Under the pieces are notes generated by a model. It had not been told where the DNA came from. It was given only the letters and a program-made list of their open reading frames with translations, and searched no databases. Below, in pieces: positions 1-64,000 of a stretch of DNA of 64,000 bases. The stretch's first letter is position 1. Every line of letters begins with the position of its first letter. The stretch covers positions 310,001-374,000 of the forward strand of contig NZ_JAHTMW010000002.1 in NCBI RefSeq assembly GCF_026236535.1. The letters are read 5' to 3'. The translations under genes were made by a program, and so were the position numbers. The DNA is from Streptomyces sp. SKN60 (GTDB lineage: Bacteria > Actinomycetota > Actinomycetes > Streptomycetales > Streptomycetaceae).

Positions 1-343
1 GCTCGAAGTACACCTCGGCCGCGGCCACGTTGAGCGCGTCGGCGGCCTGCGCGACCGCCACGTCGTCGCTGTGGTCGGGCCACTCGGTGAACCGGGCCGT
101 CGCCTGCCAGGGCTTCTCCCGCCCCTTGCCGCCCGGCGCCTGCTCCACGAGCCCGTACTTGGCGAGCATCCGCAGGTGGTACGAGCAGCTGGCGACGGAC
201 TCTCCGGTGAGCTCGGCGGCCCGGGTGGCGGTGAACGGGCCTTCCCGGCGCAGCATGCCCACGAGGGTCATCCGCGTCGGGTGGGCGTAGGCGCGCAGGG
301 CGCGCGGATCGGTGAGCTGGATGCTGCGAGGCTGCTCCGTCAT
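1..343 (-). CDS. ArsR-family winged-helix transcriptional regulator (3' end outside window)
   Basis: Only the first 114 codons lie in the window; the frame is still open at base 1, so the C-terminus is missing. The protein begins MTEQPRSIQLTDPRALRAYA and continues with HPTRMTLVGMLRREGPFTATRAA, then a recognition-helix region around SVASCSYHLRMLAKYGLVEQ and a wing rich in Gly/Lys (residues ~74-82). This is the HTH_20/ArsR fold, which usually represses its own promoter and often a neighbouring transporter. No metal-binding Cys pair typical of SmtB/ArsR is seen. The ATG at 341-343 is chosen because a well-formed promoter ends 6 bases before it, suggesting a leaderless mRNA. The target genes lie beyond the window. 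Confidence 0.85.
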   Translation of the reverse strand, partial: MTEQPRSIQLTDPRALRAYAHPTRMTLVGMLRREGPFTATRAAELTGESVASCSYHLRMLAKYGLVEQAPGGKGREKPWQATARFTEWPDHSDDVAVAQAADALNVAAAEVYFE

Positions 344-349
344 GATGTA

Positions 350-378
350 AACGTATCCTTAGAAAGATTCCTTTACAA
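350..378 (-). promoter_or_regulatory. Promoter of the ArsR-type gene, leaderless type, with direct repeat in the spacer
   Basis: Read on the minus strand: TTGTAA (373-378), 17-base spacer, TACGTT (350-355), then TACATC and the ATG. The spacing is ideal for a housekeeping sigma factor and leaves no room for a ribosome-binding site. The spacer carries AAGGA twice, 13 bases apart, in an AT-rich patch unlike its surroundings; this could be the autoregulatory operator. The promoter reading is from sequence; operator function is inferred. Confidence 0.55.
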
Positions 379-395
379 CGGTTTTTTTAGATGAC

Positions 396-2822
396 TCAGA
401 CGGGGTCCGGCCCGCCCGGGAGCGTGTACGCCGAGAGCCCGCCACCCGCGCCGCTCACCGCGATCGCCCCGTCCCGGTCCGTGCTCAGCACCCGCGCCCC
501 GCCCTCCCGCAGCGCCCCCACCGTCAGCGGCGAGGGGTGTCCGTACGGGTTGTCCCGGCCCGCCGACACCAGCGCGAGCCGCGGCCGCACCGCCCGTATC
601 AGCCCCGGGTCCTGGTGCGCCGAACCGTGGTGCGCGACCTTCAGCACATCCACCGGCCGCAGCCCGGGATACGCCCGGGCCAGCAGCCGCTGCGCCGGGG
701 GTTCGAGATCCCCGAGCAACAACAGGCTCACCCCGCCCGCGGCCCGCACCAGCAGGGCGACGCTGGCGTCGTTCGGCCCCGACTCCACCGGGCCCCCGCC
801 CGACGGCGGCCACAGCACCGACCACTCCAGCGGCCCCAGCCGGCGCCGCTCCCCCGCCCCGGCACGCACCATCGGCACCCCGGCCGCGTGCGCCGTCCGC
901 CGCACGAACTCCGCCTGCTCCGGCGGCTCCTCAAGGCCGGTCGTCTGGATCACCCCCACCTCCCGCCCGCGCAACACCCCCGGCAGCCCGGCCACATGGT
1001 CCGCGTGGAAGTGGGTGAGCAACAAGAGCGGGATCCGGCGCACCCCCAGCTCGCGCAGACACCGGTCGACCGGCCCCGGATCCGGCCCGGCGTCCACCAC
1101 CACGGCGGTGTCCCCGCCGGCCGCGAGCACCGTCGCATCGCCCTGCCCGACCTGGCACATCGCGAACACCCACCCCGGCGGCGGCCAGCCCGTGACCAGC
1201 CGTACCACTGGCGGCGGCCGCACCACCGCCAGGAGCAGCAGCACCGCACAGCCCGCACCGACCCAGCGGCGCCCCGGCACCCGTCGCACGGCGAGCAGCA
1301 CAAGACCGGTGAGGAACGCCAGCAGGAGTCCGCCCCACCAGCCCTCCGGCCAGGAGATCTCCGCCCCGGGGAGCCCGGCCCCGGTGCGGGCCACCTTCGC
1401 GATCCACCCGGCCGGCAGGCCCGCGCACCAGGCCACCGCCTGCGCCGCTCCCGGCCACACCGCCGCGAGGGCGAGCGCGAGGAACCCGAGCACGGTGGCC
1501 GGGGCCACCGCCGGCTCCGCGAGCAGGTTCGCGGGCACGGCGACCAGGCTCACCCGGGCCGCGAACACCACCACGACCGGCGCGCACACCGCCTGCGCCG
1601 CCAGCGTCGCGGCCAGCGCCTCCGCGATCCGGCCCGGCACCCGCCGCCGCCGCAGCGCGTCGCTCCAGCGCGGGGCGACGGTCAGCAGCGCACCGGTGGC
1701 GAGCACCGACAGCAGGAAGCCGTAACTCCGCGCCAGCCACGGGTCGTAGAGCACCAGGACGAGCACCACGGCGGCCAGCGCCGGGATCAGCGAGCGCCGC
1801 CGGCCGGTCGCGACGGCGAGCAGTGTGACAAGCCCGCAGGCCGCCGCCCGCAGCACGCTCGGATCCGGTCGGCACACCACCACGAACGCCAGCGTGAGCA
1901 CTCCCCCGGACAGCGCCGTGCCCCGCAGCGGAAGCCCGATCCGGGGAGCCAGCCCGCCCCGCTCGACCAGCTGTGCCGTGCCCGGCCTGCCGATGAGCAG
2001 CAGCAGGACGACGGTCAGATTCGAGCCGGAGACGGCCAGCAGATGGGTCAGATCGGTGGCCTCGAAGGCCCCCTTCAGCTCGGGACCGACCCGCGAGGTG
2101 TCACCGACCACCAGGCCCGGCAACAGCGCCCGGGCATCCGGTGCGAGCCCCTCCGTGGCCTCGCGCAGCCCGGCCCGCAGCCCGCCGGCCGTGCGCTGGA
2201 GCGCGCTCGGCGGCCCGGTGATCCGCGGCGGCCCGGCGTCATCGGCCCGCAGCACCGCCGCGAACGGGTCGCCCGGGCGGGCCGGCACGGCCGCCCGGCC
2301 CGTCACCCGCAGCCGGGTCGACGGCAACAGCCGCAGCCACGCCGCACGTTCCCGCCCCGGTGTCACCAGGACGAGGACCGGGGCCCTGGTCCGGTACGCC
2401 GCGCCGTCCCGCGCCTCGACCCGGGTCACCTCGCCCTCCAGGACCACGGACACCGGCGCCGTCCGGCTCCCGCGCACCTTCGGGGTGGTGAGCCGCGGAT
2501 CGGCGGTGACCGTCACCTCCGCCGTCACCCGCCCCTCGGCCCGCGCGAGTTCGGGCATCGGCCCCCGCCGCAGGTCGGCCGCGTGCAGTCCGGCGGACGC
2601 CGCGCCCGCCGCCCCGCAGAGCAGCACCCCCGCGCAGGCCGTCGCCCGCAGCCCCCGCCGGGCGGCCGGCACCAGGAGCAGCGCCGCTCCGCCGAGGCAG
2701 AGCAGCACTCCCGCGACCGTCCACCAGCCGGCCACGCCCACCGCGAGCGCCGCCCCGCCCCAGGCGGCGAGGGCCGGCGGCACCAGCCGCAGATCCGCCG
2801 GCCCCTCCGCCACGGCGCTCAC
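396..2822 (-). CDS. comEC: ComEC/Rec2 family competence protein
   Basis: 808 residues, normal for the family. It forms the inner-membrane channel that takes single-stranded DNA into the cell. The N-terminal third has several hydrophobic helices. The competence core includes the family motif DLTHLLAVSGSNLTVVLLL near residue 257, followed by a polytopic region to about residue 560. The C-terminal third is a metallo-beta-lactamase-like nuclease domain with LLLTHFHADHVAGLPG near residue 605, a GPNDASVALLV strand, LLLLGDLEPPA and KVAHHGSAHQ. The frame stays open far upstream, but the GTG at 2820-2822 is chosen because it overlaps the comEA stop (GTGA), a translational-coupling pattern. In streptomycetes natural competence is not established and the role may be DNA salvage. 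Confidence 0.93.
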   Translation of the reverse strand: MSAVAEGPADLRLVPPALAAWGGAALAVGVAGWWTVAGVLLCLGGAALLLVPAARRGLRATACAGVLLCGAAGAASAGLHAADLRRGPMPELARAEGRVTAEVTVTADPRLTTPKVRGSRTAPVSVVLEGEVTRVEARDGAAYRTRAPVLVLVTPGRERAAWLRLLPSTRLRVTGRAAVPARPGDPFAAVLRADDAGPPRITGPPSALQRTAGGLRAGLREATEGLAPDARALLPGLVVGDTSRVGPELKGAFEATDLTHLLAVSGSNLTVVLLLLIGRPGTAQLVERGGLAPRIGLPLRGTALSGGVLTLAFVVVCRPDPSVLRAAACGLVTLLAVATGRRRSLIPALAAVVLVLVLYDPWLARSYGFLLSVLATGALLTVAPRWSDALRRRRVPGRIAEALAATLAAQAVCAPVVVVFAARVSLVAVPANLLAEPAVAPATVLGFLALALAAVWPGAAQAVAWCAGLPAGWIAKVARTGAGLPGAEISWPEGWWGGLLLAFLTGLVLLAVRRVPGRRWVGAGCAVLLLLAVVRPPPVVRLVTGWPPPGWVFAMCQVGQGDATVLAAGGDTAVVVDAGPDPGPVDRCLRELGVRRIPLLLLTHFHADHVAGLPGVLRGREVGVIQTTGLEEPPEQAEFVRRTAHAAGVPMVRAGAGERRRLGPLEWSVLWPPSGGGPVESGPNDASVALLVRAAGGVSLLLLGDLEPPAQRLLARAYPGLRPVDVLKVAHHGSAHQDPGLIRAVRPRLALVSAGRDNPYGHPSPLTVGALREGGARVLSTDRDGAIAVSGAGGGLSAYTLPGGPDPV

Positions 2823-3892
2823 GGCCGGACCAGCGGCGCGAGGTCCGCGAACCGGCGCGCGCCGATTCCGTTGACGTCCCGCAGCTCGGCGACCGTCCGG
2901 AACCCGCCGTGCTCCACCCGGTGTTCCACGATGTGCCGGGCGAGGACCGGGCCGACCCCGGGCAGCGCGTCGAGCTGTTCCACGGTCGCCGTGTTCAGGC
3001 TGAGCGGAGCGGCCGGCCCCGGCACTCCGGCCGCGGTCCCGCCCGCCGCACCGCCGACTCCCGCCCCACCGCCGGCGGCGGCTGCCGGCAGTCCGACCAC
3101 GACCTGCTCGCCGTCCATCAGCACCCGGGCCCGGTTGAGCCCGGTCAGATCCGTGCCGGGGCGGATGCCGCCCGCCGCACGCAGGGCGTCGGTGACCCGC
3201 GACCCCACGGGCAGCGTGAACACCCCGGGAGTGCGGACCTTTCCGCCGACGTCCACCACGACCACCGCCGCCGCACTCGGACTCAGCTGCGGACTCGGGC
3301 TCGGGTCGGCGGGCGATCCCCCGCGCACACCGGTGTCCGCTGACCGGGTCCCGGGCAGCGGCCGGGCCGCGGCGACCACCTCGGGCGCCCTGATCTGCTG
3401 CGGCCGTCCCGTCCAGAAGTAGGCCCCGGCCCCGCCCGCGGCCACCATCAGGACCACGGTGAGCGCGGCCAGCGAGCGCCGTTCGAGCCCGCACCGGGAC
3501 TGCGCCCACAACGGCAGCCGGTCCCGCAGCGCGAGCTTCGCCAGCTCCCCGCGTGACAGCTCCGGTTGCGGTCCGGCCCGTTCCCGGTCCGCCTCGGGCT
3601 CGCGGTCCGCCTCGGGCTCACGGGCCGGCGGCGAGGATGGTGGAGAGGGTGCCGGGGGCGTGGGAGGGGCCGGGGGCGGCGCGGGGGCGGGGCGTGGTGG
3701 GGCGGTGGACGGGAAGAGGGCCTCGCCCCGGCTTCGTACCGAAGGAGGAGAGGCGAGAGCTCCGGCTGTGCGCCGGCGGCGGGCCTTGGGGCCCACGGCG
3801 CGGCCCCGGGACCTGCCGTCGGAGCCGGGCGCCCGGCCCGGTCCGCTCGTGGGGCCGCTACGACGTGTTGCGATCTGCGTGCGAAGAGTCAT
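2819..3892 (-). CDS. comEA: ComEA family DNA-binding competence protein
   Basis: 357 residues. The order is: a long cytoplasmic, Pro/Arg/Glu-rich N-terminal segment (to ~140); one transmembrane helix around LAALTVVLMVAAGGAGAYF; a SLBB domain (VVVDVGGKVRTPGVFTLPVG, residues ~230-285); a Gly/Ala linker; and a C-terminal helix-hairpin-helix DNA-binding region (LSLNTATVEQLDALPGVGPV and DVNGIGARRFADLAPL). This is the standard actinobacterial ComEA layout: a membrane-anchored receptor binding double-stranded DNA outside the membrane and passing it to ComEC. It overlaps comEC by 4 bases. The N-terminal tail is longer than in Firmicutes ComEA and the first ~80 residues are low complexity, so a later start cannot be excluded. 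Confidence 0.92.
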   Translation of the reverse strand: MTLRTQIATRRSGPTSGPGRAPGSDGRSRGRAVGPKARRRRTAGALASPPSVRSRGEALFPSTAPPRPAPAPPPAPPTPPAPSPPSSPPAREPEADREPEADRERAGPQPELSRGELAKLALRDRLPLWAQSRCGLERRSLAALTVVLMVAAGGAGAYFWTGRPQQIRAPEVVAAARPLPGTRSADTGVRGGSPADPSPSPQLSPSAAAVVVVDVGGKVRTPGVFTLPVGSRVTDALRAAGGIRPGTDLTGLNRARVLMDGEQVVVGLPAAAAGGGAGVGGAAGGTAAGVPGPAAPLSLNTATVEQLDALPGVGPVLARHIVEHRVEHGGFRTVAELRDVNGIGARRFADLAPLVRP

Positions 3893-4002
3893 GACATCGA
3901 CGGTAGGCCGCCGCGGAACCCCTCGGCCGGGGCCGGTCGATTCCCGTGGACAACCGCCGAGTTGTGGAAAACTCCGTCACCCGTATGGGGGATGTCGGTC
4001 CG

Positions 4003-4848
4003 TCAGCGCGGCGAGACCACGACTGCGAGCAGCCCCGGACCGGTGTGGGCGCCGATGACCGCGCCGACCTCGGTGACCTGGAGGTTCTCGACGCCCGGCA
4101 GGCGTTCGCGCAGCCGCTCGGCGAGTGCGGCGGCCCGCTCGGGGGCGGAGAGGTGGTGCACGGCGATGTCGACGGCTCCGGCGCCGGCCCGCTCGACCGC
4201 GATCTCCTCCAGGCGGGCGATCGCCTTGGACGCGGTGCGCACCTTCTCGCGCAGCTCGATCCGCCCGCCCTCGAGTTCGAGCAGCGGCTTCACGGCCAGC
4301 GCGGAGCCGAGGAGTGCCTGGGCGGCGCCGATCCGGCCGCCGCGGCGCAGGTAGTCGAGCGTGTCGACATAGAAGAACGCGGAAGTGCCGGAGGCCCGCT
4401 TCTCGGCCGCGGCGACGGCCTCGTCCAGCGAACCGCCCGCGTCGGCGACCTGCGCCGCCGCGAGGGCGCAGAAGCCGAGGGCCATGCCCACCATGCGGGT
4501 GTCGACGACCCGTACGGGTACGGGGGCGTCCTTCGCGGCGAGCACGGCGGCGTCGTAGGTGCCGGAGATCTCGCCGGACAGATGGAGCGAGACGACGCCC
4601 TGGGCGCCCGCCTCGGCGGCGGCCCGGTAGGTGGCCGCGAAGACCTCGGGCGCAGGGCGCGAGGTGGTCACCAGTCGGCGCTTCTGCAAGGCGTCCGCGA
4701 GCGAGCGGGCCGAGATCTCGGTCCCTTCCTCCAGCGCGCGGTCGCCGATGACGACGGTGAGCGGAACGGCGGTGATGGCGTGCCGCTCCATCGCCTGGGC
4801 TGGCAGGTAGGCCGTGGAATCGGTGACGATCGCGACATGCCGGGACAT
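4003..4848 (-). CDS. DegV family fatty-acid-binding protein
   Basis: 281 residues, family length. It starts SRHVAIVTDSTAYLP, the conserved DegV N-terminus with TDST. It also has the middle motif LVTTSRPAPEVFAATYR, the LHLSGEISGTYDAA loop that binds the lipid carboxylate, VVDTRMVGMALGF, and a C-terminal half including FYVDTLDYLRRGGRIGAAQA. Characterised DegV/FakB proteins bind fatty acids and in Firmicutes present them to the FakA kinase; the actinobacterial partner is unclear. The frame extends to 4950 but the extra 34 residues are low complexity and poorly conserved in style, so the ATG at 4846-4848 is used. No Shine-Dalgarno is visible before it. No FakA-like gene is adjacent. Confidence 0.92.
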   Translation of the reverse strand: MSRHVAIVTDSTAYLPAQAMERHAITAVPLTVVIGDRALEEGTEISARSLADALQKRRLVTTSRPAPEVFAATYRAAAEAGAQGVVSLHLSGEISGTYDAAVLAAKDAPVPVRVVDTRMVGMALGFCALAAAQVADAGGSLDEAVAAAEKRASGTSAFFYVDTLDYLRRGGRIGAAQALLGSALAVKPLLELEGGRIELREKVRTASKAIARLEEIAVERAGAGAVDIAVHHLSAPERAAALAERLRERLPGVENLQVTEVGAVIGAHTGPGLLAVVVSPR

Positions 4849-5014
4849 GAGCGGGAGGTTACCCGGAGGGGCCGCCGCACGGCAGCCCGGGCCCCCGGCA
4901 CGGGCACCGTCCGACCCGTGACCCGCACGGAATCCGCCCGCCGTGCGCACGAACGTACGCCCGGGCGATACCGCACGGCTCTCACAGAGGTCGGGCGCCC
5001 GGAGAGCCGACGGT

Positions 5015-5740
5015 TCAGGTCGTGGTCTCGGGCCGGGTCGACTTCTCCCACGGGTAGGCCGTGCGGCGCGGGTCCGGCCCCTGGATCGCCTGCGGCTGCC
5101 CCGACGGTCCGGCCGGACCGCTCGCCGCCCCCGGCCGGCTCTGACTCTGCCCCTGGCTCTGCGCGGGTCCGGCCGTCGCCCCGTCGAGGCCGTCCGTGCC
5201 GGTCCAGTGCCGCAGGGCGCCCGCCTCCACGTCGATCTGGGCGCTCAGCGAGGACAGGTCGTCCTCGGCGAACTTGCGGGCGCGGTCGCGGGCGGCGAAG
5301 CGCAGCGCGTCGGCGGAGTGGGTGATCTGCTCGGTGCGCCGGCGCAGCTCGGGCAGCTGGGCCGCGACGTGGGCCCGGTCCGGCTCGCGCTCCAGCCGCT
5401 TGAGGTCCTCGTCGAGCTCGCGCCCGTGGGCGCTGAGCCGCTGGAAGAGGTCGAGGGACTCCTTCAGGGAGGCGTCCTCGGCCACCCCCGCGTTCAGGGA
5501 GTCCTGGGTGGCGCGCATCGAGGTGCGCAACGAGAGACGCAGCTGGGCCAGCTCGCCGGCGACGCCGGTCTGGCCGAGGCTCTTGGCGCGCAGCGTGGTG
5601 TCCTCGACCGTGCGCCGGGCCTGGTCGATCGTGCGGTCGACCCCGCGCTTCGCCGCCTTGGCGACCTTCACCGTGGCGTAGATCCCGAGCGCCACGAAGG
5701 CGACGAACAGCAGCGCCATGATCGTGATCGCGGCTTCCAT
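5015..5740 (-). CDS. Membrane-anchored coiled-coil protein, function unknown
   Basis: 241 residues. An N-terminal transmembrane helix (MEAAITIMALLFVAFVALGI, residues 1-22) is followed by a charged, heptad-like helical region to ~residue 185 (for example LDLFQRLSAHGRELDEDLKRL and LPELRRRTEQITHSADALR), then a Gln/Ser/Gly/Pro-rich tail that looks disordered. The ATG at 5738-5740 has a strong GGAGGGG ribosome site 7-10 bases upstream, which decides the start against a longer open frame to 5836. It lies between degV and leuS on the same strand. The architecture suits a cytoplasmic scaffold tethered to the membrane. I recognise it only as a conserved streptomycete-type hypothetical. Confidence 0.8.
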   Translation of the reverse strand: MEAAITIMALLFVAFVALGIYATVKVAKAAKRGVDRTIDQARRTVEDTTLRAKSLGQTGVAGELAQLRLSLRTSMRATQDSLNAGVAEDASLKESLDLFQRLSAHGRELDEDLKRLEREPDRAHVAAQLPELRRRTEQITHSADALRFAARDRARKFAEDDLSSLSAQIDVEAGALRHWTGTDGLDGATAGPAQSQGQSQSRPGAASGPAGPSGQPQAIQGPDPRRTAYPWEKSTRPETTT

Positions 5741-5873
5741 GAGCGTCGCCCCTCCGGCCTGGATTGTGGTTCTTCCACGGTAAACGGAAGGGGCAGGCCG
5801 GTGGTTCCAGATGAACCCCCAACCTGCCCCCACCACTCCCCTAGGGGACGGCGTGGATCAGCGGCCGACAGCG

Positions 5874-8744
<2,871 letters not shown>

Positions 8745-8804
8745 GGTCCTTGAAGCTCCATCGATCGTCTCTGCCCACTGCCGGCACTGCCACGAAATGA
8801 AAAA

Positions 8805-8824
8805 TCCCCTCGCACAGGAGGGGA
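8805..8824 (-). terminator. Attenuator terminator in the leuS leader
   Basis: On the minus strand TCCCCTC, loop CTGTGC, GAGGGGA, then TTTTT. It is a 7-bp perfect stem followed directly by a T run, 61 bases before the leuS start codon. GCGCGGC (8826-8832), immediately 5' of the stem, is complementary to GCCGCGC (8870-8876) at the end of the leader peptide, and a separate hairpin occupies 8838-8860. These alternative pairings could decide whether the terminator forms. Confidence 0.75.
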
Positions 8825-8866
8825 CGCCGCGCCGATGCCGACCGGATCTTCATCCGTCGGGACTGA

Positions 8867-8905
8867 TCAGCGCGGCTCGCTAAGCAGAAGGCGTACGGCA
8901 CGCAT
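8867..8905 (-). CDS. leuS leader peptide (12 residues, three consecutive Leu codons)
   Basis: Translation is MRAVRLLLSEPR followed by TGA. The three leucine codons are CTT CTG CTT; CTT is very rare in genomes of this GC content, so its double use here is unlikely to be chance. No Shine-Dalgarno precedes the ATG, but TACCCT lies 6 bases upstream and could be the -10 box of a leaderless transcript. The peptide is followed by a hairpin (8838-8860) and then the terminator (8805-8824) upstream of leuS. This is the classical arrangement for ribosome-mediated attenuation responding to charged tRNA-Leu; the regulatory role is inferred. Confidence 0.7.
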   Translation of the reverse strand: MRAVRLLLSEPR

Positions 8906-9011
8906 GGCGTCAGGGTACCGCAGGGCCCGATCGGGCCGCACCGACGTTCCGGGGACCGGGACCAGGGCCGAGACCGGGCACCGGAACGTCCGTAAGGAGC
9001 CGGGACACGAA

Positions 9012-9045
9012 GAAGTGGGCCGTCCTGATGTGGACGGCCCACTTC
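9012..9045 (-). terminator. Terminator downstream of the tRNA-Ala pair
   Basis: A perfect 14-bp inverted repeat (GAAGTGGGCCGTCC and its complement) with a 6-base loop, 7 bases after the 3' end of the first tRNA gene on the minus strand, followed by a short T/C-rich run (TTCGTG). It separates the tRNA transcript from the leuS leader promoter. Confidence 0.8.
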
Positions 9046-9052
9046 TCTTCTG

Positions 9053-9125
9053 TGGAGCTAAGGAGAATTGAACTCCTGACCTCCTGCATGCCATGCAGGC
9101 GCTCTACCAACTGAGCTATAGCCCC
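9053..9125 (-). tRNA. tRNA-Ala (anticodon GGC)
   Basis: 73 bases without encoded CCA. The acceptor stem GGGGCTA pairs with TAGCTCC, discriminator A. The D arm contains AGCTCAGTTGGTAGAGC. The anticodon stem CCTGC/GCAGG encloses loop ATGGCAT with anticodon GGC (reads GCC). The T arm AGGAGTTCAATTCTCCT is intact. The copy at 9140-9212 is identical except for a compensatory base-pair difference in the anticodon stem. Confidence 0.96.
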
Positions 9126-9139
9126 CTGTACGGGTTCTG

Positions 9140-9212
<73 letters not shown>

Positions 9213-9281
9213 TTGTTTAGTTGTGTCGCGCCGGTTTCCCGTGCGGCGACGGACAGAACAGTAACCGTCCGCCGGTCCGTT

Positions 9282-9299
9282 CGCCAAATCCATTTGGCG
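9282..9299. promoter_or_regulatory. Palindrome in the tRNA-Ala / GT87 intergenic region
   Basis: CGCCAAAT-CC-ATTTGGCG, perfect 8-bp arms around a 2-base centre. It lies 20 bases upstream of TAGGGT (9320-9325), the likely -10 box of the plus-strand gene at 9334, and upstream of the minus-strand tRNA genes. It lacks a following T run, so an operator is more likely than a terminator. The protein that would bind it is unknown. Confidence 0.4.
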
Positions 9300-9333
9300 G
9301 GCCCGTCCGGCGGTGCGGGTAGGGTCGCCGTCT

Positions 9334-10665
9334 GTGTCCGCCTCCTCCTCGCCCCCGCCCGCCCCGTCCCGCGCCCGGCTCCGGTCCCCGGCCGTCGCCG
9401 CGGCGGTCTGTCTGCTCTCGTTCACGGCGTTCTGGGTGGCGCAGCGGCTCGCCCACGTGAACATGCTGGACGTGATGGTCTACCGGGCCGAGGCCGAGAC
9501 GCTGCGGGCCGGCGGCGACCTCTATGCGATGCGCGCCACCTCGGCGAACCTCGCCATGACCTATCCGCCGTTCGCCGCCGTGCTGTTCCTGCCGCTGACG
9601 CTGGTGGGCGTGCCGCTGATGCGGACGCTGACCACGGCGGGGAACCTGCTCCTGGTGGTGGCGCTCGTACAGCTGTCGCTGCGGCTGATCCGCCCGGCAC
9701 TGGCGCGTCCGGCGGCCCGCGCCGAGCTGTGGCGAACCACACTGTGGATCGCGGCGGTCGTGGTGTGGTGCGAGCCGGTGTGGACGACGCTGCGGTACGG
9801 GCAGATCAACCTGCTCGTGGCGGTGGCCGTGCTGTGGGACCTGACCCGTCGCGAGGGCAGCCGCTGGGCCGGTCTGGGCATCGGCCTGGCCACCGCGGTG
9901 AAGCTCACCCCGGGGCTGTTCGTGGTCCTGCTGTTCGCCGCCGGGCTGCTGCTGTGGCGCCGGGACCGGGCCCTGAACCAGTGGCTCCGCACGGGCCTCA
10001 CGGCGACCGGCGTCTTCCTGGTGACGACGCTGACGATGGCGGTGGCGCTGCCCGCCGACTCGAAGCGGTTCTGGACCGGGACCCTGTTCGAGACCGGCCG
10101 GGTCGGCCACGCCGAGGAGACCGCCAACCAGTCGCTCAGCGGCGTCCTGGCCCGGCTGCTGCACACGGACGCGCCGGGCCTGTGGTGGCTGGCCGCGGCG
10201 GTCCTCCTGGGCGGCGCGGCCATGGTGCTCGCGGTACGGGCGGCGGTCCGCGGCGACCGGGCGGTGGCCGTGGTCGTCACGGCGTTCGCGGCACTGATGA
10301 TCAGCCCGATCTCCTGGTCGCACCACTGGGTGTGGTGCGTGCCGCTGCTGATCCTGCTGTACGACCGCGCCACGCGCGCGTGGCTGGTGACGGGGGCGGT
10401 GGCCCTGGCGTTCGCCTCGTTCGCGCTGTGGTGGGTGCCGCACGACCCGGGCCGGCCCGAACTCGACCAGAACGCCGGGCAGATGCTGCTCTCCGCGGTC
10501 TATCCGCTGACGGCGCTCGCGGTCTTCGCCGGCTATGCGCTGTCGCTGCGGCGGGCGGGCGGCCTGGACCCGGTGGAGACGGTCCCCGGGCCCCGCGAGG
10601 AGACCCGGGAGCCTCAGGGGCGGGAGCTTCAGGGGCGGGAGCCTCAGGCCGTCGCGAACGAGTAG
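9334..10665 (+). CDS. GT87-family polyprenol-phosphate-mannose-dependent mannosyltransferase-like membrane protein
   Basis: 443 residues from this start, with about ten hydrophobic segments. Family features (DUF2029/GT87, GT-C fold) are DVMVYRAEAETLRAGGDLY in the first extracytoplasmic loop (catalytic Asp region), MTYPPFAAVLFLPL, RYGQINLLVAVAVLWDL, GIGLATAVKLTPGLFVVLLF, ANQSLSGVLAR and SPISWSHHWVW. Members such as PimE add mannose to lipid or glycan acceptors outside the membrane; the acceptor here is unknown. TAGGGT 8 bases before GTG 9334 suggests a leaderless transcript. An in-frame GTG at 9313 would add 7 residues. The 3' end overlaps the convergent gene by 22 bases. Confidence 0.85.
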   Translation: MSASSSPPPAPSRARLRSPAVAAAVCLLSFTAFWVAQRLAHVNMLDVMVYRAEAETLRAGGDLYAMRATSANLAMTYPPFAAVLFLPLTLVGVPLMRTLTTAGNLLLVVALVQLSLRLIRPALARPAARAELWRTTLWIAAVVVWCEPVWTTLRYGQINLLVAVAVLWDLTRREGSRWAGLGIGLATAVKLTPGLFVVLLFAAGLLLWRRDRALNQWLRTGLTATGVFLVTTLTMAVALPADSKRFWTGTLFETGRVGHAEETANQSLSGVLARLLHTDAPGLWWLAAAVLLGGAAMVLAVRAAVRGDRAVAVVVTAFAALMISPISWSHHWVWCVPLLILLYDRATRAWLVTGAVALAFASFALWWVPHDPGRPELDQNAGQMLLSAVYPLTALAVFAGYALSLRRAGGLDPVETVPGPREETREPQGRELQGREPQAVANE

Positions 10666-10880
10666 AACCGCTTCAGGGTGCAGTGCTCGTCGAGGAGCCG
10701 GCCGTAGATCGGCTCCCCTTCGAGCTCGCGGTAGGTCTCGATGGGGTCGCCCTTTATGATCAGCGCCCGCGCGCACTCCTCGCACCAGTACTGGAACGAG
10801 GGGTTCACGGGGTCCATGTCCCGGACGATGGGCGTCCCGCTGCCGCACCAGTCGCACTTCCGCCGGTGCGCCCCCATCAT
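10644..10880 (-). CDS. Small zinc-ribbon-type protein, function unknown
   Basis: 78 residues. Two CxxC knuckles are visible, RRKCDWCGSG near the N-terminus and FQYWCEECAR around residues 33-36, plus a later Cys in DEHCTLKRFY. This is a typical four-Cys zinc ribbon with a short aromatic C-terminal tail. The ATG ATG at 10875-10880 is preceded by GGGAG at the right distance. It overlaps the stop of an upstream 44-codon ORF (ATGA). Small zinc ribbons of this kind often bind RNA, ribosome or RNA polymerase; nothing here tells which. It converges on the GT87 gene. Confidence 0.8.
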   Translation of the reverse strand: MMGAHRRKCDWCGSGTPIVRDMDPVNPSFQYWCEECARALIIKGDPIETYRELEGEPIYGRLLDEHCTLKRFYSFATA

Positions 10881-11011
10881 GCGGCTCCCGTCACGGAGGC
10901 GGCACGCGCCGCACGGGTGAGGGGCGACTTCCACGGCCCGGGGACGGATTCCGCGACGGCATCGGCTGCGAGGCTGTCGGCTGCGACCTCGTCGGCACCG
11001 TCCACGGCCAT
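10877..11011 (-). CDS. Short acidic Ala-rich ORF coupled to the zinc-ribbon gene
   Basis: 44 residues, beginning MAVDGADEVAADSLAADAV and ending basic (KSPLTRAARAASVTGAA). It is too short to judge by composition, but it has a strong ribosome site (GGGAGGGAG) at correct spacing before the ATG at 11009-11011, and its TGA overlaps the start of the next gene (ATGA). Both are what a real coupled small gene would show. No recognisable domain. It could alternatively act only as a translational leader for the zinc-ribbon protein. Confidence 0.45.
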   Translation of the reverse strand: MAVDGADEVAADSLAADAVAESVPGPWKSPLTRAARAASVTGAA

Positions 11012-11080
11012 GCGCGCTCCCTCCCGCCCGGACCCTCTTCCCCACCGGCGGTCCGATTCTGCCATGGGCCCGCAAGGGGG

Positions 11081-12514
11081 TCAGCGTCGTCGGCGGAGCA
11101 GGCTCGCCGAGGCACCCAGGACCGCCGCCGCGGCCAGCGCGAGGGTGCATACCCACAGCGCGTGGGCGGACACATGCGCCCCCGGCCCGGTGATCCGGCC
11201 GAGGAAGAGCGCGCCGAACGCGGCGACGCCGATCAGCTGCCCGAGCTGGGTCACCGTGGCGAGCAGTCCGCTGGCGTCGGCGGCGTCCTCCGGCCGTACG
11301 GTCGCGAGCGCGCCGGTCAGGGCCGGGCTGAAGGCCAGCGCCAGACCCGCGCCCATGGCGCAGAGCACCGGATAGAGCACCCAGCCGCCCGCGCCGCCGT
11401 CCCTGAGGACGGCGCCCACGCCGACCGAGGAGGCGGCGGTGAGCAGGAAGCCGGCGGGCACCAGGAAGGGCTGCAGGCGGGCGGGCCAACGGCGCCAGGT
11501 GAGGCCGACGAGTCCGAAGACGGCGGCGGTCGGCGCGAAGGTGAGGCCGGTGCGCAGCGCGCTGTGCCCGAGCGCGCCCTGCAGGTGCAGGGTGAGGGTG
11601 AACAGGAAGCCCGCGTTGACGGCCATCACGGCGACGATCCGTACGACGGCCCGGCCGATGCCGGGGCTGCGCAGGACCCGGGGCGCGACGATCGGGGCGC
11701 CGCCTCGCCGGGCGAGCCCCGCCTCGTACGTGCCGAAGGCGGCGAACAGGAGCAGCGCGCCGGCGAAGGACAGCCAGGTCCACAGCGGCCAGTCCTTCTC
11801 CTGGCCGAGGACGAGGGGGACGGTGAGGAGCGTGACGGAGCCGGCGAGCAGCAGCAGTCCGGGCAGGTCGAGGGAGCGGGACCGCTCGGCCCCGGTGCCG
11901 GCGTCGCGCGGCAGGACCTTGGCGCCGAGGGCCAGCAGGGCCAGGCCGATGGGCACGTTGACCAGGAAGACCGGGCGCCAGCCGGTGCCGAACAGGTCGG
12001 CGCTGACGAGGACGCCGCCGACGACCTGGCCGGCCGCCGCTCCGGTGGCGAGCACGGCGGAGTAGGCGCTGAGCGCGCGGACCCGGCCCTCGCCGGTGAA
12101 GTTGCGCTGGATGAGGCTGAGCACCTGGGGGATCATCAGGGCCGATCCGGCGCCCTGGACGACCCGGAAGGCGATCAACTGGCCGGTTCCGGCGGCCAGT
12201 CCGCAGGCGAGCGAGGCGACGGTGAAGACCGTCAGCCCGGCGAGGTAGACCCGTCGGTGGCCGAGCCGGTCGCCGAGCCGCGCGCCGGTGATCAGCAACA
12301 CGGCGTAGGCGATGGTGTATCCGGCGACGACGAGCTGGATTCCGGCGCCGCTGGCGGCGAGTTCGGTACGGATGGTGGGGGCGGCGACGTTGACGATGAA
12401 GACGTCGAGCAGCGCCATGAACTGGGCGGCGAGCACGACGGCGAGCAGGGCGCGGGGGCGGTTGTCGGTGCCGGGGTCTTTACTGAGTACGGGACGTGTG
12501 GTGGTCGTCGTCAT
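11081..12514 (-). CDS. MFS drug exporter, DHA2 (14-TMS) family
   Basis: 477 residues with about 14 hydrophobic helices. DHA2 signatures are LLAVVLAAQFMALLDVFIVNVAAP in TM1, the motif A loop GARLGDRLGHRRVYLAGL, and motif C-like LSAYSAVLATGAAAGQVVGGVL. The WRPVFLVNVPIGLALLAL segment is typical of actinorhodin- and EmrB-type exporters. The start MTTTTTRPV at 12512-12514 is used; longer open frame upstream overlaps the divergent regulator. It is divergent from an XRE regulator across a 93-base intergenic region with a palindrome, so substrate-responsive repression is likely. Substrate unknown. Confidence 0.93.
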   Translation of the reverse strand: MTTTTTRPVLSKDPGTDNRPRALLAVVLAAQFMALLDVFIVNVAAPTIRTELAASGAGIQLVVAGYTIAYAVLLITGARLGDRLGHRRVYLAGLTVFTVASLACGLAAGTGQLIAFRVVQGAGSALMIPQVLSLIQRNFTGEGRVRALSAYSAVLATGAAAGQVVGGVLVSADLFGTGWRPVFLVNVPIGLALLALGAKVLPRDAGTGAERSRSLDLPGLLLLAGSVTLLTVPLVLGQEKDWPLWTWLSFAGALLLFAAFGTYEAGLARRGGAPIVAPRVLRSPGIGRAVVRIVAVMAVNAGFLFTLTLHLQGALGHSALRTGLTFAPTAAVFGLVGLTWRRWPARLQPFLVPAGFLLTAASSVGVGAVLRDGGAGGWVLYPVLCAMGAGLALAFSPALTGALATVRPEDAADASGLLATVTQLGQLIGVAAFGALFLGRITGPGAHVSAHALWVCTLALAAAAVLGASASLLRRRR

Positions 12515-12565
12515 ACGAGGAGCGTGACGCCGGCCGGATACGGGTAACGAGAGCCCGTCGATGCT

Positions 12566-12580
12566 GGTACTGACAGCACC
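12566..12580. promoter_or_regulatory. Candidate operator between MFS exporter and XRE regulator
   Basis: GGTACTGACAGCACC is an imperfect 15-base palindrome (13 of 15 positions symmetrical if the centre is ignored) in the middle of the 93-base divergent intergenic region. It also covers the part where promoters for both genes would fall. Binding by the XRE protein is inferred from location only. Confidence 0.45.
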
Positions 12581-12607
12581 TGGCAACGGCGGCGCGGGGA
12601 CTCGACC

Positions 12608-13480
12608 ATGGGGGATGTGACGACTGTGGCAGTGGCGGGAGAGACGCGGCGGAGGCCGGAGCTGGCGGCGTTCCTGCGGAGCCGGCGGGCGCGGGTGACG
12701 CCCCAGGACGTGGGCATGCCGCCGGGCCTGAGGCGGCGCACGCCCGGGCTGCGCCGCGAGGAGGTGGCGCAGCTCTCCGGGGTGGGTGTCACCTGGTACA
12801 CGTGGCTGGAGCAGGGGCGGCCGATCAACGCCTCGTCGCAGGTGCTCGACGCGGTGGCCCGCACACTGCGGCTCGACCGGCCGGAGCGCGAGCATCTGTA
12901 CCACCTGGCGGAGGTGCCGTACGAGCCGGAGTCGGCGCCCGAGCACGTGGTGGGGGCCGGCCCGGAGATCCAGGGCATCCTGGACGCCCTGGTGCCGCTT
13001 CCCGCGGTGGTCTACAACGCGCGGTACGACGTGCTGGCCACGAACGCGACGTACGAGATGATGTTCCTCCGGGAGGACGGCAGGCCATGGACCGGCCCGC
13101 TGGGCGTGCGCAATGTGCTGTGGAGCCTGTTCACGATGCCCGCGGACAAGTGCCCGGTGGTCGAGAGGCATCTGGAGCTGCCGCTCATGGTGGCCCAGTT
13201 ACGAGGTGCGTACGGGCGTCATGTGGGCGAGCCGGCGTGGGAGTCGTTCGTACGGTTGCTGAGCGAGGCGAGCCCGTACTTCGCGGAGCTGTGGCGCAGC
13301 GGCGACGTGGTGCCGCCGGGGACCCGGGTGAAGACCTTCCGGCACCACCGGGTGGGCGAGATACGGATGACCTCGGTCTCGCTGTCGATCAACGGGATGC
13401 CGGAGTGCCGGATCGTCACCTACACGCCGAACGACGAGGAGAGCCGGCGGTCCATCGACCTGCTGCTGAACGGTGCTTGA
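12608..13480 (+). CDS. XRE-family regulator with MmyB-like ligand-binding domain
   Basis: 290 residues. The N-terminal helix-turn-helix (about residues 15-95) contains PGLRRRTPGLRREEVAQLSGV and VTWYTWLEQGRPINASSQVL, the hallmark of the actinobacterial MmyB/MLTR group, then LDRPEREHLYHLAEV. The C-terminal half (about 105-285), with PAVVYNARYDVLATNATYEMMF and VWSLF-like aromatic motifs, is the PAS-like ligand-binding domain reported to bind fatty acids or other small hydrophobic molecules. The likely target is the divergent MFS exporter plus itself. ATG at 12608 has weak Shine-Dalgarno (GGGG upstream). Confidence 0.9.
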   Translation: MGDVTTVAVAGETRRRPELAAFLRSRRARVTPQDVGMPPGLRRRTPGLRREEVAQLSGVGVTWYTWLEQGRPINASSQVLDAVARTLRLDRPEREHLYHLAEVPYEPESAPEHVVGAGPEIQGILDALVPLPAVVYNARYDVLATNATYEMMFLREDGRPWTGPLGVRNVLWSLFTMPADKCPVVERHLELPLMVAQLRGAYGRHVGEPAWESFVRLLSEASPYFAELWRSGDVVPPGTRVKTFRHHRVGEIRMTSVSLSINGMPECRIVTYTPNDEESRRSIDLLLNGA

Positions 13481-13527
13481 CGTGCGGAGGGAAGGCGGGG
13501 GCGAGGGCGAGGGGCGGGGGAAACGAC

Positions 13528-13557
13528 GGATCCCGCCCCCTGGTGGGGACGGGATCC
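13528..13557. terminator. Bidirectional terminator between XRE regulator and tRNA-Ala
   Basis: GGATCCCG and CGGGATCC pair around an inner CCCC/GGGG with one mismatch and a TGGT loop. It lies 48 bases after the XRE stop on the plus strand and 8 bases after the 3' end of the tRNA on the minus strand. There is no long T run, as usual for streptomycete terminators. Confidence 0.7.
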
Positions 13558-13565
13558 GGTGATTG

Positions 13566-13638
13566 TGGAGCTAAGGAGAATTGAACTCCTGACCTCCTGC
13601 ATGCCATGCAGGCGCTCTACCAACTGAGCTATAGCCCC
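13566..13638 (-). tRNA. tRNA-Ala (anticodon GGC), third copy
   Basis: 73 bases, identical to the copy at 9053-9125 (anticodon stem CCTGC/GCAGG, loop ATGGCAT, anticodon GGC). It lies in the interval between the regulator and the phosphatase-rsfS operon, on the minus strand, about 4.4 kb from the other two copies. Confidence 0.96.
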
Positions 13639-13731
13639 GCGCGTTCTTCGCGCTCCGCGCTGCGAACAAGATGAACTTTAGCCTGTGACCTGCCGGAAAG
13701 TGAAATCGGTCCGGCAGGCCACACGCGGTGC

Positions 13732-14385
13732 TCAGTCGTCGTCGCCGAGGACCGGCTCGGGCAGCGTGCCGGCGTTGTGCTCCAGGAGACGCCAGCCGCG
13801 GGCGCCCTCGCCGAGGACCGACCAGCAGCAGTTCGACAGGCCGCCGAGGGACTCCCAGTGCCGGGCCTCCAGCTCGAGCAGCCGGCCGATCGTGGTGCGG
13901 ATGGTGCCGCCGTGGCTGACCACGACGAGCGTGCCGTCCACGGGCAGCTTCTCGGCGTGCTCCAGGACCACCGGGGCGGCCCGGTCGGCCACCTCGGTCT
14001 CCAGCTCGCCGCCGCCGCGCCGCACCGGCTCGCCGCGCTTCCACGCCGCGTACTGCTCGCCGTACCTCGAGGTGATCTCGTCGTGGGTCAGGCCCTGCCA
14101 CTCCCCCGCGTACGTCTCGCGCAGGGCGGAGTCGTGGGCGACGGCGAGGCCGGTGAGCGCGGACAGCTCGGCGGCGGTGGCCGCCGCCCGCTTGAGGTCG
14201 GAGGCGACGATCGCGTCCGGCTTCAGCGCGGCGAGCAGCCGAGCGGCCCGGCGCGCCTGGGCGACGCCGGTCTCGGTCAACTCGATGTCCGTGCTCCCCT
14301 GGAAACGGCGCTCCAGGTTCCACGAGGTCTGGCCGTGGCGCCAGAGCACGATGCGGCGGCCGTTGCCGCCCTTGCCGCTGGTCAG
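13732..14385 (-). CDS. Histidine phosphatase (phosphoglycerate mutase-like) superfamily protein
   Basis: 217 residues from the chosen start. Catalytic RHG in IVLWRHGQTSWN, then FQGSTDIELTETGVAQA, a second Arg in ASDLKRAAATA, ETYAGEWQGLTHDEI, and the C-terminal catalytic His in LVVVSHGGTIRTTI. All four active-site elements are present. The only ATG/GTG/TTG available is the GTG at 14347-14349, which would start inside the first beta strand; an in-frame CTG at 14383-14385 overlaps the rsfS stop as CTGA and gives the expected N-terminus, so I use it. It is co-directional with rsfS and nadD. The substrate cannot be deduced; broad phosphatases of this family act on sugar phosphates or phosphoglycerate. 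Confidence 0.88.
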   Translation of the reverse strand: MTSGKGGNGRRIVLWRHGQTSWNLERRFQGSTDIELTETGVAQARRAARLLAALKPDAIVASDLKRAAATAAELSALTGLAVAHDSALRETYAGEWQGLTHDEITSRYGEQYAAWKRGEPVRRGGGELETEVADRAAPVVLEHAEKLPVDGTLVVVSHGGTIRTTIGRLLELEARHWESLGGLSNCCWSVLGEGARGWRLLEHNAGTLPEPVLGDDD

Positions 14386-14819
14386 CTCAGCTCACCGTCC
14401 GCTCCCTCGGCACCCGTGAGCCGGGCGTGCTCTTCCGCCTTGCCGCGGGTCTTCACGGCGTCCTCGGGGAGCGGCAGCTCGGGGCAGTCCTTCCACAGAC
14501 GCTCCAGGGCGTAGAAGACCCGCTCCTCGCTGTGCTGGACGTGGACCACGATGTCGACGTAGTCGAGGAGGATCCAGCGGGCGTCGCGGTCGCCCTCGCG
14601 GCGCACCGGCTTGGCGCCGAGCTCCTTGAGCAGCCGCTCCTCGATCTCGTCGACGATCGACTTGACCTGGCGGTCGTTGGGCGCGGAGGCGAGCAGGAAG
14701 GCGTCGGTGATCGACAGCACGTCGCTGACGTCGTACGCGATGATGTCGTGAGCGAGCCGGTCGGCCGCCGCCTGGGCGGCGGCGTTGACGAGCTCGATGG
14801 AGCGATCCGTGGCGGTCAC
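14382..14819 (-). CDS. rsfS: Ribosome silencing factor RsfS
   Basis: 145 residues from this start. RsfS binds ribosomal protein L14 on the 50S subunit and blocks subunit joining when nutrients are short. The fold core is clear: IIAYDVSDVLSITDAFLLAS, SAPNDRQVKSIVDEIEERL, RREGDRDARWILLDYVDIVVH and HSEERVFYALERLWKDCP. The C-terminal tail after ~residue 115 is charged and variable. The GTG at 14817-14819 is preferred by comparison with the usual MTATDRS start of this family; an upstream GTG at 14849 would add ten residues. It lies downstream of nadD as in many bacteria, and the stop overlaps the phosphatase start. Confidence 0.93.
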   Translation of the reverse strand: MTATDRSIELVNAAAQAAADRLAHDIIAYDVSDVLSITDAFLLASAPNDRQVKSIVDEIEERLLKELGAKPVRREGDRDARWILLDYVDIVVHVQHSEERVFYALERLWKDCPELPLPEDAVKTRGKAEEHARLTGAEGADGELS

Positions 14820-14902
14820 AAGCAGGCTTTCGTCGGCGGTCTGAGTCACCTCAAGGGTCTCATGTACCGCCGACGGGCCCGAAAAGGATTACCGGAGGGG
14901 GT

Positions 14903-16648
14903 TCACGGCTTGCCTCCGGGGACCTTGTAGTCCTCGCCCAGCACCACGGTGACCTCGGCGTTTGTGGCTGCCTTGCCCTTGGTGACGGATCCGGCGGGCA
15001 GCCCCAGGGTCTTGGCGACCTCCACGGCGGCCGGCTTCTGGGCGTCGTCCGCGTAGAGGACCTGCGACTTCTCCTGGGATCCGGCCTTGGTGCCGCCCAC
15101 CACGGCGTAGCCGCCGTTGATCAGGACCACGCGGGCGGCCTCGGTGGCCTCCTTGCCGCTGCCGTCGCGGATCGCGACCCGGGTGGCGGCGCCCTGCTCG
15201 GGGGCGGTGACCTTGCCGCCGAGGATGTCCTTGACGACGCTGTCGCCGGTGGCCTCGCTGAGGGAGCCGTCGGTCTCGACGGGCAGCACGGCGGTCTTGT
15301 AGGCGCCGATCTTGGCGTGCTCGGCCAGCTTGGCCAGGGAGGCGCCGAGGTCCTTCTCGGGCAGCGAGGGGTCGAGGATCTGGGCCAGGGTCTCGATGGT
15401 GACGGTGGCGGCCTTGGGATCGTCGGAGATCTTCCGCAGCACGCCGTACATCACCTGGCCGAAGCGCTGGAGCTGCTTGGCCTCGGCCTCGCCGGAGGCC
15501 CGGTAGGTGGCGTAGGCGACGGCGGCGCGGCCGTTGAGGGTCTGGTCCTCGCCCTTCTTGACCAGCGGCTCGGCGCCGGGCTTGTCACCGGGCACGTCGG
15601 TGTCGGTGGTGATGTCGATGTTGCCGACGAGCTCGACGAGGTTCTCCAGGTACGGGGTGTCGAGCCGCCAGGTGCCGGCGATCTTCGCGCCGAGGAGGTT
15701 GCCCAGGGCCTCGCGGGTGCCGCTGGAGCCGTCGTCCTCGACGGACTTGGAGAGGGTCGTCGTGGCGCCGTCCTCGTCGGCGACGGCGAGGGAGTTGGGC
15801 AGCAGGACGGTGGTGCCCTGCTTGGTGGTGCTGTTGTCGACGAGGAGGGCGGTGGAGGTGCCGCCGCCCTTGGTGTTGTGCAGGTGGATGACGATCGTGT
15901 CGCGCTGCTGCGGGCCGGTGGCGGTGTTCTGCGCGGCGCCCTCGCCGGACGACAGGCCGGGGAGCTTGCCGGCCGACCAGAGGTAGCCGACGCCGCCGAC
16001 GGCGACGAGCACCAGGACCACGACGAGGGTGACCAGGCGGTTGCGGCCGCGCCGGCGGGCCTCCTCGCGGCGCTCGGAGCGGCTCTCGGTGAACTTGAGC
16101 CAGTCGATGACGTCCTCGGAGTCCTCGTCGGGCTCCTCGATGAACGAGAACTGCTCGGTGCGGTAGTCCCGCCCGTCGTTCTCGGGCGCCGGGCGCTGCC
16201 CGGGCACGGCGGCCGGGGCGCCGGGGGCGGCCTGCGGCGGACGGGGCGGCGGCGGGGCCTGCGGCGCGGGGGCGGACTCGGTGCGGACCGCCCACTGCTG
16301 ACCGGTCTGGTCGATCTGACCGGCCTGGCCGACCTGACCCATCTGGCCCGTGTCGTACTGCTGGTAGTCGTACGAGGCGGGCTGCTGCGCGTACGGGTCG
16401 TACTGCGGCTGCTGGGGATGCTGGGCCTGCTGGGGCGCCGCCTGCTGCTGCCCGTACGGGTCGTAGCCGTAGTGCTGCTGCGGTGCCTGTGGCTCCGGCT
16501 GCTGCTGGACGGGCTGGACGGGCTGTCCGTACGGGTCGTAGTGCTGCTGCGGGACCTGCTGCTGGTACACCGGCTGCCCGTACGCGTCGTAGCCGATGAT
16601 CTGCGGCTGCGGATAGTACGGGTCGTACGGGTTCTGCTGATCGTTCAC
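14903..16648 (-). CDS. LCP-like / LytR C-terminal domain envelope protein with QPY-rich cytoplasmic tail
   Basis: 581 residues. Residues 1 to ~170 are rich in Gln, Pro, Tyr and Asp with repeated YDPYGQ and QPY units. A charged stretch follows (IEEPDEDSEDVIDWLKF, then SRSERREEARRRGRNR). There is one transmembrane helix, LVTLVVVLVLVAVGGVGYLW. The extracytoplasmic part contains a LytR-CpsA-Psr-like region (DTIVIHLHNTKGGGTSTALL, RAAVAYATYRASGEAE, QLQRFGQVMYGVLRKI) and a C-terminal LytR_C domain from ~490. LCP enzymes transfer glycopolymers from lipid carriers to peptidoglycan. The usual catalytic Arg/Asp pattern is divergent here, so enzymatic activity is uncertain. GTG 16646-16648 has GGGGAGGGG upstream. 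It lies between nadD and rsfS. Confidence 0.8.
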   Translation of the reverse strand: MNDQQNPYDPYYPQPQIIGYDAYGQPVYQQQVPQQHYDPYGQPVQPVQQQPEPQAPQQHYGYDPYGQQQAAPQQAQHPQQPQYDPYAQQPASYDYQQYDTGQMGQVGQAGQIDQTGQQWAVRTESAPAPQAPPPPRPPQAAPGAPAAVPGQRPAPENDGRDYRTEQFSFIEEPDEDSEDVIDWLKFTESRSERREEARRRGRNRLVTLVVVLVLVAVGGVGYLWSAGKLPGLSSGEGAAQNTATGPQQRDTIVIHLHNTKGGGTSTALLVDNSTTKQGTTVLLPNSLAVADEDGATTTLSKSVEDDGSSGTREALGNLLGAKIAGTWRLDTPYLENLVELVGNIDITTDTDVPGDKPGAEPLVKKGEDQTLNGRAAVAYATYRASGEAEAKQLQRFGQVMYGVLRKISDDPKAATVTIETLAQILDPSLPEKDLGASLAKLAEHAKIGAYKTAVLPVETDGSLSEATGDSVVKDILGGKVTAPEQGAATRVAIRDGSGKEATEAARVVLINGGYAVVGGTKAGSQEKSQVLYADDAQKPAAVEVAKTLGLPAGSVTKGKAATNAEVTVVLGEDYKVPGGKP

Positions 16649-16667
16649 CGGTGCCCCTCCCCGAGGC

Positions 16668-17288
16668 TCACTCGCCGCGGTACAACTGGCGCTTGTCGAT
16701 GTAGCGCACCACACCGTCCGGGACCAAATACCAGACCGGGTCGCCCTGCGCGACCCTCGCCCGGCAGTCCGTGGACGAGATGGCGAGCGCGGGGACCTCC
16801 ACGAGCGACACGCCGCCCTTGGGCAGGCCGTCGTCGGTGAGGTCGTGACCCGGCCGGGTGACCCCGATGAAATGGGCGAGGGCGAAGAGCTCCTCGGCGT
16901 CGCGCCAGGTGAGGATCTGCGACAGCGCGTCGGCGCCGGTGATGAAGAAGAGGTCCGAGTCGCTGTTGAGGGAGCGCAGGTCCCGAAGGGTGTCGATGGT
17001 GTACGTCGGCCCGCCGCGGTCGATGTCGATGCGGCTGACGGAGAACTGCGGGTTGGACGCGGTGGCGATGACCGTCATCAGATAGCGGTCCTCGGCGGGC
17101 GAGACCGCCTTGTGGCTCTTCTGCCACGGCTGCCCGGTCGGCACGAACACCACCTCGTCGAGGTGGAACAGGGCGGCCACCTCGCTGGCGGCCACCAGGT
17201 GTCCGTGGTGGATCGGGTCAAACGTTCCGCCCATCACGCCGAGTCTGCGCTTGCCGCGACCGCCAGTAGGCACTTCCTGCTCTCCCAT
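16668..17288 (-). CDS. nadD: Nicotinate-nucleotide adenylyltransferase
   Basis: 206 residues. It makes deamido-NAD from nicotinate mononucleotide and ATP in NAD biosynthesis. The nucleotidyltransferase signature [19 protein letters not shown] is at the N-terminus, [15 protein letters not shown] in the middle, and the C-terminal [13 protein letters not shown] matches the ISST/SxTxxR motif. ATG 17286-17288 is used; the frame runs 11 codons further upstream without a better start. A GTG-started wall protein follows 19 bases downstream, so these are likely co-transcribed with rsfS. Confidence 0.96.
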
Positions 17289-17357
17289 GCGTGCAGAGCC
17301 TACTGGCACGGCGTCGAACACCGGATCAGCGGCCTCGCGGCTCGGCCGGCCCGCGGC

Positions 17358-17522
17358 TCAGCGGTCGCGGTTGAAGCGGGTGGTCACCCAGAGCAGCAGC
17401 AGCAGCGCGAGCAGGGCGCCGCCACCGGTGACGTACGGGCTGAGGCTTTCGTGGTTGCCGCCGTGCTCGGCACCCTCGTTCGCGAGCGTGACCAGGTTGG
17501 CGGCGGTGGCGTGGAGGCTCAT
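17358..17522 (-). CDS. Small single-pass membrane protein, 54 residues
   Basis: Starts MSLHATAANLVTLANEGAEH and has one transmembrane helix, TGGGALLALLLLLWV, followed by a short basic end TTRFNRDR. The stop is TCA at 17358-17360 read in reverse, 69 bases before the nadD start. It is below common ORF length cut-offs but codon bias is strong and the helix with positive-inside tail is convincing. Similar tiny proteins occur next to nadD in streptomycetes, as far as I recall. Function unknown. Confidence 0.7.
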   Translation of the reverse strand: MSLHATAANLVTLANEGAEHGGNHESLSPYVTGGGALLALLLLLWVTTRFNRDR

Positions 17523-17605
17523 CTTCGACGTGACCTTCGATCGGGGATGGGAGCGGAGACTTCGCGCACATCGTATGCGGCGCGTCGCGGAGCGCTCACG
17601 CCGAC

Positions 17606-17866
17606 TCAGGCGTTGGCGTCACCGGGGCCGTTTTCCCCGCGCGCCGCGGTGGTCCCGGCGGCCGGCTCCGGCTTCGCGGCCTGTTCGGCGCTGTCGGCGC
17701 TGCCGCCGGTGTCGGCGTCGCTGCGGTAGCCGCGGAGCAGGAACCAGGCGAGGAAGGCGCCGCCGACGATCGAGACGAGCAGCACGATGCGCAGCGTGTC
17801 GCCCGGGCCCTGCTGGGTGGCGGCGGCGAGCAGGTGCGTGACGGCGGTGGTCGCGATGTCCGGCAT
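17606..17866 (-). CDS. Small membrane protein, 86 residues
   Basis: One hydrophobic helix (IVLLVSIVGGAFLAWFLLRGY, about residues 27-47) between a short N-terminus (MPDIATTAVTHLLAAATQ) and an acidic, Ala/Gly/Pro-rich C-terminal tail that looks disordered. ATG 17864-17866 with GAGGAG about 10 bases upstream. It sits upstream of the 54-residue membrane protein on the same strand and is divergent from the M48 protease gene at 17995. No domain recognised. Confidence 0.75.
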   Translation of the reverse strand: MPDIATTAVTHLLAAATQQGPGDTLRIVLLVSIVGGAFLAWFLLRGYRSDADTGGSADSAEQAAKPEPAAGTTAARGENGPGDANA

Positions 17867-17994
17867 GGCGGTCGTGCTCCTCGGTTGTCCACACTGCCCG
17901 AGTTATCCACAGGCTCCGGCACACGGTAGTCCCCTCCCCTAGTCTGGGTTGCGTCAGGGGGACGAGCATCGACTCGTACGAACAGGGGGTATCC

Positions 17995-19101
17995 ATGACC
18001 GATCACCACGAGGGACACCTGCCGGGCCGGCAGCGCAAGCGCTTCCCCGGCATCTCCTCCCGGGCCTACGAACACCCGGCGGACCGCTCGGCGCTGGTCG
18101 CGCTGCGCAAGCTGAGCGGCTTCGACACCGTCTTCAAGGCCCTGAGCGGACTGCTGCCGGAGCGGAGCCTGCGGCTGCTGTTCCTCTCCGACTCCGTGCG
18201 GGTGAGCGACGCGCAGTTCACCCACCTCAACGACATGCTGCGGGACGCCTGTTACATCCTGGACCTGGAGAAGGTCCCGCCGATGTACGTGACGCAGGAC
18301 CCGAAGCCCAACGCCATGTGCATCGGTCTCGACGAGCCGATCATCGTGGTCACCACCGGACTGGTGGAGCTCCTCGACGAGGAGGAGATGCGGGCCGTCG
18401 TCGGACACGAGGTCGGCCACGCGCTGTCGGGTCACTCGGTGTACCGGACGGTGCTGCTCTTCCTCACCAGCCTGGCGCTCAAGATCGCCTGGATCCCGCT
18501 GGGGAACGTGGCGATCATGGCGATCGTCACGGCGCTGCGCGAGTGGTTCCGCAAGTCGGAGCTGTCGGCCGACCGGGCCGGGCTGCTCGTCGGGCAGGAC
18601 GTCCAGGCCTCGATGCGCGGTCTGATGAAGATCGCCGGCGGCAACCACCTGCACGAGATGAACGTGGACGCGTTCCTCGCCCAGGCGGACGAGTACGAGA
18701 AGGGCGGCGACCTGCGGGACTCCGTCCTGAAGATCCTCAACGTGCTGCCGCGCTCCCACCCCTTCACCACGGTGCGGGCGGCCGAGCTGAAGAAGTGGTC
18801 CGAGACCCGCGACTACCAGCGGATCATGGACGGCCACTACCCGAAGCGCACGGAGGACAAGGACACCTCGGTGACCGACTCCTTCCGCGAGTCCGGGCGG
18901 CACTACGCGGACACGGTACGCACGAGCAAGGATCCGCTGATGAAGCTGGTCAGCGACATAGCCGGGGGCGCCGGCGACCTGGCGGGCGGCCTGGGCGACA
19001 AACTGTTCGGCCGCTCCGGCGGCGGGCAGGGGGCCAAGGGCCCGAAGGGCTCCCAGGGCGAGCCGGACGGTCGGAGCCCGGACGGTCAGAGCGAGGGCTG
19101 A
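17995..19101 (+). CDS. M48 family (HtpX-like) zinc metallopeptidase
   Basis: 368 residues. The zinc-binding motif is VVGHEVGHALSGHS (HEVGH near residue 138) and the third ligand is probably the Glu of KSELSADRAG near 185, as in peptidase M48. LSDSVRVSDAQFTHLNDML and NAMCIGLDEPIIVVTTGLVEL are conserved M48 strands. A hydrophobic stretch (TVLLFLTSLALKIAWIPLGNVAIMAIV) follows the active site, so it is probably membrane associated with a cytosol-facing active site like HtpX. The C-terminal ~60 residues are Gly/Lys-rich and low complexity. ATG 17995 has AGGGGG upstream. Its last 16 bases overlap the convergent gene. Confidence 0.93.
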   Translation: MTDHHEGHLPGRQRKRFPGISSRAYEHPADRSALVALRKLSGFDTVFKALSGLLPERSLRLLFLSDSVRVSDAQFTHLNDMLRDACYILDLEKVPPMYVTQDPKPNAMCIGLDEPIIVVTTGLVELLDEEEMRAVVGHEVGHALSGHSVYRTVLLFLTSLALKIAWIPLGNVAIMAIVTALREWFRKSELSADRAGLLVGQDVQASMRGLMKIAGGNHLHEMNVDAFLAQADEYEKGGDLRDSVLKILNVLPRSHPFTTVRAAELKKWSETRDYQRIMDGHYPKRTEDKDTSVTDSFRESGRHYADTVRTSKDPLMKLVSDIAGGAGDLAGGLGDKLFGRSGGGQGAKGPKGSQGEPDGRSPDGQSEG

Positions 19102-20165
19102 GCGCCCGGGGCCAGGGCCCCGCAGAGCGGGGAGGTGGTCGGCCGGCCCGTGGCGTACGGGTCGGTGACCGCCTGCCGGCTCGGGTCGGCGGCCCGCTGC
19201 CCGGCCAGCAGCGGCCGGAGCGCTCCGGCCGGGTCGGCGTCGCAGGACTGCGGGCCGGCCTGGACGGTGCTGGTGAGCAGTTCGGCGCGGTGCATCCGCA
19301 GGTCCTCGCGGTCGAAGCGGAAGTGCAGCTCGCGGTGGACGGTGAACAGCGAGGCGCGGGGCGCCGGGCCGGGGCCTGAGGTCGCGGGCCGGACCGCGTA
19401 GGTGAAGGTGTGGTCGGCCGTGACGTCCAGCAGGTCGGCGTTGACCTCGGCGAAGCGCAGGGTGCCCTGGACCCGGACGTTCGGGTCGGCGAGGACCACG
19501 GTCTGCGGGTCGAAGCGGACCAGCCAGCCGGAGACGGCGTGCCGGCCGTCGTCCTGGGGCGATTCGACGCTCCGGTCGAACTGCTCCAGCTGGTCGGGGT
19601 CGAGGAGGAGCCGCGGCGGGCGGACCGTCTGTCCGGACAGGACCTCGGGTTCGAGCGAGGAGGCGACCAGGTACTCCTTGGCGATACCGAGGGCGGTGAC
19701 CACCTGGCTCTCGGAGAAGTCGGTGGTGCGGGCGGCGAGGGGGAGGTTGATGCCGGCGGCGCCGGTGCGGTATTCGGCGGCGGGGCTGTGCGCGAAGAGA
19801 CTGGCGGGGGTGCCGCCGGGGACGGTGTCCTGCGGGGCGAGCCGGACCAGGGTGGTGCTCAGGGGTTCGGCGCGCTGGTCGAGCGGGGGCTGGTAAGGGT
19901 TGCGGACGCCGAGGTAGACCGCGGTGCCGAAGGCCAGAAGGATCAGCAGGACGAGCATGAGGGCCTGCCGGGAGCCGCTGCGGCCCTCCCGGCCGGGGCG
20001 GGAGCGGACCGCCTGGGCGTGCTCCCCCATCCGCTCCTCGGCGGAGAACTCCTGGAGCCGGGCAGCGCGGACGAACGACTCGTCGAAGACGACGGATCGG
20101 TACTCGTCCTCACCGCCGGGGAGTCCCTCGGGATTCCCCTCAGGCGGGTCGCCACGCCCTGCCAT
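19086..20165 (-). CDS. Single-pass membrane protein with VVFDExFVRAAR cytoplasmic motif (paralogue 1)
   Basis: 359 residues. The cytoplasmic N-terminus contains EYRSVVFDESFVRAARLQEF, then one transmembrane helix (ALMLVLLILLAFGTAVYLGV, residues ~68-88), then a ~270-residue extracytoplasmic domain with several beta-rich stretches and a single late Cys pair region. The short motif VVFDESFVRAAR recurs in the next gene (20289-20861), so the two are tandem paralogues in their cytoplasmic parts. I do not recognise an enzymatic domain; the outer domain looks like a binding or structural module. ATG 20163-20165. Confidence 0.75.
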   Translation of the reverse strand: MAGRGDPPEGNPEGLPGGEDEYRSVVFDESFVRAARLQEFSAEERMGEHAQAVRSRPGREGRSGSRQALMLVLLILLAFGTAVYLGVRNPYQPPLDQRAEPLSTTLVRLAPQDTVPGGTPASLFAHSPAAEYRTGAAGINLPLAARTTDFSESQVVTALGIAKEYLVASSLEPEVLSGQTVRPPRLLLDPDQLEQFDRSVESPQDDGRHAVSGWLVRFDPQTVVLADPNVRVQGTLRFAEVNADLLDVTADHTFTYAVRPATSGPGPAPRASLFTVHRELHFRFDREDLRMHRAELLTSTVQAGPQSCDADPAGALRPLLAGQRAADPSRQAVTDPYATGRPTTSPLCGALAPGAQPSL

Positions 20166-20288
20166 ACCTTCAGGGTAGGTCGGCGGAAGCCCTGGTAAAC
20201 GCCCAGGTACACGACAACTTCGGAAGATTTCCGACGCGGCTGCGGCGAATGGGCGAAGGGCCTTGCGGGCGGGGCCGGAGCGGAGGGG

Positions 20289-20861
20289 TCAGGGGGCGCC
20301 CGGGACCGCTGGGACGGGCGGGGCGGAGGACCTGGTGGCCGCGGAGGGGGCGGCGGGGGCCTTGTCGACGCCGGTGGTGGCCGGGGGCGGCATGCGGTCC
20401 TGGCGGTTGGCGGAGGCGCCGCGGTAGACGGCGCTGAAGGCCAGGGCGACCATGCCGACGCCCATCACCAGGGCGAGCACCCAGGCGACCGGGCGGTGCC
20501 AGCGGGCGCTGCCGCGGTAGGGGCGCAGGGCGCCGCCGTGGGGGCCGTAGGGGCCGAAGGCGTCGTCGGCGGTGTCCGGGTCGTAGCCGTCGTGGTGCCG
20601 GCCGAGGTCGTAGGCGTCCTCGTAGGGGTCCTCGTCGGCGAGGCCGGCGACGGCGCGGGCCCGGGCGGCCTCGGCTTCGGCGCGGGCCTGGGCGGCGGCG
20701 AGCAGCCGCTCGACCGCGGTGGGCTCGTGGAACCGCGCCGCCCGTACGAAGTCCTCGTCGAAGACCACGGTGGCGAATTCCTCGTCGGCGCCGCCGCGGT
20801 CGACAGAGTCCTCGGGGTCCTGGCCGTCCTGGAACGGCGTGCCCCCCACGTCGTCCGGCAC
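20289..20861 (-). CDS. Single-pass membrane protein with VVFDExFVRAAR cytoplasmic motif (paralogue 2)
   Basis: 190 residues. The motif FATVVFDEDFVRAARFHEP is followed by an Ala/Glu-rich helix (AVERLLAAAQARAEAEAARA), then a Tyr/Asp/Gly/Pro-rich linker and one transmembrane helix (VAWVLALVMGVGMVALAFSAVY). A short Pro/Ala/Ser-rich outer tail ends the protein. The GTG at 20859-20861 is chosen because TACTCT (20868-20873 in reverse) lies 6 bases upstream, the pattern of a leaderless gene; the open frame continues much further but runs into proA. It shares its motif with the neighbouring gene, so both probably dock onto the same cytoplasmic partner. Confidence 0.72.
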   Translation of the reverse strand: MPDDVGGTPFQDGQDPEDSVDRGGADEEFATVVFDEDFVRAARFHEPTAVERLLAAAQARAEAEAARARAVAGLADEDPYEDAYDLGRHHDGYDPDTADDAFGPYGPHGGALRPYRGSARWHRPVAWVLALVMGVGMVALAFSAVYRGASANRQDRMPPPATTGVDKAPAAPSAATRSSAPPVPAVPGAP

Positions 20862-20950
20862 GGGTTCAGAGTAGACCGGAGAGGGGGTTTTGGGCAGGGA
20901 GAGCGCGAACTGTCCCTGCCCGTGACAGCGGCACGGAGGGTGGGTGCCGG

Positions 20951-22234
20951 TTACCGGACGTGACCGTCGCCGGTCACGATGTACTTGGTGGAGGTGAGTT
21001 CCGGAAGGCCCATCGGGCCCCGGGCGTGCAGCTTCTGGGTGGAGATGCCGATCTCGGCGCCGAAGCCGAACTGTCCGCCGTCCGTGAAGCGGGTGGAGGC
21101 GTTGACGGCGACGGTGGTGGAGTCGACCAGCTGGGTGAAGCGGCGGGCGGCGGCCTGGGAGGTGGTGACGATGGCCTCGGTGTGGCCGGAGGACCAGAGC
21201 CGGATGTGTTCGACGGCCTTGTCGAGGGAGTCGACGACGGCGGCGGCGATGTCGTAGGAGAGGTACTCGGTCTCCCAGTCCTCGGGGGTGGCCGGGACGA
21301 CGGTGGCCTTGCTGCCCTCGGCGCGGGCGAGGACCCGCTCGTCGGCGTGGACGGTGACACCGGCCTCGGCGAGGGCGTCCAGGGCGCGCGGCAGGAAGGC
21401 GTCGGCGATGTCCTGGTGGACCAGGAGGGTCTCGGCGGCGTTGCAGACGCTGACCCGGTGGGCCTTGGAGTTGACCAGGATGTCGACGGCCATGTCGAGG
21501 TCGGCCTGGGCGTCCACGTAGACGTGGCAGTTGCCGGTGCCGGTCTCGATGACGGGGACGGTGGACTCCTCGACGACGGTCTTGATGAGGGAGGCGCCGC
21601 CGCGCGGGATGAGGACGTCGACGAGGCCGCGGGCGCGCATCAGCTCGCGCACCGAGTCGCGGGACTCGCCGGGGACGAGCTGGATGGCGTCGGCGGGCAG
21701 GCCGGCGCCGCCGATGGCGTCGCGCACCACCTTCACCAGGGCGGTGTTGGAGGAGTAGGCGGAGGACGAGCCGCGGAGCAGGACCGCGTTGCCGGACTTG
21801 AGGCAGAGGGCGGCGGCGTCGACGGTGACGTTGGGGCGGGCCTCGTAGATGATGCCGACGACGCCGAGCGGGACGCGGACCTGGCGCAGGTCGATGCCGT
21901 TGGGGAGGGTCGAGCCGCGGACGACCTCGCCGACCGGGTCGGGGAGCGCGGCCACGTGCCGGACGTCGGCGGCGATGGCCCGCACCCGCTCGGGGGTGAG
22001 GGTGAGGCGGTCGATGATGGCCTCGCTGGTGCCGGCCTCGCGGGCGCGGGCGATGTCCTCGGCGTTGGCCTCGACGATCTCGGCCGTGCGGACCTCCAGG
22101 GCGTCCGCCATGGCCAGCAGGGCGTCGTCCTTCGCCGCGCGCGGCAGTGGCGCGATGTCGGCGGCCGCGGCACGGGCCCGGTAGGCGGTCTGGGCGACCG
22201 GGGACATGTTGTCGAAGGGCATGAGCGAGGTCAT
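20951..22234 (-). CDS. proA: Glutamate-5-semialdehyde dehydrogenase (gamma-glutamyl phosphate reductase)
   Basis: 427 residues, second step of proline biosynthesis: NADPH-dependent reduction of glutamyl-5-phosphate. Family motifs are [65 protein letters not shown] and the catalytic Cys in [14 protein letters not shown] near residue 262. The C-terminal [21 protein letters not shown] is intact. ATG 22232-22234; a second in-frame ATG lies four codons later. It is separated from proB by one small gene, as usual for streptomycetes. Confidence 0.97.
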
Positions 22235-22400
22235 GTCCGCAGGGTACTGGCACCGCTGCGGACATCCCTCACGTATCCCTCCGCCGTCCCGTACTACGAG
22301 ACACCCGGCGGGGCGCCGGAGTGACCGGAAGTCGACGGTCGCGGGAGGCCGTCCGTCACCCCGCCGTCACTCCTCCGTTCGTCACCCGGCCGTCGGTCCG

Positions 22401-22853
22401 TCAGTAGGGGTGGACGCCGACCGGGGCGGCCGGCGGCGGGCCGTAGCCCTCGGCGATCCGCTGGTGGTAGGTCTCCCGGTCGATGACCTCCAGGCCGACG
22501 ATCTCCCACGGCGGCAGCTGGGCGGTCTGCCGGTGCTCGCCCCACAGGCGCAGGGCGACGGCGGCGGCGTCGTGGAGGTCGCGGGCCTCCTCCCAGTAGC
22601 GGATCTCGGCGTGGTCGTCGGCGTACCGGCTGGTCAGCAGGAAGGGGTGGTCGTGGGCCAGCTGCTCCAGGGCCCGGCGCACCTCCTGCAGCGGGGCGGC
22701 AGCGCCGGAGACGCTGAGGGTGATGTGCCAGAGCTTGGACACCTCCCGCTCCGGCGTCCTGTTGTCCTGGGGTTCCTCGTCGAAGGACTTCTCGTCGAAG
22801 TCGGCTCCGGCCTCGACGCTCGTCAGGGCGCGTTCGGTCGTCCCGCGGGCCAT
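22401..22853 (-). CDS. Conserved hypothetical protein between proA and proB
   Basis: 150 residues, soluble. An acidic N-terminus (FDEKSFDEEPQDN) is followed by a compact alpha/beta region: SKLWHITLSVSGAAAPLQEV, RRALEQLAHDHPFLLTSRYA, AEIRYWEEARDLHDAAAVAL and LRLWGEHRQTAQLPPWEIVG, then IDRETYHQRIAEGYG. The repeated beta-alpha pattern suggests a ferredoxin-like fold. ATG 22851-22853 has AGGGG just upstream, which decides against the longer frame. Its position between proB and proA on the same strand suggests co-transcription, but nothing links it to proline synthesis chemically. Confidence 0.8.
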   Translation of the reverse strand: MARGTTERALTSVEAGADFDEKSFDEEPQDNRTPEREVSKLWHITLSVSGAAAPLQEVRRALEQLAHDHPFLLTSRYADDHAEIRYWEEARDLHDAAAVALRLWGEHRQTAQLPPWEIVGLEVIDRETYHQRIAEGYGPPPAAPVGVHPY

Positions 22854-23055
22854 GGCCCCTGGGCGCGCTCGTCTCACCGGCGGCCTCCTGTGTGATGCCT
22901 GTGCTGTGTGCTGCTGCGCGTGCTGGTCGTTCCCCACCCTCGTCGTCGCCCCCGAGACAAAGTTGACCAGCCCGCGGCGGCGCGTGGGGCGGTTTTGGTA
23001 AAGGTCCCTACCGGATGACCAGACTTTCAGCCGTTTCGGTTCGCACCGGCGTCGC

Positions 23056-23093
23056 GTCACATCACCACGAGGTCGTCACATCACCACGAGGTC
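23056..23093. repeat. 19-bp perfect tandem duplication across the proB stop codon
   Basis: GTCACATCACCACGAGGTC occurs twice in direct succession (23056-23074 and 23075-23093). The second copy contains the proB stop and last codons (DDLVVM), the first lies just downstream of the gene. The unit is not a multiple of three, but because the duplicate is 3' of the stop it does not alter the protein. Confidence 0.9.
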
Positions 23094-24176
23094 GTCGCGG
23101 TGGACGATCTCCCGCTCGTACTCGGGTCCGAGCTCGCGGGCGAGCTCGTGGGTGGAGCGGCCGAGGAGCTGGGGGATCTCCTTGGCGTCGAAGTTGACCA
23201 GACCGCGGGCGACGGCGCGGCCCGCGGTGTCCCGCAGCTCCACCGGGTCACCGGCGCTGAACTCGCCCTCTACGGCGGCGATTCCGGCCGCGAGCAGCGA
23301 CTTCTTGCCCTCGGTCACGGCCCGTACGGCGCCGTCGTCGAGGGTGAGGTGGCCGCGCGGGGTGGAGGCGTGGGCGAGCCAGAGCAGCCGGTCGGCGGAG
23401 CGCCGGCCGGTGCGGTGGAAGTAGGTGCCGGTGTCGCGGCCGGCCAGGGCGTCGGCGGCGCGGACGGCGGAGGTGAGGACCACGGGGATGCCCGCGGCGG
23501 CGGCGATCCGGGCCGCCTCGACCTTGGTGACCATGCCGCCGGTGCCGACGCCGGCCTTGCCGGCCGAGCCGATCTCGACGTGCGCGATGTCGCTCTGTTC
23601 GCGCACCTCGGCGATGCGGGAAGTGCCGGGCCGGGACGGGTCGCCGTCGTAGAGCCCGTCGACGTCGGAGAGCAGCACGAGCAGGTCGGCGCGCACGAGG
23701 TGGGCGACGAGCGCGGCGAGCCGGTCGTTGTCGCCGAAGCGGATCTCGTCCGTGGCCACGGTGTCGTTCTCGTTGACGACCGGCAGGGCGCCCATGGCGA
23801 GCAGCTGGTCCAGAGTGCGGTAGGCGTTGCGGTAGTGGGCGCGGCGGCTGGTGTCGTCGGTGGTGAGCAGGACCTGGCCGACGCGGATGCCGTAACGGGC
23901 GAGGGAGGCGGTGTAGCGGGCGACGAGCAGGCCCTGTCCGACGCTGGCGGCGGCCTGCTGCCGGGCCAGGTCCTTGGGGCGGCGGGTGAGGCCGAGCGGT
24001 GCGAGGCCGGCGGCGATGGCGCCGGAGGAGACCAGGACGATCTCCTTCTCGCCGCCGCTGCGGACCTTGGCGAGGACGTCCACGAGGGCGTCGACCCGGT
24101 CGGCGTCGAGGCCGCCGGACGCGGTGGTCAGCGAGGACGAGCCGACCTTCACGACGATCCTGCGGGCTTCCGTCAC
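23076..24176 (-). CDS. proB: Glutamate 5-kinase
   Basis: 366 residues, first step of proline synthesis. The amino-acid kinase domain shows RIVVKVGSSSLTTASGG, EIVLVSSGAIAAGLAPLGL, ALPVVNENDTVATDEIRFGDND, LLSDVDGLYDGDP and VGTGGMVTKVEAARIA. A C-terminal PUA domain (from ~residue 280, AAVEGEFSAGDPVELRD and VNFDAKEIPQLLGRSTHEL) is present. GTG 24174-24176 is used because AAGGCAG sits 5-10 bases upstream and gives the usual short N-terminus MTEARRIVVKVG; earlier in-frame starts exist up to 24239. In most streptomycetes proB follows obgE directly; here galE and a glycopolymer locus lie upstream. Confidence 0.95.
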   Translation of the reverse strand: MTEARRIVVKVGSSSLTTASGGLDADRVDALVDVLAKVRSGGEKEIVLVSSGAIAAGLAPLGLTRRPKDLARQQAAASVGQGLLVARYTASLARYGIRVGQVLLTTDDTSRRAHYRNAYRTLDQLLAMGALPVVNENDTVATDEIRFGDNDRLAALVAHLVRADLLVLLSDVDGLYDGDPSRPGTSRIAEVREQSDIAHVEIGSAGKAGVGTGGMVTKVEAARIAAAAGIPVVLTSAVRAADALAGRDTGTYFHRTGRRSADRLLWLAHASTPRGHLTLDDGAVRAVTEGKKSLLAAGIAAVEGEFSAGDPVELRDTAGRAVARGLVNFDAKEIPQLLGRSTHELARELGPEYEREIVHRDDLVVM

Positions 24177-24222
24177 GTACTGCCTTGCCACTGTCACCTG
24201 CGTCGTCCTCGCCGTCCTGCTC

Positions 24223-24246
24223 GTGCCGTGCCGTGCCATGCCATGC
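24223..24246. repeat. Short tandem pentanucleotide repeat upstream of proB
   Basis: (GTGCC) three times followed by (ATGCC) repeats, within a longer TGCC-rich stretch reaching about 24290. It lies in the 166-base interval between the galE stop and the proB start. No other signal is seen in that interval. Confidence 0.6.
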
Positions 24247-24342
24247 GCGCTGTGCCATGCCTGCTGTGCGGTGCCCGGCGCCGTGCTCGCGCGGGCCCCG
24301 CCCGGCAGGCAATCTACGCGAGCCGCTCCGGGCGCCGCCCGC

Positions 24343-25332
24343 CTATTCCGCGGGCTGGACGACGGTGCCCGGGTGCGCGGCCCAGGCCGAGGCGATCATG
24401 GAACGGACGTCGTGGCGGGCGGTCCAGCCCAGTTCGGTGGAGATCCGCTCGGCGGAGGCGACGACCTTCGCCGGGTCGCCGGGGCGGCGGGCGACCACCT
24501 CGGGCGCGATGTCGCGGCCGGTGACCTCGCGGACCAGGTCGATCATCTCCCGTACCGAAACGCCTTCGCCGCGGCCGATGTTGAGGGTCAGATCGGTGTA
24601 CTCGCCCTTCCCGGCCCGCTCGGCGAGCCGCCGGGCGGCGGCCAGGTGGGCGTCGGCGAGGTCGGCGACGTGGATGTAGTCGCGGACGCAGGTGCCGTCG
24701 GGGGTCGGGTAGTCGTCGCCGAAGATCAGCGGCGCCGCTCCGGCGTCGAGCCGCTGGAAGACCATGGGGACGAGGTTGGAGACGCCGGTGTCCGCGAGCA
24801 CGGGGTCGGCGGTGCCGGCCACGTTGAAGTAGCGCAGGCAGGCGGTCGCCATGCCGTGGGCGCGGCCGGTGGCGCGCACCATCCACTCCCCCGCGACCTT
24901 GGTCTCGCCGTACGGGCTGAGCGGCGCGCACGGGGTGTCCTCGGTCACCAGGTCGGTGTCGGGCATCCCGTACACGGAGGCGGAGGAGGAGAAGAGGAAG
25001 GAGCGCACCCCGGCGCCGGCGGCCGCTTCGAGCAGCACCTGCAGGCCGGTGATGTTCTCCCGGTAATAGAGGAGGGGCCGCTCGACGGACTCGCCGACGG
25101 CCTTCTTGGCGGCGAGGTGCACGATCCCGCGGACCGCGTGCTCGCGCAGCACCCGGTCGACGAAGGGCCGGTCGAGCACGCTGCCGCGCTCCAGCGGTAC
25201 GCCCGCGGGCAGGCGGGCCGGATCGCCGCTGGACAGGTCGTCCAGGACGGCCACCCGCTCGCCGGCCTCGGTCATGGACTTGACGACATGGGAACCGATG
25301 TAGCCGGCGCCGCCGGTGATGAGCCACGTCAT
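24343..25332 (-). CDS. galE: UDP-glucose 4-epimerase
   Basis: 329 residues, extended short-chain dehydrogenase fold. The NAD site is LITGGAGYIGSHVVKSM, followed by VLDDLSSGD, IVHLAAKKAVGES and YYRENITGLQVLLEA. The catalytic Ser region is FSSSASVYGMP and YxxxK is SPYGETKVAGEW near residue 142. The substrate region CLRYFNVAGTAD and DGTCVRDYIHVADLADAHL are typical of GalE. It makes UDP-galactose for wall or capsular glycans, which fits its position beside the rhamnose genes. The related rfb genes lie upstream after a terminator. Confidence 0.95.
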   Translation of the reverse strand: MTWLITGGAGYIGSHVVKSMTEAGERVAVLDDLSSGDPARLPAGVPLERGSVLDRPFVDRVLREHAVRGIVHLAAKKAVGESVERPLLYYRENITGLQVLLEAAAGAGVRSFLFSSSASVYGMPDTDLVTEDTPCAPLSPYGETKVAGEWMVRATGRAHGMATACLRYFNVAGTADPVLADTGVSNLVPMVFQRLDAGAAPLIFGDDYPTPDGTCVRDYIHVADLADAHLAAARRLAERAGKGEYTDLTLNIGRGEGVSVREMIDLVREVTGRDIAPEVVARRPGDPAKVVASAERISTELGWTARHDVRSMIASAWAAHPGTVVQPAE

Positions 25333-25367
25333 TCGGGCAGCCTAACGCGAAGCGGACGGCGGAAACC

Positions 25368-25405
25368 GCGGACCGGCCGCTCCCCGCGGGGAACGGCCGG
25401 TCCGC
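25368..25405 (-). terminator. Terminator-like hairpin between rfbC and galE
   Basis: GCGGACCGGCCG pairs perfectly with CGGCCGGTCCGC, with an inner CCCC/GGGG stem. It lies 51 bases after the rfbC stop on the minus strand. It is a 38-base structure with no T run, consistent with a streptomycete terminator ending the rfbA-rfbC unit. Confidence 0.65.
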
Positions 25406-25449
25406 ACACGAAAGAACCGCGCACGAGAGAACCCGCACACGAGAGAAGC
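25403..25449. repeat. Three imperfect 15-16-bp direct repeats after rfbC
   Basis: Units CGCACACGAAAGAACC, GCGCACGAGAGAACC and CGCACACGAGAGAAGC follow one another at 25403-25418, 25419-25433 and 25434-25449. They sit between the terminator hairpin and the rfbC stop. The purpose is unknown. Confidence 0.6.
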
Positions 25450-25455
25450 AGGCGG

Positions 25456-26061
25456 TCAGCCGCGCTCCGCCAGCGAGCGGCGGAACGCGACGCACTCCTC
25501 GTACACCGGCAGGATCCCGGCCTCGCGCGCCTGCGCGAGGGTCGGGCCCTGGGCGTCCTTGGCGGACAGCTCCGGCTCGCCCTCGACCGGCCACTCGATG
25601 CCGATCTCCGCGTCGAGCGGGTAGACGGTGCGCTCGCGCTCGGGGGCGTAGCCCTCGGAGCAGAGGTAGGTCACGGTGGCGTCGTCGGTCAGCGCGCAGA
25701 AGCCGTGGCCGAGTCCCTCGGAGAGGTAGACGGCCTTGCGCTCCTGGTCGTCGAGGCGCACGGCCTCCCAGCGGCCGAAGGTCGGCGAGCCGACCCGGAC
25801 GTCCACGATGATGTCGAGGACCGCGCCGCGCACACAGGTCACGTACTTCGCCTGGCCGGGCGGCACGTCGGCGAAGTGGATGCCGCGGACGACGCCGGCG
25901 GCGGACACCGACATGTTGCCCTGCTTCAGCTCCAGCGGGTGGCCGACGGCCTCGGCCATGCGCTCGGCCTTGTACCACTCGAGGAAGAGACCGCGGGCGT
26001 CGCCGTGCTGCTGCGGCACGAACTCCCAGGCGCCTTCGATGCCAAGGGGGTTGACCTTCAT
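25456..26061 (-). CDS. rfbC: dTDP-4-dehydrorhamnose 3,5-epimerase
   Basis: 201 residues, cupin-type RmlC. The conserved N-terminus contains GAWEFVPQQHGDARGLFLEWY; LELKQGNMSVSAAGVVRGIHFAD carries the catalytic His of RGIHF; CVRGAVLDIIVDVRVGSPTFG and YLSEGLGHGFCALTDDATVTYLCSEGY follow. It is the third enzyme of dTDP-L-rhamnose synthesis. The ATG at 26059-26061 has GAGAGGAACGG upstream. It lies 33 bases after rfbA and is probably co-transcribed with it. Confidence 0.95.
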   Translation of the reverse strand: MKVNPLGIEGAWEFVPQQHGDARGLFLEWYKAERMAEAVGHPLELKQGNMSVSAAGVVRGIHFADVPPGQAKYVTCVRGAVLDIIVDVRVGSPTFGRWEAVRLDDQERKAVYLSEGLGHGFCALTDDATVTYLCSEGYAPERERTVYPLDAEIGIEWPVEGEPELSAKDAQGPTLAQAREAGILPVYEECVAFRRSLAERG

Positions 26062-26094
26062 GGAAAGAGCCGTTCCTCTCTGAGGCCTCGGGCC

Positions 26095-26985
26095 TCAGGC
26101 CTTGTCGGTCCGCTGCTCGGCCTCGTACGCCAGCAGGTTCAGCAGGTAGTCGCCGTAGCCGCTCTTGGTCAGCGGCTCGGCGAGGGCGCGCAGCTGCGCG
26201 TCGTCGATGAAGCCGGCCCGCCAGGCGGCCTCCTCCAGGCAGCCGATCTTCATGCCCTGGCGCTCCTCGACCACGCGGACGTACTCGGAGGCCTGCACGA
26301 GGGACTGGAAGGTGCCGGTGTCGAGCCAGACGGTGCCGCGGTCGAGGACCGAGACCTGCAGCTCGCCGCGGTCCAGGTAGTACTTGTTGACGTCGGTGAT
26401 CTCCAGCTCGCCGCGCGCGCTGGGCTCCAGGTTCTTGGCGATCTCGACGACCCGGCTGTCGTAGAAGTAGAGGCCCGGCACCGCGTAGCGGGACTTCGGG
26501 TTCTTCGGCTTCTCCTCGATGGAACGGGCGACGCCGTTCTCGTCGAAGTCGACGACACCGTAGGCGGTGGGGTCGGAGACGGCGTGGGCGAAGACGACGC
26601 CGCCCTCCGGCTCGCTGTACCGCGCCAGCTGCCGGCCGAGGCCGACGCCGTGGAAGATGTTGTCGCCGAGGATCAGCGCGACCGGGTCGTCACCGATGAA
26701 CTCCTCGCCGATGACGAAGGCCTCGGCGATGCCGTTCGGCTTCTCCTGGGTCGCGAACCGGATGTCCAGGCCCCAGTCGGAGCCGTCGCCGAGCAGCCGC
26801 TCGAACTGGGGGCGCTCGTCGGGGCCGGTGATGATCAGAATCTCCCGCAGACCCGCCATCACGAGGGTCGACAGGGGGTAGTAGATCATCGGCTTGTCGA
26901 AGACCGGCATCAGCTGCTTCGACACGGCTCGGGTGATCGGCCACAGTCGGGAGCCGGTACCACCGGCAAGCAAAATTCCACGCAT
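26095..26985 (-). CDS. rfbA: Glucose-1-phosphate thymidylyltransferase
   Basis: 296 residues, first enzyme of dTDP-L-rhamnose synthesis (dTTP + glucose-1-phosphate). The signature is [25 protein letters not shown], followed by [63 protein letters not shown] and [18 protein letters not shown]. Magnesium-binding Asp in LGDN and the second in WLDTG are present. ATG 26983-26985 is used; the longer open frame overlaps the divergent rfbB promoter. It is divergent from rfbB across 126 bases. Confidence 0.96.
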
Positions 26986-27111
26986 GGGCACGCAGCCTAC
27001 GGCAGCGCCACGGGGCCGCTCACCCTCACACCCGGTGGTCGACCGTGAGAACGGCCACGGAACGACGGGCGAACTGGTGTCGGCACCCCAGCCCATAGAA
27101 TGGTGGCCCTT

Positions 27112-28098
27112 ATGAGGATTCTGGTCACCGGCGGCGCCGGGTTCATCGGTTCACAGTTCGTGCGGGCACTGCTCTCCGGAGAGCTGCCCTCGAGCGAGGG
27201 CGCCCAGGTCACCGTCCTGGACAACCTCACCTACTCCGGCAACGAGGCCAATCTGGCCCCCGTCGCCGACAAGCCCGGCTACACCTTCGTGCAGGGCGAC
27301 ATCCGGGATTACGCCACCGTCGACGACGTGATGCGCGGCCAGGACGCGGTGGTGCACTTCGCCGCCGAGTCCCACGTGGACCGCTCGATCCTGGACTCGT
27401 CGCCGTTCGTCACCACGAACGTGCTCGGCACCCAGGTGCTGCTCGACGCGGCCAAGCGGCACGGCGTCGGGCGGTTCGTGCACGTCTCCACGGACGAGGT
27501 GTACGGCTCGATCGCCGAGGGCTCGTGGACCGAGGACTGGCCGCTGGCGCCGAACTCCCCGTACTCGGCCTCCAAGGCCGGCTCGGACCTGCTGGCGCTG
27601 TCGTACCACCGCACGCACGGCATGGACGTGGTGGTGACCCGCTGCTCCAACAACTACGGGCAGTACCACTTCCCCGAGAAGATGATCCCGCTGTTCACCA
27701 CGAACCTGCTGGACGGCAAGAAGGTCCCGCTGTACGGCGAGGGCCTGAACATCCGTGACTGGCTGCACGTGTCCGACCACTGCCGTGGCATCGAGATGGT
27801 GCTGCGCGGCGGCCGCGCCGGTGAGGTCTACCACATCGGCGGCGGCACCGAGGTCACCAACAAGGAGCTCACCGGTCTGCTGCTCGACGCCTGCGGCGCC
27901 GGCTGGGACATGGTCGAGCACGTCGAGGACCGCAAGGGCCACGACCTGCGCTACTCCCTGTCGATCGCCAAGATCCAGGAGGAGCTGGGCTACACCCCGC
28001 AGGTCACGTTCGAGCAGGGCCTCGCCTCCACCGTCCAGTGGTACCGCGACAACCGCGCCTGGTGGGAGCCGCTGAAGGCCAAGGCGGCGCTGGCCTGA
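27112..28098 (+). CDS. rfbB: dTDP-glucose 4,6-dehydratase
   Basis: 328 residues. The NAD-binding [20 protein letters not shown], the [13 protein letters not shown] loop, the active-site [18 protein letters not shown] (Thr-Asp-Glu triad) and [18 protein letters not shown] (YxxxK near residue 152) are all present, then [20 protein letters not shown]. It is the second enzyme of dTDP-rhamnose synthesis. TAGAAT at 27096-27101, an exact -10 box, ends 10 bases before ATG 27112, so the transcript is leaderless or nearly so. The upstream ATG at 27100 lies inside the promoter and is rejected. The stop overlaps rfbD (TGATG). Confidence 0.96.
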
Positions 28099-28991
28099 TG
28101 AGTGCCGCCGCCAATCGCTGGCTGATCACCGGTGCGGCCGGGATGCTCGGCCGCGACCTCACCGAGGTCCTGACCGAGGCCGGCGCCGAGGTCACCGCGC
28201 TGACCCGGGCCGATCTGGACATCACCGACGCCGAGGCCGTCCGGGCCGCGGTCGACGGCCATGACGTGGTCGTCAACGCCGCCGCCTGGACGGACGTCGA
28301 CGGCGCGGAGACCGAGGAGGCCGCGGCCACCCGGATCAACGGCGACGGCCCGCGCGCGCTCGCCGAGGCCTGCGCCGCGACCGGCGCCGTGCTGCTCCAG
28401 GTGTCGACCGACTACGTCTTCCCGGGCGACGCCACCGAGCCGTACCCGCACGACGCCCCCACCTCCCCGGTGAACGCCTACGGCCGCAGCAAGCTCGCGG
28501 GCGAGGAGGCGGTTCTCACGCTGCTGCCCGAGCGCGGTTACGTGGTGCGCACGGCGTGGCTGTACGGGGCGCACGGGCGCAACTTCGTGGCGACCATGCT
28601 GAGCCTGGCCGAGCAGCGCGAGACCCTCGACGTGGTCGACGACCAGCGCGGCCAGCCGACCTGGACCCGGGCGCTCGCGCGCCAGCTGCGGGACCTGGGC
28701 ACGGCGGCCGTCAAGGGCGAGGCCCCGGCGGGCGTCTACCACGGCACGGCCTCCGAGACGGCGACCTGGTTCGACCTGGCGCGGGCGGCCTTCGAGCTGA
28801 CCGGCCTGGACCCGGAGCGGGTGCGGCCGACCACCTCGGAGAAGTTCGTACGGCCGGCCCGTCGTCCCTCCTTCAGCGTCCTGGCGCACGAGCGCTGGGC
28901 CGAGGCGGGCGTCGCGGTGCAGCCGCACTGGCGTGACCAGCTCACCGAGGCGCTGAAGGTCATGGCTCCCGGGGGACGGTCCGGCGCGTGA
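28098..28991 (+). CDS. rfbD: dTDP-4-dehydrorhamnose reductase
   Basis: 297 residues, last step of dTDP-L-rhamnose synthesis. Features are LITGAAGMLGRDLTEVL (nucleotide binding), LDITDAEAVRAAV, VVNAAAWTDVDGAE, LQVSTDYVFPGD, VNAYGRSKLAGEEAVL (YxxxK), RTAWLYGAHGRNFVATML and DDQRGQPTWTRALA. Start ATG overlaps the rfbB stop by one base, and its own stop overlaps the next gene as GTGA. With rfbA, rfbB and rfbC in the same locus the pathway from glucose-1-phosphate to dTDP-rhamnose is complete. Confidence 0.95.
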   Translation: MSAAANRWLITGAAGMLGRDLTEVLTEAGAEVTALTRADLDITDAEAVRAAVDGHDVVVNAAAWTDVDGAETEEAAATRINGDGPRALAEACAATGAVLLQVSTDYVFPGDATEPYPHDAPTSPVNAYGRSKLAGEEAVLTLLPERGYVVRTAWLYGAHGRNFVATMLSLAEQRETLDVVDDQRGQPTWTRALARQLRDLGTAAVKGEAPAGVYHGTASETATWFDLARAAFELTGLDPERVRPTTSEKFVRPARRPSFSVLAHERWAEAGVAVQPHWRDQLTEALKVMAPGGRSGA

Positions 28992-30256
28992 CCCTGCTCG
29001 ACCGCATCACGACGGCCCTGCCGCGCGGTACCGCCTTCGTAGGGATCGGTACCGCGCTGCTCGGCGGGGCCAACTACGTCCATCTCGCGGCGGCGGGCCA
29101 CTCGCTCTCCGTCGACGACATGGCGAGCTTCTCGGTCCTGTGGACCGTGGTGGCCTCCATAGGTCTCGGCCTGTTCTTCCCGGTGGAGCAGGAGGTCACC
29201 CGGGTGGTGGCCGCCCGCGTGGTGGCCGGCGACGGCGCGCTGCCCGTGCTGCGGCGCGGCGCCGCGCTGTCCTTCGGGCTGCTCGCGGCGGTGCTGCTGC
29301 CGCTGGCGCTGTTCTCCGGGCAGCTGGCCGACCTCTTCTTCCACGGCGACCGGAGCCTGGTGGCCGCGCTCGGCGGCGCCTTCGCGGCGCTGGCCTGCGC
29401 GCATGTCTCCCGCGGTGTCCTCGCGGGCCTCGGCCGCTTCGAGTCGTACGGGCTGCAGCTGGGGCTCGACGGACTGCTGCGGATCGTCCTCTCGGTGGGC
29501 CTGGCGTTCGCCGGGGTCACCTCGGCGTTCGTCTTCGCGGCCGTGATGACGGTCGCTCCGCTGGTCTCCGTACTCGTGACCCTGCCGGCGGTGCTGCGCG
29601 GGGCGCGGCCCGGTTCCACGGCGCACTGGCGGGAGCTGATCGAGCACCTCGGGCTGCTCGTGGGCTCGACGCTGCTCGCGCAGGTCCTGGTCAACATCGC
29701 GGTGATCAGCACCAAGCTGATCGCCACGGACGACAGCGCGCTGGTCGCGGCCCTGCTGTCGGCCCTGGTGCTTGCCCGGGTGCCGCTCTTCGCGTTCGGC
29801 GCCTTCCAGGCCTCGCTGCTCGCGGGTCTGTCGACGGCGCAGGCGGAGGGCGACGACCGCGGCTACCGGCGGCTGCTGCTGCGGGCCTGCTCGATCACGG
29901 CCGGCATGGGCGCGGTGTTCGGGATCGTCGCGGTGGCGCTCGGTCCGTTCCTGCTGCCGGTGCTGTTCGGTTCGCCGGACGTGCTCGGACCGGTGGACTT
30001 CTTCTGGCTGGCGCTCGGCACGACCCTCTACATGCTGGCGATGGTGCTCGGTCAGGCGCTGCTCACGAGTGGCGGGGCCCGGCAGCAGCTGGTGTCCTGG
30101 ATCGTGGGAACGGGCGTTCTCCTGGCGGTCACGCTGAGTCCGCTGGAGCTGCGCACCAGGGTCGAGATCGCCTATGCCGTGGGGTCGCTGGCGGTCGTCA
30201 CCTGCATGACGCTGCTTCTTCGCTCTCGTGTAGGCTACCGTTCGGTGCACTCATAG
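28988..30256 (+). CDS. Flippase-like polytopic membrane protein (Wzx/MATE-like)
   Basis: 422 residues with roughly twelve hydrophobic helices, starting GTALLGGANYVHLAAAG and including FSVLWTVVASIGLGLFFPVEQEV, LACAHVSRGVLAGLGRFESY and STLLAQVLVNIAVISTKLIA. The pattern (inverted helical repeats, Gln/Glu in helix 2) resembles the MOP superfamily of lipid-linked oligosaccharide flippases. It is translationally coupled to rfbD (GTGA) and is followed by glycosyltransferase genes, so it likely exports a rhamnose-containing lipid-linked glycan. The exact family is not certain from motifs alone. Confidence 0.75.
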   Translation: MTLLDRITTALPRGTAFVGIGTALLGGANYVHLAAAGHSLSVDDMASFSVLWTVVASIGLGLFFPVEQEVTRVVAARVVAGDGALPVLRRGAALSFGLLAAVLLPLALFSGQLADLFFHGDRSLVAALGGAFAALACAHVSRGVLAGLGRFESYGLQLGLDGLLRIVLSVGLAFAGVTSAFVFAAVMTVAPLVSVLVTLPAVLRGARPGSTAHWRELIEHLGLLVGSTLLAQVLVNIAVISTKLIATDDSALVAALLSALVLARVPLFAFGAFQASLLAGLSTAQAEGDDRGYRRLLLRACSITAGMGAVFGIVAVALGPFLLPVLFGSPDVLGPVDFFWLALGTTLYMLAMVLGQALLTSGGARQQLVSWIVGTGVLLAVTLSPLELRTRVEIAYAVGSLAVVTCMTLLLRSRVGYRSVHS

Positions 30257-30363
30257 GAATGATCACCATTCCCTCACTCTCCGTGACCAACGCGACGGAC
30301 AGTGTGCTGCAGTCTTGCGGCGTTCTTCGCCTCTCACCCCGGAAAAGTAGACAGGCCGTTTCC

Positions 30364-30396
30364 ATGAGTCGTCCGATAGACCGGAGCCCCGCGTGA
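30364..30396 (+). CDS. Ten-codon upstream ORF coupled to the DUF2304 gene
   Basis: ATG at 30364 encodes MSRPIDRSPA and ends in a TGA that overlaps the GTG start of the next gene (GTGA). The 136-base interval before the DUF2304 gene holds no other gene. It could be a translational coupling leader; but GGAG 8 bases before the downstream GTG would also serve alone, so this may be chance. Confidence 0.3.
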   Translation: MSRPIDRSPA

Positions 30397-30797
30397 AGTT
30401 GTGGATGCTGACTTCGGTCACCGGAGTCTTCCTTGTCGCGTGCATCATCGAGCTGCTGCGTCGTCGCAAGCTCAAGGAGAAGTACGCCTTCCTCTGGGTG
30501 CTCACCGGTCTGGTGATCATCCCCCTCGGCTTCTTCCCGAGCGGTCTCGACTCGGTCGCCGCCGCGGTGGGCGTCCGCTCCGGTGTGAGCCTGCTGCTCT
30601 TCCTCAGTGTGGCCTTCCTCTTCATCGTCTGTCTCCAGCTCAGCTGGGAGGTGGGTCATCTCGAGGAAGAGGGGCGCACCCTTTCGGAGGAAGTCGCGCT
30701 GCTGCGCATCGACGTGAAGGAACTGCAGAAGCAGGTCGCGGACCACGCGGCGTCCGGGGAGGCGGCCGACCGGGCCGGGCAGGGGGGCCTCAAGTGA
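30393..30797 (+). CDS. DUF2304 family membrane protein
   Basis: 134 residues. Three hydrophobic segments (MLTSVTGVFLVACIIELLRR, YAFLWVLTGLVIIPLGFFPSGL, GVSLLLFLSVAFLFIVCLQL) are followed by a cytoplasmic coiled-coil-like tail (EVGHLEEEGRTLSEEVALLR and IDVKELQKQVADHA). DUF2304 proteins are regularly paired with a DPM1-like GT2 glycosyltransferase in envelope glycan loci and are thought to be its membrane partner. Here the GT2 gene follows with a GTGA overlap. GTG start with GGAG upstream. Confidence 0.88.
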   Translation: MKLWMLTSVTGVFLVACIIELLRRRKLKEKYAFLWVLTGLVIIPLGFFPSGLDSVAAAVGVRSGVSLLLFLSVAFLFIVCLQLSWEVGHLEEEGRTLSEEVALLRIDVKELQKQVADHAASGEAADRAGQGGLK

Positions 30798-31528
30798 TCG
30801 ACGGCAAGCGCGTATTGATCATCATGCCCGCGTGGAACGAGGCCGAGGGCGTCGCCGACGTCGTCAAGGAGGTCTACACGACCCTCCCCGGCGTCGACGT
30901 CCTCGTGGTGGACGACGGCTCGGCCGACGACACCAGCGCCGTCGCGCGCGGCGCCGGCGCGACCGTGATGACCCTGCCGTACAACCTCGGTGTCGGCGGT
31001 GCGATGCGGGCCGGCTACCGGTACGCGCACGACCGCGGCTACGACGTGGCCATCCAGGTCGACGCCGACGGCCAGCACGACCCGCGCAACGTGCCCGAGC
31101 TGCTCGCCCGCCTCGACGGCGGCGCCGACCTCGTCATGGGCGCCCGCTTCGCCGGCACCGGCGCGTACGAGACCCGCGGCCCGCGCAAGTGGGCCATGGT
31201 CGTCCTCGCCTTCTGGCTGTCGAAGATGGCGAAGACCAAGCTGACCGACGTCACCTCCGGCTTCCGCGCCTCCAACCGCGACCTGATCGACGTCTTCGCG
31301 CACTGGTACCCCGTGGAGTACCTGGGCGACACGGTGGAGTCCACCATCGCTGTCGTCCGGGCCGGCTACCGCGTCGAGCAGGTGCCCGTCGCGATGCGCC
31401 CGCGGGCCACCGGCACCCCCAGCCAGTCGCCGTGGAAGGCCACCCTCTACCTGGGCCGGATCGGCATGATCCTGCTGCTCGCGCTCAGCCGCCGCTCGGC
31501 CCTCGGCCCCAAGGGGAAGGGCAAGTGA
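30794..31528 (+). CDS. GT2 glycosyltransferase, DPM1/polyprenyl-phosphate-sugar synthase type
   Basis: 244 residues. N-terminal RVLIIMPAWNEAEGVADVV, VDVLVVDDGSADDTSA, LPYNLGVGGAMRAGYRYA and AIQVDADGQHDPRNVPELLA (DxDGQH metal site). Then ADLVMGARFAGTGAYE, SKMAKTKLTDVTSGFRASNRD and EYLGDTVESTIAVV. These match synthases that load a sugar onto polyprenyl phosphate on the cytoplasmic face, giving lipid donors for outer-face GT-C enzymes. It is coupled to the DUF2304 partner (GTGA) and to the next GT2 gene (GTGA). The GTG at 30794 is decided by these overlaps. The sugar is unknown. Confidence 0.9.
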   Translation: MIDGKRVLIIMPAWNEAEGVADVVKEVYTTLPGVDVLVVDDGSADDTSAVARGAGATVMTLPYNLGVGGAMRAGYRYAHDRGYDVAIQVDADGQHDPRNVPELLARLDGGADLVMGARFAGTGAYETRGPRKWAMVVLAFWLSKMAKTKLTDVTSGFRASNRDLIDVFAHWYPVEYLGDTVESTIAVVRAGYRVEQVPVAMRPRATGTPSQSPWKATLYLGRIGMILLLALSRRSALGPKGKGK

Positions 31529-32460
31529 CCGCAGTGCCCCACAGCGACAGCACGGCCGGCGCCGCCCCGCTCGACATCATGCTCCCGCACTACGGCGACA
31601 CCGGTCTGATGCAGGCCGCCGTGCGCAGCGTCCTGGAGCAGACCGACGGGAACTGGCGGCTGACCGTCGTCGACGACGGCAGGGAACCCGGCGTCCCCGA
31701 GTGGTTCGCCTCGCTCGGCGACGACCGGGTGCGCTACCAGCGCAACGAGCAGAACCTGGGCATCACCCGGAACTTCCGCAAGTGCGTCGACCTGGTGGAA
31801 TCCACCCACTTCAGCATGCTCGGCAGCGACGACCTGCTGCTGCCGAACTACGTCGAGACCATGCGCGCCGCCATCGCGGCCGTCCCCGACGCCACGATCT
31901 ACCAGCCGGGCGTCGAGGTCATCGACGAGCACGGCAACCCGTCCTCCACCCTCGGCGACGAGGTCAAGAAGCGGCTGTACGCGCCGAAGGACACCGGCCG
32001 CCGTCTGGTGCTCTCCGGCGAGCCGCTCGCCGCCAACCTCCTCGGCGGCAACTGGCTCTACTTCCCGTCCATCGTCTGGCGTGCCGAAGCGGTCAAGGAG
32101 GTCAGCTTCCGGGAGGACCTGTCGGTCATCCAGGACCTGGCGCTGATCATCGAGCTGATCCGGCGCGGCGGGAAGCTGGTCGTCGAGCCGACGACCGCGT
32201 TCCGCTACCGCCGGCACTCCGGCAGCCTCTCCTCCGCGGAAGCCGTCTCCGGCGCCCGCTTCGGCGAGGCCGTGCGCTTCTTCCACCAGGTCGCCGACGA
32301 ACTCGACGCACACGGCTGGTCCAAGGCCGCGCGTGCCGCGCGTCGGCACCTGTCCATGCGGCTGCACGCGCTGACAATGGTTCCGGGGGCGCTGCGCCAC
32401 GGACAGTCGAAGACCATACGCACGCTCCTCGGCTACGCCCTGTCCACGAGTCAGCGCTGA
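31525..32460 (+). CDS. GT2 family glycosyltransferase
   Basis: 311 residues. LDIMLPHYGDTGLMQAAVRSV, then LTVVDDGREPGVPEWFA, QRNEQNLGITRNFRKCVDLV, HFSMLGSDDLLLPNYVETM (the DxD-like GSDD) and SVIQDLALIIELIRRGGKLVV. A Cys in the N-terminal domain and a basic C-terminal helical region follow. This is a typical A-fold inverting transferase for cytoplasmic build-up of a repeat unit; the donor could be dTDP-rhamnose from the adjacent genes, which is inference only. Start GTG overlaps the previous stop. Confidence 0.88.
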   Translation: MTAVPHSDSTAGAAPLDIMLPHYGDTGLMQAAVRSVLEQTDGNWRLTVVDDGREPGVPEWFASLGDDRVRYQRNEQNLGITRNFRKCVDLVESTHFSMLGSDDLLLPNYVETMRAAIAAVPDATIYQPGVEVIDEHGNPSSTLGDEVKKRLYAPKDTGRRLVLSGEPLAANLLGGNWLYFPSIVWRAEAVKEVSFREDLSVIQDLALIIELIRRGGKLVVEPTTAFRYRRHSGSLSSAEAVSGARFGEAVRFFHQVADELDAHGWSKAARAARRHLSMRLHALTMVPGALRHGQSKTIRTLLGYALSTSQR

Positions 32461-32508
32461 CCCGGCGGTCACGCCCCTGTCTCCCACGTCAGATTCCACG
32501 GTATTGAG

Positions 32509-34779
32509 ATGACACAGACGCAATCCCCCTCCGGTTCCGAAGTGCCCCTGTTCAGCATCATCGTGCCCACGTACAAGGTGCAGGCGTTCCTGCGGGACTG
32601 TCTGGACTCGGTGCTGGAGCAGTCGTTCCGGGACTACGAGCTCCTGGTCGTCAACGACTGCTCGCCGGACGGTTGCGGCGCGATCATCGACGACTACGCC
32701 AAGGCCGACGAGCGCGTCGTGGCGATGCACCTGGAGCAGAACGTCGGTCTCGGGAAGGCCCGCAACGCGGGCATGGCCCGCGCCAAGGGCAAGTACCTGC
32801 TCTTCCTCGACAGCGACGACACGATGCTGCCCGGCTCGCTCCAGGCCATCGCCCGCCGCATCGAGGAGGCCGAGGACCCGGACCTGGTGATCTTCGACTA
32901 CTCGCGGACCCACTGGGACGGCCGGATCACCCCGAACGCCCGCGCCGACGTGCTGGCCAAGGCCGCCAAGCAGGGCGTCTTCCCGCTGAAGAAGCAGCCG
33001 GAGCTGCTCGGCCTGCTGCAGGTCGCCTGGAACAAGGCGTACCGCCGCGACTTCGTCGAGCAGTGGGGCTTCCAGTACCCCTCGGGCTACTACGAGGACA
33101 CCCCCTGGACCTACCCGGTCATGATCGCGGCGGAGACCATCGCCGTGCTCGACCGCGTCTGCGTCTACTACCGCCAGCGGCGCCAGGGCTCGATCCTGCA
33201 CAGCACCAGCCGCAAGCACTTCGACGTGTTCGACCAGTACGACCTGGTCTTCAAGTTCCTCGACGAGAACCCGCAGTTCGACGAGTACCGGGGCGCGCTG
33301 TACGAGCGGATGGTCAACCACTTCCGGGTGGTCGACGTCTCCCCCGGCCGGCTCCCCGACGACGCGCGCGCCGAGTTCCGCGAGCGCTGGGCCGAGGCCG
33401 AGGGCCGGCTCCGTCCGGCGGGCGTGCCGGCCGCGCCGAAGGGCAAGGGCCAGATGATCCCGGCCAAGCACCGGGAGAAGGCCCGCAAGACGGTCCGCTC
33501 GCTCCGGGCGAAGAAGTCCGTGCCGGCGAAGCTGAAGAAGAAGCTGCGCAAGCGCGTGCTGCAGGCCTACTACCGGGCCCAGCGGATGCTGCCGGTCCAG
33601 CAGGACGTCGCCGTGTTCGCGGCGTACTGGAACGGCTCGTACTCCTGCAACCCGGCGGCGATCCACGAGAAGATGAAGGAACTCGCCCCCGGCATGAAGG
33701 CGGTGTGGGTCCTCAAGAACGACGCCACCAGCCGTCCGCCGAAGGGCGTGCCGACCGTGCACCCGGGCTCGCTCGGGTTCTGGAAGGCGATGGCCCGCGG
33801 CAAGTACTTCGTCAACAACGTGAACTTCCCGCCGTCCGTGGTCAAGCGCGAGGGCCAGGTGCACCTCCAGACCCACCACGGCACCCCGCTCAAGCGCATG
33901 GGCGTCGACCTGGCCGAGTACCCGGTCGGCCGGCGCGGCATGAACCTGGTCCGGCTGATGGACCGGGTGGACCGCTGGGACTACAGCCTCACGTCCAACA
34001 GCTTCTCCACCGCCGCCTGGGACCGTGCCTACCCCTCGTTCTACGAGGCGCTCGAGTACGGCTACCCGCGCAACGACCAGCTGGTCAACGCGTCGGCGGC
34101 GGACGTGGCCGCGGCCCGCAAGAAGCTCGGCATCGCCGAGGGCACCCAGGTGATCCTCTACACGCCGACGCACCGCGACTACCACGACGCCCCCAAGCAG
34201 ATGCTGGACCTGGAGAAGTTCGCCGAGACCCTCGGCTCCGAGTTCACCCTGCTGGTGCGCGCGCACTACTTCTACGACCAGAGCCTGCTGGCCGCCGGTT
34301 CGACCGGCAGCGCGCGGCTGGTCGACGTGAGCAGCCACCCCTCGGTCGAGGAGCTGTACCTCGCCGCGGACTGCCTGCTCACCGACTACTCGTCGGTGAT
34401 GTTCGACTACGCGAACCTCGACCGGCCGGTCGTGATCTACGCGAACGACTGGGAGGTGTACCGCACGACCCGCGGCACCTACTTCGACGTCACCGTCGAC
34501 TCCCCCGGTCTGACCGTGCAGACCGAGGAGGAACTCCTGGAGGTCTTCACCTCGGGCCGCTGGAACGGTCCCGAGTCGGACGCGGCCCGCGCCGAGTTCC
34601 GCAAGACCTTCTGCGAGTTCGACGACGGCCGGGCGGCCGAGCGCGTGGTCCGCAAGGTGTTCCTCGGCCAGGACGAGGTGCCGCCGGTGCTGCCGATCGG
34701 CGAGCGTCCGGTGCCGCCGCGCCCCGGGCAGCAGCCGCTGGCCGAGGTGGCCAGGCCGCGTGACCGAGAGACCGTCTGA
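32509..34779 (+). CDS. Fusion of GT2 glycosyltransferase and CDP-glycerol glycerophosphotransferase (TagF-like) polymerase
   Basis: 756 residues. Domain 1 (about 12-330) is a GT2 fold: FSIIVPTYKVQAFLRDCLDS, LLVVNDCSPDGCGAI, NVGLGKARNAGMARAKGKYL and DSDD at 101-104. A basic linker (~320-360) joins it to domain 2, a TagF/TagB-type poly(glycerophosphate) transferase with QTHHGTPLKRMG near 457, SHPSVEELYLAADCLLTDYS near 609-628 (catalytic His and Asp/Ser set). Such enzymes make teichoic-acid-like polymers. It resembles the streptomycete PdtA type (polydiglycosylphosphate transferase, involved in spore wall polymer), from memory. GT2 plus TagF in one chain suggests a sugar-phosphate repeat. Confidence 0.9.
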   Translation: MTQTQSPSGSEVPLFSIIVPTYKVQAFLRDCLDSVLEQSFRDYELLVVNDCSPDGCGAIIDDYAKADERVVAMHLEQNVGLGKARNAGMARAKGKYLLFLDSDDTMLPGSLQAIARRIEEAEDPDLVIFDYSRTHWDGRITPNARADVLAKAAKQGVFPLKKQPELLGLLQVAWNKAYRRDFVEQWGFQYPSGYYEDTPWTYPVMIAAETIAVLDRVCVYYRQRRQGSILHSTSRKHFDVFDQYDLVFKFLDENPQFDEYRGALYERMVNHFRVVDVSPGRLPDDARAEFRERWAEAEGRLRPAGVPAAPKGKGQMIPAKHREKARKTVRSLRAKKSVPAKLKKKLRKRVLQAYYRAQRMLPVQQDVAVFAAYWNGSYSCNPAAIHEKMKELAPGMKAVWVLKNDATSRPPKGVPTVHPGSLGFWKAMARGKYFVNNVNFPPSVVKREGQVHLQTHHGTPLKRMGVDLAEYPVGRRGMNLVRLMDRVDRWDYSLTSNSFSTAAWDRAYPSFYEALEYGYPRNDQLVNASAADVAAARKKLGIAEGTQVILYTPTHRDYHDAPKQMLDLEKFAETLGSEFTLLVRAHYFYDQSLLAAGSTGSARLVDVSSHPSVEELYLAADCLLTDYSSVMFDYANLDRPVVIYANDWEVYRTTRGTYFDVTVDSPGLTVQTEEELLEVFTSGRWNGPESDAARAEFRKTFCEFDDGRAAERVVRKVFLGQDEVPPVLPIGERPVPPRPGQQPLAEVARPRDRETV

Positions 34780-34838
34780 ACCGACTAGTCTGTTCGACTG
34801 TCCCGAACGTCCAACCACGATGCCCAGCGGAGCCGAGT

Positions 34839-36413
34839 TTGAAACTCCCGCGCAACGCCTTCCTCAGCAAGCAGTGGAAGAGAATTCCGGAGAAGCGCCG
34901 ACTGCCCGTGGCGGTCTACGCCACGACGCAGATTCTCTTCCTGCTGTGGTGGGCGGCGTTCTTCCCCGGAGCGCTGAGCTACGACTCGATCACCTACGTG
35001 TGGCACGTCACGACGAACCACTGGGAGTCGAACCACTCGGTGGTCTACGACTCGCTGGTGTGGCTGTCGCTGAACACCATCGGTGATCTGTGGATCCTGA
35101 CGCTGGCGCAGACCGTCGCGATGTCGGCGGCGCTCGCCTACTGCTCCGTCACCCTGCGCGCGTGGGGTGTACGGCAGCGGTGGGCGGCGGTCGCCGCGAG
35201 CGTGCCGGCGCTGCTGCCGCCGACGGCGGTCTTCGTGATCTTCGTCTGGAAGGACGTGCCGTTCGTCATCGGCGCGGTCCTCGCCTTCGGCGCGGCGGGC
35301 CGGCTCGCGGCCCGTCGGGCCCGGGGCCGGCAGGCCGTCCGCGACAGGGAGTTCTACCGCACGGTCGGCCTGCTCTTCCTGGGCTTCCTGTCGCTCGCGC
35401 TGTTCCGCAACAACGGCATGCTCGTCGCGGTCGTCGCGGCGCCGGTGCTGCTGATCGCGCTGCCGTCGATGCGGAAGTGGGTGCTGGCGGCGACGGCCGT
35501 GCCGGTGCTGATCTTCGGTCTGCTGACCAGCGTGATCTACCCGGCGGCCGGCGTGAAGACGCCGCCGAAGGACGCGGTGTACGCCTTCTTCTACGCGGAC
35601 ATCGCGGTCGCGTACGGGCAGCGCCCGGGCTTCTTCACCAAGGAGGACAAGGCGCTGATGTCCAGCATCGCGCCGCTGTCCCACTGGAAGGGCCGCGCCG
35701 CGAACTGCTACAACGCGGACTGGGCGATGGAGTCCCCGCCGATGAACCGGCCGCTCGCGGCCGAGCGCAACGACGAGCTGATGGCCCTGTGGAAGCGGGT
35801 CATGAAGCGCACGCCGGACCTGGTCGTCGGGGCGCGGGTGTGCCGGGCGCACATCGCGTGGGCGATCTTCCCGGGCCCGAAGGAGCTGCGGGCGAACACG
35901 CTGCTCAGTGACCCGCAGACGTCGAAGACGCTGTTCTCGTACCTCAAGTGGAACGACGACATCAAGCACAGCGAGTACCGGCCGAAGCTGAAGATCCGGC
36001 CGCTGTCGGAGCCGCTGCACAAGGTCGCGGACTTCTCGTGGCGCGCGTTCAAGGTGCCGCAGCTGCAGTGGCTGCTGTTCCGCGGGGCGATCTGGTGCTA
36101 CGCGTCGTACCTGATCGTGCTGCTGTACCGCCGCCGCACCAAGCTGAAGGGCACGCTGGCCCTGGTCTCCGTGACGCTGGGCCTCCAGCTGACGGTCCTG
36201 GCCGCGAACCCGGCGCCGCTGTGGCGCTACATGATCGGCCCGATCTTCCTCGGCATCCTGCTGCTCCCGCTCCTCCGCGCGAAGCCGAACTTCGGCCCGA
36301 CCCCGGACCCGGAGCCCTCGCAGCCCACCGAGTCCCAGCGCGAAAACCCCGACTCGGACCCGGAATCCAACCCGGACCCGGACCCGAAGCCCACGCCGAC
36401 CCCGGTCGCCTGA
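34839..36413 (+). CDS. Polytopic membrane protein of the envelope glycan locus (DUF6020-like), TTG start
   Basis: 524 residues with about ten transmembrane segments. An N-terminal extracytoplasmic loop contains FFPGALSYDSITYVWHVTTN, and there are VWKDVPFVIGAVLAFGAAGR and LALFRNNGMLVAVVAAPVLL, a pattern like GT-C or DUF6020 membrane proteins. The C-terminal 50 residues are a Pro/Asp/Glu/Ser repeat (PDPEP and DSDPESNPDPDPKP). TTG at 34839 has GGAG 6 bases before it. It follows the TagF-like gene by 59 bases and ends before a perfect terminator. A role in modifying or attaching the polymer is plausible; the reaction is unknown. Confidence 0.75.
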   Translation: MKLPRNAFLSKQWKRIPEKRRLPVAVYATTQILFLLWWAAFFPGALSYDSITYVWHVTTNHWESNHSVVYDSLVWLSLNTIGDLWILTLAQTVAMSAALAYCSVTLRAWGVRQRWAAVAASVPALLPPTAVFVIFVWKDVPFVIGAVLAFGAAGRLAARRARGRQAVRDREFYRTVGLLFLGFLSLALFRNNGMLVAVVAAPVLLIALPSMRKWVLAATAVPVLIFGLLTSVIYPAAGVKTPPKDAVYAFFYADIAVAYGQRPGFFTKEDKALMSSIAPLSHWKGRAANCYNADWAMESPPMNRPLAAERNDELMALWKRVMKRTPDLVVGARVCRAHIAWAIFPGPKELRANTLLSDPQTSKTLFSYLKWNDDIKHSEYRPKLKIRPLSEPLHKVADFSWRAFKVPQLQWLLFRGAIWCYASYLIVLLYRRRTKLKGTLALVSVTLGLQLTVLAANPAPLWRYMIGPIFLGILLLPLLRAKPNFGPTPDPEPSQPTESQRENPDSDPESNPDPDPKPTPTPVA

Positions 36414-36433
36414 CGGCCTGACGGACATACGCC

Positions 36434-36475
36434 AAAGGGGCCCGGCCTCCTCGCGAGAGGAGGCCGGGCCCCTTT
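36434..36475. terminator. Perfect 19-bp bidirectional terminator between glycan locus and obgE
   Basis: AAAGGGGCCCGGCCTCCTC (36434-36452), loop GCGA, and its exact complement (36457-36475). The A run on one side and T run on the other allow termination on both strands. It lies 20 bases after the plus-strand membrane protein stop and 42 bases after the obgE stop on the minus strand. Confidence 0.92.
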
Positions 36476-36516
36476 CGTACGCCCTGGGAACCCCCGGGAA
36501 ACCCCGGGGGAAGCCC

Positions 36517-37956
36517 CTAGAACGGGTTGAACTCGTCGAACTCGCGCTGCGCGTCGTCCCGCTCCGCGTCGCGGTCACGGCGGCGCTGAGCCGCCGGGCG
36601 CGGGGCTTCGAGACGGTGGTCCTCGCCGCGGCGGCCGAGCATTTCGGCGCCGGAGACCATGGAGGGCTCCCAGTCGAAGACGACCGCGTTGTCCTCGGGG
36701 CCGATGGCGACGCCGTCGCCGGCGCGGGCGCCGGCCTTCATGAGCTCGTCCTCGACGCCGAGGCGGTTGAGGCGGTCCGCGAGGTAGCCGACGGCCTCGT
36801 CGTTGTTGAAGTCGGTCTGGCGGACCCAGCGCTCGGGCTTCTCGCCGCGCACGCGGTACAGGTCCTCGTGCTCCTCGTAGGTGACGGTGAAGCCGGCGTC
36901 GTCGACCGCCTTCGGGCGGATGACGATGCGGGTCGCCTCCTCCTTCGGCTTGGCCGCGCGGGCCTTCGCGACGATGTCGGCGATCGCGTAGGAGAGCTCC
37001 TTGAGGCCCGTACGGGCGACCGCGGAGATCTCGAAGACGCGGTAGCCGCGCTCCTCCAGGTCCGGGCGGATCATGTCCGCGAGGTCCTTGCCGTCCGGGA
37101 CGTCGATCTTGTTGAGGACGACGATGCGCGGGCGGTCGCCGAGGCCGCCGTACTGCTTCAGCTCCTCCTCGATCGCGTCCAGGTCGCTGACCGGGTCCCG
37201 GTCGGACTCCAGCGTCGCGGTGTCGAGGACGTGCACGAGCACCGAGCAGCGCTCGACGTGGCGCAGGAACTCCAGGCCCAGGCCGCGGCCCTGGCTGGCG
37301 CCGGGGATGAGGCCGGGGACGTCGGCGATGGTGTAGACGGTCGAGCCGGCCGTGACCACGCCGAGGTTGGGGACGAGCGTCGTGAAGGGGTAGTCCGCGA
37401 TCTTCGGCTTGGCGGCCGAGAGGACGGAGATCAGCGAGGACTTGCCGGCGCTCGGGTAGCCGACCAGCGCCACGTCGGCGACCGTCTTCAGCTCCAGGAC
37501 GATGTCCTGGAGGTCACCGGGCTCGCCGAGCAGCGCGAAGCCGGGGGCCTTGCGGCGGGCCGAGGACAGCGCCGCGTTGCCGAGGCCGCCGCGGCCGCCC
37601 TGGGCCGCCACGTAGGTGGTGCCCTCGCCGACCAGGTCGGCGAGCACGTTGCCCTTCTTGTCGAGGATGACGGTGCCGTCGGGCACGGTCAGGACCAGGT
37701 CCTGGCCGTCCTTGCCCGCGCGGTTGCCGCCCTCGCCCGGCTTGCCGTTGGTGGCCTTGCGGTGCGGCGAGTGGTGGTACTCGAGCAGCGTGGTCACCGA
37801 CTGGTCCACGGTGAGGATCACGTCGCCGCCCCGGCCGCCGTTGCCGCCGTCCGGGCCGCCGAGCGGCTTGAACTTCTCCCGGTGGACGGAGGCGCAGCCG
37901 TGGCCTCCGTTACCCGCGGCGACGTGCAGCTCGACGCGGTCCACGAAGGTGGTCAT
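36517..37956 (-). CDS. obgE: GTPase ObgE/CgtA
   Basis: 479 residues. The Obg domain (1-158) has the Gly-rich [19 protein letters not shown] and [16 protein letters not shown]. The G domain shows [19 protein letters not shown] (G1, ~167), [12 protein letters not shown] (G2), [18 protein letters not shown] (G3), [10 protein letters not shown] (G4) and [12 protein letters not shown] (G5). An OCT domain (~340-420) and an acidic/basic tail ([19 protein letters not shown]) end it. It acts in 50S assembly and growth control; in streptomycetes it affects differentiation. ATG 37954-37956 has TGGAGG upstream. The rplU-rpmA-obgE order is conserved. Confidence 0.97.
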
Positions 37957-38015
37957 GGTTGTGCCTCCAGAGAGCTAAAGCTATGGGTGGGAATGTCTAT
38001 CTAGTAACACGCGAA

Positions 38016-38054
38016 AGGCGGACCCGCTTCCCTTACGGGAAGTGAGGTCCGCCT
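38016..38054 (-). terminator. Hairpin between rpmA and obgE
   Basis: AGGCGGACC and GGTCCGCCT pair perfectly; inside, GCTTCCC pairs with GGGAAGT. It lies 18 bases after the rpmA stop on the minus strand and is followed by TTTCG. It probably reduces read-through from rplU-rpmA into obgE, giving ribosomal protein genes higher expression than obgE. Confidence 0.75.
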
Positions 38055-38071
38055 CCGCCAAGCTGTTCCGA

Positions 38072-38326
38072 TCAGGCGACCGGAACGATGTTCACGACCT
38101 TGCGGCCACGGAAGGTGCCGAACTGCACCGAACCGGCCTGCAGGGCGAACAGCGTGTCGTCGCCACCGCGACCGACACCCGAGCCCGGGTGGAAGTGGGT
38201 GCCGCGCTGGCGGACCAGGATCTCACCCGCGTTGACGACCTGACCGCCGAAGCGCTTCACGCCGAGCCGCTGGGCGTTGGAATCGCGACCGTTCCGGGTG
38301 GACGATGCGCCCTTCTTGTGTGCCAT
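38072..38326 (-). CDS. rpmA: 50S ribosomal protein L27
   Basis: 84 residues, complete. [20 protein letters not shown] is the canonical bacterial L27 start, followed by [20 protein letters not shown] and [20 protein letters not shown]. There is no Firmicutes-type N-terminal cleavage extension. It sits near the peptidyl transferase centre. It lies 14 bases after rplU and is co-transcribed with it. Confidence 0.99.
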
Positions 38327-38340
38327 TGCTCAGTCCCTCT

Positions 38341-38661
38341 TTACTTCGCGGCCGTCGGGATGGACGTGACCTTGATCGCCGTGTACTGCTGACGGTGACC
38401 CTGGCGACGGCGGTAGCCGGTCTTGTTCTTGTAGCGCAGGATGTCGATCTTGGCGCCCTTGGTGTGGTCCACGACCTCGGCCTGGACCTTGATGCCGGCC
38501 AGGACCCACGGGTCGCTGGTCACGGCGTCGCCGTCGACGACGAGCAGGGTCGAGAGCTCGACCGTGTCGCCAGCCTTGGCGGTGGAAATCTTGTCAACCT
38601 CAACGATGTCGCCGACAGCAACCTTGTGCTGGCGACCACCGCTGCGCACGATGGCGTACAC
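38341..38661 (-). CDS. rplU: 50S ribosomal protein L21
   Basis: 106 residues. [20 protein letters not shown] with GTG start, [20 protein letters not shown], and the C-terminal [20 protein letters not shown] typical of L21. GAGAGAGAG just upstream of the GTG 38659-38661 serves as ribosome site. First gene of rplU-rpmA; the 200-base interval to galU upstream presumably holds its promoter, which I could not define. Confidence 0.98.
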
Positions 38662-38862
38662 GCGGATCTCTCTCTCACTCGGTAAAGGGACCTCTGACGC
38701 CAGCCGCCTGCCCTGACGGACCGCGGCCTCTCCCGGCGTGAGCTGGGAGGAATGTGCTCAGAGGTGGTGGCGTGCCAGTCGACACGCCGACGGTCTAGGT
38801 TACGGGCGGGCCCCGGAGGGGGTCAAATCCCGGCCGACCCGCAGGTCGGACGGTGCCGCCCG

Positions 38863-39786
38863 TCAGACGGTGCCGGCGCTCGCGTCCGTCTCGGCGACGA
38901 AGCCCTTGAGCCAGGCGCGGAAGTCCGGGCCCAGGTCCTCGCGCTCGCAGGCGAGGCGCACGATGGCGCGCAGGTAGTCGCCGCGGTCACCGGTGTCGTA
39001 ACGCCGGCCCTTGAAGACCACGCCGTGCACCGGCCCGCCGAGCCGCTCGTCGGCGGCCATCTTCTGCAGGGCGTCGGTCAGCTGGATCTCGCCGCCGCGG
39101 CCCGGCTCGGTCCCGCTCAGCACGTCGAAGACGGCCGGGTCGAGGACGTAACGGCCGATGATCGCGTAGTTGCTGGGCGCCTCGGCCGGGTCCGGCTTCT
39201 CGACCAGGCCGGTGATGCGGACGACGTCGGCGTCGGCGGACGGCTCGACGGCGGCGCAGCCGTACAGGTGGATCTGCGCCGGGTCGACCTCCATGAGGGC
39301 GACGACGCTGCCGCCCTGCTCGGCGAGGACCTCCAGCATCCGGGCGAGCAGCGGGTCGCGCGGGTCGATCAGGTCGTCGCCGAGGAGCACCGCGAAGGGC
39401 TCGTCGCCGACGTGCGGCTGCGCGCACAGCACGGCGTGGCCGAGGCCGCGCGGGTCGCCCTGGCGCACGTAGTGCATGGTGGCGAGTTCGCTGGACTCCT
39501 GGACCCGGGCCAGGCGCTCCTCGTCGCCCTTGCGGACGAGCGCCTCCTCCAGCTCGTAGTTCCGGTCGAAGTGGTCCTCGAGCGGGCGCTTGTTGCGGCC
39601 CGTGATCATCAGGACGTCCGACAGCCCGGCCGAGACCGCCTCCTCCACCACGTACTGGATGGCCGGCTTGTCGACGACCGGCAGCATCTCCTTGGGCGTC
39701 GCCTTGGTGGCGGGCAGGAAGCGCGTGCCGAGACCGGCGGCGGGGATGACGGCCTTGCGCACGCGGGGAGCGGGGGTGTTGTTCAT
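38863..39786 (-). CDS. galU: UTP--glucose-1-phosphate uridylyltransferase
   Basis: 307 residues. VRKAVIPAAGLGTRFLPATK, then PKEMLPVVDKPAIQYVVEEA, MITGRNKRPLEDHFDRNYEL and VRQGDPRGLGHAVLCAQPHV. The Mg2+-binding AVLLGDDLIDPRDPLL, LVEKPDPAEAPSNYAIIGRY and GGEIQLTDALQKMA follow. It provides UDP-glucose, which galE in this window can convert to UDP-galactose. ATG 39784-39786 with AGGAACC upstream. It stands between rplU and rne, a position where streptomycetes usually have none or another gene. Confidence 0.95.
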   Translation of the reverse strand: MNNTPAPRVRKAVIPAAGLGTRFLPATKATPKEMLPVVDKPAIQYVVEEAVSAGLSDVLMITGRNKRPLEDHFDRNYELEEALVRKGDEERLARVQESSELATMHYVRQGDPRGLGHAVLCAQPHVGDEPFAVLLGDDLIDPRDPLLARMLEVLAEQGGSVVALMEVDPAQIHLYGCAAVEPSADADVVRITGLVEKPDPAEAPSNYAIIGRYVLDPAVFDVLSGTEPGRGGEIQLTDALQKMAADERLGGPVHGVVFKGRRYDTGDRGDYLRAIVRLACEREDLGPDFRAWLKGFVAETDASAGTV

Positions 39787-39879
39787 CGGGCTGGGTTCCT
39801 GGTTCCGATCCTGGGTGAATGCCGTGTGGACCGTCCTCGGCGGGAGGACGGTCCACACGGGTCGCGTCGGGGACTGGGG

Positions 39880-42800
39880 TCAGTCCTGCGCGGGAGCGGC
39901 GGTCTTCTTGGCCGCCTTCTTGGCGGTCGTCTTCTTCGCCGCGGTCTTCTTGGCCGCCGTCTTCTTGGTGGCGGCCTTCTTCGCGGTGGCCTTCTTGGCG
40001 GTCTTGCGGGCCGCCTTCTTGGCCGGGGCGGGAGCCTCGGTCTCGGCGGCCCCCTCCGCGGCCTCCTCGGCGCTCTGGGCCGGCTCGGCCGGGGCGGACG
40101 CCACGACGACCACGGCGGCCTCCTCGGCACCGGTCGGCGGACCGGCCGGGGCGGTGGCCTTGCGGACCACCCGGCGGCGGGCCCGCGGCGGGGCGGCCAC
40201 GGGGGCCTCCTCGACGACCGGCTCGGCGACGGGCTCGGCGACCGGCTCGGCCGGGGCCTCCTCGGTCACGGCCGGCGCCTCGACGACGGCCTCGGGGGCC
40301 GGAGCGGAGACCTTACGGGTGGCCCGACGGCGGGTACGAGGCGCCGGGGCGGCCTCCTCCTCGGCGGCGGGCTCGGCGACGGGCGCGACGACCGGCTCGG
40401 GCGCCGCGACGGGCTCCTCGGCCTTCGGCTCCGCCTTGGGCTCCGGTACGACGACCTCGTAGGTCTCCGTCTCGGTGACCGCCGGCGAGGCGACGGGCGC
40501 GGACACCCGGCGGGTCGCCCGGCGCCGGCCACGGATGGGGGTACCTCCCGTGCCCTTGGGGCTACGGGGGAGCGTGGCGGCCGCCTCGGCCTCGGCGGCG
40601 CTGCCGTACAGCTCCTCGTCCGCGGCGATCGGCTCGGGCAGGGCCACCGGGGCGGCGAGCTCGGCGGCGACCTCGGCCTCGGTCTCGGCCTCCGTCGGCT
40701 CCGTCTCCACCGTCTCGGCGTGCTCGTGCTCGTGGACGTGCTCGGCGCCGCCGCGGCCGCGCTTCTTCGAGCGCTTGCCGCCGCCACCGCCACCGTGGGT
40801 GGCGGGCTGCTCCATGTGGACGATGACACCGCGGCCGTTGCAGTGGACGCAGGTCTCGGAGAAGGACTCCAGGAGGCCCTGGCCGACCCGCTTGCGGGTC
40901 ATCTGGACCAGGCCGAGCGAGGTGACCTCGGCCACCTGGTGCTTGGTCCGGTCGCGGCCCAGGCACTCCAGGAGGCGGCGCAGCACCAGGTCGCGGTTGG
41001 ACTCCAGGACCATGTCGATGAAGTCGATGACGACGATGCCGCCGAGGTCGCGCAGCCGCAGCTGGCGCACGATCTCCTCGGCCGCCTCCAGGTTGTTCCT
41101 GGTGACGGTCTCCTCGAGGTTGCCGCCCTGGCCGGTGAACTTGCCGGTGTTGACGTCGACGACGACCATCGCCTCGGTCTTGTCGATCACCAGCGAGCCG
41201 CCGGACGGCAGCCAGACCTTGCGGTCGAGCGCCTTCATCAGCTGCTCGTCGATCCGGTACGTCGCGAAGACGTCGACCTCGCTGGTCCACTTGGACAGGC
41301 GGTCGGACAGGTCCGGGGCGACGTGGTTCACGTAGCCGTGGATGGTCTCCCAGGCGTCCTCGCCGCTGACGATGACCTTGGAGAAGTCCTCGTTGAAGAT
41401 GTCGCGGACGACCCGGACGGTCATGTCCGGCTCGCCGTAGAGCAGGCTCGGCGCGGAGGTCGAGATCTGGGTGGCCTTCTTCTGGATGTCGGCCCACTGC
41501 GCCTGCAGGCGCTCGACGTCGCGGCGCAGCTCGTCCTCGCTCGCGCCCTCGGCGGCGGTGCGCACGATGACGCCCGCGTCCTCGGGGACGATCTTCTTGA
41601 GGATGGTCTTCAGACGCGCGCGCTCGGTGTCCGGGAGCTTGCGGCTGATGCCGGTCATGGAGCCCTCGGGCACGTACACGAGGTAGCGGCCCGGCAGCGA
41701 GACCTGGCTGGTCAGGCGGGCGCCCTTGTGGCCGATCGGGTCCTTGGTGACCTGCACCAGGACCGACTGGCCGGACTTGAGGGCGGCCTCGATACGGCGC
41801 GGGCCGTTGCCCATGCCGAGCGCCTCGAAGTTGACCTCGCCGGCGTACAGGACGGCGTTGCGGCCCTTGCCGATGTCGACGAACGCGGCCTCCATCGACG
41901 GCAGCACGTTCTGGACCTTGCCCAGGTAGACGTTGCCGACGTACGAGGTGGCCTGCTCCTTGTTGACGTAGTGCTCGACGAGCACGTTGTCCTCAAGGAC
42001 GCCGATCTGGGTGCGCTCGCCGTTCTGGCGGACGACCATGACGCGCTCGACGGCCTCGCGGCGGGCCAGGAACTCGGCCTCGGTGATGATCGGGACGCGG
42101 CGGCGGCCCTGCTCGCGGCCCTCGCGGCGGCGCTGCTTCTTGGCCTCCAGACGGGTGGAGCCCTTGATGGACTGCACCTCGTCGGACGGCTCGGCCTTCT
42201 CGCGGGCCGGGCGGGGCTCGCGGACCTTGACGACCGTGCGGACGCCGTCCTCGTCGGCGGCCTCGGCCTCACCGGCGGCGTCGCTGCGGCGACGGCGGCG
42301 GCGACGGCGGCGGGAGCTGCTGGAGCCGCCCGCGGCGCCCTCGGCCTCGGTGTCCTCCTCGGACTCCTCCGCCTCCTCGGCCTCGGTCTCCTCGGCGTGG
42401 AACTCCTCGCCCTCCTCGGACTCGGTGTCCTCGGCCTCGGCGAGCTCACCGCGGCGCCGGCGGCGGCCACCGCGACGGCGGCGGCGGGACGGCCGGTCCT
42501 CGTACTCGTCGGTCTCCTCGCCCTCGACCTCGGCCTCCGCCTCGGGGGTGGACTCGACCTCGGGCTCGTCGGCGACGGTGGCCGGGACCGGCTCGACGGC
42601 GACGGGCTCGCCGCGGCGGCGGCGACGGCGGCGGGAGCGCGGGGACTCCTCGGCCTCGACGGCCTCGACGACCGGCGCGACGGTCTCGGCCTCGGCGGTC
42701 TCCTCCTCCGGCTCCTCCTCGACGACCTCGGCCGCGGCCATGGCGGCGGCGGTCTCCGGGGTCTGGAACATCGGCTCGGTGAAGACCGGGGCCTGGAAGA

Positions 42801-43545
42801 CGGCGACGGCCGGGCGGGCGGCGCGGCGGCCGCGCGGGGCCTCCTCGGCCTCCTTGGCCTCCTTGGCCGGGGCGGCCTCGGTGCCGGCGGTGAACTGCGG
42901 CGAGGACGCGCGGCGGCGGGTGCGGCCACGGGTGGCGGCCTGCTCGGCGGCGACGACCTCGGCGGTGTGCGAGGCGATCTCCTCGACGGTGTCCTCGGGC
43001 AGGCCCTCGCCGGAGGTCTCCGCGGCGATCTCGGCGGCGACGTCCGCGGTCACGGCCTCGACCGGGGCGGGCGCGGTGGCCTTACGGGTGGCCCGGCGGC
43101 GGGTACGGGGCGCCGGGGCGGCCTCGGGCTCGGCGGCGGGCTCCTCGGCCGGGGCCACGGCCTCGACGGCCTCGGGGGCCGGAGCGGCGGTGGCGCGCGT
43201 GGCGCGACGGCGGGTACGGGGCGCCGGGGCGGCCTCGGGCTCGGCGGCCGGCTCCGCCACCGGTGCGGCGGCCTCGGCCGGGGCGGGGGTGGTCTCGGGC
43301 GCGGTGGCCTTGCGGGTGGCGCGGCGACGGGTGCGCGGAGCCGGAGCGGCCTCCTCGACCGGCGCGGCCTCGGCCTCGGCCACGGGCGCGGCGACCGGCG
43401 TGGTCTCCACGATCTCGGTGGTCTCGGCGGCGGCCTCGGCCGTCACCGGCGGACCGGCCGGCCGGGACGCGGCGCGGCGACGGCGGCGCGGCGGCAGCTT
43501 GTCACCGGCGTTGCCGTTCTCGTTTTCTTCGTGCTGTTCGAGCAT
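39880..43545 (-). CDS. rne: Rne/Rng family ribonuclease (RNase E/G)
   Basis: 1221 residues. An N-terminal arm (1-~480) is Ala/Glu/Pro-rich with three TRRRATR boxes and acidic/Arg-rich blocks. The catalytic core (~483-905) starts VPIITEAEFLARREAVERVM, has an S1-like region (YVGNVYLGKVQNVLPSMEAA), the Mg-binding Asp residues in VVVDVNTGKFTGQGGN (~795) and IVVIDFIDMVLESNRD (~838), and a Zn-link CVHCNGRG (~900). A C-terminal arm follows with more RRRATR-type boxes and a Lys/Ala tail (AAKKTAAKKTTAKKAAKK), histone-H1-like. Arms on both sides are typical of actinobacterial RNase E. A palindromic repeat lies in frame inside the C-terminal arm (40535-40576). The 235-base region upstream shows no gene and may be the 5' leader. 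Confidence 0.96.
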   Translation of the reverse strand: MLEQHEENENGNAGDKLPPRRRRRAASRPAGPPVTAEAAAETTEIVETTPVAAPVAEAEAAPVEEAAPAPRTRRRATRKATAPETTPAPAEAAAPVAEPAAEPEAAPAPRTRRRATRATAAPAPEAVEAVAPAEEPAAEPEAAPAPRTRRRATRKATAPAPVEAVTADVAAEIAAETSGEGLPEDTVEEIASHTAEVVAAEQAATRGRTRRRASSPQFTAGTEAAPAKEAKEAEEAPRGRRAARPAVAVFQAPVFTEPMFQTPETAAAMAAAEVVEEEPEEETAEAETVAPVVEAVEAEESPRSRRRRRRRGEPVAVEPVPATVADEPEVESTPEAEAEVEGEETDEYEDRPSRRRRRGGRRRRRGELAEAEDTESEEGEEFHAEETEAEEAEESEEDTEAEGAAGGSSSSRRRRRRRRRSDAAGEAEAADEDGVRTVVKVREPRPAREKAEPSDEVQSIKGSTRLEAKKQRRREGREQGRRRVPIITEAEFLARREAVERVMVVRQNGERTQIGVLEDNVLVEHYVNKEQATSYVGNVYLGKVQNVLPSMEAAFVDIGKGRNAVLYAGEVNFEALGMGNGPRRIEAALKSGQSVLVQVTKDPIGHKGARLTSQVSLPGRYLVYVPEGSMTGISRKLPDTERARLKTILKKIVPEDAGVIVRTAAEGASEDELRRDVERLQAQWADIQKKATQISTSAPSLLYGEPDMTVRVVRDIFNEDFSKVIVSGEDAWETIHGYVNHVAPDLSDRLSKWTSEVDVFATYRIDEQLMKALDRKVWLPSGGSLVIDKTEAMVVVDVNTGKFTGQGGNLEETVTRNNLEAAEEIVRQLRLRDLGGIVVIDFIDMVLESNRDLVLRRLLECLGRDRTKHQVAEVTSLGLVQMTRKRVGQGLLESFSETCVHCNGRGVIVHMEQPATHGGGGGGKRSKKRGRGGAEHVHEHEHAETVETEPTEAETEAEVAAELAAPVALPEPIAADEELYGSAAEAEAAATLPRSPKGTGGTPIRGRRRATRRVSAPVASPAVTETETYEVVVPEPKAEPKAEEPVAAPEPVVAPVAEPAAEEEAAPAPRTRRRATRKVSAPAPEAVVEAPAVTEEAPAEPVAEPVAEPVVEEAPVAAPPRARRRVVRKATAPAGPPTGAEEAAVVVVASAPAEPAQSAEEAAEGAAETEAPAPAKKAARKTAKKATAKKAATKKTAAKKTAAKKTTAKKAAKKTAAPAQD
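40535..40576 (-). repeat. Palindromic streptomycete-type intergenic repeat, inside the rne coding frame
   Basis: The sequence is GC-rich and forms CTCCCGTGCCC-TT-GGGGCTACGGGGGAG, an imperfect hairpin, preceded by GGGGGTAC. From memory, closely similar elements are scattered between genes in streptomycete genomes. Here it encodes LPRSPKGTGGTPI in the rne C-terminal arm without breaking the frame. Confidence 0.6.
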
Positions 43546-43780
43546 GCGGGCGGTTCTCCCGTCACGCTCCCGGGCGCCGCGTCTGGTTCCGGTCCGGCGG
43601 CACGGACGCGCGTGAAGCGCGGTGCCGCCGTCCGGGGCGCGGGCGCCGCACGGGAGCTTCAGTGTCTGGCTCGCCGGTTCCGTACGCCTTCTGCGGACGG
43701 CCTGGCGAAAGTCTCCTGGTCAGTGCGCTGCCCGACCCAGGTGGCTCCCGAGTACCAGGGCGGCGCTGCGACGACGCTCC

Positions 43781-44701
43781 CTACGCGGTACCCGCACCCG
43801 GCGCCGTCGCAGAAGCGGTCGCGGCGGCCGTGGGTGGAGCGGCCGTGACTGCCTCGCGGTCGGGCGCGAGCGGGTCGGTCACCGTGCCGGACTCCTCGTC
43901 GAAGAGCCCCTGCGCCAGCCTGGTCACCGCTGCGGGGACCGGCGGCGCCAGGTCGGCCACAGCTCGGAGACCGGACAGGGCGTCGTCGGGTCGCACGGCA
44001 GGTGCTACGTGCCGAACAACCAGCCGCAGTATCGCACAGGCGCTGTCCAGCGGCCTATCACCCTGGGGATCGCCCTGGGCGGGGGCCGCGGTCAGTTCCA
44101 CGACGGCACCGCGGGTGTCGAAGGTGCGGATTCCGTTCTTGGTCTTGCGCTGTACTTCCACGGTCTCGGCCGCGAGAAACGCCTCGGCGGCCTTGCGGGC
44201 CGTGTCGGTGTCGACCCCGTCGAGCCGCAGCTCCCACACGGAGGCGGTGAGCCGGTCGGCGAGGCCGGAGGTCCGGGCCTCGACGGCGTCGACGATGTCG
44301 AGGCCGGTCGGCATGGACTCGTCGAGCATGGCCCGCAGGGTCTCCGGGTCGCGGGTCGCGGTGAGCGCGATCTCCAGGTACTCGGCCTCGGAGCCGGTGC
44401 CCGTCGGTGCGGCGTTGGCGTACGACACCTTCGGGTGCGGGGTGAAGCCGGCCGAGTACGCCATGGGCACCTCGGCACGGCGCAGTGCGCGCTCGAAGGC
44501 GCGCTGGAAGTCACGGTGGCTGGTGAACCGGAGGCGGCCGCGCTTGGTGTAGCGCAGTCGGATGCGCTGCACCGCCGGTGCGGGCGGCGGGCCTTCGGGC
44601 TGTCGCTTGCCCAGTGGTTCTTCTCCTCGGTGCGGGGCGGGCGCGGCCGTCCGCGCCGCCCTCGAAATGCGGTGGTGCCCTGGGGGTCCCGCCCGGCTCA
44701 C
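43781..44701 (-). CDS. TIGR03936 family radical-SAM-associated protein (DUF2344)
   Basis: 306 residues from the GTG chosen. The conserved domain begins IRLRYTKRGRLRFTSHRDFQ, then AFERALRRAEVPMAYSAGFT, PHPKVSYANAAPTGTGSEAE, YLEIALTATRDPETLRAMLD and VWELRLDGVDTDTARKAAEA. It lacks a radical-SAM Cys motif; it is the usual partner of TIGR03960 proteins, and in some species is fused to them. GTG 44699-44701 overlaps the upstream stop (GTGA). A CTG at 44612-44614, with GAGGAG 8 bases upstream, would give a more family-like N-terminus (GKRQPEG), so the first 29 residues are doubtful. Reaction unknown; rne is the next gene downstream. Confidence 0.9.
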   Translation of the reverse strand: MSRAGPPGHHRISRAARTAAPAPHRGEEPLGKRQPEGPPPAPAVQRIRLRYTKRGRLRFTSHRDFQRAFERALRRAEVPMAYSAGFTPHPKVSYANAAPTGTGSEAEYLEIALTATRDPETLRAMLDESMPTGLDIVDAVEARTSGLADRLTASVWELRLDGVDTDTARKAAEAFLAAETVEVQRKTKNGIRTFDTRGAVVELTAAPAQGDPQGDRPLDSACAILRLVVRHVAPAVRPDDALSGLRAVADLAPPVPAAVTRLAQGLFDEESGTVTDPLAPDREAVTAAPPTAAATASATAPGAGTA

Positions 44702-45906
44702 CCCTGCTTGTGCAGGGAGATCTCGGGTGCGGGCGCCGCGCCGGGGACGTTCGTTGTACTACCCAGAGTACGCGCACCCGCCACCTGCGGTTCCCCGCCC
44801 CGGTCCGGCTCCGCCCCGCCGACGAGCGCCCGCCAGGCGTCCCGCCGGGCCTGGCGGACGGTGTCGCGGGCCGACGCGAGCGCGGTGCGCGCGGCGTGGC
44901 GGGCCTGGGCGAGCGCGGTGCGGGCCGGGTTCCAGACGGCGTCGCGGATCCAGTGCCCGACGGGGGTGCAGACCTGGCGGTACGCCCAGGCGAGGGGCCT
45001 CCGGACCAGGTTGCGGCCCAGCCAGCGGAGGGGCTGGACGAGCAGGACGCGCAGCGCCCACCCGATCGCCCGCCCCACGGCCCGCGACACGAAGCCGGCG
45101 GCCCGCCAGCAGATCCCGATGGCGTCGCGGATCTCGCGCCCGAGCGGGGCGAGGAAGCGCCGCCAGAGCCAGCCGATGGGGCGGGCGATGCCGTACGTGA
45201 CGAAGGGCACGAGCAGATACCGCCAGAGGGCGGCGAACGGCCAGGCGACGACGATCCCGGTCCACCGCGCGGCGGCGGCGAGGCCGCGGCCGATCCGGAC
45301 GAGTCCCCAGGCCAGCCCCTGCCAGATCCCGCCGAAGAACCAGGCGAGCCCGCGCCCCAGGCCGGTGAACACCCAGGTCAGGCCCTGCCCCGTACGGGTG
45401 AGCAGCCACCCGATGCCCCGGCCCAGCGGCGCGAGCACCGCGCCGTACAGCCACACCAACGGCACGACAATCACGTACCGCCACAGCATCACCAGCGGCC
45501 AAGCGATGATCCGGCCGAGGCCGGTGAGCAGCCAGGCGAGCCCTCGGCCCAGGCCGGTGAACAGCCAGGCGAGCCCTCGCCCCAGGCCGGTGAACACCCA
45601 GGCCAGCCCGTGGCCCGTACGAGTGAGCAGCCACCCGATGCCCCGGCCCAGCGGGGCGAGCACCGCGCCGTACAGCCAGACCACCGGGGCGACGATCACG
45701 TACCGCCACAGCATGACGAAGGGCCAGGCGACGGCCCGGCCGACCGGGCGGAGGACGGCGCGGTCGAGGAAGCGGGCGGTGGCCTTGAGGGCGTCCCAGG
45801 TCATGCGGACCGGGAGGATCAGGACCAGCACGACGATCCGCACCGGGATGCGGATCAGGGCGTGCGGGGCGGCGGGCGGGGGCGGCGCCGGGTTTTCCGT
45901 GCTCAT
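44698..45906 (-). CDS. Trp-rich 11-residue-repeat protein, membrane/lipid associated, function unknown
   Basis: 402 residues. After a short Pro/Ala N-terminus and a hydrophobic helix (LIRIPVRIVVLVLILPVRM), most of the protein falls into 11-residue units such as LGRGIGWLLTR, TGHGLAWVFTG, LGRGLAWLFTG and LGRGLAWLLTG. A 57-residue block (A60-F116) recurs at A135-F191 nearly unchanged, and a degenerate third copy starts near 221. The C-terminal third becomes Arg/Ala-rich (PARTALAQARHAARTALASA), still 11-periodic. Such 11-mers build long amphipathic helices that lie on membranes. No enzymatic motif. Stop overlaps TIGR03936 gene (GTGA); a perfect terminator precedes its start by 15 bases and no Shine-Dalgarno is visible. 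Confidence 0.8.
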   Translation of the reverse strand: MSTENPAPPPPAAPHALIRIPVRIVVLVLILPVRMTWDALKATARFLDRAVLRPVGRAVAWPFVMLWRYVIVAPVVWLYGAVLAPLGRGIGWLLTRTGHGLAWVFTGLGRGLAWLFTGLGRGLAWLLTGLGRIIAWPLVMLWRYVIVVPLVWLYGAVLAPLGRGIGWLLTRTGQGLTWVFTGLGRGLAWFFGGIWQGLAWGLVRIGRGLAAAARWTGIVVAWPFAALWRYLLVPFVTYGIARPIGWLWRRFLAPLGREIRDAIGICWRAAGFVSRAVGRAIGWALRVLLVQPLRWLGRNLVRRPLAWAYRQVCTPVGHWIRDAVWNPARTALAQARHAARTALASARDTVRQARRDAWRALVGGAEPDRGGEPQVAGARTLGSTTNVPGAAPAPEISLHKQG

Positions 45907-45921
45907 GACGGGAGGGACGCA

Positions 45922-45959
45922 GACGGCCCGGCGGAGGGTTCTCCCTCCGCCGGGCCGTC
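45922..45959 (-). terminator. Perfect 17-bp hairpin between TIGR03960 gene and the Trp-rich repeat gene
   Basis: GACGGCCCGGCGGAGGG, loop (AGAA on the minus strand), exact complement. It lies 20 bases after the TIGR03960 stop and only 15 bases before the start of the next gene on the same strand, so there is no room for a separate promoter between hairpin and start codon. Confidence 0.85.
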
Positions 45960-45979
45960 ACCCGATCGCAATGCCGGGA

Positions 45980-47908
<1,929 letters not shown>

Positions 47909-47960
47909 CTCGAACCTTCGTGAGCTGGCAGGGGGGCGACTCTCAAGCGTACCCCGGTGC

Positions 47961-49487
47961 TCAGTGGCTCAGCGCCGCCCGGATTTCCGGGGCGGAGGCC
48001 CGCTCCCACAGCTCCGGGAGCGCGCGCTCGTCCGCGTCGCCGGCCGCCTGCTCGCGGCCGACCAGAACGCCCCAGGTGAAGGCGGACTCCCCGGCCTCGT
48101 GGGCCTCGGTCGCGAGGTCGAGGAGGGCGGCGCGGGCGACGACGCTGTCCTGGTGGTCGCCGAGGCAGGACTGGACGCGCTTCATGCGTTTGGCGAAGCG
48201 CTTGGCGGGCTTGCCGAGGGTGGGGGTGGCGGCCTCGCCGGCGTAGCGGGCGCGCTTGGCGGCCTTGCGGGCCTCGTGGAGGGCGAGGTCGCGCTCGGTG
48301 CCGGGGTCGAGGGCGAGGGCGAGGTCGACGCGGTCGGCGAGGCGGCGGTAGTCGCGCAGGACGGCCTCGGGGAGGGCCTTCTTCGCCTTCTTGCGGGCGG
48401 TGGGGCGCAGGGGCGGGGCGGCGAGGAGGGCGTCGAGGCGGTCGAGCAGGGCGAGGTGGCGGGCGGAGTCGAGGGCGACGAGGCCGCGGCTCTTCGCCTC
48501 GCCGCTCCTGGTGCTGTCCCAGGTCCGCAGCCGCCGGCGCGCCGGGCCGACGACGAGTGCGGGCGGCAGCGCGTCGAGCGCGGCGCTCAGCCGGGCCTGG
48601 AGCACCTCCTGGTCCCGGGCGTGCCCGAGCTCCCCGGCCAGCCACTTCAGCTCCTCGCCGACCGGGTCGGTGACGGTCCGGTCGAGGACCTTCCGGTACG
48701 TCTTGAACGCGCTGCGCAGGCGGCGGGCGGCGACGCGCATCTGGTGGACGGCGTCGGGGAGCTCGCGGCGGACGGCGGGGTCGAGGGCGACGAGTGCGTC
48801 GGCCTGGGTGCGTACGTACGCGAGCACGGCGGCCCCGGCGGTGCCGTCGCCCTCCGTCCCTTCCCCGGCCTCGGGCACGTCCGTACCCGTCTCCTCCAGC
48901 GCCCTCGCCAGTTTCGACGGGGACGACGAACGCCGGATGCCCGCCGTCTTCAAGCGCTTCTCGACCGCGTCGAGGAGGGCCTCGTCGGCGCCGGCCGTGT
49001 CGTCCGCCAGCTCGACCTCGATCTCGGTCCAGGTGGTGGCGGGGCCGGTGGGGAGGCGTTGGGCGTGGACGGTGTCCGTGGCGAGTTCGGCGAGGGGGGT
49101 GCCGTCCGCTGCGGCCAGGTGGCGGACGGCGCGGGAGGTGCGGAGGCGGACGACGGGGGCGACCGGCTCGTCGCGGACGCGGGAGCGGAGGAGCCCCGCC
49201 AGGGAGGGCGGGAGGCTCTCCGAGAGCGGGGCTCTGATCTCGTCGCGGATTCCGGTGGCGACCGGGAACTTGAGGTGCCAGCCGGCGTCCGCGCCGCCGG
49301 TGCGGCGGCGGAGGGTGAGGGAGGCGGCGGCGAGGCGCAGGTCCGGCGTGTCGTAGTAGACGGCGTCGAGTTCGGTGACGCCCTCGTCGTGGACGGCGGC
49401 CACGCCCCGGACCCCGGTCAGGTCCGGGAGCCGCACGTCGGAGCCGTCGGCCTCGTACTTCCGCTCGACCTCTCGTTTCTCCTCCAT
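47961..49487 (-). CDS. CYTH-CHAD domain protein
   Basis: 508 residues. The N-terminal CYTH domain carries the ExExK motif as EVERKYEAD, EGVTELDAVYYDTPDLRLAA, WHLKFPV and TTWTEIEVELAD. The C-terminal CHAD domain (about 225-505) is rich in conserved His/Lys/Arg: DAVHQMRVAARRLRSAFKTY, RTVTDPVGEELKWLAGELGHARD, LHEARKAAKRARYAGEA and RVQSCLGDHQD. CYTH enzymes handle triphosphates, and CHAD domains bind inorganic polyphosphate, so a role in polyphosphate metabolism or localisation is likely. ATG 49485-49487 with an A/G-rich start region. It stands alone between rodA and the radical SAM gene. Confidence 0.95.
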   Translation of the reverse strand: MEEKREVERKYEADGSDVRLPDLTGVRGVAAVHDEGVTELDAVYYDTPDLRLAAASLTLRRRTGGADAGWHLKFPVATGIRDEIRAPLSESLPPSLAGLLRSRVRDEPVAPVVRLRTSRAVRHLAAADGTPLAELATDTVHAQRLPTGPATTWTEIEVELADDTAGADEALLDAVEKRLKTAGIRRSSSPSKLARALEETGTDVPEAGEGTEGDGTAGAAVLAYVRTQADALVALDPAVRRELPDAVHQMRVAARRLRSAFKTYRKVLDRTVTDPVGEELKWLAGELGHARDQEVLQARLSAALDALPPALVVGPARRRLRTWDSTRSGEAKSRGLVALDSARHLALLDRLDALLAAPPLRPTARKKAKKALPEAVLRDYRRLADRVDLALALDPGTERDLALHEARKAAKRARYAGEAATPTLGKPAKRFAKRMKRVQSCLGDHQDSVVARAALLDLATEAHEAGESAFTWGVLVGREQAAGDADERALPELWERASAPEIRAALSH

Positions 49488-49511
49488 GAGACGAATCTAC
49501 GGCCGGAGGCC

Positions 49512-50711
49512 CTAGGCCGTCATCGGGCGCTGCACGCGGATCGACTGGAGCAGTCCGATCGCCACCCACACCGCGAACATCGACGAGCCGCCGTACGACA
49601 CGAAGGGCAGCGGGAGGCCGGCGACCGGCATGATGCCGAGCGTCATGCCGATGTTCTCGAAGGACTGGAAGGCGAACCAGGCGATGATGCCGGCGGCGAC
49701 GATCGTGCCGTACAGCTCCGTGGTCTCACGCGCTATCCGGCAGGCGCGCCACAGGATGACGCCGAGCAGGAAGAGGATGAGGCCCGCGCCGACGAAGCCG
49801 AGTTCCTCGCCCGCGACGGTGAAGACGAAGTCGGTCTGCTGTTCGGGGACGAACTGGCCGGTGGTCTGGGAGCCCTTGAAGAGCCCGGCGCCGAGCAGGC
49901 CGCCGGAGCCGATGGCGATACGGGCCTGGTTGGTGTTGTAGCCGACGCCGGCCGGGTCGAGGTCGGGGTTGGCGAAGGCGGCGAAGCGGTTGATCTGGTA
50001 CTCGTCGAGCATGCCGAGCGCGGTGACGAGCACCGCTCCCGCGACGCCCGCGCCGATCAGGCCGAGGACCCAGCGGTTGGAGGCGCCGGAGGCGAGCAGC
50101 ACGCCGAGCACGATGACCGCCATGACCATCACCGAGCCGAGGTCGGGCATCAGCATGACGATGCCCATCGGCAGGGCGGCGAGGCCCAGCGCCTTGGCGA
50201 CGGTGCGGTGGTCGGGATGGAGCTGGTCGCCGGCGTCGACCTTCGCGGCGAGCAGCATCGCCATCACCAGGATGATCGTGATCTTCACGAACTCGCTGGG
50301 CTGGAGCGAGAATCCGCCGCCGATCACGATCCACGCGTGCGCGCCGTTGATGGTCGCGCCGAGCGGGGTGAGGACGGCGAGGATCAGCAGGATCGAGATG
50401 CCGTAGAGGACCGGCACGGCCCCGCGCAGGGTGCGGTGGCCGAGCCAGATCGTGCCGACCATCAGGGCGAGCCCGATGCCGGTGTTGAGGACGTGCCGGA
50501 AGAGGAAGTAGTACGGGTCGCCCTGGTTGAGCGTGGTGCGGCCGCGGGTCGCGGACCACACGAGCAGCGAGCCGATCAGCGACAGCGCGAGCGCCGAGAG
50601 CAGGATCGGCCAGTCGAGCCGGCGTAGCACCGAGTCGCGGGCGGTGAGCTTGGCGAGGGTGCCGCGCTCGGGGGCGTAACGGGAGACGGAGAAGCCGTGG
50701 GGTGCGCTCAT
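49512..50711 (-). CDS. rodA: Rod shape-determining SEDS glycosyltransferase RodA
   Basis: 399 residues with about ten transmembrane helices. The SEDS signature LQPSEFVKITIILVMAMLLA, GINGAHAW-like ATINGAHAWIVIGGGFS, MLMPDLGSVMVMAVIVLGVL, NPDLDPAGVGYNTNQARIAI and FVPEQQTDFVFTVAGEELGF (catalytic Glu/Asp region) are present, and the C-terminal PLPFVSYGGSSMFAVWVAIG. It polymerises lipid II with PBP2. The start lies 5 bases after the pbp2 stop. It is the last gene of the mre cluster; the S. coelicolor counterpart is called sfr, from memory. Confidence 0.96.
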   Translation of the reverse strand: MSAPHGFSVSRYAPERGTLAKLTARDSVLRRLDWPILLSALALSLIGSLLVWSATRGRTTLNQGDPYYFLFRHVLNTGIGLALMVGTIWLGHRTLRGAVPVLYGISILLILAVLTPLGATINGAHAWIVIGGGFSLQPSEFVKITIILVMAMLLAAKVDAGDQLHPDHRTVAKALGLAALPMGIVMLMPDLGSVMVMAVIVLGVLLASGASNRWVLGLIGAGVAGAVLVTALGMLDEYQINRFAAFANPDLDPAGVGYNTNQARIAIGSGGLLGAGLFKGSQTTGQFVPEQQTDFVFTVAGEELGFVGAGLILFLLGVILWRACRIARETTELYGTIVAAGIIAWFAFQSFENIGMTLGIMPVAGLPLPFVSYGGSSMFAVWVAIGLLQSIRVQRPMTA

Positions 50712-50715
50712 CGGG

Positions 50716-52974
50716 TCAGAGCCTCCCTCGGTGGGTGGCGGGCGGGCCCGCGAGTTCCTGTGGGTCGTCGTCGGGCTTCTTCGCGGGGTCCGCCGGCGGG
50801 TCGGCGGGCGGGTCGGTCTGCTGGGTGCCGTCGGCCGTCGCCTTCTCCGGGTCGACCTTCCCGGCCTCCGGGTCGTACGGCTTGATCTTCGGCGCGTCGA
50901 TGGAGCCGTCGGCCTCGATCTTCGGCAGCGCCTTCTGCGGCTGCGGCAGGAGGGCCTTCTTCAGGTCCTGCTTGCCGGAGTCGTCGAGCCCGTACAGCGC
51001 GTCGTAGATGTTGCGCACGGCGGGGCCGGAGGCGCCGGAGCCCGTACCACCCTGGGCGATCGTCATGACGATCGCGTAGTCCTTGGTGTACGTGGCGAAC
51101 CAGGAGGTCGTCTGCTTGCCGTAGACCTCGGCGGTGCCCGTCTTGGCGTGCATCGGGATCTTGTCCTGCGGCCAGCCGCCGAACCGCCAGGCGGCCGTAC
51201 CGCGGGTGGCGACTCCCGCGAGGGCTTCGTCTATCAAGTCGCGGGTCTTGGCGTCGAACGGGAGCCTGCCGTGCGACTTGGGCGCGATCTCGTTCACGGT
51301 CTTGCCGTCGGCGCTGATGACGGCCTTGCCGACGCTGGGGTTCCACAGGGTGCCGCCGTTGGAGATGGCGGAGTAGATGGTGGCCATCTGGATGGGGGTG
51401 ACGAGGGTGTCGCCCTGTCCGATGGAGTAGTTGACGGAGTCACCGGCGCGCATCAGGTTGCCTTCGAGGCAGTTCTCGTAGGAGAGCTGCTGGACGTAGG
51501 TGCCGCCCTTCTTGCCGTTCTTGCACCACCAGTCCTTGTTGTCCTCCCAGAACTTCTGCTTCCACTGGCGGTCGGGGACGCGGCCGGTGACCTCGTTGGG
51601 GAGGTCGATGCCGGTCTCGGCGCCGAGGCCGAACTGGTGGGCCGTCTTGTAGAACCAGTCGCCCGGGTTCTTCTTCGGCTTCATCCCGCCGTCGCGCTGC
51701 CACTGCTGGTGGGCGAGGGCGTAGAAGACGGTGTCGCAGGAGACTTCGAGGGCGCGGCCGAGCGAGATCGGGCCGTGGTTCTGCGACTCGAAGTTCTTGA
51801 AGACCTGGTTGCCGATGGAGTACGAGCTGGTGCAGGGGTAGCGGCCGTCGAAGTCGTAGCCGGCGTTGACGGCGGCGGTGGTCGAGATGACCTTGAAGAT
51901 GGAGCCGGGGGCGGCCTGGCCCTGGATGGCCCGGTTGAGCAGCGGGAAGTTGGAGTTCTTGCCGGTGAGGGCCGCGTAGTCCTTCGCGGAGATGCCGCCG
52001 ACCCAGGCGTTGGGGTCGTAGTCGGGCTGCGAGGCCATGGCGACGACGCGGCCGGTCTTCGCCTCCATGACGACGACGGCGCCGGCGTCGGCCTTGTAGT
52101 TCTCGTTGGTGTTCTTGTCGAAGGTCTTGCGGGCCTCGACCATCGCGTTGTGCAGCTCCCATTCGGCGACCGCCTGGACGCGGGCGTCGATGGAGGTGAC
52201 GACGTTGGCGCCGGGCACGGCCTGGTCGCTCTTGGCCTGGCCGATGACCCGGCCGAGGTTGTCGACCTCGTAGCGGGTGACGCCGGCCTTGCCGCGCAGC
52301 TGCTTGTCGTAGGTGCGCTCAAGTCCGGAGCGGCCGACCTGGTCGGAGCGCAGATAGGGCGAGTCGGTGTCCTTGGCCTTCGTGATCTCTTCGTCGGTGA
52401 CGGGCGAGAGGTAGCCGAGGACCTGGGAGGTACGGGACTTGCCGGGGGCCGGGTAGCGCCGTACGGCGGCGGGCTCGGCGGTGATGCCGGGGAAGTCCTC
52501 GGCGCGCTCGCGGATCTGCAGGGCCTGCTGGGTGGTGGCCTCGTCGGTGACCGGGATCGGCTGGTAGGGCGACCCGTTCCAGCAGGGCTTGGGGGTCTTG
52601 GAGTCGCAGAGCCGGATCTTGTTGACGACCTCCTCGGGCTTCATGCCGAGGATGCCGGCGAGCCGGGTGAGGACGCCCTTGCCGTCGTCCTTCATCTTCA
52701 TCAGCTCGGTGCGCGAGGCGGAGACCACGAGCCGGGTCTCGTTGTCGGCGAGCGGCACGCCGCGGGCGTCCAGGATGGAGCCGCGGACGGCGGGCTGGAC
52801 GACCTGCTGGACGTGGTTGTTCTTGGCCTCGTCCGTGTACTCCTTGCCGTTGCGGATCTGGAGGTACCAGAGGCGTCCGCCGAGGGTGAAGAGCAGCGAG
52901 AAGACGAGGACCTGGATGACGACGAGCCGGATCTGGACCCGGGGGGTCCGCCCGGTCTCGGGGATGTTGCTCAT
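50716..52974 (-). CDS. mrdA: Penicillin-binding protein 2 (elongasome transpeptidase)
   Basis: 752 residues. One N-terminal transmembrane helix (LVVIQVLVFSLLFTLGGRLW) and a dimerisation domain with RGSILDARGVPLADNETRLV. The transpeptidase domain has the SxxK motif AAPGSIFKVISTT (~360), the SxN motif DSVNYSIGQGDTLV (~515) and KTG in HAKTGTAEVYGKQTTSWFA (~611). Two Cys pairs in the region 420-500 (WWCKNGKKGG, YENCLEGN) are typical of this actinobacterial form. The C-terminal ~60 residues are Pro/Asp/Lys-rich. It cross-links peptidoglycan with RodA. It lies between mreD and rodA. Confidence 0.96.
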   Translation of the reverse strand: MSNIPETGRTPRVQIRLVVIQVLVFSLLFTLGGRLWYLQIRNGKEYTDEAKNNHVQQVVQPAVRGSILDARGVPLADNETRLVVSASRTELMKMKDDGKGVLTRLAGILGMKPEEVVNKIRLCDSKTPKPCWNGSPYQPIPVTDEATTQQALQIRERAEDFPGITAEPAAVRRYPAPGKSRTSQVLGYLSPVTDEEITKAKDTDSPYLRSDQVGRSGLERTYDKQLRGKAGVTRYEVDNLGRVIGQAKSDQAVPGANVVTSIDARVQAVAEWELHNAMVEARKTFDKNTNENYKADAGAVVVMEAKTGRVVAMASQPDYDPNAWVGGISAKDYAALTGKNSNFPLLNRAIQGQAAPGSIFKVISTTAAVNAGYDFDGRYPCTSSYSIGNQVFKNFESQNHGPISLGRALEVSCDTVFYALAHQQWQRDGGMKPKKNPGDWFYKTAHQFGLGAETGIDLPNEVTGRVPDRQWKQKFWEDNKDWWCKNGKKGGTYVQQLSYENCLEGNLMRAGDSVNYSIGQGDTLVTPIQMATIYSAISNGGTLWNPSVGKAVISADGKTVNEIAPKSHGRLPFDAKTRDLIDEALAGVATRGTAAWRFGGWPQDKIPMHAKTGTAEVYGKQTTSWFATYTKDYAIVMTIAQGGTGSGASGPAVRNIYDALYGLDDSGKQDLKKALLPQPQKALPKIEADGSIDAPKIKPYDPEAGKVDPEKATADGTQQTDPPADPPADPAKKPDDDPQELAGPPATHRGRL

Positions 52975-52993
52975 GCTGCGGCTTCCCCCTGGG

Positions 52994-53662
52994 TCACAGT
53001 CGCTTGACTCCCTTGATGCGTCCGGCGCGTGAGGCGCGGGTGCGGGCGGCCTTGACGCGCAGGCCGCTGCGCTGGGTGCCGATCCGCAGGCCGGTGCCGG
53101 AGGACAGCCAGCCGGAGGCGACGTCGGCGCCGCTGCCGCCGTTGGTGTCGGCCAGCGGGTCGTTCTCCGCGCGCCGGGCGATCGCCATGATCAGCGGCAC
53201 GGTGAAGGGCGCGAGGAGCAGGTCGTAGAGGGCCGCGGTGAACAGCAGGAAGCCGAGGCCGACATGGCGGGCGGCGGTGTCGCCGACGAGGGCGCCGACG
53301 CCCGCGTAGAGCAGGGTGGAGCCGATCGCGGCGACGACGACCACGGTCATCGGGCCGGTGGCGGACTTGAGCCGGCCGTTCTCGGGCTTGGCGAGGCCGC
53401 ACAGATAGCCGACGACGCACAGCACCAGGGCGTAGCGCCCTGCGGCGTGGTCGGCGGGCGGCGCGAGGTCGGCGAGCAGTCCGGCGCTGAAGCCGGCGAG
53501 GGCGCCGGTGACGTGCCCGTACACGAGGGCGAGGGCGACGACGGTGAGCAGGACGAGGTCGGGGACGGCGCCGGGGAGCTGGAGGCGGGCGAGGACGGAG
53601 ACCTGGACGACGAGGGCGACGACGATCAGGGCGGCGGAGAGGAGGATGCGGTTGATCTTCAC
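52994..53662 (-). CDS. mreD: Rod shape-determining membrane protein MreD
   Basis: 222 residues with five or six transmembrane helices in the first ~170 residues (ILLSAALIVVALVVQVSVLA, LVLLTVVALALVYGHVTGAL, YALVLCVVGYLCGLAKPENG, TGPMTVVVVAAIGSTLLYAG) and a basic cytoplasmic C-terminal extension (RAENDPLADTNGGSG to the Arg/Lys-rich end), longer than E. coli MreD. GTG 53660-53662 overlaps the mreC stop (GTGA). It links MreC/MreB to PBP2/RodA. Confidence 0.93.
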   Translation of the reverse strand: MKINRILLSAALIVVALVVQVSVLARLQLPGAVPDLVLLTVVALALVYGHVTGALAGFSAGLLADLAPPADHAAGRYALVLCVVGYLCGLAKPENGRLKSATGPMTVVVVAAIGSTLLYAGVGALVGDTAARHVGLGFLLFTAALYDLLLAPFTVPLIMAIARRAENDPLADTNGGSGADVASGWLSSGTGLRIGTQRSGLRVKAARTRASRAGRIKGVKRL

Positions 53663-54687
53663 GGTGTCTCCCCCTGGTCCTGCGGCTGCTGCTGGTCCTG
53701 CTGTCCGGCCGGCTTCTGTGCCTGGTCCTGGGCCTGTCCCCGGGCCTGGTCCTCCGGCTTCACGCCCGGCTGCTGTCCGTCCGGGGGCGGCGGGGTGACC
53801 GTGACGGTGACGGTCGGGGCCGGCTTGGGCTTCTGCGGCAGGACCATGTCGCGCGGGTCGGTGCGCGGGGCCTGGACGACGACGCCGACGATGTCGAGCT
53901 TGGTGAAGCCGACGTACGGGCGGACGTAGACGTTACGGGTGAGGCCGCCGCCCGAGGGGTCGACGCGGACCACCTCGCCGACCGGCACGCCGGGCACGAA
54001 GGGCTTGTCGGCCTGCGAGCCGAAGGTGACGAGGCGGTCGCCGGCCTTGACCTTGGCCTTGCCGTTGAGGAGCTGGACGAGCAGCGGGCGGTCGCCCTGG
54101 CCGGTGGCGAAGCCGAGTTCGTCGGTCTTCTCCATGCGGGTGCCGACGGTGAAGTCGGGGTCGTTGGCGAGCAGCACGGTCGACGTGGAGGGGCCGACGG
54201 TGGTGACCCGGCCGACCAGGCCGGAGCCGTTGAGGACGGTCATGTCGCGGCGGATGCCGTCGCGGGCGCCGACGTCGATGGTGACCGTCCAGGAGAAGCC
54301 CTGGGCCGCTCCTATGGCGATGACCTCGGCGCCCTTGATGCCGTACTGGCCGGCGCCGGCGGTCTTCAGCATGGCGTCGAGCTCGCGCAGCCGGCTGCGG
54401 TTGCGGTCGTCGCTGCCGAGCCTGGCCTTGAGGGCGGCGTTCTCCTGCTCCAGGGCGGCGATCCGGTCGTGCCGCTCGCCGGAGTCGCGGACCGCTCCTA
54501 TGGCGTTGCCGATGGGGTCGACCGCCGAGGCGACTCCGTTCTCGACGGGACCGAAGACCGCGGCCGCGGCCTGTCGGGCACCGTCGACCGGCGACTCCTG
54601 GCCTCCTCGGATGTCCACCGTGATCAGTGCGAACGCGATGGCGATCAGCAGCACCAGGAGCAGCCGGCTCTCTCGTGTGTCCCTCAC
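53659..54687 (-). CDS. mreC: Rod shape-determining protein MreC
   Basis: 342 residues. One N-terminal transmembrane helix (LLLVLLIAIAFALITVDI), a coiled coil (DRIAALEQENAALKARLGSD, RNRSRLRELDAMLKTAG), then the two beta domains of MreC (AQGFSWTVTIDVGARDGIRR, NGSGLVGRVTTVGPSTSTVL, GDRPLLVQLLNGKAKVKAGD). The C-terminal 60 residues are Pro/Gln-rich and low complexity (TVTVTVTPPPPDGQQPG and KPAGQQDQQQPQDQGE). It bridges the membrane complex to PBP2. It is coupled to mreD (GTGA) and lies 117 bases downstream of mreB; that interval has no gene. Confidence 0.95.
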   Translation of the reverse strand: MRDTRESRLLLVLLIAIAFALITVDIRGGQESPVDGARQAAAAVFGPVENGVASAVDPIGNAIGAVRDSGERHDRIAALEQENAALKARLGSDDRNRSRLRELDAMLKTAGAGQYGIKGAEVIAIGAAQGFSWTVTIDVGARDGIRRDMTVLNGSGLVGRVTTVGPSTSTVLLANDPDFTVGTRMEKTDELGFATGQGDRPLLVQLLNGKAKVKAGDRLVTFGSQADKPFVPGVPVGEVVRVDPSGGGLTRNVYVRPYVGFTKLDIVGVVVQAPRTDPRDMVLPQKPKPAPTVTVTVTPPPPDGQQPGVKPEDQARGQAQDQAQKPAGQQDQQQPQDQGETP

Positions 54688-54804
54688 GTGCGGCGGCCGT
54701 GCCCTTCCTCGAAATGACGGGATGTGACGGGTGGTGAAGATGAAGTTGTACGTGTGGCGGTACGGGTACGGGTGCGGGGCCGCCGGTCGGCGGGGCCCCG
54801 CGGG

Positions 54805-55824
54805 TCAGCGGCGCGGCTGGGCGTCGAGGACCTGCTGGAGCGCCTCGAACTCCTCGACGCACTTGCCGGATCCGAGCGCCACCGAGTCCAGCGGGTCCTC
54901 GGCGATGTGGATCGGCATGCCGGTCTCGCGGCGGAGCCGCTCGTCGAGGCCGCGGAGCAGGGCGCCGCCACCCGTGAGAACGATGCCACGGTCCATGACG
55001 TCACCGGAGAGCTCCGGCGGGCACTTGTCCAGGGTGGTCTTGACCGCGTCGACGATCGCGTTGACCGGCTCCTCGATGGCCTTGCGGACCTCGGCGGCGG
55101 AGATCACCACGGTCTTGGGCAGGCCGGAGACCAGGTCGCGGCCGCGGATCTCGGTGTGCTCGTCCTGTTCGAGGTCGTACGCCGAGCCGATGGTGATCTT
55201 GATCTGTTCGGCGGTGCGCTCACCGAGGAGGAGCGAGTACTCCTTCTTGATGTGCTGGATGATCGCGTTGTCCAGCTCGTCGCCGGCCACCCGGATGGAC
55301 TGTGCTGTGACGATTCCGCCGAGGCTGATGACGGCCACCTCGGTGGTGCCGCCGCCGATGTCGACGACCATGTTGCCGGTGGCCTCGTGGACCGGGAGGC
55401 CCGAGCCGATGGCCGCGGCCATGGGCTCCTCGATGATGTGCACCTGGCGGGCGCCGGCCTGGGTGGAGGCCTCGATGACGGCGCGGCGCTCGACTCCGGT
55501 GATGCCGGAGGGCACGCAGACGACGACCCGGGGGCGGGCCAGGTAGCGGCGCTTGTGGATCTTGAGGATGAAGTAGCGGAGCATCCGCTCCGTGATCTCG
55601 AAGTCGGCGATGACGCCGTCCTTGAGCGGGCGGACGGCGACGATGTTGCCGGGCGTCCGGCCGATCATCTTCTTCGCCTCGGCACCGACCGCGAGGATGC
55701 CGCCGGTGTTGGTGTTGATCGCGACGACGGACGGCTCGTTCAGAACGATGCCTCGACCCCTGACGTACACCAGCGTGTTGGCGGTCCCGAGGTCGACAGC
55801 CATGTCACGGCCGATGAACGACAT
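54805..55824 (-). CDS. mreB: Actin-like cell shape and spore wall protein MreB
   Basis: 339 residues. Actin-fold motifs are [20 protein letters not shown] (phosphate 1), [40 protein letters not shown] (phosphate 2), [35 protein letters not shown] (adenosine) and [19 protein letters not shown] 55822-55824 has AAGGGGAAC upstream, which decides against the longer frame beginning at 55845. In streptomycetes MreB with MreC, MreD, PBP2 and RodA directs spore wall thickening. About 220 bases upstream hold the promoter region; I could not define a box with confidence. Confidence 0.97.
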
Positions 55825-56043
55825 TGAGTTCCCCTTGTGTCCCATGAGGATGCGTCGGGCCTTCCCTAGCGGAGCGTTGACGGCTTCTCAGGTAGGCGAG
55901 GTGGTGACTGAAGGTGGTGCGGCGTGGAGTTTTCCCATCGTAGTGCCGCCCGCACGGATACCGCGCGGCGGACCGCCCCAGTCCACCTCTGTATAGGTGA
56001 CGGTATGACGCGGCGATCCGTTCCCGGGATCGGCGTTCATATG

Positions 56044-56079
56044 CCTGGGGGCGACCGAATTCCTTCGGTCGCCCCCAGG
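56044..56079. terminator. Perfect 16-bp terminator hairpin downstream of ndk
   Basis: CCTGGGGGCGACCGAA, loop TTCC, and its exact complement. It lies 63 bases after the ndk stop on the minus strand, between ndk and the mreB promoter region, and so insulates the mre cluster. Confidence 0.85.
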
Positions 56080-56141
56080 CGGTGCCGCCGATCGGCTGAC
56101 ACCCGTTCAGGCGCGTGCCGGAAACCCGGCCCAAGGCCAGG

Positions 56142-56552
56142 TCAGAGGCCCGGGAAGAAGAGCTTCAGCTCGCGGGCGGCGGACTCCTCGGAGTCCGAGG
56201 CGTGGATCAGGTTCTCGCGGACGATGGTGCCGTAGTCGCCGCGGATGGAGCCGGGCGCGGCGGCGATCGGGTCGGTCGGGCCGGCCAGGGTGCGCAGGCC
56301 CTCGATGACCCGCTCGCCCTCGACGACCAGCGCGACGATCGGGCCGGAGGCCATGAAGCCCATGAGCGGCTCGTAGAACGGCTTGCCCTTGTGCTCGCCG
56401 TAGTGCTGCTCCAGGGTCTCCTGGTCCAGCTCGCGCATCTCCAGGGCCGCGATGGTCCAGCCGGCCTTGCGCTCGATACGGCCGATGATCTCGCCGATCA
56501 GGCCACGGCGGACGGCGTCGGGCTTGAGCAGGACGAGCGTGCGCTGGCTCAC
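56142..56552 (-). CDS. ndk: Nucleoside diphosphate kinase
   Basis: 136 residues, standard length. SQRTLVLLKPDAVRRGLIGE, then YGEHKGKPFYEPLMGFMASG, VVEGERVIEGLRTLAGPTDP, and the catalytic His in TIVRENLIHASDSEESA (~115). It equilibrates NTP and dNTP pools. ATG 56550-56552. An MITE-like element lies 33 bases upstream of the start, so it probably sits in or next to the promoter of this gene. Confidence 0.98.
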   Translation of the reverse strand: MSQRTLVLLKPDAVRRGLIGEIIGRIERKAGWTIAALEMRELDQETLEQHYGEHKGKPFYEPLMGFMASGPIVALVVEGERVIEGLRTLAGPTDPIAAAPGSIRGDYGTIVRENLIHASDSEESAARELKLFFPGL

Positions 56553-56585
56553 GGGGGAACTCCTTCAGACAACGGTGTGCGGGGC

Positions 56586-56752
56586 TAGGGCCTGTCCGGC
56601 GGATCAGGGTCGGAAAGGCCGCGGCGTCTGGTGCGGTGGATCGCAAGGCGCCGGAGCGTCGCGATAGCGGAGCTATCGGGGCGCTTCGGCAACGCGGCGA
56701 GGTGCCGTGCCAGGCGTCGCGGGCCCGGCCATGATCCGCCGGACAGGCCCTA
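56586..56752. mobile_element. MITE-like element with 19-bp terminal inverted repeats and TA target duplication
   Basis: The 167-base segment starts TA-GGGCCTGTCCGGCGGATCA and ends with the exact inverse (56732-56752), ending in TA. Outside and including the flanking TA dinucleotides this is what insertion into TA by an IS630/Tc1-type transposase would leave. It encodes no protein. An internal long hairpin (CGATAGC-GGA-GCTATCG at 56662-56678, extended by CCGGAGCG/CGCTTCGG) is present. From memory, similar elements recur in many streptomycetes. Confidence 0.85.
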
Positions 56753-56781
56753 AGAATCTACAGGGCCCGCACCAGCTGTCA

Positions 56782-57150
56782 TCACGCAGCGTCAGGCCCT
56801 GCGGAGCCCTGGGCGGCCTCCTGGCGGGCGGCCCAGTCGGCCTTGACCTGGTCGATGCGGCGTCCGTAGTGCACCGAGCACCACCACAGGACGGCGAAGA
56901 CCGCGCCGAGGAAGAACATCACCGGCACGAAGACACCGCTGGCGATCAGCGCGATCTGGAGGGCCCAGCCGAGCTGCACGCCGCCCGGACGGGTGAGCGT
57001 CCCGCAGAGCAGCACCGACAGGACCATGGCGACCCCGCAGACCCACCACACCGTGGACATCGCCAGCGAGTCGTCCTTCATGGCGACCAGACCGGCGAAG
57101 CCGATGACGAAGAACTCACCGATCAGCGTCGAGGAACACAGCACCCGCAT
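56782..57150 (-). CDS. DUF4233 domain membrane protein
   Basis: 122 residues with about four transmembrane helices: CSSTLIGEFFVIGFAGLVAM, MSTVWWVCGVAMVLSVLLCG, LGWALQIALIASGVFVPVMF and GAVFAVLWWCSVHYGRRIDQ. DUF4233 proteins are nearly always next to folC and ndk in actinobacteria. It lies 9 bases after folC and is co-transcribed. The MITE separates it from ndk by about 230 bases, so ndk probably has its own transcription start here. Function unknown. Confidence 0.93.
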   Translation of the reverse strand: MRVLCSSTLIGEFFVIGFAGLVAMKDDSLAMSTVWWVCGVAMVLSVLLCGTLTRPGGVQLGWALQIALIASGVFVPVMFFLGAVFAVLWWCSVHYGRRIDQVKADWAARQEAAQGSAGPDAA

Positions 57151-57159
57151 GGCCCCGCC

Positions 57160-58680
57160 TCAGCCCCTCTTGAGCAGCAGCCGGGCGTCGCCGACCGTGA
57201 AGATCGAACCGGTCACGAGGACTCCCGCGCCCGCGTACTCGCCCTCTTCCTCGGCGAGGGTGATCGCCGTCTCCAGGGCGTCGTCGAGCCGCGGCTCGAC
57301 CACCACGCGGTCCTCGCCGAAGACCTCGACGGCCAGCGCGGCGAGCGCGTCGACGTCGGTGGCCCGCGGGTTGGAGTTCGCGGTGATCACGACCTCCGCG
57401 AAGATCGGCTCGAAGGCCTCCAGGAGCCCCTTCGCGTCCTTGTCGCCGCTGGTGGACACCACGCCGATGAGCCGCGAGAAGCCGAACGCCTCGCTGACGC
57501 CGTCGGCGGTGGCGCGGGCGCCGTGCGGGTTGTGCGCGGCGTCCAGGATCACCGTCGGCGACTTGCGCACGACCTCCAGGCGGCCGGGCGAGGCCACCTG
57601 GGCGAAGGCCCGGCGGACGGTGTCGAGGTCGAGGGTGCGGGCGTGCTGCGCGCCGATGCCGAAGAAGGCCTCGACGGCGGCGAGCGCCACGGCCGCGTTG
57701 TGCGCCTGGTGCGCACCGTGCAGCGGCAGGAACACGTTGTCGTACTCGCCGCCGAGGCCGCGCAGGGTGAGGAGCTGGCCGCCGACCGCGATCTCGCGGG
57801 AGACGACGCCGAACTCCATGCCCTCGCGGGCCACGGTCGCGTCCACGTCGACGGCCTTCTTCAGGAGCACCTGCGCCGCGTCGACCGGCTGCTGGGCCAG
57901 GATCACGGTCGCGCCCTGCTTGATGACCCCGGACTTCTCGCCGGCGATCTCGGCGGGCGTCTCGCCGAGCCGGTCGGTGTGGTCGAGGTCGATCGGGGTG
58001 ACGACGGCGACGGAGGCGTCGATGACGTTCGTCGCGTCCCAGGTGCCGCCCATGCCGACCTCGACGACGGCCGCGTCGACCGGGGCGTCGGCGAAGGCCG
58101 CGTACGCCATTCCGGTGAGGACCTCGAAGAAGGAGAGCCGGTACTCCTCGCGGGCGTCGACCAGCTCCACGTACGGCGCGATGTCCCGGTAGGTCTCGAC
58201 GAACCGCTCCGGGGCGATCGGGGCGCCGTCCAGGCTGATGCGCTCGGTGATGGTCTGCACATGCGGCGAGGTGTAGCGGCCGGTGCGCAGGTCGAAGGCG
58301 CCGAGCAGGGCCTCGATCATGCGGGCGGTGGAGGTCTTGCCGTTGGTGCCGGTGATGTGGATCGACGGGTACGCGCGCTGCGGCTCGCCGAGCACGTCCA
58401 TCAGCGCGGCGATGCGCGTGACGGAGGGCTCCAGCTTGGTCTCGCCCCAGCGGGTGGACAGCTCGGTCTCGACCTCGCGCAGCGCCTTGGCGACCTCCGG
58501 GTCGGCCGGCGCGCTCGGCACCGGGTCGCCCTGCGGCGGGCCGCCCATGGTGCGCAGGGTGCGGCTGCCGGCCTCGATCACCGCCAGGTCGGGGTCGCGG
58601 TCGGTCTCGTTGTCGACGATGTCGTCGAACAGGTCGTCGCTGGCATCGCGCGGGTCGGTCGGGTCGCTCGGCTCACTCAC
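57160..58680 (-). CDS. folC: Bifunctional folylpolyglutamate synthase / dihydrofolate synthase
   Basis: 506 residues, with a ~60-residue acidic N-terminal extension (DDLFDDIVDNETDRDP) before the Mur-ligase-like fold. Key motifs are PSIHITGTNGKTSTARMIEA (P-loop near residue 110), GRYTSPHVQTITERISLDG, AAVVEVGMGGTWDATNVIDA, VTPIDLDHTDRLGETPAEIAGEKSG split as usual, and PTVILDAAHNPHGARATADG. It adds glutamate to dihydropteroate and folates. ATG 58678-58680. The gene is between the orphan histidine kinase and DUF4233. Confidence 0.96.
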   Translation of the reverse strand: MSEPSDPTDPRDASDDLFDDIVDNETDRDPDLAVIEAGSRTLRTMGGPPQGDPVPSAPADPEVAKALREVETELSTRWGETKLEPSVTRIAALMDVLGEPQRAYPSIHITGTNGKTSTARMIEALLGAFDLRTGRYTSPHVQTITERISLDGAPIAPERFVETYRDIAPYVELVDAREEYRLSFFEVLTGMAYAAFADAPVDAAVVEVGMGGTWDATNVIDASVAVVTPIDLDHTDRLGETPAEIAGEKSGVIKQGATVILAQQPVDAAQVLLKKAVDVDATVAREGMEFGVVSREIAVGGQLLTLRGLGGEYDNVFLPLHGAHQAHNAAVALAAVEAFFGIGAQHARTLDLDTVRRAFAQVASPGRLEVVRKSPTVILDAAHNPHGARATADGVSEAFGFSRLIGVVSTSGDKDAKGLLEAFEPIFAEVVITANSNPRATDVDALAALAVEVFGEDRVVVEPRLDDALETAITLAEEEGEYAGAGVLVTGSIFTVGDARLLLKRG

Positions 58681-58908
58681 ACGTCCAGTCTACGGAGCGC
58701 CACGGACGGAACCCGACGGGACCCGACGCGACCTCGGACGGGCGGCGCGGGCGCCGGCTTCGCAGGGCCGCGACGGCCCCGGGCCGGGGCTCGCGGACGA
58801 CCGCGGCCGGCACGGCCCGGGCGGACGCAGTCCTGCCCGGCGCGGCAGGCGCGGACCACGGCCCGCGAGGCCCCGGGCCGGACGCCCGGCCCAGGTGGGC
58901 TCGCTCGG

Positions 58909-60081
58909 CTACCGAAGCCCCGCCGGCAGCGCCGCCCGCACCACGTACGCGCCGTGCTCGCGCCCGGCGTTCAGGGTGCCGCCCATGCTGGTGACGCGTT
59001 CGGCCATGGAGACCAGGCCGGTGCCGGTGGAGACGGGGGCGCGGGCGGGCGGGGCCGGCGGGAGGGGGTTGCGGACCTCGACGCGGAGGTCGTCGGGGTC
59101 CTCGACGGTGATCGTGACGGTGACCGGGAGGCCGGGGGCGTGCTTGGCGGCGTTCGTGAGGCACTCGCGGACCACCCGGTGGACGGCCGTCTGGCGCAGC
59201 GGCGACAGGGCCTTCGCCTCCTCGGCGACCTCCAGGTGGACCGGGCTGCCCATCCGCTCGCTCTCCTCGGCGAGCGCGGCGAGACCGTCGGGGCCGTCCA
59301 GGCCGGGCGCGGCGGCCCCGTCGTCGCCGCGCCGCACGATCGTCTCGTTGAGCATCCGGTGGGCCCGCCGCGCGGTGTCCGCGAGCTCCTCGAAGTCCTG
59401 CCGGTACGCCGCTCCCCCGGCGTCCCGCCTGGCCCGTACGGCGAGCACCTCGGCCCGCACCGCGAGCACCGTGAGCTCGCGGCCGACCAGGTCGTGGACG
59501 TCCCGGCCGACCGAGATCCGCTCCTCCTGGACGGCCTGCCGGGCGGCGGCCTCGCGGCGCTGGGCCTCCAGGGCGCGCACCAGGTCGTGGCGGTACGCGG
59601 CGATGCCGACGCCCGCCGCGAGGACGCCGATCGGCACGACCAGGCTCAGGAAGTCGCTGAGCGTGTCGCCGTGCCGGGCGGGCCAGCCGGGCGTGTTGAA
59701 GTACGCGTAGGCGGCGGCCACGTACAGCAGGGTGGCGAGCACGGCGGTCCGGCGGCCCCGGAAGCGGCCGAGCGAGTACAGCGCGAACTGGATCATCGTC
59801 AGCTCGTGCAGCCAGCCCATCAGGGCCAGCGCCACCGCGAACGGCACCCAGGGCGCCTTGCGGCGCAGCACCAGCGTGGCCGCGCCGGCGCCGAGGACCA
59901 GGGTGGCGGTGACCCCGGTGAGCGAGTTGTCCTCGCGGGCGAGCCCCGGCACGTCCAGGACCATCAGGCCGAAGGCGCTCAGCGCGGCGACGACGTCCAT
60001 GGCGCGGGGCGACACCGCCCACCGGTCCACGCAGCGGCGCAGCGCGGACGGGGTGGGAAGGGGAAGCATGCGTTCCATCAT
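58909..60081 (-). CDS. Orphan NarL-type sensor histidine kinase
   Basis: 390 residues from the chosen start. The N-terminal half has four to six transmembrane helices (DVVAALSAFGLMVLDVPGLA, PWVPFAVALALMGWLHELTM, TAVLATLLYVAAAYAYFN, LVVPIGVLAAGVGIAAYRHD). Then HisKA_3: EERISVGRDVHDLVGRELTV with the phosphoacceptor His near residue 195, and an HATPase_c domain with VRECLTNAAKHAPGLPVTVT (N box), STGTGLVSMAERVTSMGG (G box). The ATG at 60079-60081 is preferred, but GTG 60139-60141 would add 20 residues. No response regulator gene is adjacent; it sits between valS and folC, which are usually neighbours. Confidence 0.88.
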   Translation of the reverse strand: MMERMLPLPTPSALRRCVDRWAVSPRAMDVVAALSAFGLMVLDVPGLAREDNSLTGVTATLVLGAGAATLVLRRKAPWVPFAVALALMGWLHELTMIQFALYSLGRFRGRRTAVLATLLYVAAAYAYFNTPGWPARHGDTLSDFLSLVVPIGVLAAGVGIAAYRHDLVRALEAQRREAAARQAVQEERISVGRDVHDLVGRELTVLAVRAEVLAVRARRDAGGAAYRQDFEELADTARRAHRMLNETIVRRGDDGAAAPGLDGPDGLAALAEESERMGSPVHLEVAEEAKALSPLRQTAVHRVVRECLTNAAKHAPGLPVTVTITVEDPDDLRVEVRNPLPPAPPARAPVSTGTGLVSMAERVTSMGGTLNAGREHGAYVVRAALPAGLR

Positions 60082-60184
60082 CCCGGGTCTTTCGTCCCGG
60101 GACGGGGGACCTGAAGTCCCGTCCGATGTGAGATCAGGCACTTTCCGATGAAATCGGCATGAAGCGACCTCGGCGGCGATACGC

Positions 60185-60224
60185 GGAAGGGCCCGGCACC
60201 GCGCGTGCGGTACCGGGCCCTTCC
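60185..60224 (-). terminator. Terminator hairpin downstream of valS
   Basis: GGAAGGGCCCGG and CCGGGCCCTTCC pair perfectly, with inner ACCGC/GCGGT and loop GCGT and one C-A mismatch. It lies 25 bases after the valS stop on the minus strand and ends the valS transcript before the histidine kinase gene. Confidence 0.85.
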
Positions 60225-60248
60225 GTACTGCCTGTTACTGCCTACGGG

Positions 60249-62870
60249 CTACGCCTGCGGCAGGCTCTCCAGCTGCGCCTGGATGCGGGCGATGTCCTCG
60301 TCCGCCTTGGCGAGCCGGCCCTTGATCTTGTCGACCACGTTGTCCGGGGCCTTGGCCAGGAAGGCCTCGTTGCCGAGCTTGGCCTCGGCCTGCGCCTTCT
60401 CCTTCTCGGCGGCGGCCAGGTCCTTGGCGAGCCGCTTGCGCTCGGCGGCGACGTCGATCGTGCCCGACAGGTCGAGCGAGACCGTCGCGCCGGCGACCGG
60501 CAGGGAGGCGGTGGCGGCGAAGCCCTCGCCCTCCGGCTGGAGGCGGAGCAGCTGGCGGATGGCGGCCTCGTGCGCGGCGAGCGCGGTGCCGGCCAGCTCC
60601 AGGCGGGCCGGAACCTTCTGGGCGTCCTGGAGGCCCTGCTCCTTGCGGAACCGGCGGACCTCGGTGACGAGCCGCTGGACCAGCTCGATCTCGTCCTCGG
60701 CGGCCTTGTCGCGGAAGCCGCTGTCCTTCGGCCAGTCGGCGATCACCAGCGACTCTCCGCCCGTGAGGGTGGTCCAGAGGGTGTCGGTGACGAACGGGAC
60801 GATCGGGTGCAGCAGCCGCAGCATCACGTCCAGGACCTCGCCGAGGACACGGCCGGAGACCTTGGCCTGCTCGCCGCCCGCGAAGAAGGTGGTCTTCGAC
60901 AGCTCGACGTACCAGGCGAAGACCTCGTCCCACGCGAAGTGGTAGAGCGACTCACTCAGCTTGGCGAACTGGAAGTCCTCGTAGTACGCGTCGACCTGCG
61001 CGACCGTCTCGTTGAGCCGGGACAGGATCCAGCGGTCGGTCGCCGACATCGCGGAGGCGTCCGGCAGCGGGCCCTCGATCGTGGCGCCGTTCATCATCGC
61101 GAAACGGGTCGCGTTCCAGATCTTGTTGGCGAAGTTCCGGGACGCCTGGACCCAGTCCTCGCCGATCGGCACGTCCGCGCCCGGGTTGGCGCCCTTGGCC
61201 AGGGTGAAGCGGACGGCGTCGGAGCCGTACGCGTTCATCCAGTCCAGCGGGTCGACCGCGTTGGGGTTGGACTTCGACATCTTCTTGCCGAACTCGTCGC
61301 GGACGAGGCCGGTGAGGGCGACGGTCTTGAACGGGACCTCGCCGTCCATCGCGTACAGACCGAACATCATCATCCGGGCGACCCAGAAGAAGATGATGTC
61401 GTGGCCGGTGAGCAGGACGTCGGTCGAGTAGAACTTCGCCAGGTCCGGGGTCTGCTCCGGCCAGCCGAGGGTGGAGAACGGCCACAGGCCGGAGGAGAAC
61501 CAGGTGTCCAGGACGTCGGGGTCCTGGGTCCAGCCCTCGCCCGTCGGCGCCTCGTCGTCCGGTCCGAGGCAGACGACCTCGCCGTCGGGGCCGTACCAGA
61601 TCGGGATGCGGTGGCCCCACCACAACTGGCGCGAGATGCACCAGTCGTGCATGTTGTCGACCCAGTCGAAGTAGCGCTTGGAGAGCTCCTTCGGGTGGAT
61701 GTCGACGGAGCCGTCGCGGACGGCGTCGCCGGCGGCCTGCGCCAGCGGGCCGACCTTGACCCACCACTGCATCGACAGACGCGGCTCGACGGTCGTCTTG
61801 CAGCGCGAGCAGTGGCCGACGGAGTGCATGTACGGGCGCTTCTCGGCGACGATCCGGCCCTGCTCCTTGAGCGCGCCGACGATCGCCGAGCGGGCCTCGA
61901 AGCGGTCCAGGCCGAGGAAGGGACCGTGGACGGTGATCACGCCGTGCTCGTCCATGACGGTGAGCGAGGGCAGGTCGTGGCGCTGGCCGATCGCGAAGTC
62001 GTTCGGGTCGTGCGCCGGGGTCACCTTGACGGCGCCGGTGCCGAACTCCGGGTCGACGTGCGTGTCGGCGACGACCGGGATCGTACGGTCCGTCAGCGGC
62101 AGCTTGATCTGCTTGCCGATCAGGTGGGCGTACCGCTCGTCGTCGGGGTGGACGGCGACGGCCGTGTCACCGAGCATCGTCTCGGCGCGGGTCGTCGCGA
62201 CGACCAGGGAGTCCTCGCCCTCGCCGTACCGGATGGAGACGAGCTCGCCGGCGTCGTCCTGGTACTCGACCTCGATGTCGGAGATCGCGGTCAGACAGCG
62301 CGGGCACCAGTTGATGATGCGCTCGGCGCGGTAGATCAGACCGTCCTCGTACAGGTCCTTGAAGATCTTCTGGACGGCCCGGGAGAGGCCCTCGTCCATG
62401 GTGAAACGCTCGCGCGACCAGTCGAGACCGGCGCCGAGGCGGCGCAGCTGGCCGAGGATCCGGCCGCCGTACTCGTCCTTCCACTGCCAGACGCGCTCGA
62501 CGAACTCCTCGCGGCCCAGGTCGTGGCGGGACTTGCCCTCCTCGGCGAGCTGCTGCTCGACCTTGTTCTGGGTCGCGATGCCGGCGTGGTCCATGCCCGG
62601 CAGCCACAGGGTCTCGAAGCCCTGCATGCGCTTGCGGCGGGTGAGGGCGTCCATCAGCGTCACCTGGAAGGCGTGGCCCAGGTGCAGGGCGCCGGTGACG
62701 TTCGGCGGCGGGATGACGATGGTGTACGGCGGCTTGTCGGACTTCGCGTCGGCCTCGAAGTAGCCGCGCTCTACCCAGCGCTCGTACAGCGGCCCCTCTA
62801 CCTCGGCCGGCGTGTACTGGGTCGGCAATTCGGTGGTGGCTGCTGTCTGCTGCTGAGTGTTCTCGGTCAC
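60249..62870 (-). CDS. valS: Valine--tRNA ligase
   Basis: 873 residues. Class Ia synthetase: HIGH as [20 protein letters not shown] (~60), KMSKS as [19 protein letters not shown] (~531), the editing domain with [20 protein letters not shown] and [16 protein letters not shown], the Cys zinc-like motif [20 protein letters not shown] and GHCSRCKTT, and a C-terminal coiled-coil arm ([20 protein letters not shown] and [15 protein letters not shown]). ATG 62868-62870. The leader before the gene (62871-63000) shows no leader peptide or attenuator that I could see, unlike leuS. Confidence 0.98.
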
Positions 62871-63008
62871 GGGCCCAGTTTAGGGGTGTCCCGGAGCTGT
62901 CCTGAAACTCGATTGTTCCGTAACGGTGTGCCCCCCAGCGCTCCGGCCCGTCGCGGCTTCCGACAGGATGTTCGCTACGCATAAACATCCTGTGAGGGGA
63001 ACCTGTCC

Positions 63009-63971
63009 ATGAGCTACAACCAGCCGGGCCCGTACGGCGGCGACCAGCCGAACCCCTACGGCCAGCAGCAGCCCGGCCCGTACGGCGGCCAGCCGAACCC
63101 TTACGGCCAGCAGCCCGCCCCGCAGCCGGGCTACGGCTACCCGCAGCAGGCCCCGCAGGGCGCCCCGTACGGCTACCCCCAGCAGCCCCAGCAGCCCGGC
63201 CCCTACGGCCAGCCGCAGCAGCCCCCGTACGGCGCCCCGCAGGGCCCGGGCGGATACCTGCCGCAGCCGCCGGCGCCGAAGAAGTCCAAGGCGGGCTGGG
63301 TCATCGGCGGCATCGCGGTCGTGGCGGCGATCGGTGTCGGCGCGTACTTCGTCCTGGGCGGGGGCGGCGCGGTGAACAGCGCGGTGAGCGACGACACCAA
63401 GGGGTACAAGCTGACCGCCCCGACGACGGTGGGCGAGTACAAGAGCACCGGGGCGGCGCCCAAGCCGACCACCCTGAACGCCGAGCAGAAGGCCCGGGCC
63501 GAGGCGCTGGGCGTGAAGAACCCCGCCCAGGTCTTCGCCCAGTACAAGAACGACATCGCGCCGCTCAAGGGCAAGCAGCTCAGCTTCAGCGGTCTGTACG
63601 GCGAGATCGCCGACCCGGACAAGACCATCGACAACTACTTCGCCAGCATCGGGAAGAACCCCGAGGCCAAGCAGCTCGGCATCTCGTACGAACTCGTCGG
63701 CACCGCCGAGGTCGTGGAGCCCGCCGGCTTCGAGGGCTCGCTGATGAAGTGCCAGAACGTGAAGATGACCAACGAGAAGAGCACCGGCTCGGCGGCCCTC
63801 GGCCCCAAGACGATGGAGGCCCCGACCTGCATCTGGGCCGACTACTCGACCGTCGGCTCGGTCAATCTGATCGATCTGTCGACCATGATGACGGGCGGCG
63901 CGGCGCTCCCGCAGTCCGAGGTGGCCGACCTCGCGGCCAAGCTCTACAACACCGCGCGCAGCAAGGCCTGA
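63009..63971 (+). CDS. Membrane-anchored protein with Pro/Gln/Gly/Tyr-rich tail and unknown outer domain
   Basis: 320 residues. Residues 1-~93 are repeats of PYGQQQPGPYGG and PQQPQQPGPYGQP type. One transmembrane helix (AGWVIGGIAVVAAIGVGAYF) follows, then a ~190-residue outer domain with TKGYKLTAPTTVGEYKSTGA, PAQVFAQYKNDIAPLKGKQL, NPEAKQLGISYELVGTAEVV and a Cys pair (LMKCQNVKMTN and EAPTCIWADYSTVGS), probably a disulphide. The tail resembles that of the LCP-like protein at 14903-16648 and may drive cytoplasmic clustering. ATG 63009 with GAGGGGA upstream. Only 29 bases follow in the window, containing the beginning of a GC palindrome. Function unknown. Confidence 0.85.
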   Translation: MSYNQPGPYGGDQPNPYGQQQPGPYGGQPNPYGQQPAPQPGYGYPQQAPQGAPYGYPQQPQQPGPYGQPQQPPYGAPQGPGGYLPQPPAPKKSKAGWVIGGIAVVAAIGVGAYFVLGGGGAVNSAVSDDTKGYKLTAPTTVGEYKSTGAAPKPTTLNAEQKARAEALGVKNPAQVFAQYKNDIAPLKGKQLSFSGLYGEIADPDKTIDNYFASIGKNPEAKQLGISYELVGTAEVVEPAGFEGSLMKCQNVKMTNEKSTGSAALGPKTMEAPTCIWADYSTVGSVNLIDLSTMMTGGAALPQSEVADLAAKLYNTARSKA

Positions 63972-64000
63972 CGGACACGAAGAGGGGCGCCCCACCGATC

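Follow-up and report, generated by a model that had tools for sequence, protein, structure and literature searches.

Between the two genes of a radical-SAM pair in Streptomyces sp. SKN60 lies an open reading frame for an Arg/Trp-rich amphipathic-helix repeat protein of 402 residues. The locus raises the question of what such a protein does, and whether it belongs functionally with the genes that flank it. The window analysed here is the whole stretch of 64,000 nucleotides in which the frame was noticed; coordinates are positions in the window, and every feature described below is on the minus strand. The frame occupies 44698–45906, with an ATG start at 45906 and the stop at 44698. Its upstream neighbour, at 45980–47908, is a B12-binding radical SAM gene assigned to TIGR03960 by NCBIfam, and downstream lies a TIGR03936/DUF2344 gene. 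These assignments had been made in a first-pass annotation of the sequence and are right (705 and 175 bits, respectively).

A coding gene of an undescribed family

The frame is a real coding gene. The GC content at codon positions 1, 2 and 3 is 0.73, 0.59 and 0.95, and in comparisons with homologues the changes at position 3 outnumber those at positions 1 and 2 in all six pairs, which together indicate that the 402-residue frame on the minus strand is a gene. An artefact of ORF calling was considered and is ruled out by the genus-wide matches and the third-position excess.

The window protein has no weighty sequence match in Pfam, NCBIfam or the PDB. The best chance matches have E values of 0.02 in NCBIfam and 0.16 in the PDB, and in Pfam nothing came near the cut-off for the window protein, three distant relatives or 17 family members; three Pfam families at E 0.005–0.006, each seen in one of the 17 members, were treated as chance. 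Narrow term searches of a set of open-access papers through TIGR03960, TIGR03936 and DUF2344, or through SCO2599–SCO2602, returned no description of the protein. SCO2599 is given as the RNase E of S. coelicolor in a passage of PMC4681348, from which we infer that SCO2600–2602 are the S. coelicolor genes of this locus. As the first-pass annotation had supposed, no described family matches, and the protein appears to represent an actinobacterial family so far undescribed.

The family is common in the genus. At a threshold of E 0.001, 117 of 150 genus genomes match the window protein (its own genome and remnants included), so that it is far from absent in nearly all relatives; but 33 of the 150 have no match, and some of the matches are remnants. 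Among eight examined ‘matches’, two have no full gene: L081 retains only a 134-residue remnant, and L080, when tested, showed a PIN-domain gene. No plasmid copies were found by tblastn of the window protein. In wider samples, matches were obtained in 47 of 101 Streptomycetaceae genomes (5 of 17 genera), in 105 of 147 genomes of the order (1 of 5 genera) and in 8 of 246 genomes of the phylum (2 of 170 genera). One of the phylum matches, G290, led to a second group, with 37 of 78 genomes of genus g20 matching its 266-residue protein. When the class sample was searched with a Streptomycetaceae profile, 27 of 296 genomes matched; they are spread over 4 of 114 genera, of which three belong to family f80. 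A g20 profile matched 18 of the 296, some of them in long frames that appear unrelated. The Streptomycetaceae and g20 profiles align with a probability of 99.5% and E 1e-22 over 226 columns, values that the repetitive composition may inflate.

The members read range from 206 to 584 residues in length. Their strongest N-terminal signature is a conserved helix, residues 19–45 of the window protein (45772–45852), in which R19, P21, V22, V25, P32, V33, R34, W37, D38 and L40 are invariant among 17 aligned members; P32, W37 and R45 are invariant across 13 members from five genera. The signature, VPVRL.WE or LPVRM.WD, aligns at the same position in both profiles. For the analyses below, family members are sequences that pass a Trp and hydrophobicity filter; L004 is absent from this set, and L032 was taken out because of its broken frame. 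Nine proteins were extracted from 12 g20 loci and eight were used (L185, whose end is apparently out of frame, was left out). At seven f80 loci six proteins were seen, L223 not among them, and five were used in register scoring.

Internal repeats

Compared with shuffled sequences, the window protein has a large excess of self-identity at lags of 11 residues (z=11.5) and 75 residues (z=10.2); lag 11 is the top lag across the family too, with a mean z of 4.2. A 57-residue block occurs twice, at residues 60–116 (45559–45729) and 135–191 (45334–45504), the copies being identical at 51 of 57 residues and 152 of 171 nucleotides. This duplication at A60 and A135 had been noticed before, together with a third, degraded copy; the copy at A221 is indeed weak, with 14 of 40 residues identical to the first. 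Lag-11 repeats, counted at 5/11 identity or more, form three stretches: tandem 11-mers of the LGRGLAWLFTG type at residues 91–145 (45472–45636), a second set at residues 166–210 (45277–45411) and Ala/Arg repeats at residues 322–354 (44845–44943), which lie in the best-predicted part of the AlphaFold model described below. They cover 133 of the 402 residues, against a null mean of 6 and maximum of 52 in 200 shuffles. The statement that nearly the whole protein falls into 11-residue units was thus too broad.

Helical register and composition

The hydrophobic period of the window protein peaks at 3.78 residues with a power of 6.2 (the null maximum in 500 shuffles was 4.0), while the power at a period of 3.66 is 2.85. 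In 39 Streptomycetaceae members, the window protein included, the mean period peaks at 3.82, with a power of 6.0 as compared with about 1.0 in shuffled sequences; three g2 members alone peak at 3.64. The 11/3 periodicity from which a straight amphipathic helix had been deduced is therefore not the dominant one. Since 3.8 exceeds the period of both a straight alpha helix and an 11/3 repeat, a flat face maintained over 340 residues needs either underwinding of the helix or proline kinks, and the regularly placed prolines are candidates for such kinks.

Arginine is one-sided. In the 36 non-g2 members its frequency rises to 3.1-fold in the middle of the polar face and falls to 0.04-fold at the hydrophobic centre; the corresponding values for the window protein are 2.1–2.8-fold and 0. 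In the same 36 members, Leu, Val, Ile and Phe reach their highest frequency at the hydrophobic centre or next to it, and Pro does so on one flank. The spacings between Arg/Lys pairs, taken over the 39 Streptomycetaceae members and L103, are enriched at 4, 7–8, 11–12, 15, 19, 22–23, 26–27, 30, 34, 38 and 42 residues and depleted at 2, 5–6, 9, 13, 17, 21, 24 and 28, and this register persists to about 42 residues. A similar register, scored to a spacing of 30, is seen in the window protein alone, in the eight g20 proteins and in the five f80 proteins. A charged face opposite the hydrophobic face is therefore continuous along the helix.

The placement of tryptophan is unusual. It is scarce in the middle of the hydrophobic face and most frequent on or close to the polar side (2.1-fold at 180 degrees in the window protein, 2.0-fold at 225 degrees in the family), where it could make interfacial or helix-helix contacts. 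A simple model in which Trp inserts into lipid fails to explain this position.

AlphaFold was run on two members. The model of the window protein, made with a three-row alignment, has helices at residues 22–216 and 221–362 (pLDDT 57, pTM 0.24), and that of the second member has helices at 26–131 and 139–320 (pLDDT 62, pTM 0.22); block means of pLDDT reach 78–88 at residues 321–360 of the window protein. No four-helix bundle is present in these low-confidence models, from which we take only a weak indication that the protein is helical, with no globular fold seen. Together with the register they suggest a repeat protein that is amphipathic and helical over almost its whole length. On this point the first-pass annotation is supported, and its proposal that the helix lies on membranes is plausible. 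As amphipathic repeats are present, the refuting outcome named in that annotation, an ordinary polytopic protein without them, did not arise.

A peripheral or a polytopic membrane protein

We infer that the product binds lipid from the cytoplasmic side, as a peripheral membrane protein built of a chain of amphipathic helices that coats, or is tethered to, the inner membrane or lipid inclusions; we would give this proposal about an even chance of being correct. Leu, Val, Ile and Phe would face the lipid, and the arginine stripe would be turned towards anionic head groups and cytoplasm, with binding dependent on the total length of contact, not on a folded pocket. With binding by summed contact the number of repeats would be free to drift, as the range of 206–584 residues suggests, and the parts retained would be the signature helix at the N terminus and a basic helix at the C terminus. 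The target surface could be either the inner membrane or lipid inclusions.

Several observations sit poorly with a helix lying in the plane of the membrane: the AlphaFold confidence is poor; the period of 3.8 and the placement of Trp, described above, do not fit it readily; the weakest relatives barely exceed two soluble controls in hydrophobic moment (L103 0.24–0.29 and L123 0.26–0.30, against 0.23–0.25); and octanol hydropathy favours insertion, for which the uncharged runs of some members also leave room. The moment of the window protein is 0.30–0.33, higher than in the soluble controls and in two MFS proteins (0.17–0.18), and its mean net charge is +1.9 per 18 residues.

The best surviving alternative, which we consider unlikely though worth serious attention, is an ordinary polytopic membrane protein, whose short helices, kinked at prolines, would span the bilayer, with the arginines lining a groove or pore. 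The hydrophobicity of the window protein is at the level of MFS transporters (0.71 on the Fauchere-Pliska scale, compared with 0.65 and 0.64 in two MFS proteins and 0.24 and 0.36 in two soluble controls). On the octanol scale it has ten favourable 19-residue segments, and 46% of its 19-residue windows are favourable, as opposed to 32–33% in the two MFS controls. Two uncharged runs of 19 residues are present, at residues 69–87 and 144–162, and each of three members (L007, L009 and L019) has five uncharged hydrophobic runs of at least 18. Such runs are nevertheless few for a transporter: seven were counted in each of the two MFS controls (a further control, APC_L124, was mistranslated and is left out of this comparison), as against two in the window protein, 0–5 among members and none in 15 of the 40 scored. 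By reading of the sequence, both runs in the window protein are flanked by Arg at both ends, so that there is no alternation of charge between inside and outside. The Arg/Lys register also runs on across the would-be loops, which argues against a polytopic arrangement.

Periods of 3.75–3.82 are typical of right-handed coiled coils, and the values of 3.78–3.82 observed here fall within this range. The protein might accordingly be a protein-protein filament or bundle of the 15/4 or 19/5 type that is not mainly membrane bound. The near-continuous helices of the AlphaFold models would suit such an assembly, as would Trp residues beside Arg on the outer face, available for contacts between helices. 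However, the protein is very hydrophobic for a soluble coil, to judge from the same two soluble controls, and it contains many Pro and Gly residues (28 and 48, respectively, among the 402), so that we regard a coiled coil as improbable.

Relation to the radical-SAM pair

A third alternative is that the protein works with the TIGR03960/TIGR03936 radical-SAM system, or that it anchors the RNase E encoded downstream to the membrane. Proximity favours it: outside the genus, 28 of 29 matched Streptomycetaceae genomes carry the gene on the contig and strand of TIGR03936, at most 4.2 kb away, with the remaining one on another contig. The co-occurrence of the genes points the other way. TIGR03936 is present in 147 of the 150 genus genomes and in 101 of 101 genomes of the family sample, compared with 117 and 47 for the repeat gene; the radical-SAM-associated gene thus occurs without the repeat gene.

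Of the 33 unmatched genus genomes, 32 have TIGR03936, and their loci were examined. No Trp-rich frame of the repeat-protein kind was found in any of the 32; the crude filter used flagged L060 here and, in the same scan, L119 and L124, but by eye all three are other membrane proteins. Where the end of TIGR03960 could be read (23 loci), 60–203 bp separate it from the TIGR03936 match in 12 and a longer gap does so in the rest, and three other genes tested in longer gaps proved to be GNAT (L052), a protein kinase (L049) and a LuxR-type regulator (L043).

The relatives in the other two lineages sit elsewhere. BLASTP at 1e-4 detected TIGR03960/TIGR03936 at none of the 12 g20 loci and at none of nine loci from f80 and other class matches, where the neighbours vary. 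The g20 genes are accompanied by an MFS-transporter cluster at 10 of 12 loci, by SDR and UreG at six each and by UreF at five (clusters named from the Pfam matches of one or two tested members). Since relatives in another genus and a third family have unrelated neighbourhoods, the link to the radical-SAM genes is positional, and the site between them looks accidental.

The sequence on either side of the gene also separates it from the pair. Between the TIGR03960 stop and the start of the repeat gene is a perfect 17-bp hairpin (45922–45959), terminator-like but without a U tract; the 86-nt stretch that contains it has an MFE of -49.6 (z -4.2, dinucleotide shuffles). After removal of duplicate loci of one genome, as for all the locus counts that follow, the 90 nt past the TIGR03960 stop at 78 loci have a median fold z of -3.6 (mononucleotide shuffles), and a perfect stem of at least 8 occurs in 27 of them.

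At the other end, within the 3′ coding end of the repeat gene, lies a promoter-like element for TIGR03936 (44765–44795), composed of GGGAAC (44790–44795), a 17-nt spacer and CGTACTCT (44765–44772). Its TACTCT would presumably also fit a vegetative -10. CGTACTCT and the bases downstream of it encode the conserved RTLGS tail of the protein. The element was scored at 92 loci, omitting those where no TIGR03936 start was recognised. With at most one mismatch in each part, it was found complete at 26 of 29 genus loci that have the repeat gene. The -10 part is present at 18 of 27 genus loci that lack the gene, ten of which have the -35 part at a spacing of 14–20; in other genera it is seen at 9 of the 11 loci that carry the gene and at 14 of the 25 that do not, the -35 part at 0 and 2, respectively. 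The null rate of the -10 part was 2.7% in 1840 shuffles. The RTLGS tail is therefore a DNA element, seen also at many loci without the repeat gene. The GGGAAC-N17-CGT layout resembles that of sigma-E promoters; among those printed in PMC6767563, however, most have CGTC or similar at -10, whereas the -10 here is CGTACT.

Translational coupling of the repeat gene to TIGR03936 had been proposed from the mechanical ORF of the latter, which begins at GTG 44701. Comparison of loci points instead to a start at CTG (44612–44614), preceded by GAGGAG (44623–44628), so that the likely start region is 44612–44628 and the gene probably extends over 43781–44614. A recognisable start (LGKRQ, LGRRQ or LARR) was found at 86 of 94 loci, in every case with CTG, and 57 of the 86 have no ATG, GTG or TTG before the upstream in-frame stop; this count leaves out L142, L143, L144, L146 and L147 (wrong place) and L119, L131 and L151 (start unresolved). 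In the window the CTG lies 83 nt past the stop of the repeat gene. A GTGA overlap occurs at 22 of 27 loci, but at just 8 of the 22 does its GTG share the frame of the conserved CTG. Because indels of 1–2 nt place it out of frame at most loci, the stretch from GTG to CTG does not behave as coding, and the GTG start is probably an artefact of ORF calling. With the hairpin, a separate promoter-like element and the conserved CTG, the proposed coupling is unsupported and the neighbouring genes look like separate units.

A role as partner of the radical-SAM system or of RNase E is accordingly very unlikely, and it was rejected as the main reading on co-occurrence, on the context of relatives and on the separating elements. 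The repeat gene would instead be independent, its Streptomycetaceae site being a tolerant spot between the hairpin of one unit and the promoter of the next. That the frame is a rapidly evolving GC-rich spacer with little or no function, conserved at its tail only as a downstream promoter, would account for the RTLGS element at gene-less loci, the remnant in L081 and the 33 unmatched genomes, but it is hardly credible given that the open frame is retained with its third-position excess, and that the N-terminal signature and Arg register are maintained in three lineages with differing neighbourhoods.

Comparison with known lipid-coating proteins

The peripheral, lipid-coating reading finds its closest parallel among perilipins and exchangeable apolipoproteins. 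Plin4 has a very long amphipathic helix of 11-residue units, predicted in the account given in PMC5889406 to act by summed contacts with the lipid surface, and the long helix and the proposed summing of contacts would be shared by the repeat protein, in which 11-residue units cover 133 of 402 residues. Perilipins are, however, described in PMC8064757 as weakly hydrophobic, with a Plin4 helix that lacks bulky residues, whereas the repeat protein is hydrophobic and rich in Trp and Arg. It differs from the perilipin/apolipoprotein type also in its period of 3.8 in place of 11/3, in having no Pfam match, and in the lack of a four-helix bundle in the low-confidence models. Plin4 is the nearest analogue in its way of working, not a relative.

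PspA and TadA/HbhA are actinobacterial proteins reported at lipid inclusions in the part of PMC10699116 that deals with them. The repeat family has an actinobacterial origin in common with these proteins, but it has no HMM match to any described family. The same source names Nocardia and Streptomyces among the makers of lipid inclusions, which allows a role of the repeat protein at such inclusions. As for the TIGR03960–TIGR03936 (DUF2344) pair, the gene adjoins it in the window and is not a member of it, its relatives elsewhere not lying beside the pair.

A bolder proposal is that the family is a bacterial counterpart of the perilipins: giant Arg/Trp amphipathic helices that form a coat on lipid inclusions, or on specialised membranes, of actinomycetes with large genomes (presumably mostly mycelial ones), of an origin independent of the eukaryotic proteins and with a 3.8-residue register reset by prolines. 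We offer this as a speculation that is unlikely to prove right. The locus points, in addition, to a CTG start codon of TIGR03936 that simple ORF calling misses. A role in coating lipid surfaces would assign a physical function to a common, unannotated protein of the Streptomyces type, and members of 206–584 residues would provide a natural series of variable length in which the contributions of amphipathic-helix length, Trp and Arg to the choice of lipid surface may be tested.

Variation in the neighbourhood of the Trp-rich gene

The gap between the genes for TIGR03960 (a B12-binding radical SAM protein) and TIGR03936 (DUF2344), where the Trp-rich repeat gene lies in the window, is a variable site in loci fetched from other genomes (L043, L049, L052, L069, L073, L075, L078, L080 and L150). 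Pfam places a LuxR-type regulator gene there in L043, a kinase gene in L049, a GNAT gene in L052 and a PIN-domain gene in L080; the gap genes of L069, L073, L075, L078 and L150 were assigned by eye. In L075 and L078 the other gene adjoins the Trp-rich gene, and elsewhere among these loci it stands alone. In another genus (g20), most relatives of the Trp-rich protein that were read (L180–L189) have an MFS gene close by, and about half have a neighbouring gene for an SDR or for a urease accessory protein (UreF, UreG).

Putative expression signals of TIGR03936

A promoter-like element, GGGAAC-N17-CGTACTCT (44765–44795), sits within the 3′ end of the Trp-rich gene and precedes TIGR03936 and RNase E; its −35 and spacing are sigma-E-like, whereas its −10 reads CGTACT. 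In the RNase E/G gene (39880–43545), long Glu/Ala/Arg-rich stretches flank the catalytic domain.

Calling ORFs from ATG, GTG or TTG puts the TIGR03936 start away from a CTG (44612–44614; window ORF 43781–44701) that is conserved as the apparent start in 86 of 94 loci and accompanied by a good Shine-Dalgarno sequence. From this locus comparison, translation of Streptomycetaceae TIGR03936 appears to begin at the conserved CTG.
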